Shown: positions 1 to 38,063 of the stretch, in pieces
Layout: each line of letters begins with the position of its first letter
Numbering within the stretch: the stretch's first letter is position 1
From: a virus
DNA: 38,063 nucleotides
Reading direction: 5' to 3' (one strand)
Virus record (IMG/VR): IMGVR_UViG_3300032223_000600
Span: 1-38,063 of that record
Position numbers and translations under genes: made by a program
Notes under the pieces: generated by a model
Told to the model about the DNA's origin: nothing
The model's database searches: none
The model's input: the letters and a program-made list of their open reading frames with translations, nothing else

Positions 1-681
1 CTTCAGAGCGTTGATGTCATTGTCAGTCGTACCAACACGCAGTTCAGTTTCAAGAATACGAGTAGCCACGAACTGCAGGGCAGACGGGATAATCAGCTTC
101 TTTGGCTTTGCTGCGATGAGAAGACCACGTTCGTCAGTCCACAGAGAGATCTGAATAACCGCATTTTCCAATGAAGTTTCGTTCAGGTCCGCTGGGGTCG
201 TTGGGACGTTAGAGATGGTGCCGCCGTAGGTCCGAGGATGCGCATTGTTGAACAGGGTCTTACCGTCACCACCTACGTAGTTCGTGTTGAAACCGTTGTT
301 CAGAATGTTAGCGCCCTTAACTTCTTTGGTATACGCCATAGCACGAGCCAGCGCCTTGGTATAACGAGCAGACAGTGAGTCATACAGGTTATCTTCAATA
401 GCTTCTTCCGTCAGGGAGAAACCAAGAGCGATAGTTTCGTGGGTATAGCGAGTAGACCATGCTTCCTGAGCCGCATCGTAAGCGATGGCTGAACCTTCGT
501 TCTTAACAGGAGCTGCACCGAAACCGGAGAGCTTCTGTTCTTCTTCAAAGGAACGCTCGGAGCTTTCAGTCTCGAACAGTTCTTTATACTCTTCACCATA
601 GCGTTCGTATTCAAGACCGAACAAGGCGTTGAGGCCGGGGAGCAGTTCTTTAAGTAACTGCGCGCGTGAGATAGCTGCCAT
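1..681 (-). CDS. Major capsid protein, C-terminus cut by window edge
   Basis: Reading from the ATG at 681 leftwards gives 227 codons without a stop up to base 1, so the gene is incomplete at its 3' end. The protein starts MAAISRAQLLKELLPGLNAL and has a glutamate-rich N-terminal segment, then the stretch AIEDNLYDSLSARYTKALAR and an Asn/Gly-rich loop. This is the typical opening of a large family of podovirus-like major capsid proteins (HK97-type fold expected). It would form the icosahedral shell. An AAGGAG ribosome site lies just upstream of 681. It follows the decoration-like gene by 13 bases and ends the visible head module. Only the C-terminal part is unseen; the assignment rests on family resemblance and position. 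Confidence 0.88.
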   Translation of the reverse strand, partial: MAAISRAQLLKELLPGLNALFGLEYERYGEEYKELFETESSERSFEEEQKLSGFGAAPVKNEGSAIAYDAAQEAWSTRYTHETIALGFSLTEEAIEDNLYDSLSARYTKALARAMAYTKEVKGANILNNGFNTNYVGGDGKTLFNNAHPRTYGGTISNVPTTPADLNETSLENAVIQISLWTDERGLLIAAKPKKLIIPSALQFVATRILETELRVGTTDNDINALK

Positions 682-694
682 TGATGATTACTCC

Positions 695-1330
695 TTAAAT
701 ACCAGTGGTCTGACGGTAGAAATGGAAGCCAGCGTTGTAGGTCACGAGGATCTGCTGGAAAGTACCATCAGAAAGGGCCGTTTCCTTAACAACATCAACA
801 ATACGCAGTGGCAGAGTGTTGGTAGTAGCTGCAGACGCAAGGTTCGCAGATACAGTACTGTTGCCAGTGGTGGTGTTGACTAGAGTAGAAGGCTCGTAGT
901 ATCCAATGTTCTGACCGACGTTAGCCTGAGTAGCACCGCCAGAGGTATAAGCTACGCCAGAAGCGTTGGTTACAGTAATCAAAAAGATTGCATCTGGATC
1001 TTCACAAACAAGAGCCTTAGCATCTGAAGCGGTCGTACCTGAAGCCCAATACTGGGGGGTAACGAAATACTTCAAACCAGTGCTCTGGCTATATTCACAA
1101 CCGAGGAAGATACCAACTGGAGCAGCAGCGAAAGACGCCTTTGCACCTGAAGTGGTGTCAACACGGATGATAGTGCCATCTGTGGTGTAAGTTACAAGAT
1201 CGCCAAACCCGATGTTCTGAGCGTACCCAGAAGCAATAGGGATCTGACGGATCGCCTGATTAAATACACGACCACCAATGAGGTTTACCGGAAGGAAACC
1301 AGCAGGGGCCATATTTGCAGGATATGCCAT
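695..1330 (-). CDS. Putative head decoration / capsid-associated protein
   Basis: This is a 211-aa protein rich in Ala, Thr, Gly and Ser with few charged residues, a composition typical of beta-rich virion surface proteins. It begins MAYPANMAPAGFLPVNLIGG and ends in a predicted beta segment (ILVTYNAGFHFYRQ). It lies directly upstream of the major capsid gene, where tailed phages usually keep a decoration or head-stabilising protein. The start ATG has an AAGGAG site about 6 bases upstream. A perfect -10-like TATAAT sits 35-40 bases before the start. Family membership is inferred from position and composition; a head fibre base or minor capsid protein is possible. Confidence 0.6.
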   Translation of the reverse strand: MAYPANMAPAGFLPVNLIGGRVFNQAIRQIPIASGYAQNIGFGDLVTYTTDGTIIRVDTTSGAKASFAAAPVGIFLGCEYSQSTGLKYFVTPQYWASGTTASDAKALVCEDPDAIFLITVTNASGVAYTSGGATQANVGQNIGYYEPSTLVNTTTGNSTVSANLASAATTNTLPLRIVDVVKETALSDGTFQQILVTYNAGFHFYRQTTGI

Positions 1331-1363
1331 ATAGAACTCCTTAAATATTTAAATACGGCCCCG

Positions 1364-1369
1364 ATTATA
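1364..1369 (-). promoter_or_regulatory. Candidate internal -10 box for the capsid genes
   Basis: The minus strand reads TATAAT here, in the only sizeable gap (about 40 bases) in the head operon, just after the stop of the 154-aa gene and 35-40 bases before the decoration gene. No convincing -35 is visible at 16-18 bases. It could give extra transcription of the decoration and capsid genes, which are needed in high copy number. This is a weak call based on the -10 and placement. Confidence 0.3.
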
Positions 1370-1370
1370 C

Positions 1371-1835
1371 TCAGGCACCGCTACCAAAAGATACTTTACT
1401 TTTGCCTTCTCTAAAGAGAGGCATCCGAGGATCATTTTCGCGCAGGAAGTTGCTGTCAACAGACTGCGTTTGTCTTTGGGTCATGTCTTCATAATATTCA
1501 CGACGAGAATCAGCCATTTCCTGAGTCGTCTTACAAAGAACAAGACCGCCAATCTCGATAAGATCAGCCGTAGGGACTAAACCAAAAGCCGCAAAATCCG
1601 AACTAATTTCTGGGTGGTCTGAAGATTTGCAGGGTACCCAACCTTCGCGCCGCGCGCGGGCCATATTACCCGGATCAGATTGTCCCATCATTGAAGCCCG
1701 AATCCATCGAAATCTATAACCATCTTGTGGAGCGGGTGAAGGTAAGTCATGCGCAGGCTTCCAAGAAACCTGACGAACTTCTTTTTCCCGTGATTCCGCA
1801 GAGCGGGCCTTTCTCAGATCAATATTATCAGCCAT
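1371..1835 (-). CDS. Conserved head-module protein of unknown function
   Basis: This 154-aa soluble protein is charged (about a quarter Arg, Lys, Glu and Asp). It contains the segment DGYRFRWIRASMMGQSDPGN, followed by a GWVPCK turn and a C-terminal half with a repeated Glu/Arg helix. Similar proteins occur between scaffold and capsid genes of podovirus-like phages from environmental collections, so a structural or assembly role is inferred. Its ATG overlaps the end of the scaffold candidate by 8 bases, which suggests translational coupling. No catalytic motif is visible. Confidence 0.6.
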   Translation of the reverse strand: MADNIDLRKARSAESREKEVRQVSWKPAHDLPSPAPQDGYRFRWIRASMMGQSDPGNMARARREGWVPCKSSDHPEISSDFAAFGLVPTADLIEIGGLVLCKTTQEMADSRREYYEDMTQRQTQSVDSNFLRENDPRMPLFREGKSKVSFGSGA

Positions 1836-2763
1836 TTATAGTTGCTCCTTTTGATGCGTGCTTGGCGTAAACTTCGAGCGGAACACCAAGACGTTTAGCA
1901 ATTGCGACTTGCGATGCGGTCAGCGTGACTTTTTTTGAAGCAGCAGTTCTACCTGCAGGTGCCACGGGTGACGACTTCTTGGGTCGATTAAATTTTTCAG
2001 GGAATCGCTTCTGAATACCGCCGTCAATGGCCTGATAGTACTCGTCTGAAGTTGGATCAAACCCTTCATTAACCAATCTCTGGTGCAGTCCATAAGCCAA
2101 CGAGGTCATTTCCTCATCTTTCCCGAACCAAGGGTTGCGTGTCGCCCAATCTTCTGCACGGGGATCACGAGGTACGGGAGCCTGATATTCTGGTTGTGGC
2201 TGATTATATACAGGTTGCTGAGTCGTTTGTAAAGGGGTAGTGTTTTGCCTTACAAAATTCTGCACGTTGTCGTATAAACGGCTTTTCTGAACCGTCAGTT
2301 CACTAATTTCTTTCTGTGCGGACAGCGTGCCTTCAGTATCCCCACTTTCATATGCCCGACGATACTTATCTTCCGCCAGCTTTTCCTGATACTCCAGCTT
2401 AGAGAACGACTCTTTAGTAAACTCTTGCTGCCCATAGTTCAACGTATTATGCAGGCGCTGATTTTCCTCAAGGATAGACTGCGCTATGCGGATAGCTTCG
2501 GCATTTTGACGTTCAAGAGCTTCCTTAGCACGACGTTCATCGTGCATACGGTGGTTTAACTGATTGATCCGCTTTTGAACTTTATCTGAGTAGTGCTCTA
2601 ACTCATCTTCCTGTTCTTCGGTTTCCTTAGCACTAAGTGCTGGTCGGCCTCGATCTTCTTCAGGAGTGTCGTCAATAACTTCAACCTCAATACCACCATC
2701 GTCCTCTTCACCCTGCAGGTGCTTTGGGATTTCAAAATCTTCGTTAATAATCTCTTTAGCCAT
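1828..2763 (-). CDS. Putative capsid scaffolding protein
   Basis: This 311-aa protein has a very acidic N-terminus (about residues 1-55, including GEEDDGG and DDTPEED), a long heptad-like coiled coil at about residues 55-175 (EHYSDKVQKRINQLNHRM and following), a Gln/Pro-rich linker near 180-205 and a basic C-terminal tail (NRPKKSS... AASKK). An acidic helical body with a basic C-terminal helix-forming end is the classic scaffold layout, and the gene lies between portal and capsid. The scaffold would guide shell assembly and then leave. No protease gene is seen nearby, so release without cleavage is possible. The assignment is architectural; sequence similarity alone would not prove it. Confidence 0.65.
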   Translation of the reverse strand: MAKEIINEDFEIPKHLQGEEDDGGIEVEVIDDTPEEDRGRPALSAKETEEQEDELEHYSDKVQKRINQLNHRMHDERRAKEALERQNAEAIRIAQSILEENQRLHNTLNYGQQEFTKESFSKLEYQEKLAEDKYRRAYESGDTEGTLSAQKEISELTVQKSRLYDNVQNFVRQNTTPLQTTQQPVYNQPQPEYQAPVPRDPRAEDWATRNPWFGKDEEMTSLAYGLHQRLVNEGFDPTSDEYYQAIDGGIQKRFPEKFNRPKKSSPVAPAGRTAASKKVTLTASQVAIAKRLGVPLEVYAKHASKGATING

Positions 2764-2771
2764 GATAACTC

Positions 2772-3161
2772 CTAGTAAGCGCGGTTAATACCGCGTGGAT
2801 CAAGCACCGTGCCTTCAATCTGGTCATCGTTCACCATGATAAATTCCTTACCATTAGCGGAAAAACGAGAACCTGAATACGCCCGAAGTAACACAAAATC
2901 GCCTACCTTACACCAAGGGCCAGTAGGAAACTTCTCTTCATCTTTATAGGCCAAATCGCCTACTTTAATGACAAACCCAATTACAGCACCCGCTTCTTCT
3001 TTGCGCAGAAACTCAGAAGGTTTAAGAATGCCGCCTTCGGTTTTCTCTTCGATTTCTGGCTTGACGACGAGGATTTTATACCCCACAGGATCTGGTAATT
3101 GCGCTGCCAGTTTGTCACTTGTTTCTACCGTCTTGGATACGTCAATGTTTGCTGCAGACAT
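2772..3161 (-). CDS. GroES-like co-chaperonin (Cpn10)
   Basis: This 129-aa protein carries the Cpn10 signature: residues about 26-120 contain YKILVVKPEIEEKTEGGILK, then GAVIGFVIKVG, then GDFVLLRAYSGSRF and GKEFIMVNDDQIEGTV. The GGIL tripeptide-plus-Leu at about 43-46 matches the mobile-loop hydrophobic anchor that docks on GroEL. It is longer than bacterial GroES (about 97 aa) because of a 20-residue N-terminal extension and an insertion near residues 70-82. Phage co-chaperonins such as T4 Gp31 pair with host GroEL to fold the capsid protein, and this gene sits inside the head module, consistent with that job. It follows the 61-aa gene with a 1-base overlap. Confidence 0.88.
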   Translation of the reverse strand: MSAANIDVSKTVETSDKLAAQLPDPVGYKILVVKPEIEEKTEGGILKPSEFLRKEEAGAVIGFVIKVGDLAYKDEEKFPTGPWCKVGDFVLLRAYSGSRFSANGKEFIMVNDDQIEGTVLDPRGINRAY

Positions 3162-3346
3162 TAGTCTTCCTCATCGTACTTTTGCAGGTCTTTCAGTCTT
3201 TCGAGCGCAGAGGTCAGACCCGTAATCACCCCTACCAAATGCCGATAATCGGCATAATCATTAACAGCGCCCATCACAAGGGCGTTTGAGCGCGAACTAA
3301 TCGCGTCTTCCAATTCTTCACGCAGTACATCAAGTACAGTTTTCAT
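3161..3346 (-). CDS. Small conserved head-module protein, unknown function
   Basis: This 61-aa, mostly helical acidic protein (MKTVLDVLREELEDAISSRS, ending LQKYDEED) shows no cysteine, membrane segment or enzyme motif. Small helical proteins at this position, directly after the portal gene, recur in related phages, and the reading frame is tightly packed between portal and co-chaperonin with 8 bases on one side and a 1-base overlap on the other. A role as assembly accessory is only an inference from context. Confidence 0.6.
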   Translation of the reverse strand: MKTVLDVLREELEDAISSRSNALVMGAVNDYADYRHLVGVITGLTSALERLKDLQKYDEED

Positions 3347-3354
3347 TTAGCACC

Positions 3355-5802
3355 TTACATGGATGGTTTAGGAGGCATAGGCGGTGCAGGTGGTGCACCG
3401 GGAACAGGAGGCTGCATAGGCGGCTGTTGCGCCGCCATTTCTTGCTGTTTCGTAGCAAGATCCATCCCTTTAAATAACCCTTCGACTTTAGCGTCTTGAT
3501 TATGAAGCATCAGTTTTGCTTCGTTGTTAATCATGGCGATTTCTTTCTGGGCTTCGAGTTTCTTAAGTTCAATTTCTTTCTTGTCATGCAGTTCCTGCTC
3601 TCTTAATTGCAGGTCTTTCTGCTGCATCTGCATAACAGGATCTTGCGCCGCCTGTTGGTTTTGCTGCGCTTGGGCTTCACTTTGATGCTGTTGGAGTACC
3701 CGCTGTGCCGCAGCTGCTGCAAGTTGTGATATCTGATTCTCAAGCTCTGGAGATAACTCTTCCTTCGGATCTGGTAAGGAAACACCCAATTGTTTCTCAA
3801 TTTCACGGCGGTATTGGAACCCAACGTGCTCCATAATATGCGCCTGTGCGGCCTGCTGAATAGCCTGTGCTTGTGGGTTTTGACCAATAAGTTGCGCAAA
3901 TTTGGGGTCTTGCATAGCTGCTTGATGCACAGCTAAATGCGCTTCGTGATCTTGTTCGATAAACGCCTTAACAGGCTTAATCTTGAGAATATTCATATTC
4001 TCCGTCACAGGATCTGTCGGTTTTTGGTCGTCTTCGACAATAATGATCTTATCCGCATCCTTAATCCCCATGACCTCTAGCATCTGGCGGTGTAATTCAG
4101 CGAGGTTATAAATCTGAGGGGCCATCTGGGCTAACTGAATAGCCGCCTGATATTGAATAATACGCTGCGCCATCGTGCTGGCATTGGGATCTGCCACCGG
4201 AATAATATCAACCATGTCGTAATCTGACTTTTTGGCTGATGGAGAAGCGTCATAATCCGGCGTATATTCGTATTCTGGGGCGGTATATTCCTTAATGAGG
4301 TGCGCAATGAGCTTAAATTCTTGCTCCATAGACGCATATACACGCGCTTGGATAGCCGACATCACTTTGAGCGTGCGCTCAAGAATTGCAAGGGTAGTAC
4401 CTACCGGAGCTTCGCCATTCATCATGTCTGGCTTAACATCCGCAACCGCTGCAAGTCTACGACCTTCCTCAACTACATTCTGCAGGAGAGTAAACAGCGT
4501 TTGAGATGGCTCTTTATAGGGTAGGGGTAGGATATTATCCCGAATGCTGGATGATGGAACATCCACATCTCTCCACTCACCGGGCATGATGGGAGTATCA
4601 TCGCCCTTAATACGGAGACCCCGTGACTTTAAACCTCCGGGGAGGTTCGATAGCGTGCCAGCATCAATCAACTGACGCACAATAGACGTTGCGCTCTTAG
4701 CAAACCCACCAATTAGGTGAATCAAACCGTACCCATAGGACCCAAATCCGGGGATATACGTGTATTGCACAAAGTGCTGGTTAGGCTGCTTAAACGGATC
4801 ACTTTCGTCGTAATTACGACGGATAGACAGTACTTCTTGCGTGCCTTTCTCTATAGTGACGATATATGGCAAGGCAATCCCTGTCTCTTCCCCAGTATCT
4901 GGGTCTACATCTTCATAACCCTCAAGGTCAAGCTCAGTGTGGATCTCCAGTATCCGGTACCTGTCGTCCTTGATAGCACTAAACCCATCCGCTTCGTCTT
5001 TGCGTTTCTGGATGTCATCAAATTCTTTGTTGGCTTCGCCAAGCTCCACATCCCTATAGAACCCTGCGTATTGCAGTTTCTTAACTTCGTTCTTGGTCTT
5101 ACGCATAACATGCGTAATGCGTGGTGCGGTACGCGCATCACTAGCCCCATAGGGGATATAAAGGTCTTCCGCAGGGACAAACATCGACACCTGACGATTC
5201 ATCGTCGGGTCAAAATACACTTTCTTAAACGCGGCACCCGCCAGCGCCAAAGACCACAACATCTTTTCATGTTCAGGACGGAATTCCTGCATCTTTTCCG
5301 TCAGCTGGTAGTTCATGTCATCTACAACACGGGCGGCAGCTTCTTGGGTATCCCTGTCATCTTTACCAATAACTTTAGCCCTAACGGGTCCCTGTGCCGG
5401 AAACGTCTCCGCAATCATTTCTGACTGGAATCTGATAGCAGCCTCCGTCAACATAGGGTGGTAGACACCACAAGCCCCTTCCCACGGTTCGCTACGATCC
5501 TCGATCTTCAACCCCAACAAATCCAAACCATCTACATAGGTCTGTTCCCACTCTTTGCGGGCGTTGCGGTCATTCTCAAACTCTTCCAGCAAATCAGAAG
5601 CCAAACTCTGCAGTGCAGAGTCATCAATATATTCCGCAAGGTTTGCATCAAATGAGGGTTCTTCCTCAATCTCTACCTCGATATCAAAAATATCTTCACC
5701 ATCATCAGGCCCAATGTTGACCTCAATTGGTTGGTCGTCTTGCTCCGTTAGAAACGGACTTTGTGGGAGTAGGGCTTTATCAATACTGGAAGGTGCTGTC
5801 AT
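3355..5802 (-). CDS. Portal protein (podovirus-type, large)
   Basis: This 815-aa protein would form the dodecameric ring at the capsid vertex through which DNA enters and leaves. Residues about 85-600 form the portal core: EWEQTYVDGLDLLGLKIEDR, then GACGVYHPMLTEAAIRFQSE, then a clip/stem region with YIPGFGSYGYGLIHLIGGFA and SATSIVRQLIDAGTLSNLPG. The C-terminal 200 residues are Gln- and Ala-rich and strongly helical, as in the barrel or crown of P22-like portals, ending in a Pro-rich tail. Length and the acidic N-terminus fit podovirus portals. It lies three genes after the large terminase. Several short antisense frames across it are shadows. Confidence 0.9.
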   Translation of the reverse strand: MTAPSSIDKALLPQSPFLTEQDDQPIEVNIGPDDGEDIFDIEVEIEEEPSFDANLAEYIDDSALQSLASDLLEEFENDRNARKEWEQTYVDGLDLLGLKIEDRSEPWEGACGVYHPMLTEAAIRFQSEMIAETFPAQGPVRAKVIGKDDRDTQEAAARVVDDMNYQLTEKMQEFRPEHEKMLWSLALAGAAFKKVYFDPTMNRQVSMFVPAEDLYIPYGASDARTAPRITHVMRKTKNEVKKLQYAGFYRDVELGEANKEFDDIQKRKDEADGFSAIKDDRYRILEIHTELDLEGYEDVDPDTGEETGIALPYIVTIEKGTQEVLSIRRNYDESDPFKQPNQHFVQYTYIPGFGSYGYGLIHLIGGFAKSATSIVRQLIDAGTLSNLPGGLKSRGLRIKGDDTPIMPGEWRDVDVPSSSIRDNILPLPYKEPSQTLFTLLQNVVEEGRRLAAVADVKPDMMNGEAPVGTTLAILERTLKVMSAIQARVYASMEQEFKLIAHLIKEYTAPEYEYTPDYDASPSAKKSDYDMVDIIPVADPNASTMAQRIIQYQAAIQLAQMAPQIYNLAELHRQMLEVMGIKDADKIIIVEDDQKPTDPVTENMNILKIKPVKAFIEQDHEAHLAVHQAAMQDPKFAQLIGQNPQAQAIQQAAQAHIMEHVGFQYRREIEKQLGVSLPDPKEELSPELENQISQLAAAAAQRVLQQHQSEAQAQQNQQAAQDPVMQMQQKDLQLREQELHDKKEIELKKLEAQKEIAMINNEAKLMLHNQDAKVEGLFKGMDLATKQQEMAAQQPPMQPPVPGAPPAPPMPPKPSM

Positions 5803-5811
5803 GGTATTACC

Positions 5812-6333
5812 TTAAAGAATGTCGATCAGTTTTTCGAGATAATGCAGCGCCTTCTGGTAGTCTTCTTTTGCTGGACCCTTGGTGCCTGCACGCATTATAT
5901 ACTTCAACGCGTTACCTCGATAGAATCCCTTAGCCTGAGCGTGTTCAAAGTTTGTGTCAATCACATCCCAAGGTTGAATCTTCATATCGACGTAGTGTGT
6001 CCCTGCAATTTGGTACGCCTCTGGCGGAGTTGGTTCTGGTTCAGGTTCAGGTTCTGGGTAGTAAGCGTTAGCTGCGCCTAACTCTTCCTCTATGTATTTT
6101 ATGTTTTGACACGCCTCGTACTGTTCTTTGGTCCGCTTCCGCGCTTTTTCTACGGCGTCCTTTATAACGTAATTCTCAACACCAAACTCTTCTCTAAACT
6201 TCGCGTCTTCTACGGGATCTGGGTACCAGCGGCTGTAATCTCTGTCGGTCACTGCTTCTTTTCTCTTAAACAACGCTTCAAACTCTTCAGTTGTCACGAT
6301 AGGCTCCCTTAAGTGTATATACAGTGGTTTCAT
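5812..6333 (-). CDS. DUF3310 domain protein
   Basis: This 173-aa protein ends in a DUF3310 (SaV-like) domain at about residues 105-173: YQIAGTHYVDMKIQPWDVID, then FYRGNALKYIMRAGTKG and a closing YQKALHYLEKLID helix. Phage members are often annotated as nucleotide kinases, but the biochemical role is not established, and I see no P-loop. The N-terminal half is charged and ends in a Glu-Pro repeat (about residues 94-102) encoded by repeated six-base units, a likely flexible linker. The ATG at 6333 shares one base with the terminase stop (TGATG), so it is coupled; a TTG one codon upstream is an alternative. Its place between terminase and portal is unusual, since DUF3310 genes more often lie in early regions. 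Confidence 0.8.
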   Translation of the reverse strand: MKPLYIHLREPIVTTEEFEALFKRKEAVTDRDYSRWYPDPVEDAKFREEFGVENYVIKDAVEKARKRTKEQYEACQNIKYIEEELGAANAYYPEPEPEPEPTPPEAYQIAGTHYVDMKIQPWDVIDTNFEHAQAKGFYRGNALKYIMRAGTKGPAKEDYQKALHYLEKLIDIL

Positions 6334-7847
6334 CAATAATAAGCCGCTTTTCGTGCTCGATAGTAGGAGTAGTCTTCGTCTTTCTCATCTTGTTTAGTGC
6401 CAATAAATCCTCCAGACCTGAAGCGAGACAAAGCCAAGCTAACGCAATCCACAAAGTCATCATGACGACCAGCAGGGAACGCAGCGACCTCATCAATTAC
6501 TTCCTCCGCCCAACGAGTTCCGGGTGCCCACACTCTACCAGAAGCAAAAATATCAGCAACTGCGTTTAAGCGCGTGATTTTATCGTTGCCTTTTGACGGC
6601 GTAAATTCTTGTACAGGAATACCCATGCGCCGCATTTCGTAAATCAACGGTGCTCCAGAAGCCTTCTTTTCAACAATGATGCTATCGGGTTCCCATTCTT
6701 TGTAAAACTCCACCACTCGCTTTTTTAAATCTGGAAACTCTAACCGCTCACGCCACGCTTCAAGCAAAATCAAATGCGCTTGGTCATCTTCAGGGTTAGT
6801 CCATATACCAAACACGACAATAGCACTGTAGTCGGCAGATTTCTTTTTCTCGAACGCGGTGTCCAACGTCATCAGAACGAAGTCAACAGCAGGGGGTTTC
6901 TTTTCTTTCCATTCTTGCCACCAGTCGCGCTTGATGATGGCATTGGCTTCTGCGGTGGGTTGTTGCTGATACTGGGCTTGCCACTTAGAGGGCGGGATTT
7001 CGGCTTTTACCGCTTGTAACTCTTCTATACTCCAGAACTCAGGCCAAAGTGGTTTACCACTAGGTAAAATAGCCGGGAATTCAATGACTTCCCATTTGTC
7101 GCCGTTGTTTGCAGCGCTGTGTTCAAGAATCTGCCCGGTCAGGTCCCTCATGGACCATCGAGTCATTACGATAATTATGGCACCGCCCGGTTGTAAACGC
7201 TGCCGGGGACCGGATGTGTACCACGAAAATACTTTGTCATAGACTTCGGGGTTGAACTGTGCAAGTACTGCTTCTCCTTCTGAGTGGGGATCATCAATGA
7301 TAAGAAGGTCAGCACCACGGCCAGTAACGGTACCACCGACACCCGAAGCAAAATATTCTCCATTAAAGTTCGTATTCCATCGTCCTGCAGCTTTCGAGTC
7401 AGTTCTGAGTTCAAGTTCTGGAAAAATTCTTTTATATTCATCGCTATCTACCAAGTTACGCACCTTACGGCCAAAACCTTCAGCCAATTCGGCGGTGTTA
7501 GAAATCTGCATGATCTTTTTCTTTGGGTATTGCCCAAGGAACCACGCGGGGAGTAGATATGATGCAAACTCTGACTTGGTATGTCGAGGCCCCAAATTGA
7601 TAATAATCCGTTTCTTCTCACCTCTTGCAACGGCCTCAAACAACTTGGCAATGCGTCTGTGATGCGCACCTGAAATAAAGTCAGGCCATACGGAATTAGT
7701 GAAAGCAATGAAATCTTTACGGGATAGTTCTCGCTCCTTGCGCAAGGCAAGTTCACCCATCAGTTCAGTAAGCCGTTTCTTTTCCTCTGCAGAAGCTACG
7801 CTAAGGACTTTCTCGTACTCTTCAGGCGATATTTCTATGTCTAGCAT
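6333..7847 (-). CDS. terL: Terminase large subunit
   Basis: This 504-aa packaging motor has both domains. The ATPase carries a variant Walker A at residues 86-92 (GPRHTKS) and Walker B at about 181-187 (LLIIDDP), with the coupling-type VMTRW segment at about 228-231. The C-terminal RNase H-like nuclease has Asp residues at about 329 (LMTLDTAF) and 339 (SADYSAIV), and the late HDDFVDC motif near the end. It cuts and pumps phage DNA into the prohead through the portal. It starts at an ATG overlapping the small terminase stop by one base (TAATG). The protein is complete with all expected acidic residues. Confidence 0.95.
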   Translation of the reverse strand: MLDIEISPEEYEKVLSVASAEEKKRLTELMGELALRKERELSRKDFIAFTNSVWPDFISGAHHRRIAKLFEAVARGEKKRIIINLGPRHTKSEFASYLLPAWFLGQYPKKKIMQISNTAELAEGFGRKVRNLVDSDEYKRIFPELELRTDSKAAGRWNTNFNGEYFASGVGGTVTGRGADLLIIDDPHSEGEAVLAQFNPEVYDKVFSWYTSGPRQRLQPGGAIIIVMTRWSMRDLTGQILEHSAANNGDKWEVIEFPAILPSGKPLWPEFWSIEELQAVKAEIPPSKWQAQYQQQPTAEANAIIKRDWWQEWKEKKPPAVDFVLMTLDTAFEKKKSADYSAIVVFGIWTNPEDDQAHLILLEAWRERLEFPDLKKRVVEFYKEWEPDSIIVEKKASGAPLIYEMRRMGIPVQEFTPSKGNDKITRLNAVADIFASGRVWAPGTRWAEEVIDEVAAFPAGRHDDFVDCVSLALSRFRSGGFIGTKQDEKDEDYSYYRARKAAYY

Positions 7848-8356
7848 TAGGTACGTACCGCCTCACCCTCAATCACGCGCTCTTGGGCCTTAGAAAGCAG
7901 CTGCTGAAACATGCTGCGTAAGTCTTTTTTCAACTCTTCGTCGGTGACATTGGTTACGCTGATTTCTTTTCTTTCGACCATCATGTTAGCCGCACATGAT
8001 TTGGCAATGGAGTCTAGGGCCGCTTTAGCTACTTTGGGGTCTGGGTCGTTGGCTTGCTGATACCACTTTGTAAGTACGAAATTACGCCATTGCCCTTCCG
8101 TTACGGGCATATCAAAAGCATATTCAGAAAAGGCTTTACGCAAGTATCGTTCTGCAGCAACGCTGGGTGCGGGCGATGTTTTGGCTCCTTCTGCTACCGT
8201 TTTATTTATCCACGCATGGTCTTCGTAGGTTAAGGGTGTTACCTCATCTTCGGGGATATTGTGGTTTTGGAACGCAGGGGATGAGAGCACCGCGGCAGCG
8301 TGTGCAGCAGGTGTTTTGCCGAAAGGAAGTACAAAGTCTTCGGGGGTGTCTTTCAT
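7847..8356 (-). CDS. Putative terminase small subunit
   Basis: This 169-aa helical protein lies immediately before the large terminase, with TAATG coupling. It has a proline/alanine-rich N-terminus, a central helical region (WRNFVLTKWYQQANDPDPKV) and a C-terminal coiled coil (ELKKDLRSMFQQLLSKAQER) suited to oligomerisation. Small terminases recognise the packaging site and are poorly conserved, so the call rests on position and shape. The ATG at 8356 is chosen; a TTG at 8389 would add 11 residues. Neither has a clear ribosome site, which fits the short leader expected from the candidate promoter at 8389-8417. Confidence 0.65.
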   Translation of the reverse strand: MKDTPEDFVLPFGKTPAAHAAAVLSSPAFQNHNIPEDEVTPLTYEDHAWINKTVAEGAKTSPAPSVAAERYLRKAFSEYAFDMPVTEGQWRNFVLTKWYQQANDPDPKVAKAALDSIAKSCAANMMVERKEISVTNVTDEELKKDLRSMFQQLLSKAQERVIEGEAVRT

Positions 8357-8388
8357 TTTGTGCAGAGTATGGAGGCTCAGATTGGGCA

Positions 8389-8417
8389 AGGCTAGTACGG
8401 ATTTAAGGGGCTGTCAA
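8389..8417 (-). promoter_or_regulatory. Candidate sigma-70-like promoter for the late head operon
   Basis: On the minus strand a perfect -35 TTGACA (8417-8412) is followed after 17 bases by TAGCCT (8394-8389), which matches 3 of 6 bases of the -10 consensus. Transcription would start near 8382, about 26 bases before the small terminase ATG. A weak -10 would fit a late promoter needing help. Evidence is sequence match and position only. Confidence 0.45.
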
Positions 8418-8446
8418 GCGGTTAAGGTAGGGTTAAGAAGTTGTGG

Positions 8447-8462
8447 TGTACAAAGTTTACAT
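8447..8462 (-). promoter_or_regulatory. Dyad motif shared with the helicase upstream region
   Basis: The 16 bases read ATGTAAACTTTGTACA on the minus strand. The identical 16-mer occurs on the plus strand at 24256-24271, and its core TGTAAACTTTG again at 25898-25908. All three lie in gaps before genes. The half sites TGTA and TACA are symmetric around a 7-base centre, as in operator sites. A phage regulator site or part of a promoter is inferred. Confidence 0.4.
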
Positions 8463-8579
8463 AAAAAGGTTTTGGGAAATTATATAAATTTTTGGGGTTT
8501 TTGTTTTGAAAAAGGCATGGGGGTGTTTTGGTGGGAAATAGTATTTGAGCGTGCAGATCATTATTACTGTCGAAACGCG

Positions 8580-8606
8580 GGACTCCTAATGCTCCGCGGG
8601 GGGTCC
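8580..8606. repeat. GC-rich inverted repeat in the divergent region
   Basis: GGACTCC (8580-8586) can pair with GGGGTCC (8600-8606), 7 pairs with one G-T, around a 13-base loop that itself contains the palindrome CCGCGG. No T tract follows on either strand, so it is not a standard terminator. It may be a packaging or regulatory site; no function can be read. Confidence 0.4.
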
Positions 8607-8738
8607 ACCACCCGTATGGTCAGCGTTCTGCCAATTCCCAGCCCTCTAATATTCTACCACAGTCTGTACAGTTTGTCAAGTTTGTAATGTACTATAAGAA
8701 CTATTATTCATCTAAGCGGGATGACAACTAAGAAAACC

Positions 8739-8768
8739 TTGACAACCTTGTGTAATTTGTGTTCTAAT
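8739..8768 (+). promoter_or_regulatory. Strong early promoter (sigma-70 type)
   Basis: TTGACA (8739-8744), an 18-base spacer and TCTAAT (8763-8768, 5 of 6 matches to TATAAT) point rightwards. The expected start, near 8775, falls at the base before the 8776-8790 hairpin, and the first plus-strand gene follows at 8812. It should be read by unmodified host RNA polymerase soon after DNA entry. Confidence 0.75.
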
Positions 8769-8775
8769 ATATCCG

Positions 8776-8790
8776 CGTTGAACGGCAACG
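8776..8790 (+). promoter_or_regulatory. 5'-end leader hairpin before ribosome site
   Basis: CGTTG pairs with CAACG around the 5-base loop AACGG. It lies 7 bases after the -10 box, so it would form the very 5' end of the transcript, and 8 bases before an AGGAGA ribosome site. Similar hairpins with different stem sequence occur at 9060, 10388, 16014, 24287 and 25914. Confidence 0.55.
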
Positions 8791-8811
8791 GATTAAACAG
8801 GAGATACGATA

Positions 8812-9051
8812 ATGAAAGTAAACATCGAATTAACAGACACTTATGGTGGTGAGGCCAATTACTCATGGGTGAACCGCAAATCATTTGAGATTGACGATAA
8901 AGCCTCGAACCTTTCGATAGTGAGAAAAGCCAAAGCCTTGTTAGGAGTTTCTGGCACAAAAGCGAACCGCAGAGAAAACTATGGTGACATGATTGCGTTG
9001 TGGGGACTTGATGGCGCTTGTGTGGTCATGTTCATTACATTTGAAAACTAA
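8812..9051 (+). CDS. Small early protein, unknown function
   Basis: This 79-aa soluble protein (MKVNIELTDTYGGEANYSWV) has an alternating beta-type N-terminus, a basic middle (GTKANRRENYGD) and a hydrophobic C-terminal strand (ACVVMFITFEN). I do not recognise a domain beyond its resemblance to small early phage proteins. It is the first gene after the strong rightward promoter and has a good AGGAGA site 7 bases before its ATG. Position suggests early action on the host, but that is inference. Confidence 0.7.
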   Translation: MKVNIELTDTYGGEANYSWVNRKSFEIDDKASNLSIVRKAKALLGVSGTKANRRENYGDMIALWGLDGACVVMFITFEN

Positions 9052-9059
9052 TCAACCCA

Positions 9060-9084
9060 CGCCATGGACGGCGCACTAACAGGA
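9060..9084 (+). promoter_or_regulatory. Repeated hairpin + ribosome-site linker, copy 1
   Basis: CGCC (9060-9063) pairs with GGCG (9070-9073) around ATGGAC, then CTAACAGGA gives the ribosome site for the 29-aa gene at 9092. The 19 bases 9066-9084 (GGACGGCGCACTAACAGGA) are repeated exactly at 10395-10413. Both copies start just after a stop codon in the context TAATCA. Confidence 0.6.
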
Positions 9085-9091
9085 TCGAATT

Positions 9092-9181
9092 ATGAACACC
9101 TTTAAAGACTTTGTAATCTTTGGCCTCTTTTGTGTAGCATTTGCCTTCATTATGCTTTATGACCTGACAGGCGGTCTGTAA
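9092..9181 (+). CDS. 29-aa single-span membrane peptide
   Basis: The frame encodes MNTFKDFVIFGLFCVAFAFI followed by MLYDLTGGL. Residues about 7-23 are a continuous hydrophobic span, long enough to cross the inner membrane once. It has its own AGGA ribosome site within the repeated linker at 9060-9084, which is the best evidence that it is translated. Very small membrane proteins in early phage regions often act on host membrane proteins or on superinfection; no function is claimed. Confidence 0.55.
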   Translation: MNTFKDFVIFGLFCVAFAFIMLYDLTGGL

Positions 9182-9182
9182 A

Positions 9183-9578
9183 TGTACAATCCCTTGTGGT
9201 TGCTGAGTTTAGTCGATTTGTGAGACGGTATTTTAGGGCTTGTGGACGTCCGCAGGTAAAAGGCAAAAGTTGATAGGCCAGAGAAGGCACGGGCTGGGGA
9301 GATTTGTCTTATATATATATACTTTTAAAAAATAATTATATATATAGCCCCCCTGAGATTTTTAGACCCCCCTTGTCATACTCCTGTCATAATTACTCAA
9401 TATAGGGGGGTGTCCTCTTTGGCTGGAAATCTATACACAACGATGTTAGTACCACAAACGCCCACAGCCCTTAGCACATAAAGCCTATCAAATATTGACT
9501 ATTGACTACGGACGTCCACACCACTTATTATACCGGCTTACAAACAACCAAAACTCAGCAACCACAAGGGATTGTACA
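9183..9578. repeat. Large imperfect inverted repeat with AT-rich centre
   Basis: The outer 28 bases of each side (9183-9210 and 9551-9578) are perfect reverse complements. Pairing continues without gaps to arms of about 129 bases (9183-9311 and 9450-9578), which I count as about 94 of 129 matching positions, including blocks GTGGACGTCCG and TTGATAGGC. The centre (9312-9449) holds an alternating AT run, two C6 tracts, a G6 tract and two TGTCATA words 11 bases apart. No gene lies in 9182-9740. The layout fits a replication origin, a recombination or resolution site, or a large transcription-control structure; an origin is my preferred reading. Confidence 0.75.
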
Positions 9579-9677
9579 CTTACATGAAATTACAACAACC
9601 ATCAAAGCGTTTTAACCCTACTCTTATAGATCAATTACTTACAAAATTTCACAGTTACAATATTTACAAAACTTTAC

Positions 9678-9706
9678 TTGACAACACAATACAAACTAGT
9701 TAGACT
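9678..9706 (+). promoter_or_regulatory. Sigma-70-like promoter downstream of the inverted repeat
   Basis: TTGACA (9678-9683), a 17-base spacer and TAGACT (9701-9706, 4 of 6) precede the gene at 9741. Transcription would start near 9713, leaving a leader of about 28 bases with an AGGAGA site. Confidence 0.6.
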
Positions 9707-9740
9707 TTACCCCACTGAACAACAAACAGGAGATAAAACC

Positions 9741-10061
9741 ATGTACCAACAAGTGACCTTTTCAGACTTCTGCGACGCTTTTCGCACCATGGGCAGAGAC
9801 GACAACTTTAGCTATTCTGGTAAGCGTGCCCTGTTTGACTACCTCGAAGCCTACGAAAACGACACCGGAGAACACGTCGAACTTGACATAATTGCACTGT
9901 GCTGTGACTACAAAGAGGCCACCTACGAGGAGATTGCAGAAGCGTATAACATCGAAAGCGAAGATGCAGACGGCTTAGAGGATGCTGTCAGAGACTATTT
10001 AGAACAGCACACTAGTGTAGTGGGCGAAGTCCCCGGCGGTTTTGTTTACGCTGAATTTTAA
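9741..10061 (+). CDS. Conserved small acidic phage protein
   Basis: This 106-aa acidic protein (MYQQVTFSDFCDAFRTMGRD) has central motifs SYSGKRALFDYLEAYENDTG and ELDIIALCCDYKEATYEEIA, which recur in a widespread phage family of unknown function. It is very acidic and could mimic DNA or bind a basic partner, but this is only compositional. The ATG at 9741 is chosen because of AGGAGA 9 bases upstream; an in-frame TTG at 9678 lies inside the -35 box and is rejected. It is the first gene after the inverted-repeat locus. Confidence 0.75.
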   Translation: MYQQVTFSDFCDAFRTMGRDDNFSYSGKRALFDYLEAYENDTGEHVELDIIALCCDYKEATYEEIAEAYNIESEDADGLEDAVRDYLEQHTSVVGEVPGGFVYAEF

Positions 10062-10086
10062 TCACTCAACCTTGGAGATAATGACA

Positions 10087-10380
10087 ATGAAAGCAGTAGA
10101 ATTTTTAATTGATAGTCACCATGGCTCTTATATCCCTCAGATTTTTGTCGGTTTCGATTTGGCTAAATGGCATTTAGATCCCGAATCATGGGAAGTTGAA
10201 ACCTGTCTAGCAGGTCCTGACGCTGATGATTATCATGAGGCTTGGAACGAGATAATTTGCAAAGCGTATTTTGAATTGGATGGTAATACTTTTGAACTGC
10301 ATCATGATTGTGACTTGTTCGCTATATGTACCGCCATGATGACAGATGAAGAAAAAGAAAACATGGGGTTCGACATTTAA
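10087..10380 (+). CDS. Small acidic protein, unknown function
   Basis: This 97-aa protein (MKAVEFLIDSHHGSYIPQIF) has several tryptophans and a DADDYHEAWNEIICKAYFEL segment that resembles small phage proteins with alpha-beta folds. The ATG at 10087 stands 9 bases after GGAG; an ATG at 10081 is too close. The gene before ends at 10061 and the following linker carries the hairpin at 10388. No catalytic or metal site is visible; the three His near residues 11-12 and 77-78 are not arranged as a known motif. Confidence 0.65.
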   Translation: MKAVEFLIDSHHGSYIPQIFVGFDLAKWHLDPESWEVETCLAGPDADDYHEAWNEIICKAYFELDGNTFELHHDCDLFAICTAMMTDEEKENMGFDI

Positions 10381-10387
10381 TCATTCA

Positions 10388-10413
10388 GCGCCAAGGACGG
10401 CGCACTAACAGGA
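10388..10413 (+). promoter_or_regulatory. Repeated hairpin + ribosome-site linker, copy 2
   Basis: GCGCC (10388-10392) pairs with GGCGC (10399-10403) around AAGGAC, followed by CTAACAGGAG. It matches the linker at 9060-9084, with a longer stem; the preceding TTTAAT (10376-10381) could serve as a -10 but no -35 is seen. Confidence 0.55.
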
Positions 10414-10422
10414 GATAAAATA

Positions 10423-10683
10423 ATGACACGCGAAGAAAAAATATCCTATTTGATTGATTCCGATTTTAAATTTATTGAATGGAATCCGGAATATCTAGAC
10501 TCTATTTTGAAGAACGGATTTAAGGGATACGATAACTTTTCTAATGAAGAACTAGAATCAGCCCTAAAGGTTATCAATATGAGTGCAGATGAACTCTATA
10601 ACGAATTGACCGCAGAACAACCCATGGCATTCATAGGGGACTTAGTGGAGGAAGATATACAGAAAGCCCTAAAAGGGGCTTAA
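10423..10683 (+). CDS. Small acidic helical protein, unknown function
   Basis: This 86-aa protein (MTREEKISYLIDSDFKFIEW) is helical and acidic, with SNEELESALKVINMSADELY in the middle. It has an AGGAG site in the repeated linker and is the last gene before a strong terminator, so it ends the first early transcript. No known domain is recognised. Confidence 0.65.
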   Translation: MTREEKISYLIDSDFKFIEWNPEYLDSILKNGFKGYDNFSNEELESALKVINMSADELYNELTAEQPMAFIGDLVEEDIQKALKGA

Positions 10684-10700
10684 CAATTTCATGGTGCTTT

Positions 10701-10726
10701 GAGGGGAGTCCGCTCCCCTCCTTTTT
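10701..10726 (+). terminator. Rho-independent terminator
   Basis: GAGGGGAG (10701-10708) pairs perfectly with CTCCCCTC (10713-10720) around a TCCG loop, and CTTTTTA follows. It should end transcripts from the promoters at 8739 and 9678 unless phage antitermination acts. Confidence 0.9.
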
Positions 10727-10745
10727 ACTTCTGTTATCAACCTTT

Positions 10746-10871
10746 ATGAATCGCATTATTTTAACTTTGTTTTGCATGGGTTTTGTTGCGTTGTTTAGCG
10801 ACAAGCCAGAGATCGGCGTACTCATGATGCTAATGGCCCAAGGGCTTAACTATTTAGGAGAAAGAACATGA
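10746..10871 (+). CDS. 41-aa membrane peptide
   Basis: The frame encodes MNRIILTLFCMGFVALFSDK and continues EIGVLMMLMAQGLNYLGERT. It has one or two hydrophobic stretches (about residues 3-17 and 22-33). Its TGA overlaps the next gene's ATG (ATGA), which supports coupled translation, but its own ribosome site is weak. It lies just after the terminator, so its transcript source is unclear. A small membrane effector or leader peptide for the next gene are both possible. Confidence 0.5.
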   Translation: MNRIILTLFCMGFVALFSDKPEIGVLMMLMAQGLNYLGERT

Positions 10872-11122
10872 CATGGAATTATCGTGTAATCGACATGACC
10901 GAGAAGCTAGGGATACCCTGTTTTGTTGTTGCGGAGGTGTACTACAATGCCGACGATACGCCAGTGGGCTATTCAGAAACGGGTGTAGACGGCGAAGACA
11001 TCAAGGAGATTAAACAAACGCTGAAAGCTATGAAGCGGGCACTGAAGGATGAAGTGCTACAAGTGAGTTTCTTTGAGAACTTAGATAACGAATACGAGCC
11101 GGAGGTGGGCAATGAACTATGA
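10868..11122 (+). CDS. Conserved small phage protein (MTWNYRV family)
   Basis: This 84-aa protein opens MTWNYRVIDM and has EVYYNADDTPVGYSETGVDG, a pattern common to a small phage family with a predicted beta sheet followed by an acidic helical end (KQTLKAMKRALKDE). The function of the family is unknown to me. A TTAGGAG site stands 8-9 bases upstream inside the 41-aa gene. It overlaps the following gene by 11 bases, so these genes form one translated chain. Confidence 0.7.
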   Translation: MTWNYRVIDMTEKLGIPCFVVAEVYYNADDTPVGYSETGVDGEDIKEIKQTLKAMKRALKDEVLQVSFFENLDNEYEPEVGNEL

Positions 11123-11381
11123 AACAGAATATGACCTTAATGAGTGCCTCACTGTAACTGTGGATTACTATGTTATATGGGATGTCGACTATCAGGAGCG
11201 TGACTATTTTTTCGTAGAGATCGACAGCGTGTGGGCAGATTTGCTGGTCTATGGTAAGCGTGATGAGCCTACGCGCTACGAAAGAGTCAATGTGTTCCCT
11301 GTGCTGAGTGTGGACCAGTTAGATCGGATGGAGAAACACTGCGAGGCGCACGCCGAACGAATGATGCAGGAGGACCCGTGA
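11112..11381 (+). CDS. Small acidic protein, unknown function
   Basis: This 89-aa protein (MNYETEYDLNECLTVTVDYY) is Tyr-, Asp- and Glu-rich with an early beta region (VTVDYYVIWDVDYQERDYFF) and a C-terminal helix ending HAERMMQEDP. A GGAGG site stands 6 bases before the ATG, inside the previous gene. No known domain is recognised. Its stop overlaps the GTG start of the zinc-ribbon gene. Confidence 0.65.
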   Translation: MNYETEYDLNECLTVTVDYYVIWDVDYQERDYFFVEIDSVWADLLVYGKRDEPTRYERVNVFPVLSVDQLDRMEKHCEAHAERMMQEDP

Positions 11382-11566
11382 GCGCATATGACGATTTAGA
11401 TGGGCCGAACTTTAAACAGGGTGACTGCCCAGTGTGCGGAGTAGCTACCGCATGGGACTGGAGGGACCGAGAGTTCTTCTGCTTACAATGTAACTGGACG
11501 GGATCACAACCGGAGTACAACAATGATAAAGCTAACACCGAGAAACCTAAGTCAAGCGTTGCTTGA
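11378..11566 (+). CDS. Small zinc-ribbon protein
   Basis: This 62-aa protein has two CxxC knuckles, CPVCG at about residues 17-20 and CLQCN at about 35-38, separated by 14 residues with aromatic residues (WDWRDREFF) between them. This is a zinc-ribbon layout, usually for nucleic-acid or protein binding. It starts at GTG, supported by AGGAGG 6 bases upstream and by the 4-base overlap with the previous stop. The C-terminus is Asn/Lys-rich and likely disordered. Confidence 0.7.
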   Translation: MSAYDDLDGPNFKQGDCPVCGVATAWDWRDREFFCLQCNWTGSQPEYNNDKANTEKPKSSVA

Positions 11567-11690
11567 CGGCTGGGATTTACTGCTAGACGACGACACTATG
11601 CCGTATGAGTGGGACAACCTCGCGTTCCCGATAATGTACCAAGGTGAGGGCTACGAGAGACAGCCGAAGAGGAGCAGCGATGATGATTGA
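11523..11690 (+). CDS. 55-aa overlapping small protein
   Basis: The frame begins at ATG 11523 with CGGAG 8 bases upstream and encodes MIKLTPRNLSQALLDGWDLL, continuing through DDDTMPYEWDN to a basic-acidic end. It overlaps the zinc-ribbon gene by 44 bases and the next gene by 11. It fills the only space between those two genes, which is why I keep it. No domain is recognised. Confidence 0.5.
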   Translation: MIKLTPRNLSQALLDGWDLLLDDDTMPYEWDNLAFPIMYQGEGYERQPKRSSDDD

Positions 11691-12693
11691 TGACGACATC
11701 CTTATAGTAAAGCCCTCCGATTTAGCCATGGCCTATCCAGAACACGTGTTGCAAGTAAATGCAGAGGGTAAAGCCGATCCGGAGTTCCCGATACCCGATA
11801 AGATTTATATGCGCTACGAGCCTGACAGGGAGTTACTCTATATAGATACGATGTTTATCACAGCCGCGGGGCTGGATGAGACTCTAAGCGTGTGGAAAAA
11901 ATCGCAACAATATTGCGGGCCGATGAGTCGGCGTATGGCAACAGGTACGGGGAGGATAGAAGAGCCGAAGAATGTGGCTGTGTTTGACCTTAGCGAGAAC
12001 CCACGGGACAGGGTGGAGCCGATAAAGCGCGGGCGGGGCAGGCCCTTGACGATAGAGAAAATAAGAGCGCGGGAAGCGCAAGCGGCTAAGGTTGCCGAGA
12101 CAATGATAGATATTCGTCGGACTATGAACTCACTCAGGACGCATTACGGGGATCACCTGTGGTTTGATGAGGTAGAGAGGATCTATGCCCTGTCCCGTGG
12201 GATGTTGGAGGACGCACACAAGATGCTGAGTAAGGGCCGCGCTCTTACTAATAAAAGGACAGCGGTAGCCAAGCCTAAGAAGATGCCTGTATCCGAGCGG
12301 ATACACTTGGAAGCTATCGACGCATTCATGACAGACTACGCTTATGCCGTGCATAGAACACTAAAGAGATATAACCTGCGGGATGGCAAGCCGGAGTTAC
12401 AACAGAAAGTAATTCGACCGAAGATAAACCCCGAAGACTGGGTGGGGCGCTATGAGGAGGATGTGCAGTCAGATGGTACGGGGCAGGTGAGGCAGTTGTT
12501 TATTCCTGTGGCAGTGCTTAAAAGCATGAAGGAGTTGCACGACTACAAAAAAGACTATCGCTATTCGAGGAAGGCGCATAAGTTGGTAGGAGACCGCACT
12601 AAGTACTGCGCCGTGTTTAATTTGCTTAGAACTTTTAGATCTAACGAAGAGTACAGTGAGGAGAAAACGGTATTAGACAATACCGAGAATTGA
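11680..12693 (+). CDS. 337-aa protein of unknown function with AT-hook-like segment
   Basis: The protein starts MMIDDDILIVKPSDLAMAYP (AGGAG 5-8 bases before the two ATGs). It has a beta-rich N-terminal third (RYEPDRELLYIDTMFITAAG), then RVEPIKRGRGRPLTIEKI near residues 108-125, an AT-hook-like GRGRP, and a long helical basic C-terminus with WFDEVERIYALSRGMLEDAH. DNA or RNA binding is suggested by the RGRGRP motif and basic charge. Many Lys and Arg residues lie in the last 100. I do not recognise a family. It is the last gene before the four-copy repeat array. Confidence 0.65.
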   Translation: MMIDDDILIVKPSDLAMAYPEHVLQVNAEGKADPEFPIPDKIYMRYEPDRELLYIDTMFITAAGLDETLSVWKKSQQYCGPMSRRMATGTGRIEEPKNVAVFDLSENPRDRVEPIKRGRGRPLTIEKIRAREAQAAKVAETMIDIRRTMNSLRTHYGDHLWFDEVERIYALSRGMLEDAHKMLSKGRALTNKRTAVAKPKKMPVSERIHLEAIDAFMTDYAYAVHRTLKRYNLRDGKPELQQKVIRPKINPEDWVGRYEEDVQSDGTGQVRQLFIPVAVLKSMKELHDYKKDYRYSRKAHKLVGDRTKYCAVFNLLRTFRSNEEYSEEKTVLDNTEN

Positions 12694-12774
12694 GATAGGA
12701 TGGCAACACGCGGATGAGATCCGTAGAAAGCAGCGCAGCGCAAAGGACTGTAGTGTAAGGCAGGGCAGAGCATA

Positions 12775-12837
12775 GGAAAGCAAAGCGGGTGATAGATTCT
12801 AAGAGTCTTGATCCCGGTGGGCTTACCACCAAAGGCA
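12775..12837 (+). repeat. Structured repeat unit 1
   Basis: Conserved flanks bracket the variable core 12791-12812, in which AGATTC (12794-12799) can pair with GAGTCT (12803-12808) around TAA. CGGG/CCCG can enclose it, and GGTGG-GCTTA-CCACC forms the last hairpin. It shares the longer right flank GGCACGGCAGGGCACCGC with unit 3. Confidence 0.7.
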
Positions 12838-12889
12838 CGGCAGGGCACCGCAAAGGATAGCAGTGTATTAAACGGTAGCGCACTGCAAC

Positions 12890-12952
12890 GGAAAGCAAAG
12901 CGGGTTTAGTCTTCTATGAGGGCTTCTCCCGGTGGGCTTACCACCAAATGCA
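12890..12952 (+). repeat. Structured repeat unit 2
   Basis: The core 12906-12927 differs from unit 1 but still folds: AGTCTTC (12908-12914) pairs with GAGGGCT (12918-12924) around TAT. The unit is identical to unit 3 across about 59 bases, indicating recent copying or gene conversion. Confidence 0.7.
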
Positions 12953-12989
12953 TTGCATCGAAAAGTAAAGAAAGGCAGGGCAGCACATA

Positions 12990-13052
12990 GGAAAGCAAAG
13001 CGGGTTTAGTCTTCTATGAGGGCTTCTCCCGGTGGGCTTACCACCAAAGGCA
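12990..13052 (+). repeat. Structured repeat unit 3
   Basis: The core (13006-13027) is identical to unit 2, while both outer flanks (CATA on the left, GGCACGGCAGGGCACCGC on the right) match unit 1. Unit 3 therefore looks like a mosaic of the other two. Confidence 0.7.
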
Positions 13053-13109
13053 CGGCAGGGCACCGCTTAGAATGGAAAATATCCGTAGAGCGCGGCAGTG
13101 TAGGGCACA

Positions 13110-13173
13110 GGAAAGCAAAGCGGGTCGAGGCTTTTAATCAGGCTTCTTCCCGGTGGGCTTACCACCGAAGGCA
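13110..13173 (+). repeat. Structured repeat unit 4
   Basis: The core 13126-13148 is the most different, yet GAGGCTT (13127-13133) pairs with AGGCTTC (13140-13146) around TTAATC. The final hairpin is the same, with the following A changed to G. Confidence 0.7.
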
Positions 13174-13253
13174 GGGTAAGGAACTGCAACGGATAGCAGT
13201 GCAAAGCACAGCAAGATACTGAAACGCTTTTTATTTAATCAGGAGATATAACG

Positions 13254-13853
13254 ATGGCTATTAAAACTTTGACGACCAAGATCACTAACATCAACCCACT
13301 GTTGATGAACAACCCGCAAACCGTAGACAGATTCAACCCTTACACAAAGGCTATGAAGAAGATCAACGACAAGAAAACCCGTAGGACAGACGAAGACTAC
13401 CGCGACCTGCAAGACATCGAGGTGCGGGCTAAGATTTACTGGGACGATTCGGTAGGTATCTACGTGCCGAGTACTTGGGTACTGGCTGCTGTTGCCGCAG
13501 CCTCATTCAAGAAAGCTAAGATCAGTAAGGCAGATGTGCGTGGCTCAGTGTTCACCACAGCAGACAAGATCAAACTCATCTATCAAGATATGGATAAGGT
13601 AAAGACACCTGATGACATCGTGGGCAATCATGATTTCCGTTTGAACATGACGTTGAAGCAGGGGCAGGTGCGTGTGGTTAAAGCCGTGCCGATCTTCCAC
13701 AAGTGGAGTTTTGAAACCGCATTGGAGTTTGATGACAAACTGATTGACCCAGAATCATTGTCTGATATCCTGCAGCACGCTGCACTGTATGGTGGGTTTG
13801 GTGATTTCCGTCCAACTTTCGGACGCGCACACGCGGAGGTGTCCTTTGGTTAA
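13254..13853 (+). CDS. 199-aa conserved phage protein, possible RAMP (Cas7-like) fold
   Basis: The protein opens with a strand TLTTKITNINPLLMNNPQTV, has a basic helical segment near 35-55, then GIYVPSTWVLAAVAAASFKK, and closes with a strand pair around VRVVKAVPIFHKW and a Gly-rich end YGGFGDFRPTFGR (about residues 181-193). A first strand ending in PLL plus a late glycine-rich GxGDxRPxFGR loop is reminiscent of RAMP-superfamily RNA-binding proteins such as Cas7, but no CRISPR gene is nearby and this is inference. AGGAGATA stands 7 bases before the ATG. It directly follows the four-copy repeat region, which could be its RNA partner or its control region. A plain DNA-metabolism protein is also possible. 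Confidence 0.7.
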   Translation: MAIKTLTTKITNINPLLMNNPQTVDRFNPYTKAMKKINDKKTRRTDEDYRDLQDIEVRAKIYWDDSVGIYVPSTWVLAAVAAASFKKAKISKADVRGSVFTTADKIKLIYQDMDKVKTPDDIVGNHDFRLNMTLKQGQVRVVKAVPIFHKWSFETALEFDDKLIDPESLSDILQHAALYGGFGDFRPTFGRAHAEVSFG

Positions 13854-14280
13854 GCAAGACATATTAGATTGGTTCCGTAACAATGGCTATACAGGTTATG
13901 GGGCTACGGTAGACGGCGCAGAAGTCCGGGCTTTCCTTGGATTAACTATGCCAGAAGTAGGCACTAAGTCACAGTACGATGCGGTGGCACTGGCCGAACT
14001 AGCAGCAATTGGTTATGTACGCGATGCCCTCTTGGAGGAGGGCAAGTACCTCAAGGGAGATCAAGGTTCATACCGTGTGCTGCTACCCAGTGAGAATGCG
14101 GCGCAGGTAGAACTGTTCATGGCTAACGCTGGGAAGAAACTAAGGCGGGCACGGAGACTAGCCGAGAGTACACCCAATGAGTACAAACCTGCGAATGACA
14201 ATTCGGAGGCGAGGCTGGCTATGATGCAGAAGTCTATTAAGGAAACCAACATCTATGGGAATGTAAGGAACTCTCTATGA
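13846..14280 (+). CDS. 144-aa protein, possible winged-helix DNA-binding
   Basis: The start is TTG at 13846, with GGAGG about 6 bases upstream inside the previous gene; there is no ATG before residue 35. The protein (MVKQDILDWFRNNGYTGYGA) has a helix-turn region AEVRAFLGLTMPEVGTKSQY and YDAVALAELAAIGYVRDALL, followed by a beta turn GDQGSYRVLLP, which together resemble a winged-helix arrangement. The C-terminus is basic and helical. It overlaps the 199-aa gene by 8 bases, so both are translated together and may work together. Confidence 0.6.
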   Translation: MVKQDILDWFRNNGYTGYGATVDGAEVRAFLGLTMPEVGTKSQYDAVALAELAAIGYVRDALLEEGKYLKGDQGSYRVLLPSENAAQVELFMANAGKKLRRARRLAESTPNEYKPANDNSEARLAMMQKSIKETNIYGNVRNSL

Positions 14281-14540
14281 TTAAAATCACGCAAAGGAAA
14301 TTGCTAGAAGCGTTGAAGGCTATGCCCGACAACGTGTCGGTTGAGGAGGGTATGCACAGCTATGTGGTTGAGAGTAATGACTACCGCATTCATATCGAGA
14401 AACCCAAGGAAGATTTCATAGCCCCAAGTTATAAAGTGCTATGGAAGGAATACCCGACAGACTCACCCTATGAGGCATGGCACTTTTCTTTTAGGTATGC
14501 GGTATCTAAGATGTTAGGTAATTTAGACATCTATGGATGA
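14277..14540 (+). CDS. Small protein, unknown function
   Basis: This 87-aa protein (MIKITQRKLLEALKAMPDNV) has an N-terminal helix, then a beta-type middle (HSYVVESNDYRIHIEKPKED) and an aromatic C-terminal part (YEAWHFSFRYAVSKML). Its ATG overlaps the previous stop (ATGA), so it is coupled. No domain is recognised. Confidence 0.6.
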   Translation: MIKITQRKLLEALKAMPDNVSVEEGMHSYVVESNDYRIHIEKPKEDFIAPSYKVLWKEYPTDSPYEAWHFSFRYAVSKMLGNLDIYG

Positions 14541-14733
14541 TAACGCAAAGCGGTGGCTGTTTCTTATCGAAGGCAACTTAACCGTGGATCATATAGTAGA
14601 TCAGGATGATAATCTTGTGGGCTTGTTATTAGCTAGTGAATATGATGTAAGCGAGTGTAACAACCCACAAGAAGTCAACGAGTTTGTAGATCGTCAGATG
14701 AATTTAATCCACTACTCAGGTAGTGAGCACTAG
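14533..14733 (+). CDS. Small acidic protein, unknown function
   Basis: This 66-aa protein (MDDNAKRWLFLIEGNLTVDH) overlaps the previous gene by 8 bases. It is acidic with a short hydrophobic centre (LVGLLLASEYDVSE), too polar to be a clear membrane span. Its stop is followed by TAGGAGGA, the ribosome site for the next small gene. Confidence 0.55.
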   Translation: MDDNAKRWLFLIEGNLTVDHIVDQDDNLVGLLLASEYDVSECNNPQEVNEFVDRQMNLIHYSGSEH

Positions 14734-14742
14734 GAGGACGGT

Positions 14743-14865
14743 ATGAAGGAAGATGATTTCGAGTTTGTACAACTGTCAACGATTGACCGCATTGAGATAG
14801 GTCTTGTGATCGTGGCGTTCCTAGCTTTGGTCGGATACTTTTCAGGGTGCATCCTATGGACTTAG
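14743..14865 (+). CDS. 40-aa single-span membrane protein
   Basis: ATG 14743 has a strong AGGAGG 6 bases upstream. The product MKEDDFEFVQLSTIDRIEIG is followed by a hydrophobic span of about 17 residues (LVIVAFLALVGYFSGCI) and a short end. An acidic cytoplasmic N-terminus and one span is a layout also seen in some small phage membrane effectors. A role in lysis is possible but there is no endolysin next to it. Confidence 0.6.
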   Translation: MKEDDFEFVQLSTIDRIEIGLVIVAFLALVGYFSGCILWT

Positions 14866-15116
14866 AGAACAATCAGGTACTAATAACCATCACCAGCGAA
14901 AAGGATATGCACATTGCTGGCCCTGCAGTACTGGAATACTACTCGGTATGGAACACGATGATGATGCTTGCTAAACAAGAGGAGCGAAAGCGAATAATAA
15001 GTTTAATTTCTAACCAAGAAGATACGTTCATGCACATAGCAGACTTAGCCGTGCTGATTGCGTCGATAGACAAAACCGAGGAACCTGATGGAGACGACCA
15101 AGTGCAAGAAGTGTGA
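14856..15116 (+). CDS. Small protein, unknown function
   Basis: This 86-aa protein (MDLENNQVLITITSEKDMHI) contains VLEYYSVWNTMMMLAKQEER and a helical end IADLAVLIASIDKTEE. The ATG at 14856 overlaps the membrane gene by 10 bases; a GTG at 14847 is an alternative. The acidic C-terminus overlaps the next frame. No known family is recognised. Confidence 0.55.
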   Translation: MDLENNQVLITITSEKDMHIAGPAVLEYYSVWNTMMMLAKQEERKRIISLISNQEDTFMHIADLAVLIASIDKTEEPDGDDQVQEV

Positions 15117-15282
15117 AGGAGAGCACCGCATAGAAGACTACCGGACGGTCAAATATTATGTATGCCCCGCTGTAAACCGGGTGCTGTTAGTTAACGATGG
15201 AGAAAACAATGAGCGAGAAAACGAAACCAACACTGGGACAGAGAATAGTAAAGGCTTTGGGAACCTCTCATGGTCTGACTAG
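15088..15282 (+). CDS. Possible small Cys-motif protein
   Basis: The 64-aa frame starts METTKCKKCEGEHRIEDYRT with one CxxC and a single later Cys (YYVCP), so a full zinc ribbon is not evident. It overlaps the wHTH gene by 74 bases, where its own sequence becomes Asn/Glu-rich and looks non-coding. Only the first 35-40 codons look protein-like. It may be a real gene with a sloppy tail or chance. Confidence 0.35.
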   Translation: METTKCKKCEGEHRIEDYRTVKYYVCPAVNRVLLVNDGENNERENETNTGTENSKGFGNLSWSD

Positions 15283-15673
15283 AGGACAGCTTATGACAAA
15301 GCTGGGTACAACCCGTGACACGATCAGGAAGCCTATTAGCAAACTGTTAGAAGAGGGAACCATCAAACGTGTGATTGATGCGAGTGGTGTCGAGACTTTC
15401 AACCTAGATAAAATGCCGAGCAGTCGGGTAGTGGATACTTCTGTTATCAAAGATATGGACATTTCAATTGAAGAAATGGGAATTCCCAAGGAGCGGATTA
15501 AACGGTTTGTAGATAATGTGCTGTATGGGAAAACCGAGCTACCTTCCAGTGAAGCAGCCGAGCATATCGGGTTTGCCAAAGGGTACGCCCGTGGCGTACA
15601 AGAAGCGCAGCGGTCAGCCTATGAAGCAGGGAAGCAGTCGGTCATTGACAAGTTGGTAGGGGTGTTAAGGTGA
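15209..15673 (+). CDS. Winged-helix (wHTH) regulator-like protein
   Basis: This 154-aa protein contains a clear wHTH near residues 5-60: LGQRIVKALGTSHGLTRGQL, then TRDTIRKPISKLLEEGTIKR followed by the wing VIDASGVETFNL. The C-terminal half is helical with FAKGYARGVQEAQRSAYEAG and may be a dimerisation or effector part. ATG 15209 is preferred to 15197 because ATGGAGA is spaced 8 bases before it. It could control plus-strand genes, but its targets are not visible. Confidence 0.65.
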   Translation: MSEKTKPTLGQRIVKALGTSHGLTRGQLMTKLGTTRDTIRKPISKLLEEGTIKRVIDASGVETFNLDKMPSSRVVDTSVIKDMDISIEEMGIPKERIKRFVDNVLYGKTELPSSEAAEHIGFAKGYARGVQEAQRSAYEAGKQSVIDKLVGVLR

Positions 15674-15945
15674 AGCGCCTACTCATGATGCTGCCTGTGG
15701 TGGCATCAGCTAACACGATGATCTTAGGGCCAGAAGGTTCGACATACATACAGGACTTAGGCTCTAATGGGTTTAACATTTTAGATAAGAACGGCATTAC
15801 AAGTGTCAAGGACTATGGTGGCTATATGCAGATCATAGAACCTGATGGGTCAGCGACGACCATCATTGACAGCACGCCCGGTGTGCGGGAAGTAGAACCC
15901 GCTATGGAGATTGCACCAGACGTTGTGTTGCCGTATTATTGGTAA
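15670..15945 (+). CDS. Small exported protein with signal peptide
   Basis: The protein starts at GTG (overlapping the previous TGA) with MKRLLMMLPVVASANTMILG, a short signal peptide with a likely cut after the ASA segment (about residue 14). The mature part (about 77 aa) is Gly-, Asp- and Ser-rich with beta-type repeats (GSTYIQDLGS, KDYGGYMQIIEPDG, SATTIIDS). A periplasmic or secreted effector is suggested. No cysteine for lipid anchoring is seen. Confidence 0.6.
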   Translation: MKRLLMMLPVVASANTMILGPEGSTYIQDLGSNGFNILDKNGITSVKDYGGYMQIIEPDGSATTIIDSTPGVREVEPAMEIAPDVVLPYYW

Positions 15946-15952
15946 GCGCTAC

Positions 15953-16028
15953 GGGGGCGGAAATCTTTCTTTAAATAGACTGGTTTGGCGTAAACCGCCC
16001 CCACCATACGGCCCTTGCCCGTAGCAAG
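15953..16028 (+). promoter_or_regulatory. Structured leader before the HTH gene
   Basis: GGGGGCGG (15953-15960) can pair perfectly with CCGCCCCC (15995-16002). GGTTT (15982-15986) and AAACC (15992-15996) form an alternative inner hairpin around GGCGT that competes for two of the same bases. A third hairpin CTTGC-CCGTA-GCAAG lies at 16014-16028, just before the AGAGAGG ribosome site. No U tract follows the G/C stem, so it is not a normal terminator. Mutually exclusive stems suggest control of the downstream gene. Confidence 0.5.
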
Positions 16029-16038
16029 AGAGGAAAAC

Positions 16039-16266
16039 ATGGACGACTTCCCCGAAGATATTTTGTGGGATAAGATCATCAGCAACCTGCGTAAGCAGGG
16101 GATGACACCGCGCGAGATAGCGCGAGAGACAGGCTTTACTGAGGATCAGGTGTGGGCTATGGAGAGGGATGAGTTTCATCCGAACTGGAAGGCAATCCTA
16201 CAGCTTTTAGACTTACATCTGGACCGATGTGGCTTAAGACAACATAAATACGTAACTTACGAATAG
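16039..16266 (+). CDS. Small HTH protein
   Basis: This 75-aa protein (MDDFPEDILWDKIISNLRKQ) has a helix-turn-helix at about residues 17-50: RKQGMTPREIARETGFTEDQ with the recognition helix VWAMERDEFHPN. It resembles compact Cro-like or sigma-4-type DNA binders. The ATG at 16039 with AGAGAGG is preferred over an upstream in-frame start. A structured leader precedes it, so its synthesis may be controlled. Confidence 0.65.
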   Translation: MDDFPEDILWDKIISNLRKQGMTPREIARETGFTEDQVWAMERDEFHPNWKAILQLLDLHLDRCGLRQHKYVTYE

Positions 16267-16275
16267 GAGATAACG

Positions 16276-16509
16276 ATGAAAGCAATTGAGAACTTAGGCG
16301 CGTGGGTGCTAGAGATGGGTTGGTTGTGGCTGGTGTTTATGGGGCTGATCTTGGCCCTTGTCATGTGTCTGATGTCATCAGCACACAGCGTGTCCATCCA
16401 AGAACAACAGTTCGAGTGTACTGCAACAGATGCAGTAGGAATCAAGGCCCGGTGTACTCAGTACACCATGAAAGGTCTTACGAAAAGTCTAGCTAATCGG
16501 GAGGAATGA
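16276..16509 (+). CDS. 77-aa single-span membrane protein
   Basis: The N-terminal segment MKAIENLGAWVLEMGWLWLV FMGLILALVMCLMSS gives one long hydrophobic span (about residues 14-34), followed by a polar C-terminal domain with two Cys (FECTATD, KARCTQY) that may form a disulphide if it faces the periplasm. AGGAG stands 7 bases before the ATG. A holin-like or envelope role is possible; the fold is not a known holin. Confidence 0.6.
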   Translation: MKAIENLGAWVLEMGWLWLVFMGLILALVMCLMSSAHSVSIQEQQFECTATDAVGIKARCTQYTMKGLTKSLANREE

Positions 16510-16510
16510 G

Positions 16511-17104
16511 ATGAACATACTATTATTTTTACCGCGGTGGATCATAACGACAGCAATCTGGGTGTGCGTGTGGCTACCTTTCTACATCCTTGGCTATCTT
16601 GTCGTGTGGATCGGGTTGCTGTTCTGTGATCGTGACTCGGAGCATATGCCGAAGCTGTGGTGGCCGTGGGATAACTACGATGGGATCAATGGCACCTTGT
16701 ATATGCAAAACCTGAACTGGGTGTACATCTGCAATCCAGATGCGTTCGTCAACGTCAAAGACCCCATCGCAGTAGCGGAGAACATCGTCAATACCAAGAC
16801 AGGTAACGAGCGTAAGTATGGTAGGCGCTATGAGTGGTGCGCCTTTAGGAACCCTGTCTCTAACGTGTCCATGTACATGATCGGAGCGAAGTTAAGAAAG
16901 CCTGTGAATGTCTGGAGCAAACTGATTGGCCCGTTCTTCTTCGAGTGCAACACATCAGGAGCCTTGTGGTACTACGGGTTCGCTATCCAGTACTCAAGCA
17001 CTAAAGAGTTCTATTATGGTTGGGGTTGGAAGTTCACTGACGTAGTGGACGGCATTGCTCGGTTTGTCTATCGCATCTCACCATCGAGGACCATACCAGA
17101 ATGA
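16511..17104 (+). CDS. Phage membrane protein with N-terminal helical hairpin
   Basis: This 197-aa protein begins with two adjacent hydrophobic segments (about residues 3-22 and 24-39: LPFYILGYLVVWIGLLFC), then a polar Trp/Tyr-rich domain (KLWWPWDNYDGINGTLYMQN, RRYEWCAFRNPVSNVSMYMI, ALWYYGFAIQYSS). This matches a widespread phage family of unknown function annotated as a DUF with an RNPxxNxxM centre. Location at the inner membrane is likely. It starts 2 bases after the previous stop with GGGAGGA as ribosome site. Confidence 0.7.
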   Translation: MNILLFLPRWIITTAIWVCVWLPFYILGYLVVWIGLLFCDRDSEHMPKLWWPWDNYDGINGTLYMQNLNWVYICNPDAFVNVKDPIAVAENIVNTKTGNERKYGRRYEWCAFRNPVSNVSMYMIGAKLRKPVNVWSKLIGPFFFECNTSGALWYYGFAIQYSSTKEFYYGWGWKFTDVVDGIARFVYRISPSRTIPE

Positions 17105-17298
17105 AAGAGCCAATCTCAGGACAAGAACTTATAGCACTCTGCGCTCACGCAGAAAAAACCATCGAGTCAAAGGGTCTTATGTTTTACGTGACCAGCTACA
17201 TGAAAGGACTTAGAGACGCTGAGAAGTACCACGGCATCAGTGTGCCAACCCATACGACACGAGAATCTAGGAGTAAGAAAGATGAATATGGGAGATAA
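17101..17298 (+). CDS. Small phage protein with AEKYHGI motif
   Basis: The 65-aa protein ends a helical region with FYVTSYMKGLRDAEKYHGIS. The same pattern (helix, then F-x3-[FM]-x-x-G-[FLV]-R-x-A-E-[KE]-[YHF]-H-x-I) occurs in the proteins at 17713 and 18083, so this is a small shared domain used several times in this locus. ATGA overlaps the previous gene. The biochemical role is unknown to me. Confidence 0.65.
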   Translation: MKEPISGQELIALCAHAEKTIESKGLMFYVTSYMKGLRDAEKYHGISVPTHTTRESRSKKDEYGR

Positions 17299-17473
17299 AA
17301 GTTTAAGCCCTGTGATGAGCCCAGATGAGACGAGGGAGTTCTTCGCCATCATAGCGGGGGGCCTCATGCGGGAGTTGGAGGCTATGGAACCAGAAGAACG
17401 TGAAAAGGCTATGGATGCCTTGGAAGCGCGAGGGGTTAGGTTTAAGGGGAGGAAGAAAGATGCCGTGTTATGA
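17282..17473 (+). CDS. Small helical protein, unknown function
   Basis: This 63-aa protein (MNMGDKSLSPVMSPDETREF) is mostly helical with EREKAMDALEARGVRFKGRK at its end. ATG 17282 has AGGAG upstream and lies inside the end of the previous gene. No family is recognised. Confidence 0.55.
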   Translation: MNMGDKSLSPVMSPDETREFFAIIAGGLMRELEAMEPEEREKAMDALEARGVRFKGRKKDAVL

Positions 17474-17723
17474 CCCAGACTCAAGTTTTTCAGGTTTAGA
17501 CAAAATAACCATACAACCACTTCGAGAAAAACTGGAAAAGACAGAAGCCATGCTCTGTGCCATCGTGCATGTACTCGTAGAGAGCAAAGCTATCATCCCG
17601 GTGGTAGAAGCTATCGACACTGAAGAAACAGGGGTGACACCCAATGACATCGCTGTCTGGTGGACTATCCATAAAGAAAAAGATGCTAAACGGAAAGAAC
17701 AGGAGAAGAAAGATGAAAACTAA
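17460..17723 (+). CDS. Conserved small phage protein (MPCYDP family)
   Basis: The 87-aa protein opens MPCYDPDSSFSGLDKITIQP, followed by a helical part (LEKTEAMLCAIVHVLVESKA) and a Lys/Glu-rich tail. The MPCYDP opening with a Cys near the end of the first helix marks a common phage family of unknown role. The ATG at 17460 is preceded by GGGAGGA and overlaps the previous gene by 14 bases. Confidence 0.65.
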   Translation: MPCYDPDSSFSGLDKITIQPLREKLEKTEAMLCAIVHVLVESKAIIPVVEAIDTEETGVTPNDIAVWWTIHKEKDAKRKEQEKKDEN

Positions 17724-18093
17724 CACACCCTGCCCACGATGCGGCAAAACAAACCCAGCAGATGTACACACTTGTACACCGAAAGAAGTTATGGAACAGG
17801 CGCTTAAGAAACAAGATCAATCGACTGACTCTAATCCTATTGGCTATTTACTATGGGACGCAGGGCTTGGCTGGTGGGAGTTTGTGGAAGAAGAACCTGT
17901 AGAATATTACGACTATAAAGCAGTGTATGTTTGTTCACCCAGACCAGAGCCAGTAAGAAAGCCGATGACGGAGGAGGAGATTGAAGACATTTATTACAGC
18001 GGTATCACATTTGTGAACTCTTATTTAGCTGCGTTCGTTAAAGGCTTCAGACAAGCAGAAAAACACCACAAGATAGGACAAGATGATGAGTAA
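17713..18093 (+). CDS. Modular small protein: zinc-knuckle N-terminus, AEKHHKIG C-terminus
   Basis: This 126-aa protein starts with CPRCGKTNPADVHTC (about residues 7-21), a partial zinc knuckle. The middle has YLLWDAGLGWWEFV and a Tyr-rich segment; the end is PMTEEEIEDIYYSG then FVKGFRQAEKHHKIG. The final 38 bases (18056-18093) are repeated exactly at 18801-18838. AGGAG precedes the ATG at 17713. The parts look assembled from cassettes. Confidence 0.6.
   Translation: MKTNTPCPRCGKTNPADVHTCTPKEVMEQALKKQDQSTDSNPIGYLLWDAGLGWWEFVEEEPVEYYDYKAVYVCSPRPEPVRKPMTEEEIEDIYYSGITFVNSYLAAFVKGFRQAEKHHKIGQDDE
18056..18093 (+). repeat. 38-bp direct repeat, copy 1
   Basis: The last 38 bases of the gene at 17713 are identical to 18801-18838. 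It encodes the C-terminal EKHHKIGQDDE and contains the ribosome site AGGA and start ATG of the following gene, so translation signals travel with it. Confidence 0.85.
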
Positions 18094-18469
18094 TGAAGCA
18101 CCGAAGAAGATTTGGGTTGATGAAATTTATGTGGCCGGAAAATCTTCCTTGCTTTTGCTTAGAGAAGAACAATTTGGGTGCCAAGAATACATCCGCGCAG
18201 ACCTCGCCGCCGAGCCAGAAGCGGAGCCTGTGGCGTGGGTAACTTTTGAGCAAGGACTGATTAGCCCAACCGTAAAACTTGTGGAAGCTAACAAAGGATC
18301 AAAAGGAGCGTTTCCTGTTTACACCAGACCATCGCCCGCAAGGAAGCCAATGAATGGAGACGAAGTACTCGAAGCGTTTTACAAAGCGGATATTTCCGGA
18401 TTGCAGAGTTTTACGGAAGGGGTTCGTTGTGCGGAAGAGTTTCACAAGATAGGAGGGGATGATGAGTGA
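18083..18469 (+). CDS. Modular small protein: EAPKKIWV N-terminus, AEEFHKIG C-terminus
   Basis: This 128-aa protein starts MMSNEAPKKIWVDEIYVAGK (ATG 18086 has better spacing to AGGA), has YIRADLAAEPEAEPVAWVTF in the middle and ends VRCAEEFHKIGGDDE. Its opening 24 bases of coding DNA are repeated at 18467-18490 in the next gene, and its C-terminal motif is shared with the genes at 17101 and 17713. It overlaps the previous gene by 11 bases. Function is unknown; the repeated modules suggest recombination between paralogues. Confidence 0.6.
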   Translation: MMSNEAPKKIWVDEIYVAGKSSLLLLREEQFGCQEYIRADLAAEPEAEPVAWVTFEQGLISPTVKLVEANKGSKGAFPVYTRPSPARKPMNGDEVLEAFYKADISGLQSFTEGVRCAEEFHKIGGDDE

Positions 18470-18668
18470 AGCACCGAAGAAGATTTGGGTAATCCGGAAT
18501 AGATATGTTGTAGATCCTGAAAAAGCTTGTGAGCGTATCGTCCCCTACATCCGCGCAGACCTTGTTGATGGGTTGGTTGAGGCTTTGAAGATATGCTTGG
18601 CAGGTAATGGATACGAATTCGACGATAGGCCAGCAGAAGCCGCGCTGAAAGCATTGGAGGAAGAATGA
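18459..18668 (+). CDS. Short paralogue with EAPKKIWV N-terminus
   Basis: This 69-aa protein (MMSEAPKKIWVIRNRYVVDP) shares the EAPKKIWV opening and IRADL segment with the previous gene, then ends in a different helical tail (DDRPAEAALKALEEE). A perfect AGGAGGGG site stands before it; ATG 18462 is better spaced than 18459. It looks like a shortened copy of the preceding gene with a new C-terminus. Confidence 0.6.
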   Translation: MMSEAPKKIWVIRNRYVVDPEKACERIVPYIRADLVDGLVEALKICLAGNGYEFDDRPAEAALKALEEE

Positions 18669-18838
18669 TGACTAAAGAAAGATATTTATTGGCCCGTGCG
18701 GGTTTGATAGTTGCAAAATACCGATTCAAAGAGCCAGACGATCGAAACCTAGAAAAGTTAGCCCAAGACCTTAACAAGTATTTTGAAGATAATCAGCTTC
18801 CAGAAAAACACCACAAGATAGGACAAGATGATGAGTAA
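18665..18838 (+). CDS. 57-aa small protein ending in the EKHHKIG cassette
   Basis: The frame runs from ATG 18665 (overlapping the previous TGA) with GAGGAAGA upstream. It encodes MMTKERYLLARAGLIVAKYR, then a helical middle and the shared end EKHHKIGQDDE. The last 38 bases repeat those of the gene at 17713. Because the reading frame fills the gap exactly and is chained to both neighbours, I keep it. Confidence 0.6.
   Translation: MMTKERYLLARAGLIVAKYRFKEPDDRNLEKLAQDLNKYFEDNQLPEKHHKIGQDDE
18801..18838 (+). repeat. 38-bp direct repeat, copy 2
   Basis: This is identical to 18056-18093. Again it spans the C-terminal cassette, the stop and the start region of the next gene. Recombination between the copies would delete the genes at 18083, 18459 and 18665 without harming neighbours. 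Confidence 0.85.
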
Positions 18839-19388
18839 CCCAACCGAACTGCTGAGACGGGCGCTTGAGGCTTTGGATCAAAACGAAGTAGAGCCAATGA
18901 CGTTGTTACAGGAAGACATCCGCGCTTTCCTCGAAGTCGAAAAGCAATACGATGTCCTGAGTGACCACTATGTCGAGGGTCTTAGCAACAGCATGAAAGC
19001 CTATAAGGAATATTTTGAACGTGAAGAGGAAAGGGTTATGGAACTTTTCGCCGCCGAACCAGAAGTCGTGCCAGAAAGGGGGCCGATGACGGAGGAGGAA
19101 GAACTCCTTACCCTAGCAGCAAAAGCGGCAGGGTATAACCTAGAAGAGCACTACGATGATGACCAGTATTATCCTTGGTGCGCTGAGACTGAGGCTTTCT
19201 GGAATCCTTTACTTGACGATGGTGACGCTCTGAGGTTGGCGGTGATGTTGAAGTTAAATGTTATGTTCTGGGCTGTTTGTTTATCAGTTGATGATCGACC
19301 TTTAGAAATGTATGAAAACGACCCATACGCCGCAACCCGTAGAGCCATCGTAAAAGCCGCCGCTGAGATTGGGAGAGAGATGGAATGA
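18828..19388 (+). CDS. Phage ABA-sandwich / NinX-like accessory protein
   Basis: This 186-aa protein has a helical N-terminal part (TELLRRALEALDQNEVEPMT), a middle PMTEEEELLTLAAKAAGYNL, then WNPLLDDGDALRLAVMLKLN and the ending PYAATRRAIVKAAAEIGREM. The LLxLAAKAAG, WNPLxDDGDALRLAV and RRAIVxAAAEIGR blocks are the hallmarks of a widespread phage accessory family (phage ABA-sandwich type) of unknown function. Its N-terminal 90 residues are an added part. The PMTEEE piece also appears in the gene at 17713. Confidence 0.75.
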   Translation: MMSNPTELLRRALEALDQNEVEPMTLLQEDIRAFLEVEKQYDVLSDHYVEGLSNSMKAYKEYFEREEERVMELFAAEPEVVPERGPMTEEEELLTLAAKAAGYNLEEHYDDDQYYPWCAETEAFWNPLLDDGDALRLAVMLKLNVMFWAVCLSVDDRPLEMYENDPYAATRRAIVKAAAEIGREME

Positions 19389-19615
19389 GATTGTCCGAAA
19401 AAGGTATACAAACCCTAAACAGACAGGCAAAAGCTATCGAACACTACGAGGCTGCGCTTGAGGCCATATTTTTTATTAACAAGGAGGTTGGGGAACACTG
19501 GAATTTTATTAACGAGGAGGTTTGGGACCACTGGGACAAGGCTAGAGCAATACTAGTCGGTATGGAAATCTCGGAATCTGACGCCGTACATTTAGGAAAG
19601 TCAGAGGAAGCGTAG
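19385..19615 (+). CDS. Small protein with recent internal duplication
   Basis: This 76-aa protein (MRLSEKGIQTLNRQAKAIEH) is helical. Bases 19471-19503 and 19504-19536 are a tandem 33-base duplication with about four differences, giving two 11-residue repeats (FINKEVGEHWN and FINEEVWDHWD). ATGA overlaps the previous gene. No domain is recognised. Confidence 0.6.
   Translation: MRLSEKGIQTLNRQAKAIEHYEAALEAIFFINKEVGEHWNFINEEVWDHWDKARAILVGMEISESDAVHLGKSEEA
19471..19536 (+). repeat. 33-bp in-frame tandem duplication
   Basis: Two adjacent 33-base copies begin TTTTATTAAC and end in CACTGG plus three bases. They are in frame and differ at about four positions, so the event is recent but not brand new. 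Confidence 0.8.
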
Positions 19616-19637
19616 CCCAACTACGATAAAAGATAGC

Positions 19638-19700
19638 GTCTCAAAATATGAGCCTAATGAGACACAAACCCGCTTAATGCCTAATATCTGAGACACAAAC
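19638..19700 (+). promoter_or_regulatory. GTCTCA/TGAGAC repeats before a small gene
   Basis: GTCTCA (19638-19643) can pair with TGAGAC at 19658-19663 or with a second TGAGAC at 19689-19694. TGAGACACAAAC occurs at 19658-19669 and 19689-19700, the second ending at the ATG of the next gene. The two pairings exclude each other, and no clear ribosome site is present, so translation may depend on this structure or on an unusual site. Confidence 0.4.
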
Positions 19701-19901
19701 ATGAAATACGCGACAGGTAACTATTTAATCTTAGGCTTCGACATTGTGGGCACGAAGATTTTCACCAAGAAGGCAGACAGCCAGACGCATACCGGGGCGA
19801 TAGCGGAAGGTGAGAAATTAGTGGATGATACGTGTTCTACATTTGTAGTGATCCGAGTCCAGTACAACAGCGCAACGCGAATGAAGGAGCATTGGGAGTA
19901 A
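19701..19901 (+). CDS. Small protein, unknown function
   Basis: This 66-aa protein (MKYATGNYLILGFDIVGTKI) is beta-rich at both ends (CSTFVVIRVQYNS) with a charged middle. It is preceded by the TGAGAC repeats and lies directly before nrdB, with which it shares an apparent transcript. No known domain is recognised. Confidence 0.55.
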   Translation: MKYATGNYLILGFDIVGTKIFTKKADSQTHTGAIAEGEKLVDDTCSTFVVIRVQYNSATRMKEHWE

Positions 19902-19907
19902 GACACC

Positions 19908-20885
19908 ATGATTGAAAAGCACATCCTGTACGGAGAAGAGACGTACAACCTAGCCCCATTTAAATACGAGTGGGCTTACACCATGTCACAGCACAGCCTA
20001 GCTAACCACTGGACTCCCAACGAAGTGAGCATGGGCCGAGAAAAGCTATGCTACGAACAAGAGCTAACTGCCAATGAGCGGTTTATGTTTAAGCATGTGT
20101 TCGCTACGCTCACCACGGCAGACCTAGCCATCCAAGAGAACCTGACCCAGCGGGTCTATGGCCTAGTGAAAGCAGCAGAGATTAAACTCTACATCGCCCG
20201 ACAGATTGCAGAAGAAGGACTACACAGCGCTAGCTATCAACATGTCATCGAGGTGCTGGGTCTAGACCAAGAGGAGACTTACTCCTTATATAAGCGTGTG
20301 CCAGCGGTTAGCGAATGGTTTGCCTTTGCTAAGTCCATGACCGAATCGGACGACATCCTGATGCCGTTGATCTTTTACTATGCCATCTTCGAGGGTGTGT
20401 TCTTCCCGACAGCGTTTGCAGCTATCTATTCTTTGCAGAGACGCAGGCTGATGGTAGGTACGGGTGAACAGATTCAGTACATCCACAGGGATGAGACGAT
20501 GCACGTAGGGTTTGGGATCAAGCTGATTAAAGAGATCATTAAAGAGATTGCAGAGAAACCTGCAGAGGTAGAAGTGCATAAGCTATTCGTACAGGCGCTC
20601 AACAAGATCGAAGCATGGGCACGGCACTGCATACCGGATGTCTTAGGCTACTCCGCAAATCTACACATTCAACACAGCAAGCACCTCGCAGATAAACGGC
20701 TTAAGCAATTGGGATACAGTCCTGTGTTCTTTGTAGAGGAAGCCCTGCCTTGGTTGGATGAACAGGCCAGCATCAAGAAGGAGAAGAACTTCTTTGAGAC
20801 AAGAGTTACCGACTACCAGTCAGGTGGTGCATTGAAGTTTGACGATGGCCCTACTGGGCTTGATGACTTGGTGAATTGGAAATGA
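19908..20885 (+). CDS. nrdB: Ribonucleotide reductase small subunit (class Ia type)
   Basis: This 325-aa radical-generating subunit would supply the tyrosyl radical for making deoxyribonucleotides. The di-iron ligands are present in order: Asp in LTTADLAIQE, Glu and His in EEGLHSASY, Glu in FEGVFFP, and Glu/His in RDETMHVGF. The radical Tyr follows in HSASY. The C-terminal tail (GLDDLVNWK) resembles the peptide that docks on NrdA. No large subunit lies in the window, so it must be elsewhere in the phage or be the host's. GGGAG stands before the ATG. It heads the replication gene cluster and overlaps the nuclease by 4 bases. Confidence 0.93.
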   Translation: MIEKHILYGEETYNLAPFKYEWAYTMSQHSLANHWTPNEVSMGREKLCYEQELTANERFMFKHVFATLTTADLAIQENLTQRVYGLVKAAEIKLYIARQIAEEGLHSASYQHVIEVLGLDQEETYSLYKRVPAVSEWFAFAKSMTESDDILMPLIFYYAIFEGVFFPTAFAAIYSLQRRRLMVGTGEQIQYIHRDETMHVGFGIKLIKEIIKEIAEKPAEVEVHKLFVQALNKIEAWARHCIPDVLGYSANLHIQHSKHLADKRLKQLGYSPVFFVEEALPWLDEQASIKKEKNFFETRVTDYQSGGALKFDDGPTGLDDLVNWK

Positions 20886-21199
20886 CAACCCCTGAGCGTA
20901 AAGTCAAAGACGCAGCGGTCAAGATCCTTAAGGAAATAAAGGCTTACTATTTCTTTCCGGCTACCGGGGGCTATGGGAAATCCGGGGTACCGGACATTGT
21001 ATGCTGCTATAATGGACTCTTCCTCGCCATTGAGTGTAAGGCAGGTAAAGGCAAGACCACGGCCCTTCAAGACCGTGAGATACAAAGGATCAAAGATGCG
21101 CACGGCGTAGCCCTCATAGTGAATGAGGAGAATGTTGGAGACTTGAACCGTTTGATCCGTAACGAGCTAGTCAAGATAAGGATAGATGAATGGACGTAA
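20882..21199 (+). CDS. VRR-NUC domain nuclease
   Basis: This 105-aa stand-alone VRR-NUC (PD-(D/E)XK) protein has the catalytic block SGVPDIVCCYNGLFLAIECK, with Asp (about residue 40) and the ExK pair (about 52-54), then an alpha segment with QDREIQRIKDAHG and VALIVNE. Phage single-domain VRR-NUCs cut branched DNA such as Holliday junctions and are often near SNF2 helicases, as here. ATGA overlaps nrdB, and its end overlaps the polymerase by 10 bases. Confidence 0.9.
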   Translation: MTTPERKVKDAAVKILKEIKAYYFFPATGGYGKSGVPDIVCCYNGLFLAIECKAGKGKTTALQDREIQRIKDAHGVALIVNEENVGDLNRLIRNELVKIRIDEWT

Positions 21200-23043
21200 T
21201 TACGATTGACGCGGAAACTTTTTACAACAAGGAGTACAGCCTATCTAAGATGAGCACGATGGCGTATGTGCTGGATAAAAGATTTGAAGTAATTGGTGTA
21301 GGCGTAAAAGTCAACGACGAGGAAACAAAAACCTACTCAGGATCTAGGATGTACATAGCCGGGGTCTTGGCCGGATACAACTGGAAGGACAGTTATGGGT
21401 TGGCGCACAACTGCGTGTTTGACGCGAGTATTCTATCCTATGTTTTTGGTATTAAACCTAAGATGTGGTTAGACACTTTGTCTATGGCACGCGCGCTGCA
21501 TGGTACGGAAGTAGGGGGGTCTCTCAAGGCATTAGCCCAGCACTACCAAGTAGGTGAGAAAGGTTCAGAGGTTATGAATGCGCTGGGTAAGCGGCGTATG
21601 GCTTTTTCTGAGGCAGAACTCGATGCCTATATGGACTACTGCAAGAACGATGTAGACCTGACCTACGAGATATTTAAGCAGATGGCCCCTGCCTTTAATA
21701 AGGCAGAGATTAAGTTAATTGATCTTACTTTAAGAATGCACACAGAACCTAAGATGATGTTGGATAGGTTGGTGCTAGAAGATAATCTGTACTGGATAAA
21801 GCAAAAGAAAGAAAAAGCCCTAGAAGATTGCGGCATCACAAAGGAAGAGTTGATGAGCAATAAGAAGTTTGCAGAAGTTTTAGAAAATATTGGTGTGGAA
21901 CCGCCAATGAAAATAAGCCCAGCTACGGGTAAACAGACTTACGCATTTGCTAAAAAAGATGAAGGGCTTCTGGCTTTACTTGAACATCCTAATCCCACAG
22001 TGCAGGTAATAGTAGCTTCGCGGCTACAAGTTAAGGAGACATTGGAAGAAACAAAAACCAAAAGACTTATAGAAGTGACTGACCTATGCGATTACTTACC
22101 TGTAGGCTTGAAGTATTACGGAGCGGAAGTTACGGGGCGGTGGTCTGCGGGTGGTGATGGAGGTTCCCTACAACTACAGAATGTGGCTAGAGACTCTAAG
22201 ATAAAGGAAGCAATAGTAGCTCCAGAAGGTCACAAGATTGTGGGTTTCGATCTTAGTAACATAGAAGTGCGAGTCAATCTTTATATAGCAGGTCAGCAGG
22301 ATCAGTTGGATATTATTACCCAAGGGCTTGACATGTACAGGGACTTTGGGAGCAAGGTGTTCAGCGTAGACTACGACGACATAACAAAGGGGCAACGGTT
22401 CATAGCAAAAACATCAGTGCTTGGACTTGGTTTCGGGGCTGGACATAAAGTGTTATGCAAGGCTATCAATTTGGGGGCCAAGCAGTTTGGATTTGACGTA
22501 GACGTAGATGAGCAAGAAGCAAAACGCATTGTAGATCTGTACAGGGAAATTAACTACATGGTAAAAGCCGCGTGGTACGAAGGAGAGAAAGTGTTGGAAG
22601 CCATTAGTAAAAATGAATCCTACTCTTACAATCCGGGGTTTTTAGAACTCCCTGTGCATGGGGCTAAAGGTATATCGCTGCCTAGTGGGTTGTTTATTAA
22701 GTATCCTAATTTGAAACGAGATACAAACGAGGAAGGAAAAGAAGAGTGGGTGTACGAAGGGCGGCGTAAAGTTAGAACACGTATATATGGCCCTAAAACT
22801 ACGCAAAACATTACTCAAGCGGTGGCAAGGTGCGTCATGGGGGAAGCCATTGTAAGGATAAGTAAACGCTATCCTGTCAAATTAACCGTGCATGACTCAT
22901 GTTATGTAGTAGTTCCAGAAGATGAAGCACAGGAAGCCTACGATTTTATGATGACTGAAATGACTAGAACTCCTGAGTGGGCACCGGGGTTGCCTCTAGC
23001 TGCTGAAGGTAGCATAGGTTCTAATTTGAAAGAAGCGGGTTAA
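21190..23043 (+). CDS. Family A DNA polymerase with 3'-5' exonuclease
   Basis: This 617-aa replicative polymerase has an exonuclease domain at about residues 1-165 (TIDAETF with Asp7/Glu9; HNCVFDAS; YCKNDVDLTYEI) and a palm with motif A at about 351-360 (GFDLSNIEVRV, Asp354), the O-helix motif B at 403-416 (RFIAKTSVLGLGFG) and motif C at 566-571 (VHDSCY, Asp569). The residue equivalent to E. coli Phe762 is Leu411, and the Tyr766 equivalent is Phe415. There is no 5'-3' exonuclease domain, as expected in phages. It overlaps the VRR-NUC gene, so the two are made together. Confidence 0.95.
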   Translation: MDVITIDAETFYNKEYSLSKMSTMAYVLDKRFEVIGVGVKVNDEETKTYSGSRMYIAGVLAGYNWKDSYGLAHNCVFDASILSYVFGIKPKMWLDTLSMARALHGTEVGGSLKALAQHYQVGEKGSEVMNALGKRRMAFSEAELDAYMDYCKNDVDLTYEIFKQMAPAFNKAEIKLIDLTLRMHTEPKMMLDRLVLEDNLYWIKQKKEKALEDCGITKEELMSNKKFAEVLENIGVEPPMKISPATGKQTYAFAKKDEGLLALLEHPNPTVQVIVASRLQVKETLEETKTKRLIEVTDLCDYLPVGLKYYGAEVTGRWSAGGDGGSLQLQNVARDSKIKEAIVAPEGHKIVGFDLSNIEVRVNLYIAGQQDQLDIITQGLDMYRDFGSKVFSVDYDDITKGQRFIAKTSVLGLGFGAGHKVLCKAINLGAKQFGFDVDVDEQEAKRIVDLYREINYMVKAAWYEGEKVLEAISKNESYSYNPGFLELPVHGAKGISLPSGLFIKYPNLKRDTNEEGKEEWVYEGRRKVRTRIYGPKTTQNITQAVARCVMGEAIVRISKRYPVKLTVHDSCYVVVPEDEAQEAYDFMMTEMTRTPEWAPGLPLAAEGSIGSNLKEAG

Positions 23044-23055
23044 CCGTTGTATAAT
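23026..23055 (+). promoter_or_regulatory. Strong internal promoter after the polymerase
   Basis: TTGAAA (23026-23031), an 18-base spacer and a perfect TATAAT (23050-23055) lie across the polymerase stop. Transcription would start near 23062, about 21 bases before the nuclease ATG at 23083. Confidence 0.7.
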
Positions 23056-23082
23056 AAGGCTTTCCATCTTCAGGGATGAGTT

Positions 23083-23766
23083 ATGAGCCGAGTTCCCCCA
23101 GCATGGTCTTTTTCTTCACTTAAGTTATTTCAAACCTGCCCTAAGAAATATGAGGCAGAGAAGATAACCAAGGAAGTAAAGTTCACTGAGACTGAAGCTA
23201 CCCTGTACGGGACAGCGCTGCATAAAGCCGCTGAAGACTATATGACGACCGAGGAACCACTTGACCCTCGGTTTATTTTTATCAAACCCTATCTTGACAA
23301 ACTGAAAGCCATTGAAGGCGAGAAGTTCTGTGAGTTAAAACTTGGAGTGAAGAGAGTAGATGGACGGCTGGAAGCGTGTGATTTTTTCGGTCCTCAAGTT
23401 TGGTTTCGAGGTGTTGCTGATCTGGTCATTATCAATGGTACTCTGGGCTGGGTTATAGACTACAAGACATCAAAGAACGCACGCTACGCTGACATTAACC
23501 AGTTAGCATTGATGGCCGCGGCTTTGTTCTTAAAGTATCCGCAGCTTGAAAAAATTAAAACTTCTTTACTGTTCGTAGTGTCCAAGGACTTCATTAAGAA
23601 AGATTTCACGAAAGAGACAGGATTAAGTATTTTTGCAGAACTTAATGAGCCATTGACTGCAAGGGATGCGGCGTATGAAAATGGAGTTTTTAATCCACGG
23701 CCTAACGGTCTTTGTGGTAAGTACTGCGAAGTGCTGTCATGCGGACACAATGGAAGGAATAGCTAA
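23083..23766 (+). CDS. Cas4/RecB-like Fe-S nuclease
   Basis: This 227-aa PD-(D/E)XK nuclease has His in GTALHKAAEDY (about residue 47), Asp in FRGVADLVI (about 113) and the DxK centre in WVIDYKTSKN (about 126-128), followed by the QLALMAAAL helix. Cys19 (FQTCPKKYE) plus C-terminal Cys211, Cys215 and Cys220 (GLCGKYCEVLSCG) fit a Cas4/AddB-type iron-sulphur cluster, although spacing is C-x3-C-x4-C rather than the usual x2-x5. It likely processes DNA ends in replication or recombination. It is not linked to a CRISPR locus here. Confidence 0.88.
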   Translation: MSRVPPAWSFSSLKLFQTCPKKYEAEKITKEVKFTETEATLYGTALHKAAEDYMTTEEPLDPRFIFIKPYLDKLKAIEGEKFCELKLGVKRVDGRLEACDFFGPQVWFRGVADLVIINGTLGWVIDYKTSKNARYADINQLALMAAALFLKYPQLEKIKTSLLFVVSKDFIKKDFTKETGLSIFAELNEPLTARDAAYENGVFNPRPNGLCGKYCEVLSCGHNGRNS

Positions 23767-24047
23767 TGCCTAGAGTACCCCCAGAAAAACGCGACTACAC
23801 CCATGAACGGGCGCTAGAAAAGAAAAAGCCCGGAGCCTTTGAGGCTAGGATGGAACGTCAGCGTGCGCGCAGAGCGTTGGATAAGAAGGGTGTGGACCGT
23901 GCTGGTAAAGACGTATGCCATGTGAAGTCCCTAGCTAAGGGCGGCTCTAATAAGGATGGCGTGTTTCTAGCTCCGGCTAGTAAGAATAGGAAGTTCTCAC
24001 GCGACTCCAGCGGTAAACCAAAAGCTAAGTATGATTCTAAAAAGTAA
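23766..24047 (+). CDS. HNH-like basic DNA-associated protein
   Basis: This 93-aa very basic protein has KDVCHVKSLAKGGSNKDGVF followed by LAPASKNRKFSRD, the phage HNH-type pattern (DVDHxxPLxKGGSN...SKNRSF). The usual Asp before the His is Cys here, so catalysis may be weakened or changed. It begins at ATG 23766, overlapping the previous TAA by one base. A role as a DNA-nicking or DNA-binding partner in replication is inferred. Confidence 0.7.
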   Translation: MPRVPPEKRDYTHERALEKKKPGAFEARMERQRARRALDKKGVDRAGKDVCHVKSLAKGGSNKDGVFLAPASKNRKFSRDSSGKPKAKYDSKK

Positions 24048-24261
24048 GGCCATCAGGGACTTAGCCAAAGAGTGCAAGATTCCTGACCACGTTGTAGATA
24101 GTTACTTTGAGCAGCTGACTCAACTTATATGGCGGGCCGCTAAGGCGGAGCGTAGCTTTCTACGGAAGAAGCTCAGAGCATGGGTGATGAACCAAGATAT
24201 CGGTAAGCCGCCTATTCTGGATGTGCTAAAAGATAATGACGAAGACTATGAATTGATGTAA
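24031..24261 (+). CDS. Small helical protein, unknown function
   Basis: This 76-aa protein (MILKSKAIRDLAKECKIPDH) is helical and basic in the middle (RAAKAERSFLRKKLRAWVMN) with an acidic end (KDNDEDYELM). It overlaps the HNH-like gene by 17 bases. Its N-terminal half (IRDLAKECKIPDHVVDSYFE) resembles an HTH-like pair of helices. No family is recognised with confidence. Confidence 0.6.
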   Translation: MILKSKAIRDLAKECKIPDHVVDSYFEQLTQLIWRAAKAERSFLRKKLRAWVMNQDIGKPPILDVLKDNDEDYELM

Positions 24262-24301
24262 ACTTTGTACAGTTAGGAATCGCGTCACGCCCGTAAGGCG
24301 T
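24253..24301 (+). promoter_or_regulatory. Dyad motif, possible promoter and leader hairpin before the helicase
   Basis: The dyad ATGTAAACTTTGTACA (24256-24271) is the same as at 8447-8462. TTGATG (24253-24258) and AGGAAT (24275-24280), 16 bases apart, could be a weak promoter. The hairpin ACGCC-CGTAA-GGCGT (24287-24301) begins 6 bases after that -10 and precedes an AAGGAG ribosome site. An alternative -10 is TAAACT at 24259. Confidence 0.45.
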
Positions 24302-24318
24302 AGAAACAAGGAGCAACA

Positions 24319-25890
24319 ATGGAAATCGTTCAGGACAGAGCGCTGCTGGTGCGTACCAGAAAGCCACATTTGATAACAGAAGTCATCCCTAAAGCGGAGA
24401 CGGTAAAGACGCACGACCTTGGGAATGGTCAACGTGGGTACGAAGTGCTGGTCAACTGGACCCTAGCCAACACAAAGATCCTTCGCAATTTGGGAATAAA
24501 GAATGCGCCTTCACCCATAGCAAAAAAGTATAACTGGCCGGGGATGTACAAGCCCTTTGCCCATCAAGTGGACACGGCAGGGTTCTTAACCCTACACCAG
24601 CGGTGCTTCTGCCTCAATGATATGGGGACGGGCAAGACAATGAGCACCATCTGGGCTGCTGACTATTTGATGTCACGGGGGATTATTAAACGCGTGCTGA
24701 TCGTAGCCCCTCTGTCTATTCTGGATACGGCATGGCGTGCGGACCTATTCAAAACAGCAATGCACCGCCGGGTAGACATTGCTCACGGGTCGAGGGAAAA
24801 AAGAAAATCAGTCATTACCTCCGATGCGGAGTTTGTCATCATTAACTATGACGGCATTGAGATTGTGCATAAGGAGATTATGGCAGGCGGCTTTGACTTA
24901 ATCATATGCGATGAAGCATCCGCTTTGAAGAACCACCAGACTAAACGCTGGAAACTGATGAATGCGTTGCTTACACCACAAACGTGGTTATGGCTTTTAA
25001 CGGGTACCCCCGCTGCGCAGTCTCCTGATGAGGCTTACGGTCTAGCAAAGCTGGTTAACCCACAAGGCGTGCCTAGATTCTTCGGGTCTTTCAGAGACCA
25101 AGTTATGCTTAAGGTAACTAATTTTCGATATGTTCCACGGCCAGAAGCACAAGCCATAGTGCATAAAGCATTGCAACCCGCTATTAGATACACCAAAGAA
25201 GAATGCCTCGATCTCCCTGAAATGACCTATGTAGACCGTGAGGTCCCGCTGACTTTGCAGCAACAAAAATACTACGACAAGCTACGGCAGCAGTTGTTAG
25301 TACAAGCGGCGGGGGAAGACATATCAGCGGTCAACGCTGCAGTTGAAATGAATAAGCTCTTGCAGATTTCATCAGGGGCGGTGTATTCGGATACTGGCGA
25401 AGTTGTAGAGTTCGATTGTACGAACAGGTTAAATGAGTTGACGGACATTGTTGAACAAAGCAGCCATAAGACTCTAGTTTTTGCTAATTTCACGCATAGT
25501 ATTGAAACAATCAAACGCCATCTAAATTCAAAAGGGATCAGCTGCGATTGTATATACGGCGCAGTGTCTCTTAGACGGCGCTCTGAACTGATCGACCAAT
25601 TTCAAAAATCACCAGAACTCCAAGTGCTTATCATCCAGCCACAAGCTGCGGCACACGGCATCACACTCCATGCAGCTAACACAATATGCTGGTGGGGTCC
25701 AATCATGAGTCTGGAGTACTACCTGCAGGCCAATGCCCGCGTGCATAGAGCAGGACAAAAGAACCCCTGTACCGTAGTGCATTTGTTTGGTAGCAACGTA
25801 GAGAAGAAACTTTACACGCGCCTGCGGAGCAAGAAAGACGACCAAGAAAGTTTGCTAGCGATGTACAAAAACATACTTGACAACAAATGA
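24319..25890 (+). CDS. SNF2-family helicase/translocase
   Basis: This 523-aa ATPase has motif I at residues 99-107 (LNDMGTGKT), a Q-like region before it (YKPFAHQVDTAGFL), motif II DEAS at about 198-201, motif III LLTGTPAA, and the C-terminal helicase half with VFANFTHSIETIKRHL, then PQAAAHGITLHAANTICWWG and motif VI QANARVHRAGQ. This is a complete SNF2-like engine of phage size. It would remodel DNA-protein complexes or drive branch migration, perhaps with the VRR-NUC nuclease. The ATG has AAGGAG 5 bases upstream. Confidence 0.93.
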   Translation: MEIVQDRALLVRTRKPHLITEVIPKAETVKTHDLGNGQRGYEVLVNWTLANTKILRNLGIKNAPSPIAKKYNWPGMYKPFAHQVDTAGFLTLHQRCFCLNDMGTGKTMSTIWAADYLMSRGIIKRVLIVAPLSILDTAWRADLFKTAMHRRVDIAHGSREKRKSVITSDAEFVIINYDGIEIVHKEIMAGGFDLIICDEASALKNHQTKRWKLMNALLTPQTWLWLLTGTPAAQSPDEAYGLAKLVNPQGVPRFFGSFRDQVMLKVTNFRYVPRPEAQAIVHKALQPAIRYTKEECLDLPEMTYVDREVPLTLQQQKYYDKLRQQLLVQAAGEDISAVNAAVEMNKLLQISSGAVYSDTGEVVEFDCTNRLNELTDIVEQSSHKTLVFANFTHSIETIKRHLNSKGISCDCIYGAVSLRRRSELIDQFQKSPELQVLIIQPQAAAHGITLHAANTICWWGPIMSLEYYLQANARVHRAGQKNPCTVVHLFGSNVEKKLYTRLRSKKDDQESLLAMYKNILDNK

Positions 25891-25904
25891 AAACTCTGTA
25901 AACT
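25877..25904 (+). promoter_or_regulatory. Candidate promoter before the 131-aa gene
   Basis: TTGACA (25877-25882), a 16-base spacer and TAAACT (25899-25904, 4 of 6) overlap the helicase stop. The TGTAAACTTTG core of the shared dyad motif spans the -10. The start would be near 25911, just before the leader hairpin. Confidence 0.5.
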
Positions 25905-25913
25905 TTGACCTAC

Positions 25914-25930
25914 CTAGCGATTGCCGCTAG
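25914..25930 (+). promoter_or_regulatory. 5'-end leader hairpin
   Basis: CTAGCG (25914-25919) pairs perfectly with CGCTAG (25925-25930) around ATTGC, followed by ACAGGAGA and ATG 25948. It has the same design as the hairpin at 8776: a 5-base loop placed just after a promoter. Confidence 0.6.
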
Positions 25931-25947
25931 AGACACAGGAGATTGAG

Positions 25948-26343
25948 ATGACTGACATTACCGCCGACCGTTTAGTAGCGGCCTACATCAAAATGCGCGA
26001 CCACCGCGCTGAGATTAAGCGTGCTTATGAGACTGAAGATGAAGAACTGAAGCTGCAGCAAGAGATCGTGTCTCAAAAACTGCAGGACATTATGAAAGAA
26101 GTTGGAGCCGATAGCCTACGTACCAGTAAAGGTACAGTCACCCGCACGGTGCGCCCTCGCTATAGTACAAATGATTGGGCTTCGATGTATGCGTTTGTTA
26201 AAGAACACGATGCCCTTGAGCTATTACAGCAGCGCATCCACGAGTCCAACATGAAGAAATTTCTGGAGGAGAACCCAGACTTGTTACCACCGGGCCTAAA
26301 TTGTTTTAGTGCCTATACCATCAGTGTCCTTAGAAAAAAATAG
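25948..26343 (+). CDS. Conserved phage protein, helical, unknown function
   Basis: This 131-aa protein (MTDITADRLVAAYIKMRDHR) has a long coiled N-terminal helix (EIKRAYETEDEELKLQQEIV), a beta hairpin SLRTSKGTVTRTVRPRYSTN and a C-terminal segment ending FLEENPDLLPPGLNCFSAYT. The hairpin with an aromatic/basic strand and the late PPGxN motif belong to a phage family I have seen near recombination and ssDNA-binding genes; its role is not established. ATG 25948 is preferred to TTG 25921 because of AGGAGA 6-7 bases upstream. Confidence 0.7.
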   Translation: MTDITADRLVAAYIKMRDHRAEIKRAYETEDEELKLQQEIVSQKLQDIMKEVGADSLRTSKGTVTRTVRPRYSTNDWASMYAFVKEHDALELLQQRIHESNMKKFLEENPDLLPPGLNCFSAYTISVLRKK

Positions 26344-26351
26344 GAGCGACT

Positions 26352-26585
26352 ATGATTGACGAAGATTACGACGAAGCCTATGATGGCCCCTCTGCCGAGG
26401 ATGACCCGTGGATGACCACGAGTGAAGTGTTAGAGCTTCTGGGTGTTAGTCGAACTACCTTAGCTAATTGGCGGGCGCGCGGTATGGTTACTGCGTATCG
26501 CCTTGGGGTTTCGCGTGGAGTACGCTTCAAGAAATCCGAACTACTCGATCTTATTGAACAAGCACAAACTGTTACGAGGATTTAA
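26352..26585 (+). CDS. Excisionase/MerR-like HTH protein
   Basis: This 77-aa protein has an acidic N-terminus and an HTH at about residues 20-65: WMTTSEVLELLGVSRTTLAN then WRARGMVTAYRLGVSRGVRF and KKSELLDLIE. This is the small winged HTH of excisionase (HTH_17) proteins. With no integrase in the window, a regulatory or DNA-architecture role is more likely than excision. TAGGAG precedes the ATG. Confidence 0.82.
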   Translation: MIDEDYDEAYDGPSAEDDPWMTTSEVLELLGVSRTTLANWRARGMVTAYRLGVSRGVRFKKSELLDLIEQAQTVTRI

Positions 26586-26587
26586 CA

Positions 26588-27511
26588 ATGTCTACTGAAA
26601 TGTCACTTTTTCGCGATAAATCGGCTACCATCCCGGCTCATCTTACCCGCGGTGTTGATGAAATTACTAAAAGCCTTATGGGCGGCGCGTCTCTTGGCAA
26701 GCGCATCTCTATTATGGGCGGCGTATGGCGCATGATTGTTGGTAGTGAAGAGATTGCCAAGATCGAAGACCGTTCTATTGATGTCGTGATTGTCAACGCT
26801 GCGGCTAAGACCAGCCGTTCTTTCCATAAAGAAGCCTACAGCGAAGCTAACAAAGGCAAGCTCCCAGACTGCTGGTCCAATGACGGGGTAAAGCCTGATC
26901 CAAAGTCTGAAGCCCCCCAGTCTAGTGCTTGTGCTACTTGCCCTATGAATATCGCAGGGTCTGGTCAGGGCACTTCAAGGGCTTGCCGCTTCCAGCGTCG
27001 TCTGGCTGTTGTGCTGGCTAATGATGTCAATAGCAGTGATGTGTTCCAGTTAGTGCTGCCTTCGCAGTCTATCTTTGGTAAAGCAGAAAATGGCAAGATG
27101 CCTTTGGAAGCCTATGCTAAGTTTATCGGCGGTCACGGTCTCAGCATCAGTTCTGTAGTTACCGAGATTAAATTCGATACAGGGTCAGCAACTCCTAAGC
27201 TGTTGTTCCGCGCGGTTCGTGCATTGACTGAAGAAGAGATGGATGTAGTGGCTGAGAAGGGCCAGAGTCCTGATGCTATTTCGGCTGTTACGTTTAACCC
27301 ATCGGCCAGTGACAATGCCCCGAAGGCAATACCCGCACCCGCGGCCCGCGAAGAGGTTGAGCCACCACTGTTCCGTGAAGAAGCAAAGCCGAAAGCTAAA
27401 CCTGTAGTAGACGAAGAAGTCGCGCCTGTTGTACGTGAAAAGAAAGCAGCGCCTGCTCCTGCTACTAAGGATCTTGAAGATGTTCTCTCCGCGTGGGGCG
27501 ATGACGAGTAA
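26588..27511 (+). CDS. Putative single-stranded-DNA-binding-type protein
   Basis: This 307-aa protein has an N-terminal beta-rich domain (about 1-220) with SIMGGVWRMIVGSEEIAKIE, a four-Cys part CATCPMN...CRF near residues 117-137, and FQLVLPSQSIFGKAENGKMP. The C-terminal 80 residues are Pro/Ala/Glu-rich and end in the acidic DVLSAWGDDE, as in SSB proteins and T7 Gp2.5. Its place between recombination and primase genes fits an ssDNA coat protein. It may be strongly made and is followed by a terminator. The Cys group may bind zinc. SSB identity is an inference. Confidence 0.6.
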   Translation: MSTEMSLFRDKSATIPAHLTRGVDEITKSLMGGASLGKRISIMGGVWRMIVGSEEIAKIEDRSIDVVIVNAAAKTSRSFHKEAYSEANKGKLPDCWSNDGVKPDPKSEAPQSSACATCPMNIAGSGQGTSRACRFQRRLAVVLANDVNSSDVFQLVLPSQSIFGKAENGKMPLEAYAKFIGGHGLSISSVVTEIKFDTGSATPKLLFRAVRALTEEEMDVVAEKGQSPDAISAVTFNPSASDNAPKAIPAPAAREEVEPPLFREEAKPKAKPVVDEEVAPVVREKKAAPAPATKDLEDVLSAWGDDE

Positions 27512-27527
27512 TTCGTAAACCGTGTCG

Positions 27528-27550
27528 GGGGCGGTACGCCGCCCCTTTTT
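27528..27550 (+). terminator. Rho-independent terminator after the SSB-like gene
   Basis: GGGGCGG (27528-27534) pairs perfectly with CCGCCCC (27539-27545) around TACG, followed by TTTTT. It would make the SSB-like protein more abundant than the primase downstream. Confidence 0.88.
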
Positions 27551-27570
27551 ATACTTGACAGGAAGCAACC

Positions 27571-30522
27571 ATGACACGGCGAGAATTTTTTGAACAGTTA
27601 TTTGGCCCGACAGGATACATATGTATCCGCGGCCTCTTTTATGATAGAGCACGAGGCGCTCCCAAGCAGAAGATATGCCAGACCTTTGATGAAGCTGACG
27701 AGGTTATTGCAGCATATGAAGAAGAAGGGCGCGAAGTCTATTTCACCACAGGCGCGATTAAAGAAGGTTCTACCAAAGCAACCATAGCGGACATTCTTTA
27801 TCACAAGTCTTACTTCATAGACATCGACTGCGGAGTTAATAAACCCTATGCCAATAAGAAGGAAGGGTTAGCTGCGCTGGTCAAGTTCTGTGCGGATACG
27901 GGGCTACCTATGCCTACACTGCTGGATTCTGGCAACGGAGTACACGGTTACTGGTTCATGGGTGAAGAAGTTATTTACGATTTATGGAAGCCCGTAGGTG
28001 AAGGGTTAAAGGATAAAACCCGACTGCTGGAATTTAAGGTAGATGATGATGTAACGGGGGAAGGGGCGCGCATCTTGCGGGTACCGGGGACTTTTAATAA
28101 GAAAGATCCAGCGAAGCATAAGCCCGTTTCAGTAAAGTCCGTAGGCGCAACGATTAGTTTTGCAGAATTCTCGGAAATTATCCCTGCGGTAGCTACGCAC
28201 GCTACTGTTAAATCGGGACCTATTGACGACCTGACCCGTAGCTTAATGGGGGATTACCCCACTGCTAGGTTTGACATAATTTTAAAAAAGAGCCTTCGCC
28301 TTAAAGAACATGAAGAGCGAGTCAAAGTTGTCATACAGGACAAAGAAGGCAACGATACTTATGAGTACAGGAAAAAGATTGTAGAGCGGTGCGCAGGTTG
28401 CCCGCAGATTAAAGAAGCCTATGAGACTAGGGCTACAGCCAAGGAAAATTTCTGGTTTACTGCGCTGTCAATCGCTAAATTTTGTACGGATAGTGAACAA
28501 GCCATTCATACCATATCAGAAGGGCATCCTAAGTACAGGCACGCAGACACTATAGAAAAGATAAATCACATTGTAGGCCCGCATCGGTGCGAGACATTCC
28601 AGAAGGTAAACCCGGACGGTTGTAAAAACTGCATTCATAAGGGCGAGATCAACAGCCCCATCATGCTTGGTAAATACGTAGAGTACGCTGCGCCTTCTGA
28701 CAACATTATTGAAGACGTTATCCATGATGGGTTTGTTGAGAATGTGACTATTGAAGCTCCAATGGGGTACCCGTTTCCATGGGCCAGACCTAAGTCTGGG
28801 GGCATTGTGCGTCGTAACTTTGATGACAGGGATCAGGCCGAGGAGCTTGATGAAGATATGGAAACCTTCGTATATGAAAACGATCTGTGGGTCAAGCAGT
28901 TGCTTGATGATCCTGACGGCGGTGAAACAGCGCACATTGTCCACGTAAAACCGCATGGCCCAAACAAGAAGCGTGTCATTGAGTTCATGATGCCTTTAAC
29001 AGATGTGGCTAAAAAAGATGTATGCCAGAAGATACTGACATTTCATGGGGTCCATAGGGCCGTGCTACCCGCTACTATCACGTTGTTACAGGCATACATT
29101 CAAAGTTGGGTTGCGAAGCTAGAGCATGAACAGATTGACGGGCATTACCTAGCACGGGCGCATTACGGTTGGCATGAAGATAGCTTTGTCTACGGAGCGA
29201 AAGAATATAACTTCGAGAAACCTGCAGTCTATAGCCCACCCTCTAAAGCCACTGAAGACACCGCGCCTAGTTTTGTAGCTAAAGGCAGTTTGGACTTATG
29301 GAAGCAGATGGCAAATCTATACAACACACCGGGCAATGAGGCTAGAGCGTTCATCCTGTTTATCGGGTTTGGCGCGCCGCTGTTTAACTTCCTGAATCTG
29401 GGCAGTGTCACCGTGCATTTGACCAATAAAGACTCAGGTGTGGGTAAATCCACGGCACAGAAGGTAGCCGCCAGCATATGGGGAGACCCTAAAGAACTTG
29501 TGCTGTTAAGCACAGATACTGACAACGCCAAGTATCAACAGTTCGGGGTGTTCAGGCATCTGCCGTTGTTTGTAGATGAAATTACAAATATGGCCCCAGA
29601 CAAGTTAAGCGATTTTGCTTTTCGCGTGTCACAAAATAGAGGTAAGCATAGGCAGAATTCTCATAACAACTCTCTAAGAAAGAACACAACCAAGTGGGAA
29701 ACTATCGTAGTGACTTCAGGTAACAACAGCCTGTATGACACATTGCGGCAGCATAAGGTCTCTGTGGATGGTGAACTTAACCGCATCATCGAACTGCCCT
29801 TGGCAGTGAAAGACAACCTCAGTATTGAGGAAGCAAGCTATTGGTATGAACAAGTGTTACCTGATAACTATGGAGTCGCCGGAGAAATTTATGCCCAGTA
29901 TATTACTGACCAAAAGGCGCAGATCGCAAAAGAAGTCAAAGACCTGTCTAACGAATATGTTAGCAAGTTTAATTTTGCTGGTAAGCATCGGTTCTATCGT
30001 GGTTGTTGCGCTGCTGCTTTTGTTGGTGCGCGAATTGCGCAGCGTCTTGGTCTTCACGATATTGATGTGGGGCGCGTGGAGCGCTGGGCTATTGGAGCTT
30101 TAGGGGGAATTCAAACCGCTGTGCAGGAGGCTAGTGCCCAAGACTCAGTGGCCCTTTTAGGACAGTTCCTCAATGCTTATAAGCGTAATGAATTGGTAGT
30201 AGGTAACAACGGGGTGTTCACGCAGGGGGGTCTTGAAATCCCGCAAGCAGCTTCTAAGGAACCACTAGGCCAGTTAGTCGTTCGTGTGGAGAATAGTAAA
30301 ACTGACCATCTGATGTTCATCTCTAAGAGCGTGCTGTCTAATTGGTGCGGTGAACACCGGGTACCGTTTACGGTAATGCTGGATGACTTGGAAAAGCGTG
30401 GGGTGCTGATTAGCAAGAATATGTACAAGCGTCTAGCGGAAGGGACCTCAAGTCCCGGTCTTCCTGTGGCAGTGATCTGTCTGGATCTGGATGCAACAAC
30501 TAAGGAGAAATTAGAATATTGA
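27571..30522 (+). CDS. Primase-helicase (AEP primase + SF3/AAA-type ATPase)
   Basis: This 983-aa protein joins two engines. The N-terminal archaeo-eukaryotic-type primase has YFIDIDCG (Asp84/Asp86), SGNGVHGYW (120-128) and RILRVPGTFNKK (167-178). A Cys-containing middle (CAGCPQI near 274; CKNCIHKG near 352) may bind zinc. The C-terminal ATPase has Walker A DSGVGKST at 621-628 and Walker B PLFVDE (about 665-670), then SGNNSLYDTL as a sensor-like segment. It would prime and unwind DNA at the fork. The ATG follows ACAGGAAG, and a terminator lies upstream, so expression may be lower or from read-through. Confidence 0.88.
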   Translation: MTRREFFEQLFGPTGYICIRGLFYDRARGAPKQKICQTFDEADEVIAAYEEEGREVYFTTGAIKEGSTKATIADILYHKSYFIDIDCGVNKPYANKKEGLAALVKFCADTGLPMPTLLDSGNGVHGYWFMGEEVIYDLWKPVGEGLKDKTRLLEFKVDDDVTGEGARILRVPGTFNKKDPAKHKPVSVKSVGATISFAEFSEIIPAVATHATVKSGPIDDLTRSLMGDYPTARFDIILKKSLRLKEHEERVKVVIQDKEGNDTYEYRKKIVERCAGCPQIKEAYETRATAKENFWFTALSIAKFCTDSEQAIHTISEGHPKYRHADTIEKINHIVGPHRCETFQKVNPDGCKNCIHKGEINSPIMLGKYVEYAAPSDNIIEDVIHDGFVENVTIEAPMGYPFPWARPKSGGIVRRNFDDRDQAEELDEDMETFVYENDLWVKQLLDDPDGGETAHIVHVKPHGPNKKRVIEFMMPLTDVAKKDVCQKILTFHGVHRAVLPATITLLQAYIQSWVAKLEHEQIDGHYLARAHYGWHEDSFVYGAKEYNFEKPAVYSPPSKATEDTAPSFVAKGSLDLWKQMANLYNTPGNEARAFILFIGFGAPLFNFLNLGSVTVHLTNKDSGVGKSTAQKVAASIWGDPKELVLLSTDTDNAKYQQFGVFRHLPLFVDEITNMAPDKLSDFAFRVSQNRGKHRQNSHNNSLRKNTTKWETIVVTSGNNSLYDTLRQHKVSVDGELNRIIELPLAVKDNLSIEEASYWYEQVLPDNYGVAGEIYAQYITDQKAQIAKEVKDLSNEYVSKFNFAGKHRFYRGCCAAAFVGARIAQRLGLHDIDVGRVERWAIGALGGIQTAVQEASAQDSVALLGQFLNAYKRNELVVGNNGVFTQGGLEIPQAASKEPLGQLVVRVENSKTDHLMFISKSVLSNWCGEHRVPFTVMLDDLEKRGVLISKNMYKRLAEGTSSPGLPVAVICLDLDATTKEKLEY

Positions 30523-30577
30523 CAACGGTCGTAGCCGTGCTACGATAACCCCTGAATTGTTTGTTCTCTCCTGTCTT

Positions 30578-30607
30578 GCCTCACTTCGGTGGGGCTTCTT
30601 TTTATTT
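30578..30607 (+). terminator. Terminator of the plus-strand operon
   Basis: GCCTCAC pairs with GTGGGGC (one G-T) around a TTCG tetraloop, followed by TTCTTTTTATTT. It closes the rightward operon at the point where it meets the leftward late operon. The U tract overlaps the stop of the ejection protein on the other strand; there is no matching T tract for leftward transcripts. Confidence 0.9.
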
Positions 30608-33600
30608 GTTGAGCCGTTCCTTCATGCGCTCAATATTCTCCAGCACTTTCTTTTTGCTTTCTAGCAGCTTGTCACGCCGCGCGGTAAGGGCTGGGTTGTT
30701 CGGCTGATTCTTAAGATTCTCAATAGCGGCATTGAGTGTGGATAGTGTGGTTTCCATCTTAGCAACTGCACCCGAAGCTGCACCCTTTTTAGCGTATTCT
30801 ATGGCTTCTGGCATACCGCGTTTCGCGGCGTAGGTGGCCGAGGCTTTAGCCGTCTTGACCTCATTCATAAAGTCATAAGCAGAAGTCTGATCTAGCTTGT
30901 TGGGATTAGTCAGGAAGCCTTTAATGAAAGGTACCTTTTCTGTGATATCCCGAAGATCCGCGCGGGCAGTAGGTGACTCCATAGCAGCCTGAACACCCTT
31001 AGCAATTGCATCCATACCGCTGTACACTTCGGCAAAATACCCACGCATCATGTTATTAGCTACGGCTGGGGAAAGACCTGTAACATCTGCAATGCTATCA
31101 GCCAATGGGGATTCACCCCTACCGCGTAGTTCAGGTGCTATGAACTGATTACCTACTGGAATGCCCTTACCCCGTATAGAGATGGTTTTACCCGTAGTGG
31201 ATTCGATGATCGGCTTAAGGATCTGAGGGATAAATGCCGATTCAAGACCCGGTGGTGCAATGTTTTTCCAGAACTGATTAGCGGCAACATCCTTGAATTC
31301 CTTATCCTTATCGAGACCCATGAACCGCCGCATGAAGAATTCAGGAAGTGCCTTAAAGACTGCGCCAATTTCAAACGGAGCGGCCATCTTCAGCATTCGT
31401 GATTTATTTGCTCCAAGTTCTTCAGGTATTGGGATAAGCCAATTGTTGTAAACATCTTCTTCACTAGCGTCTTGGTAGGCTTTTGACGTAGAAGCCATGA
31501 TGTAAGAGTAGGCCATTGAAGCGGCAACCATTGTCATTGCCCGACCCCAGAAGAGTTTACGAGCCTGCGCCGCTTGCGCCTTGCTCATGTTGATGCCTGT
31601 GGCATTGCGTACTAAAGCATCGAGACCCTGTGCCCACGAGTTAAAGAATGGGATCGTTTGATTAAGGACCTGTGCTGTTTTGGCATTGCCTCGGTTGGCA
31701 AAGTTAATCATATCCCGCACTTTATGGATCGCTACATCTTTGGCTTGCTCTCCGGTATACCCTTCGCGCTGCGCTTGTTTCAGTGCTTTCTTCATGACCG
31801 CGACTTTAGTAGCCGCGTCAGCAAGTTCATGCCATCTAGCTGTTTTAGTATACAAGGTACCAACAGCATCTTTTGCCGCGGTTAGTCTGTTCTTATCTTC
31901 AAATATATTGCCATGTGTGATCTGTGCATTACGTAGATATTCATGAGAACCTGTAATGCCTTGGCTCCGCATCTGATCGTAGAGTTTTTTGGCCGTCGTA
32001 TCTAACCCCATATCCCCTAGCAAAAGAGACCCAAACTCCTTGATGGTGTGGTATGGAGTAATGATACCCGTGCGGGCGGTGAAGTTTGCCATGAAAGGCT
32101 CACGAACAAGCTGACGCCACCAGTACGCAGGGTTCATCAAAGCAAAGCGGCTAAACTCCTTGGTGAAGTTTGTAATGAAGTCTGGGATAGGTAACTGACG
32201 AATGATCTGGAACGCATCATAAACGGCCTTGTCATTAACCACATAAGTCTGCTGTTTCCCACCATCATTTACTCGAACGACTAGAGCATTGGGATTAGAG
32301 CTAGGGGTCCAGCCTTGGTGCATTTCTTGGGCTTCGCCAAGACCTTCAAGACTCTTCAGCGTTGACAAACGGGCGTTGTTCTCGATAGCTGCCGACACCA
32401 TGCGAATCTGGTGTGTAATGACATTTTCAAAAAAGTTAATCTCATGCCCACCTACACCCTTTTTCTTCGGCCCTTTGATAGCACTCGGACCACCAGAGAG
32501 AATCTCTACTTTAGGAATGTCAGTCTCAAGGTCTTCGAGAGTCTTATAGAGTGGGACGTAGTGGTACTCTTCTTTGGTAAATTCTTTATACGCGGCGTCT
32601 GAGATAACACCTGTATCTTTAAGTAGTTTGGCATCGTTGCGGAACATTTGCAGGTAGTCATCACGCAGCTTCCCTGCGGCTTCATTTTCGTTAAAGTATC
32701 TTTCTGCTAGAGCTACCTTTTCAGGGGTGATATCTGGGTGCATACCGCCCTTATCTTCGATATCATCAAAGCGTTTCTTTAGCGAGGCTACCTTTACGCG
32801 GAGTTCTGCAGCTGCTTTATTAGCCGCGGTGCGGTCAGGAGATTCTTCAGGTAAAGACTTAACAAATTTATCAAGGAGCTTTCTATCAGCATCAAATGCT
32901 TCAATAGCCCTACCCGCCGCTTCGTGGCGTTTCTGATGACCGCGCATAGCCATGATACTCATAGCTGCGCCAAAGGCTTCTGGGTCTGTTTCTTTCTGCG
33001 CGCGTTTACGTAGAGCGTTAGGGTTCAGATCACTCTGCTCTATTTTGACAAGCCCCGACTGTGCGTCGTGGACTACATGCCCCATGTTGTTAGCATTATT
33101 GATGATCTGAGCCGTCTGACTTGCTTGCGCCCGTTTAACATTGGCAGAGGCTTGGCCTTCTACATCGAAGTCGGCCTCATTCTTCAGCACCATTGAGAGG
33201 AAGCTATCCTTAGCAACGAAAGGCTGACGGACATGGCGGTTGTACCACTCTTCCCATTTGTTATGAGTGCGCTGAGTATTTTCTATATGGGAACTGACCC
33301 GCCCTTCGGAAGGTTTTTCTTTCTTAGCAGTGTGTACTTTAAGATCGCGTAATGCCTGTTCGGTAGCGGAAGGTTCCTTGGCATACATTCTCTCCGCGGT
33401 GGCTTCGCGGGTGGGGGCTTCGACTCGGCGTTTTAAAACATCATCAGCCATTTTGCCGAAGTCATCACTCTTAAGCCAAGCATGATCGCCTGTAACCTTG
33501 TGCGCTGCGCGGCGCAGCCATGACATAAAACGCTTTACCAATGGCAAATGAGGAGCCTTGTGAACCAGATAGGCTAGAGCTTCTTCATGCACATGTTCTG

Positions 33601-36600
33601 GTTTAGTGTCTTTCGGTACGCTTTCGTAGGCTTTAACTACATCTTTGGCCCCAGAGTCTTTAAGCTCTTGGAGGCGGTTCAGCATATGCTGGAATTCTGG
33701 TTCTGTCTTACCCATGCGGCGGGCATGTACAGCCACTTCGTGGCGCACTAAACCATGGAGGTCTTCGCCTTTACCGATGTTGTCAGCAATGAGTACCGTG
33801 CGGCCGGTCTTAGGATCATGGAAGCCTTTAACATCAGGACCGACCTTTTCCGCTTCACGAGTAGAGACTTCTAACTTAGGCGCGTTCTTCCCATAGCGTT
33901 CAGATAAAGCTGCGCGCAAGGTGTCCGGGGTATGGGCATTTTCTATTGGTTTCGCTTTAGCATACAGATAAGAATCTTCATCGTAGTCTTCCGGCTTAAA
34001 GCCTTCACGAGCCATGCGGGCACGGTCTTCTTCTGCAGCTAGTAAGTCGGCATCTACTTCTTTAGGGCGAGTCTCAGCTAGATCCCTAGCATCCTCAAAC
34101 ATCTCATGAGCCACTGCGACTTCTGGTGCCTTAGCTCCTTCCGGTACAACTTTAGGCTTAGGTGCGCGCACGCGCTTGGGTTTAGGCGTCGTTACAGGTG
34201 CTTTTTCAACTTCAGGCGTTTTTAAAGGTGCTTTTTCGGGTGCTTCAGTGGCTTTTAACTCTGGCAGTATATAATCTTCAGGATTAAATTCCTTATAGGG
34301 TTCAGGAGCTTTAGGTGGCTCAGTAGCAGCCCATTCATCAGCTTTATCGTAGACACTCGGTACTTTTAGTGGACCACTGTTAGCATCTTTCGCTATATCT
34401 TTAATAGCCTTGTGTACTTCGGTACCGTGCTTACGCACTTCAGCTTCAGACATCCCCGTATTGTCCATAACGAACTGGAGGTAGTCTTGGTCCCGCTTAG
34501 ATGGTTTCTCCGCGTTACGTGCAATATATGCCGCGCGGTCTATGTCATTATCAAATGACAAACTAAACTTTTTGGGGCCATATCCGAAGTTTTCTTTAGC
34601 CCTAGATAGCTCTATTGGAAGGTTTGGAAGGATTACTTTTTCTTTGGGCGCTTTGACTTCAGGAGTTTCGATCCTTTGTCCGCTTGGTTGAACTCTTTTG
34701 CCACGGATACTGGGACCCCGACCTTCTTCGCGAACTTCGGGTTGTGGGACGCCGCCGCCATCAGGCGCGCTTGTTTCGGGGATTTGCTCGGCACTTGTAA
34801 CCTCCGGTGGTTTAACTTCAGCCATACGCGCTTCAAGCGCATTAAGATTTTCAGCAGGGATATCTACCCGCGTTTTACTTAGAATCTCATCAATCTGTGC
34901 ATGGTCTTCAGGCTTATTGATATCCAGACCCTTTAGCTTTTTAGCCAGCCCTGAATGGGGTTTTAACCCAAGAATAGATTCCGCAAAATGAGGTTCTTCA
35001 ATAGGCGCAGCAGGTTCTTCTGCTGGAGGTGTTATCCCTTCAGACTCTATATGCTCAGTGCGCAGCTTGGGTTCGGGGACTTCTGTTATCGGTGCTTCTT
35101 GTTGCGCTTGTTCAGCAGCCCGTGCTCTGGCTAAAATGTCAGCCGTTTCTGTGGTGTATTCAGGTTCTGCAGTAGGAGTAGGCTCAGGAGCTTCGGCAAC
35201 CGTTTCTTCACCCGGCGTAGGTCTTGGCGCAGCTGCGCGCATTTCTGCACCCGCTTGATCTAATGCTGCGGCCTTCTCCCCATGAGCCATATACCCACGA
35301 CCCGCACCAGCTACAACACCGAGCGGTAAATCTTGCGTAATAATATCGCCATATTCTTTTAAAGCGTCGTCATCAGCTACGGGTTTATCGGCGTAAATTC
35401 TTTCCAACACCCGCGTGCCAACATCGCCACTAGCGAAAGCCCCAGACGAAATACCTACGTTCTTGGCAATGTTGCCAAGTTTAGAACCAACCACCTGCTG
35501 CGCAGCTTCAAACCCACCTTCATTTATAGCCGCTTTAACCGCGGCTCTTTCACCAGCAGAGAACTCTTCACCGAAGGCTTTTCGTAAAGGCCCAAGATGT
35601 TTAATACCTAGATAATTAAGCGCGGTAGCCCCAGCAATTGTAGGTAAAGCCCCGGCCTTGGTGAACTCTCTACCTTCCTGTTGAGCCTCTTGTGCAAGAG
35701 CACCCGTTTCCTGTGTAGCTAACGCCGCTGTACCAAGAGCAGGCCCAATACCGGGAACTGCGTAAGCACCCGCAAGAGGAACAATACCCGCCGCGCCCTG
35801 CGCTAGAGGTTCAGCAAAGTACTTTTTAGCATAGCCAAGCGGACCTTGAGCCGCGGCTTCTTCTTTAGTAAGAGGAGCGTATTCTTCTGCGGCTTTTTTA
35901 GATAGTTCAGCACCTTGCTGCTTTAGCCAGTCGCTAGGCTTTTTGAGGATGTTAGCATCTTCTGTCCATTCCCCAGCACCTGTAGCCAGCTGTCCTAAAG
36001 CCCCATGTAACCCAGAAGCAGCTGCAGGACCCATACCCTGTTTAGCCGCGTGTTCAGCCTGCGCCTGTGTGGTGAAATCCATATCCGGCTTCAAAGCCTT
36101 GGCCTGAGCAAGAGCTTCAGCCTCATCCATACTATCGGGAGCGTGGAGAATCTGACCGTTTGCTAAGTGAATATCTTTTAAGCCTTCAGCCTCAACACCC
36201 ATAGACCTCGCTTGTGCGATAGCCTCATTACGATCCATACCTTCAGGCGCATGAAGCATCTGTCCATTTGATAGCGGGATAGCATAGGTGCCAGCAAGCG
36301 GGTCTTCTTGTTGTTGAAATTGTTTTAAGAATTCGGGATCTTGCGAGATGTCAGGCTCACCATATGAGCCTGTAGGGGTAGGCGTAGCCCCTAAACTCTG
36401 TCTGTAACGATTTACAAAGCTGTTGGCGTGTGCGCCCTGCTCAATGCCACCGGGAAGAGAAGTCCAAGTACCCGATAAAGCATGACCGATACGCGCCTGA
36501 AGTGTAGGGTTATTAGAGCTAAGATCCGACTGGAGATCCCTGCCGGTTTTACGTCCGTAGGTTTCATTCGCAAGGTTCCACGCAGCGAGGTCTTGGTTTT

Positions 36601-37006
36601 CAGGGGAGAAGTCTTGCAGCCCCAGTTTTTGAGCTTGCTCATCCCACGTTCCTTTTAAGAATTGATAGCGCCCCGCAGCGGAAGACGTTTTACCTGCATT
36701 AGGCCCACGCCCGATAGGTACATCAATACCCGGATGCCGTGACAGGTCAGAGACTTTGCGCCCACCATAGATGGTATTGTAGTCAGGAGATTCATCCCCT
36801 GCAATGGTGTCAAGAAGCGCTCTAGCTTCCGGTGACAGGTTCCTATTTACAGCACTTGTTTTAGCGCCCTTACCCCGCCCGCGGGTCAGGTGTTCCTGTG
36901 GTAGGTATTGGCTTAAGTCTGGCTCTTCGATATCCGTTGGCTGTTGCCCCCCAAACAGAATGTCAAATTCTGGGTTATACGCTAAAGGATCAATTTCATT
37001 AGCCAT
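30602..37006 (-). CDS. Giant internal virion/ejection protein: transglycosylase, zincin, LPD38-like
   Basis: This 2134-aa protein would be carried in the virion and released into the host with the DNA. Residues about 60-205 are a lambda-R-like lytic transglycosylase (GH104): LLDTIAGDES with Glu72, DLSRHPG and SSAAGRYQFLKGTW. Two copies of an NGQxLHAPxxMDxxEA repeat follow (about 245-305). A Pro/Glu/Ala-rich linker leads to a zincin-like metalloprotease motif HEVAVH at 1089-1094 with the third ligand candidate in HEEALAYLVH (about 1141). Residues about 1610-2035 (MNPAYWWRQLVREPFMANFT, IPFFNSWAQGLDALVRN) resemble LPD38 of polyvalent phage proteins. It stands alone at the end of the late operon. 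Confidence 0.9.
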   Translation of the reverse strand: MANEIDPLAYNPEFDILFGGQQPTDIEEPDLSQYLPQEHLTRGRGKGAKTSAVNRNLSPEARALLDTIAGDESPDYNTIYGGRKVSDLSRHPGIDVPIGRGPNAGKTSSAAGRYQFLKGTWDEQAQKLGLQDFSPENQDLAAWNLANETYGRKTGRDLQSDLSSNNPTLQARIGHALSGTWTSLPGGIEQGAHANSFVNRYRQSLGATPTPTGSYGEPDISQDPEFLKQFQQQEDPLAGTYAIPLSNGQMLHAPEGMDRNEAIAQARSMGVEAEGLKDIHLANGQILHAPDSMDEAEALAQAKALKPDMDFTTQAQAEHAAKQGMGPAAASGLHGALGQLATGAGEWTEDANILKKPSDWLKQQGAELSKKAAEEYAPLTKEEAAAQGPLGYAKKYFAEPLAQGAAGIVPLAGAYAVPGIGPALGTAALATQETGALAQEAQQEGREFTKAGALPTIAGATALNYLGIKHLGPLRKAFGEEFSAGERAAVKAAINEGGFEAAQQVVGSKLGNIAKNVGISSGAFASGDVGTRVLERIYADKPVADDDALKEYGDIITQDLPLGVVAGAGRGYMAHGEKAAALDQAGAEMRAAAPRPTPGEETVAEAPEPTPTAEPEYTTETADILARARAAEQAQQEAPITEVPEPKLRTEHIESEGITPPAEEPAAPIEEPHFAESILGLKPHSGLAKKLKGLDINKPEDHAQIDEILSKTRVDIPAENLNALEARMAEVKPPEVTSAEQIPETSAPDGGGVPQPEVREEGRGPSIRGKRVQPSGQRIETPEVKAPKEKVILPNLPIELSRAKENFGYGPKKFSLSFDNDIDRAAYIARNAEKPSKRDQDYLQFVMDNTGMSEAEVRKHGTEVHKAIKDIAKDANSGPLKVPSVYDKADEWAATEPPKAPEPYKEFNPEDYILPELKATEAPEKAPLKTPEVEKAPVTTPKPKRVRAPKPKVVPEGAKAPEVAVAHEMFEDARDLAETRPKEVDADLLAAEEDRARMAREGFKPEDYDEDSYLYAKAKPIENAHTPDTLRAALSERYGKNAPKLEVSTREAEKVGPDVKGFHDPKTGRTVLIADNIGKGEDLHGLVRHEVAVHARRMGKTEPEFQHMLNRLQELKDSGAKDVVKAYESVPKDTKPEHVHEEALAYLVHKAPHLPLVKRFMSWLRRAAHKVTGDHAWLKSDDFGKMADDVLKRRVEAPTREATAERMYAKEPSATEQALRDLKVHTAKKEKPSEGRVSSHIENTQRTHNKWEEWYNRHVRQPFVAKDSFLSMVLKNEADFDVEGQASANVKRAQASQTAQIINNANNMGHVVHDAQSGLVKIEQSDLNPNALRKRAQKETDPEAFGAAMSIMAMRGHQKRHEAAGRAIEAFDADRKLLDKFVKSLPEESPDRTAANKAAAELRVKVASLKKRFDDIEDKGGMHPDITPEKVALAERYFNENEAAGKLRDDYLQMFRNDAKLLKDTGVISDAAYKEFTKEEYHYVPLYKTLEDLETDIPKVEILSGGPSAIKGPKKKGVGGHEINFFENVITHQIRMVSAAIENNARLSTLKSLEGLGEAQEMHQGWTPSSNPNALVVRVNDGGKQQTYVVNDKAVYDAFQIIRQLPIPDFITNFTKEFSRFALMNPAYWWRQLVREPFMANFTARTGIITPYHTIKEFGSLLLGDMGLDTTAKKLYDQMRSQGITGSHEYLRNAQITHGNIFEDKNRLTAAKDAVGTLYTKTARWHELADAATKVAVMKKALKQAQREGYTGEQAKDVAIHKVRDMINFANRGNAKTAQVLNQTIPFFNSWAQGLDALVRNATGINMSKAQAAQARKLFWGRAMTMVAASMAYSYIMASTSKAYQDASEEDVYNNWLIPIPEELGANKSRMLKMAAPFEIGAVFKALPEFFMRRFMGLDKDKEFKDVAANQFWKNIAPPGLESAFIPQILKPIIESTTGKTISIRGKGIPVGNQFIAPELRGRGESPLADSIADVTGLSPAVANNMMRGYFAEVYSGMDAIAKGVQAAMESPTARADLRDITEKVPFIKGFLTNPNKLDQTSAYDFMNEVKTAKASATYAAKRGMPEAIEYAKKGAASGAVAKMETTLSTLNAAIENLKNQPNNPALTARRDKLLESKKKVLENIERMKERLNK

Positions 37007-37021
37007 GCCGTACCTGTACGA

Positions 37022-38063
37022 TTATGGAGTGGTTGGGGTGCCCGTCATAAATAAACTTTCCCCGGTACTGGTTTGCCCTAAAAGAGAAGGAGCAGCCTGT
37101 GGCGCGGAGCGTCCGGTTATTGTAGCAATACTTTGCTGGAAAGCCTCATCCAATTTTGCGCGGTCTATAAGACCCAGACCCGCTAATTCACTAAGATGAT
37201 TATATACAGCCGTTTTATTAGTTCCGGTTAGGCTGTTATTTGCTATAGCTGTTTTAGCAGCTTCAAGTTTTAGGTCAGCATCGGCTTTCATCTGGGCAAT
37301 TTCCATTTGGCTCTTGTTTTGCAGTCCTTCTCTTTGCAGGCCAAATTCGCCTTGAATTTGTTCCGTACCAAACTTAGTGCCTCTTTCATAAACCTGTTCA
37401 CCCCGTTTCGCAGCAGCTGCAGCTTGTGCTTCGTGGAGTTTTTGCTGATTCTGTAGGACTAGGGTACCTGCCTGATGCCTAGACTCATAAGGGAGCATCA
37501 TTGATTTAAGATGCAGGGCGTCGATCTTATCCTGCATCTCGCCTTCTTCCTTGCCATGAATAGCAGAGGATTGTAAAGCGTTCATGATGCCCGCGCCGAC
37601 CCGCTCCTGACCATATCCACGAGTACCTAAGAAGCCACCCAACCCAGCAGCTATATCTTTAATAAGGTTGACATTCCCTTCATGGGCCATGCGCTTTTCA
37701 AGCTGCCCTTTAATTTCTGCTGAAACATCTGGCGGAACACCAAGGACTTTTTGAACATAGTTAATTTGGTCTTCGTAAGAAAGAGGGGACCCATCGGCTT
37801 TTTTAGGCGCTTCAAGCTCTTGTCTTGGTCGGGGCTGTTGTGGCTCAGACGTTGAAATTGTTTGCCTCCTTGTTGGGAGGATGGGCGTAGTTCCTGTAGA
37901 AGCCAAATCAAACTTAGGTAGTGGCGAGTTTGGCGACCGTTCCATATAGGAAAAATCCGGGGTTTGATTTGCTGTATCCAAAGCGTCTGAAAGCCCTGCA
38001 GCATCTATTGGAGATTGGCTACTATCATCAGCTACCGTGGGATTAGCCTCCCTTGCGCTACTA
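37022..38063 (-). CDS. Helical virion protein, 5' end outside window
   Basis: The frame stays open from its TAA at 37022 to the right edge (about 347 codons) with no early ATG, so the true start lies outside; a TTG at 37981 is only an inner candidate. The visible product is Ser/Pro-rich at first, then has GLGGFLGTRGYGQERVGAGI (a Gly-rich segment) and a long coiled-coil helix rich in Gln, Ala and Glu. It lies directly before the giant ejection protein, with a 15-base gap, and is likely another internal or ejection protein. Confidence 0.7.
   Translation of the reverse strand, partial: SSAREANPTVADDSSQSPIDAAGLSDALDTANQTPDFSYMERSPNSPLPKFDLASTGTTPILPTRRQTISTSEPQQPRPRQELEAPKKADGSPLSYEDQINYVQKVLGVPPDVSAEIKGQLEKRMAHEGNVNLIKDIAAGLGGFLGTRGYGQERVGAGIMNALQSSAIHGKEEGEMQDKIDALHLKSMMLPYESRHQAGTLVLQNQQKLHEAQAAAAAKRGEQVYERGTKFGTEQIQGEFGLQREGLQNKSQMEIAQMKADADLKLEAAKTAIANNSLTGTNKTAVYNHLSELAGLGLIDRAKLDEAFQQSIATITGRSAPQAAPSLLGQTSTGESLFMTGTPTTP

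Follow-up and report, generated by a model that had tools for sequence, protein, structure and literature searches.

A tandem array of candidate VIPR guide RNAs with GCA/NN pentamers and covarying two-hairpin tails in a virus genome

What purpose is served by a structured, RNA-like element that a virus carries in four tandem copies between two of its genes? The question is posed by a window of 38,063 nucleotides (positions 1 to 38,063 of IMG/VR virus record IMGVR_UViG_3300032223_000600), which is the whole stretch of DNA that was analyzed. An initial annotation, made from the letters of the sequence, had described four units with shared flanks. These four units, with their common flanks, are present on the plus strand at 12775-13166. 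Each unit folds on this strand into GGG/CCC basal pairs and a distal stem of 6-7 bp, followed by a GGTGG-GCTTA-CCACC hairpin, much as had been proposed. The MFE of the units is between -19.0 and -22.8 kcal/mol on the plus strand, with z scores of -2.6 to -3.4 relative to shuffled sequences, whereas the minus strand of the units is unstable (z scores of -0.2 to -1.2).

A possible answer is offered by VIPR (Viral Interference Programmable Repeat) systems, which are CRISPR-like tools of phages against rival phages, are the subject of a 2026 preprint, and were described there from two clades with GGY/NN repeats (PMC13142463). According to that description, a VIPR system consists of a RAMP carried by the phage, a vap gene, and vrRNAs made of tandem pentamers, each with a conserved triplet and hypervariable NN, that end in a structured 3' tail (PMC13142463). 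The vrRNAs are described as recognizing double-stranded DNA through the NN bases, between which one base is skipped, and as repressing genes of competing phages (PMC13142463). Phage SUSP1 is described as having GGY/NN repeats and an invariable tail, and "a related consensus" is allowed for other types (PMC13142463). Every anatomical part of VIPR is present in the window, namely a vipr homologue, vap, NN pentamers, and a structured 3' tail. We therefore consider it highly probable that a VIPR system has its vrRNA array here, with at least four guide RNAs beside the gene of the presumed effector. Membership is proposed on the strength of the tested sequence homology and fold, together with the repeat statistics and the tail, and not from resemblance alone.

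The pentamers are found in the DNA between the tails, which the initial annotation had left out of the feature and in which 5-base repeats, most of them GCANN, follow one another. The unit boundaries drawn earlier are accordingly displaced: each unit corresponds to the final pair of guide pentamers and the 3' tail in a predicted RNA of ~100 nt, whose variable guide is located upstream. What had been taken for an identical flank, GGAAAGCAAAGCGGG, consists of three array pentamers, where the end of the tract runs into the first hairpin. Between the units, identity is 0.37-0.39 at lags of 5, 10, and 15 bases and 0.22-0.30 at other lags, and the same lag-identity comparison found no 5-base period in the flanking genes. 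Base 1 of the window guide pentamers is G in 92%, base 2 is C in 61%, and base 3 is A in 94%. The last two bases, 4 and 5, are near uniform, with maximal entropy (0.03 and 0.02 bits). Tracts of 9, 11, 8, and 12 pentamers stand 5' of tails 1-4. Because the 5' ends are provisional, so are the resulting lengths of 8-12 pentamers per vrRNA, or 10-14 when two invariant pentamers are counted; the VIPR description gives 9-16.

All of the array features are on the plus strand. The guide tract of vrRNA 1 (12730..12774), whose 5' limit is provisional, reads GCAGC GCAGC GCAAA GGACT GTAGT GTAAG GCAGG GCAGA GCATA. It is followed by the invariant pentamers (GGAAA GCAAA) and the two-hairpin 3' tail at 12775..12832, with the first hairpin, H1, at 12787-12815 and the second, H2, at 12816-12830; vrRNA 1 matches the covariance model of the tails with an E value of 6e-5. 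Pentamer reading and base entropy place the guide tracts of vrRNAs 2, 3, and 4 at 12835..12889 (11 pentamers), 12950..12989 (8 pentamers), and 13050..13109 (12 pentamers). Folding and the covariance model place the corresponding invariant pentamers and tails at 12890..12946 (H1 12902-12930, H2 12931-12945), at 12990..13046, where the tail is that of vrRNA 2, and at 13110..13167 (H1 13122-13151, H2 13152-13166). A fifth tract of 11-12 pentamers, without a recognizable tail, occupies the leader of the vipr gene at 13171..13230.

Similar tail-less tracts are located before the next gene in Vibrio phage 1.266.O (L063 4702-4761) and in phiHSIC (L062 4795-4849). Also, a 23-base repeat, GGATGAGATCCGTAGAAAGCAGC, occurs at the start of the array (12712-12734) and inside guide 4 (13074-13096) in copies that are 74% identical, and it is perhaps a trace of array duplication.

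The short guide of vrRNA 3 (8 pentamers), the duplicated tails, and the fifth tract that lacks a tail could be read as signs that this phage carries a decayed or remnant VIPR locus. We regard such decay as very unlikely, because vipr and vap are both intact in the window, the four tails all fold and fit the covariance model, and the guides retain their consensus bases at 92-94%.

Conservation of the tails was assessed by aligning 34 of them from the window and related phages and by scoring the first stem over nine pairs. In the first stem, 93.5% of cells are paired, compared with 64.9% in shuffled controls and at most 48.6% in slid controls. Compensatory cells number 90 versus 30 in shuffles, where the shuffle count is no probability and the slid controls, which preserve relatedness, are likewise far lower. 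Both-sided changes occur in eight of the nine pairs. The second hairpin is kept in 33 of the 34 tails, as GGTGG/CCACC, GGGTC/GACCC, AGGTC/GACCT, or GAGTC/GACTC. A covariance model detects tails beside vipr in most loci, and 75 of its 77 matches are on the vipr strand; the two others are both weak.

On the plus strand, the 34 tails contain 43 G-T pairs and only 3 A-C pairs, which implies that the plus-strand RNA is the conserved entity. With this excess, the folding, and the 90 compensatory cells, the earlier suggestion of a structured RNA on the plus strand whose changes are compensatory is borne out, and the covarying cores that it proposed to look for in other phages are present in homologous loci. 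Transcription in the direction of the genes, also predicted at that time, is supported as well.

Intergenic repeats with hairpins beside phage DNA-metabolism genes, such as those that neighbor the array region, might instead act at the level of DNA. They could represent iterons, a replication origin, a recombination site, or a mobile palindromic repeat whose hairpins form in single-stranded DNA. This explanation appears extremely improbable, because the G-T excess and the unfolded minus strand indicate selection on a plus-strand RNA, and because the array accompanies the RAMP gene across unrelated phages.

Rfam has no family that matches the tails, either at the gathering score or at E<=1. To this extent, the statement of the initial annotation that no named RNA family shows the pattern is correct, but the anatomy is that of the vrRNAs of VIPR systems as described in the preprint (PMC13142463). 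Two other assignments of the tails were considered and rejected: no tRNA was detected that would favor a tRNA-like element, and no terminator-like site was found in the array on the plus strand.

The vipr gene (13254..13853, plus strand) encodes a protein of 199 aa with a RAMP/Cas7-like predicted fold that belongs to PHROG 4652, whose function is unknown in that library. A profile of this protein and 28 homologues matches PDB 36pp, "SUSP1 Vipr protein", with an E value of 4.4e-33 and has no other PDB match, and by this sequence comparison the protein is homologous to SUSP1 Vipr. The AlphaFold model of the protein (mean pLDDT 92) matches Csm3/Cas7 RAMPs, which form the backbone in class 1 CRISPR complexes, with a best E value of 3.9e-5 and a probability of 1.00, so the modeled structure is a RAMP fold. 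The window Vipr is 32% identical to its Felixounavirus wV8 homologue.

The putative accessory gene, vap (13846..14280, plus strand), begins with a TTG start codon after GGAGG and overlaps the vipr stop. Its product is predicted to have a winged-helix-like N-terminal part and long helices, and a PDB structure search gave no significant match for it. It weakly resembles the Felixounavirus vap (hhalign 27%), and the family is kept adjoining vipr in 14 loci. Neither Pfam nor PADLOC contains a family for vipr or vap.

The locus shares with SUSP1 VIPR (type II of seven published types; PMC13142463, PDB 36pp) a small homologous RAMP (E 4e-33) with an adjoining vap gene, intergenic tandem pentamers of three constant and two hypervariable bases, and a structured 3' tail. 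Both systems are phage-borne, with several vrRNAs per locus. The constant triplet differs, however, in that it is mostly GCA in the window versus GGY in SUSP1 (PMC13142463). The window tail has two hairpins side by side, the first with a stem that is specific to each unit, in contrast to the invariable tail with a pseudoknot described for SUSP1, and, unlike the SUSP1 arrangement in that description, all four tailed vrRNAs are upstream of vipr and have guides of 8-12 pentamers (PMC13142463). The window and its relatives show a clade whose repeats are GCA/NN and whose two-hairpin tail is different and covaries, and this clade provides a natural comparison for how Vipr reads the constant triplet.

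Class 1 CRISPR-Cas backbones (Csm3/Cas7) have the same fold and use an RNA guide with a repeat-derived handle. In the window, by contrast, constant and variable bases recur with a period of 5 bases, and an assignment to CRISPR-Cas was rejected since neither CRISPR repeats with unique spacers nor cas genes were found at the locus. The (G/U)AGNN RNA repeats bound by TRAP also combine a constant triplet with two free bases in a 5-base period; TRAP is a ring protein, and hairpin tails do not occur with it. The period and the triplet pattern of these repeats resemble those of the window, but TRAP is unrelated, whereas the window protein has the predicted RAMP fold.

Homologues of vipr occur in 39 viral contigs as well as in known phages. 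Nearly all of the homologous contigs contain a 5-base-periodic array, either directly before vipr or ~0.5-1 kb behind it, and their joint occurrence links the array to the protein. Known phages that carry the array include phiHSIC, Vibrio phage 1.266.O, LittleE, and Felixounavirus wV8. The constant triplet varies by group: it is GCA in the group of the window, GGT-like in Felixounavirus wV8, GGC-like in mycobacteriophage LittleE, and GCNNA-like in the contig L058. Searches found no DNA similarity of the window to sequenced phages and no prophage in genome contigs that carries a vipr homologue.

Closely related contigs have the same tail allele at the same place in the array, and the guide can differ entirely. 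For example, unit 4 of L007 and unit 4 of L008 have tails that are 100% identical and guides that are 48% identical, which is no higher than the background, as two guides of one array are 60% identical on average. Because guides are replaced and tails are kept, the guide is the fast-changing part. A similar situation is seen within the window, where the near-identity reported for units 2 and 3 applies to the tails, which are identical, whereas their guides are only 57% identical (background level). This explains why unit 3 had been described as a mosaic of units 1 and 2; recombination among the units is upheld, but unit 3 is better read as a second copy of the unit 2 tail with a different guide. 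Identical tails with replaced guides in close relatives show guide turnover directly, and this makes it testable how such systems gain specificities without an acquisition module.

The H1 stem differs between units of one array with its pairing maintained, which is odd for a mere handle, and the tail of SUSP1 is described as invariable (PMC13142463). Perhaps, then, the locus encodes small regulatory RNAs or RNA decoys in tandem, with the variable stems rather than the pentamers as the functional part and a RAMP-like protein that only packages the RNA. We judge this highly improbable, because it is the pentamer tract that changes fast, with guides replaced while tail alleles stay, and because some homologous loci (L053) carry pentamer arrays without these hairpins. 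Also, a 5-base period with two free bases fits the experimentally tested vrRNA code.

If the array is instead a set of VIPR guides, the unit-specific H1 stems might form an added layer of the system, with covarying alleles conserved by array position and the guide swapped as a cassette. We offer this proposal tentatively and consider it rather doubtful. If it is true, H1 alleles could block recombination between neighboring vrRNAs, and they could be landing sites for guide exchange between phages that yield new specificities without Cas1-like acquisition.

By analogy with SUSP1, we infer that the vipr-coding strand is transcribed and processed into RNAs of ~100 nt, in which 8-12 GCA/NN pentamers at the 5' end form the guide and two adjacent hairpins at the 3' end form a tail that would act as the handle. 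Copies of Vipr, a small RAMP, would line up on the guide, one subunit per five bases, and would contact the constant G-C-A. The two variable bases of each pentamer would stay free and read the target DNA, with successive NN separated by one skipped base as in SUSP1. The expected result of binding is that a gene of a rival phage or prophage is silenced, and the vap product probably aids DNA binding.

Searches for targets of the decoded guides gave nothing that beats chance, and no skip rule was favored; the natural targets are probably not among the sequences that were searched. Under the one-base-skip rule, vr1 has 0 exact matches, and vr2 has 2 viral and 25 genome matches, none of which extends. 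The core of vr4 (TA TG AA CC GA CG GT GG) fits exactly under this rule in 27 viral contigs (L068-L094). In 24 of the 27, the fit is at the YWKPERVG motif of a lambda-type portal gene, and the skipped base is always a codon wobble position. The lambda-type portal gene is thus a weak lead as the vr4 target. The remaining three are unrelated single matches in the same scan, so a chance match is to be expected. For the outer dinucleotides of guide 4, agreement with the portal contigs is at the background level (2-4 of 12), and none of the other guides in the window matches these contigs, so the fit may be one lucky match on a common gene. The full vr4 guide was not found in 369 bacterial genomes of one class with up to 3 mismatches, and ~120 guides of related phages searched against ~1.2 Mb of related phage DNA gave chance-level matches at skips of 0, 1, and 2.

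Several observations concern the organization of individual loci. In Felixounavirus wV8 (L065 3630-3950 and 5050-5280), annotated DR_4 repeats fall within a VIPR locus. Genes 95 and 94 have pentamer tracts on either side there, and the annotated repeats overlap the tails that come after these tracts. In Mycobacterium phage LittleE (L064 3500-3900 and 5100-5460), GGCNN arrays with hairpins flank genes 34 and 33; these genes are oriented against the surrounding tail genes, as in a VIPR cassette inserted in a structural gene block. The contig L023 has two array blocks, one before and one after vipr and vap (2500-3000 and 4160-4640), and the second block has tails like those of the window and ends at a helicase-like gene. 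In L053, pentamer arrays at 2820-2945 and 3580-3710 flank vipr and are without two-hairpin tails. Finally, in the window itself, a 14-base perfect inverted repeat, CCCACGGGACAGGG, is located at 12000-12013 and 12188-12201, within the unknown ORF (11644-12693) that precedes the array.
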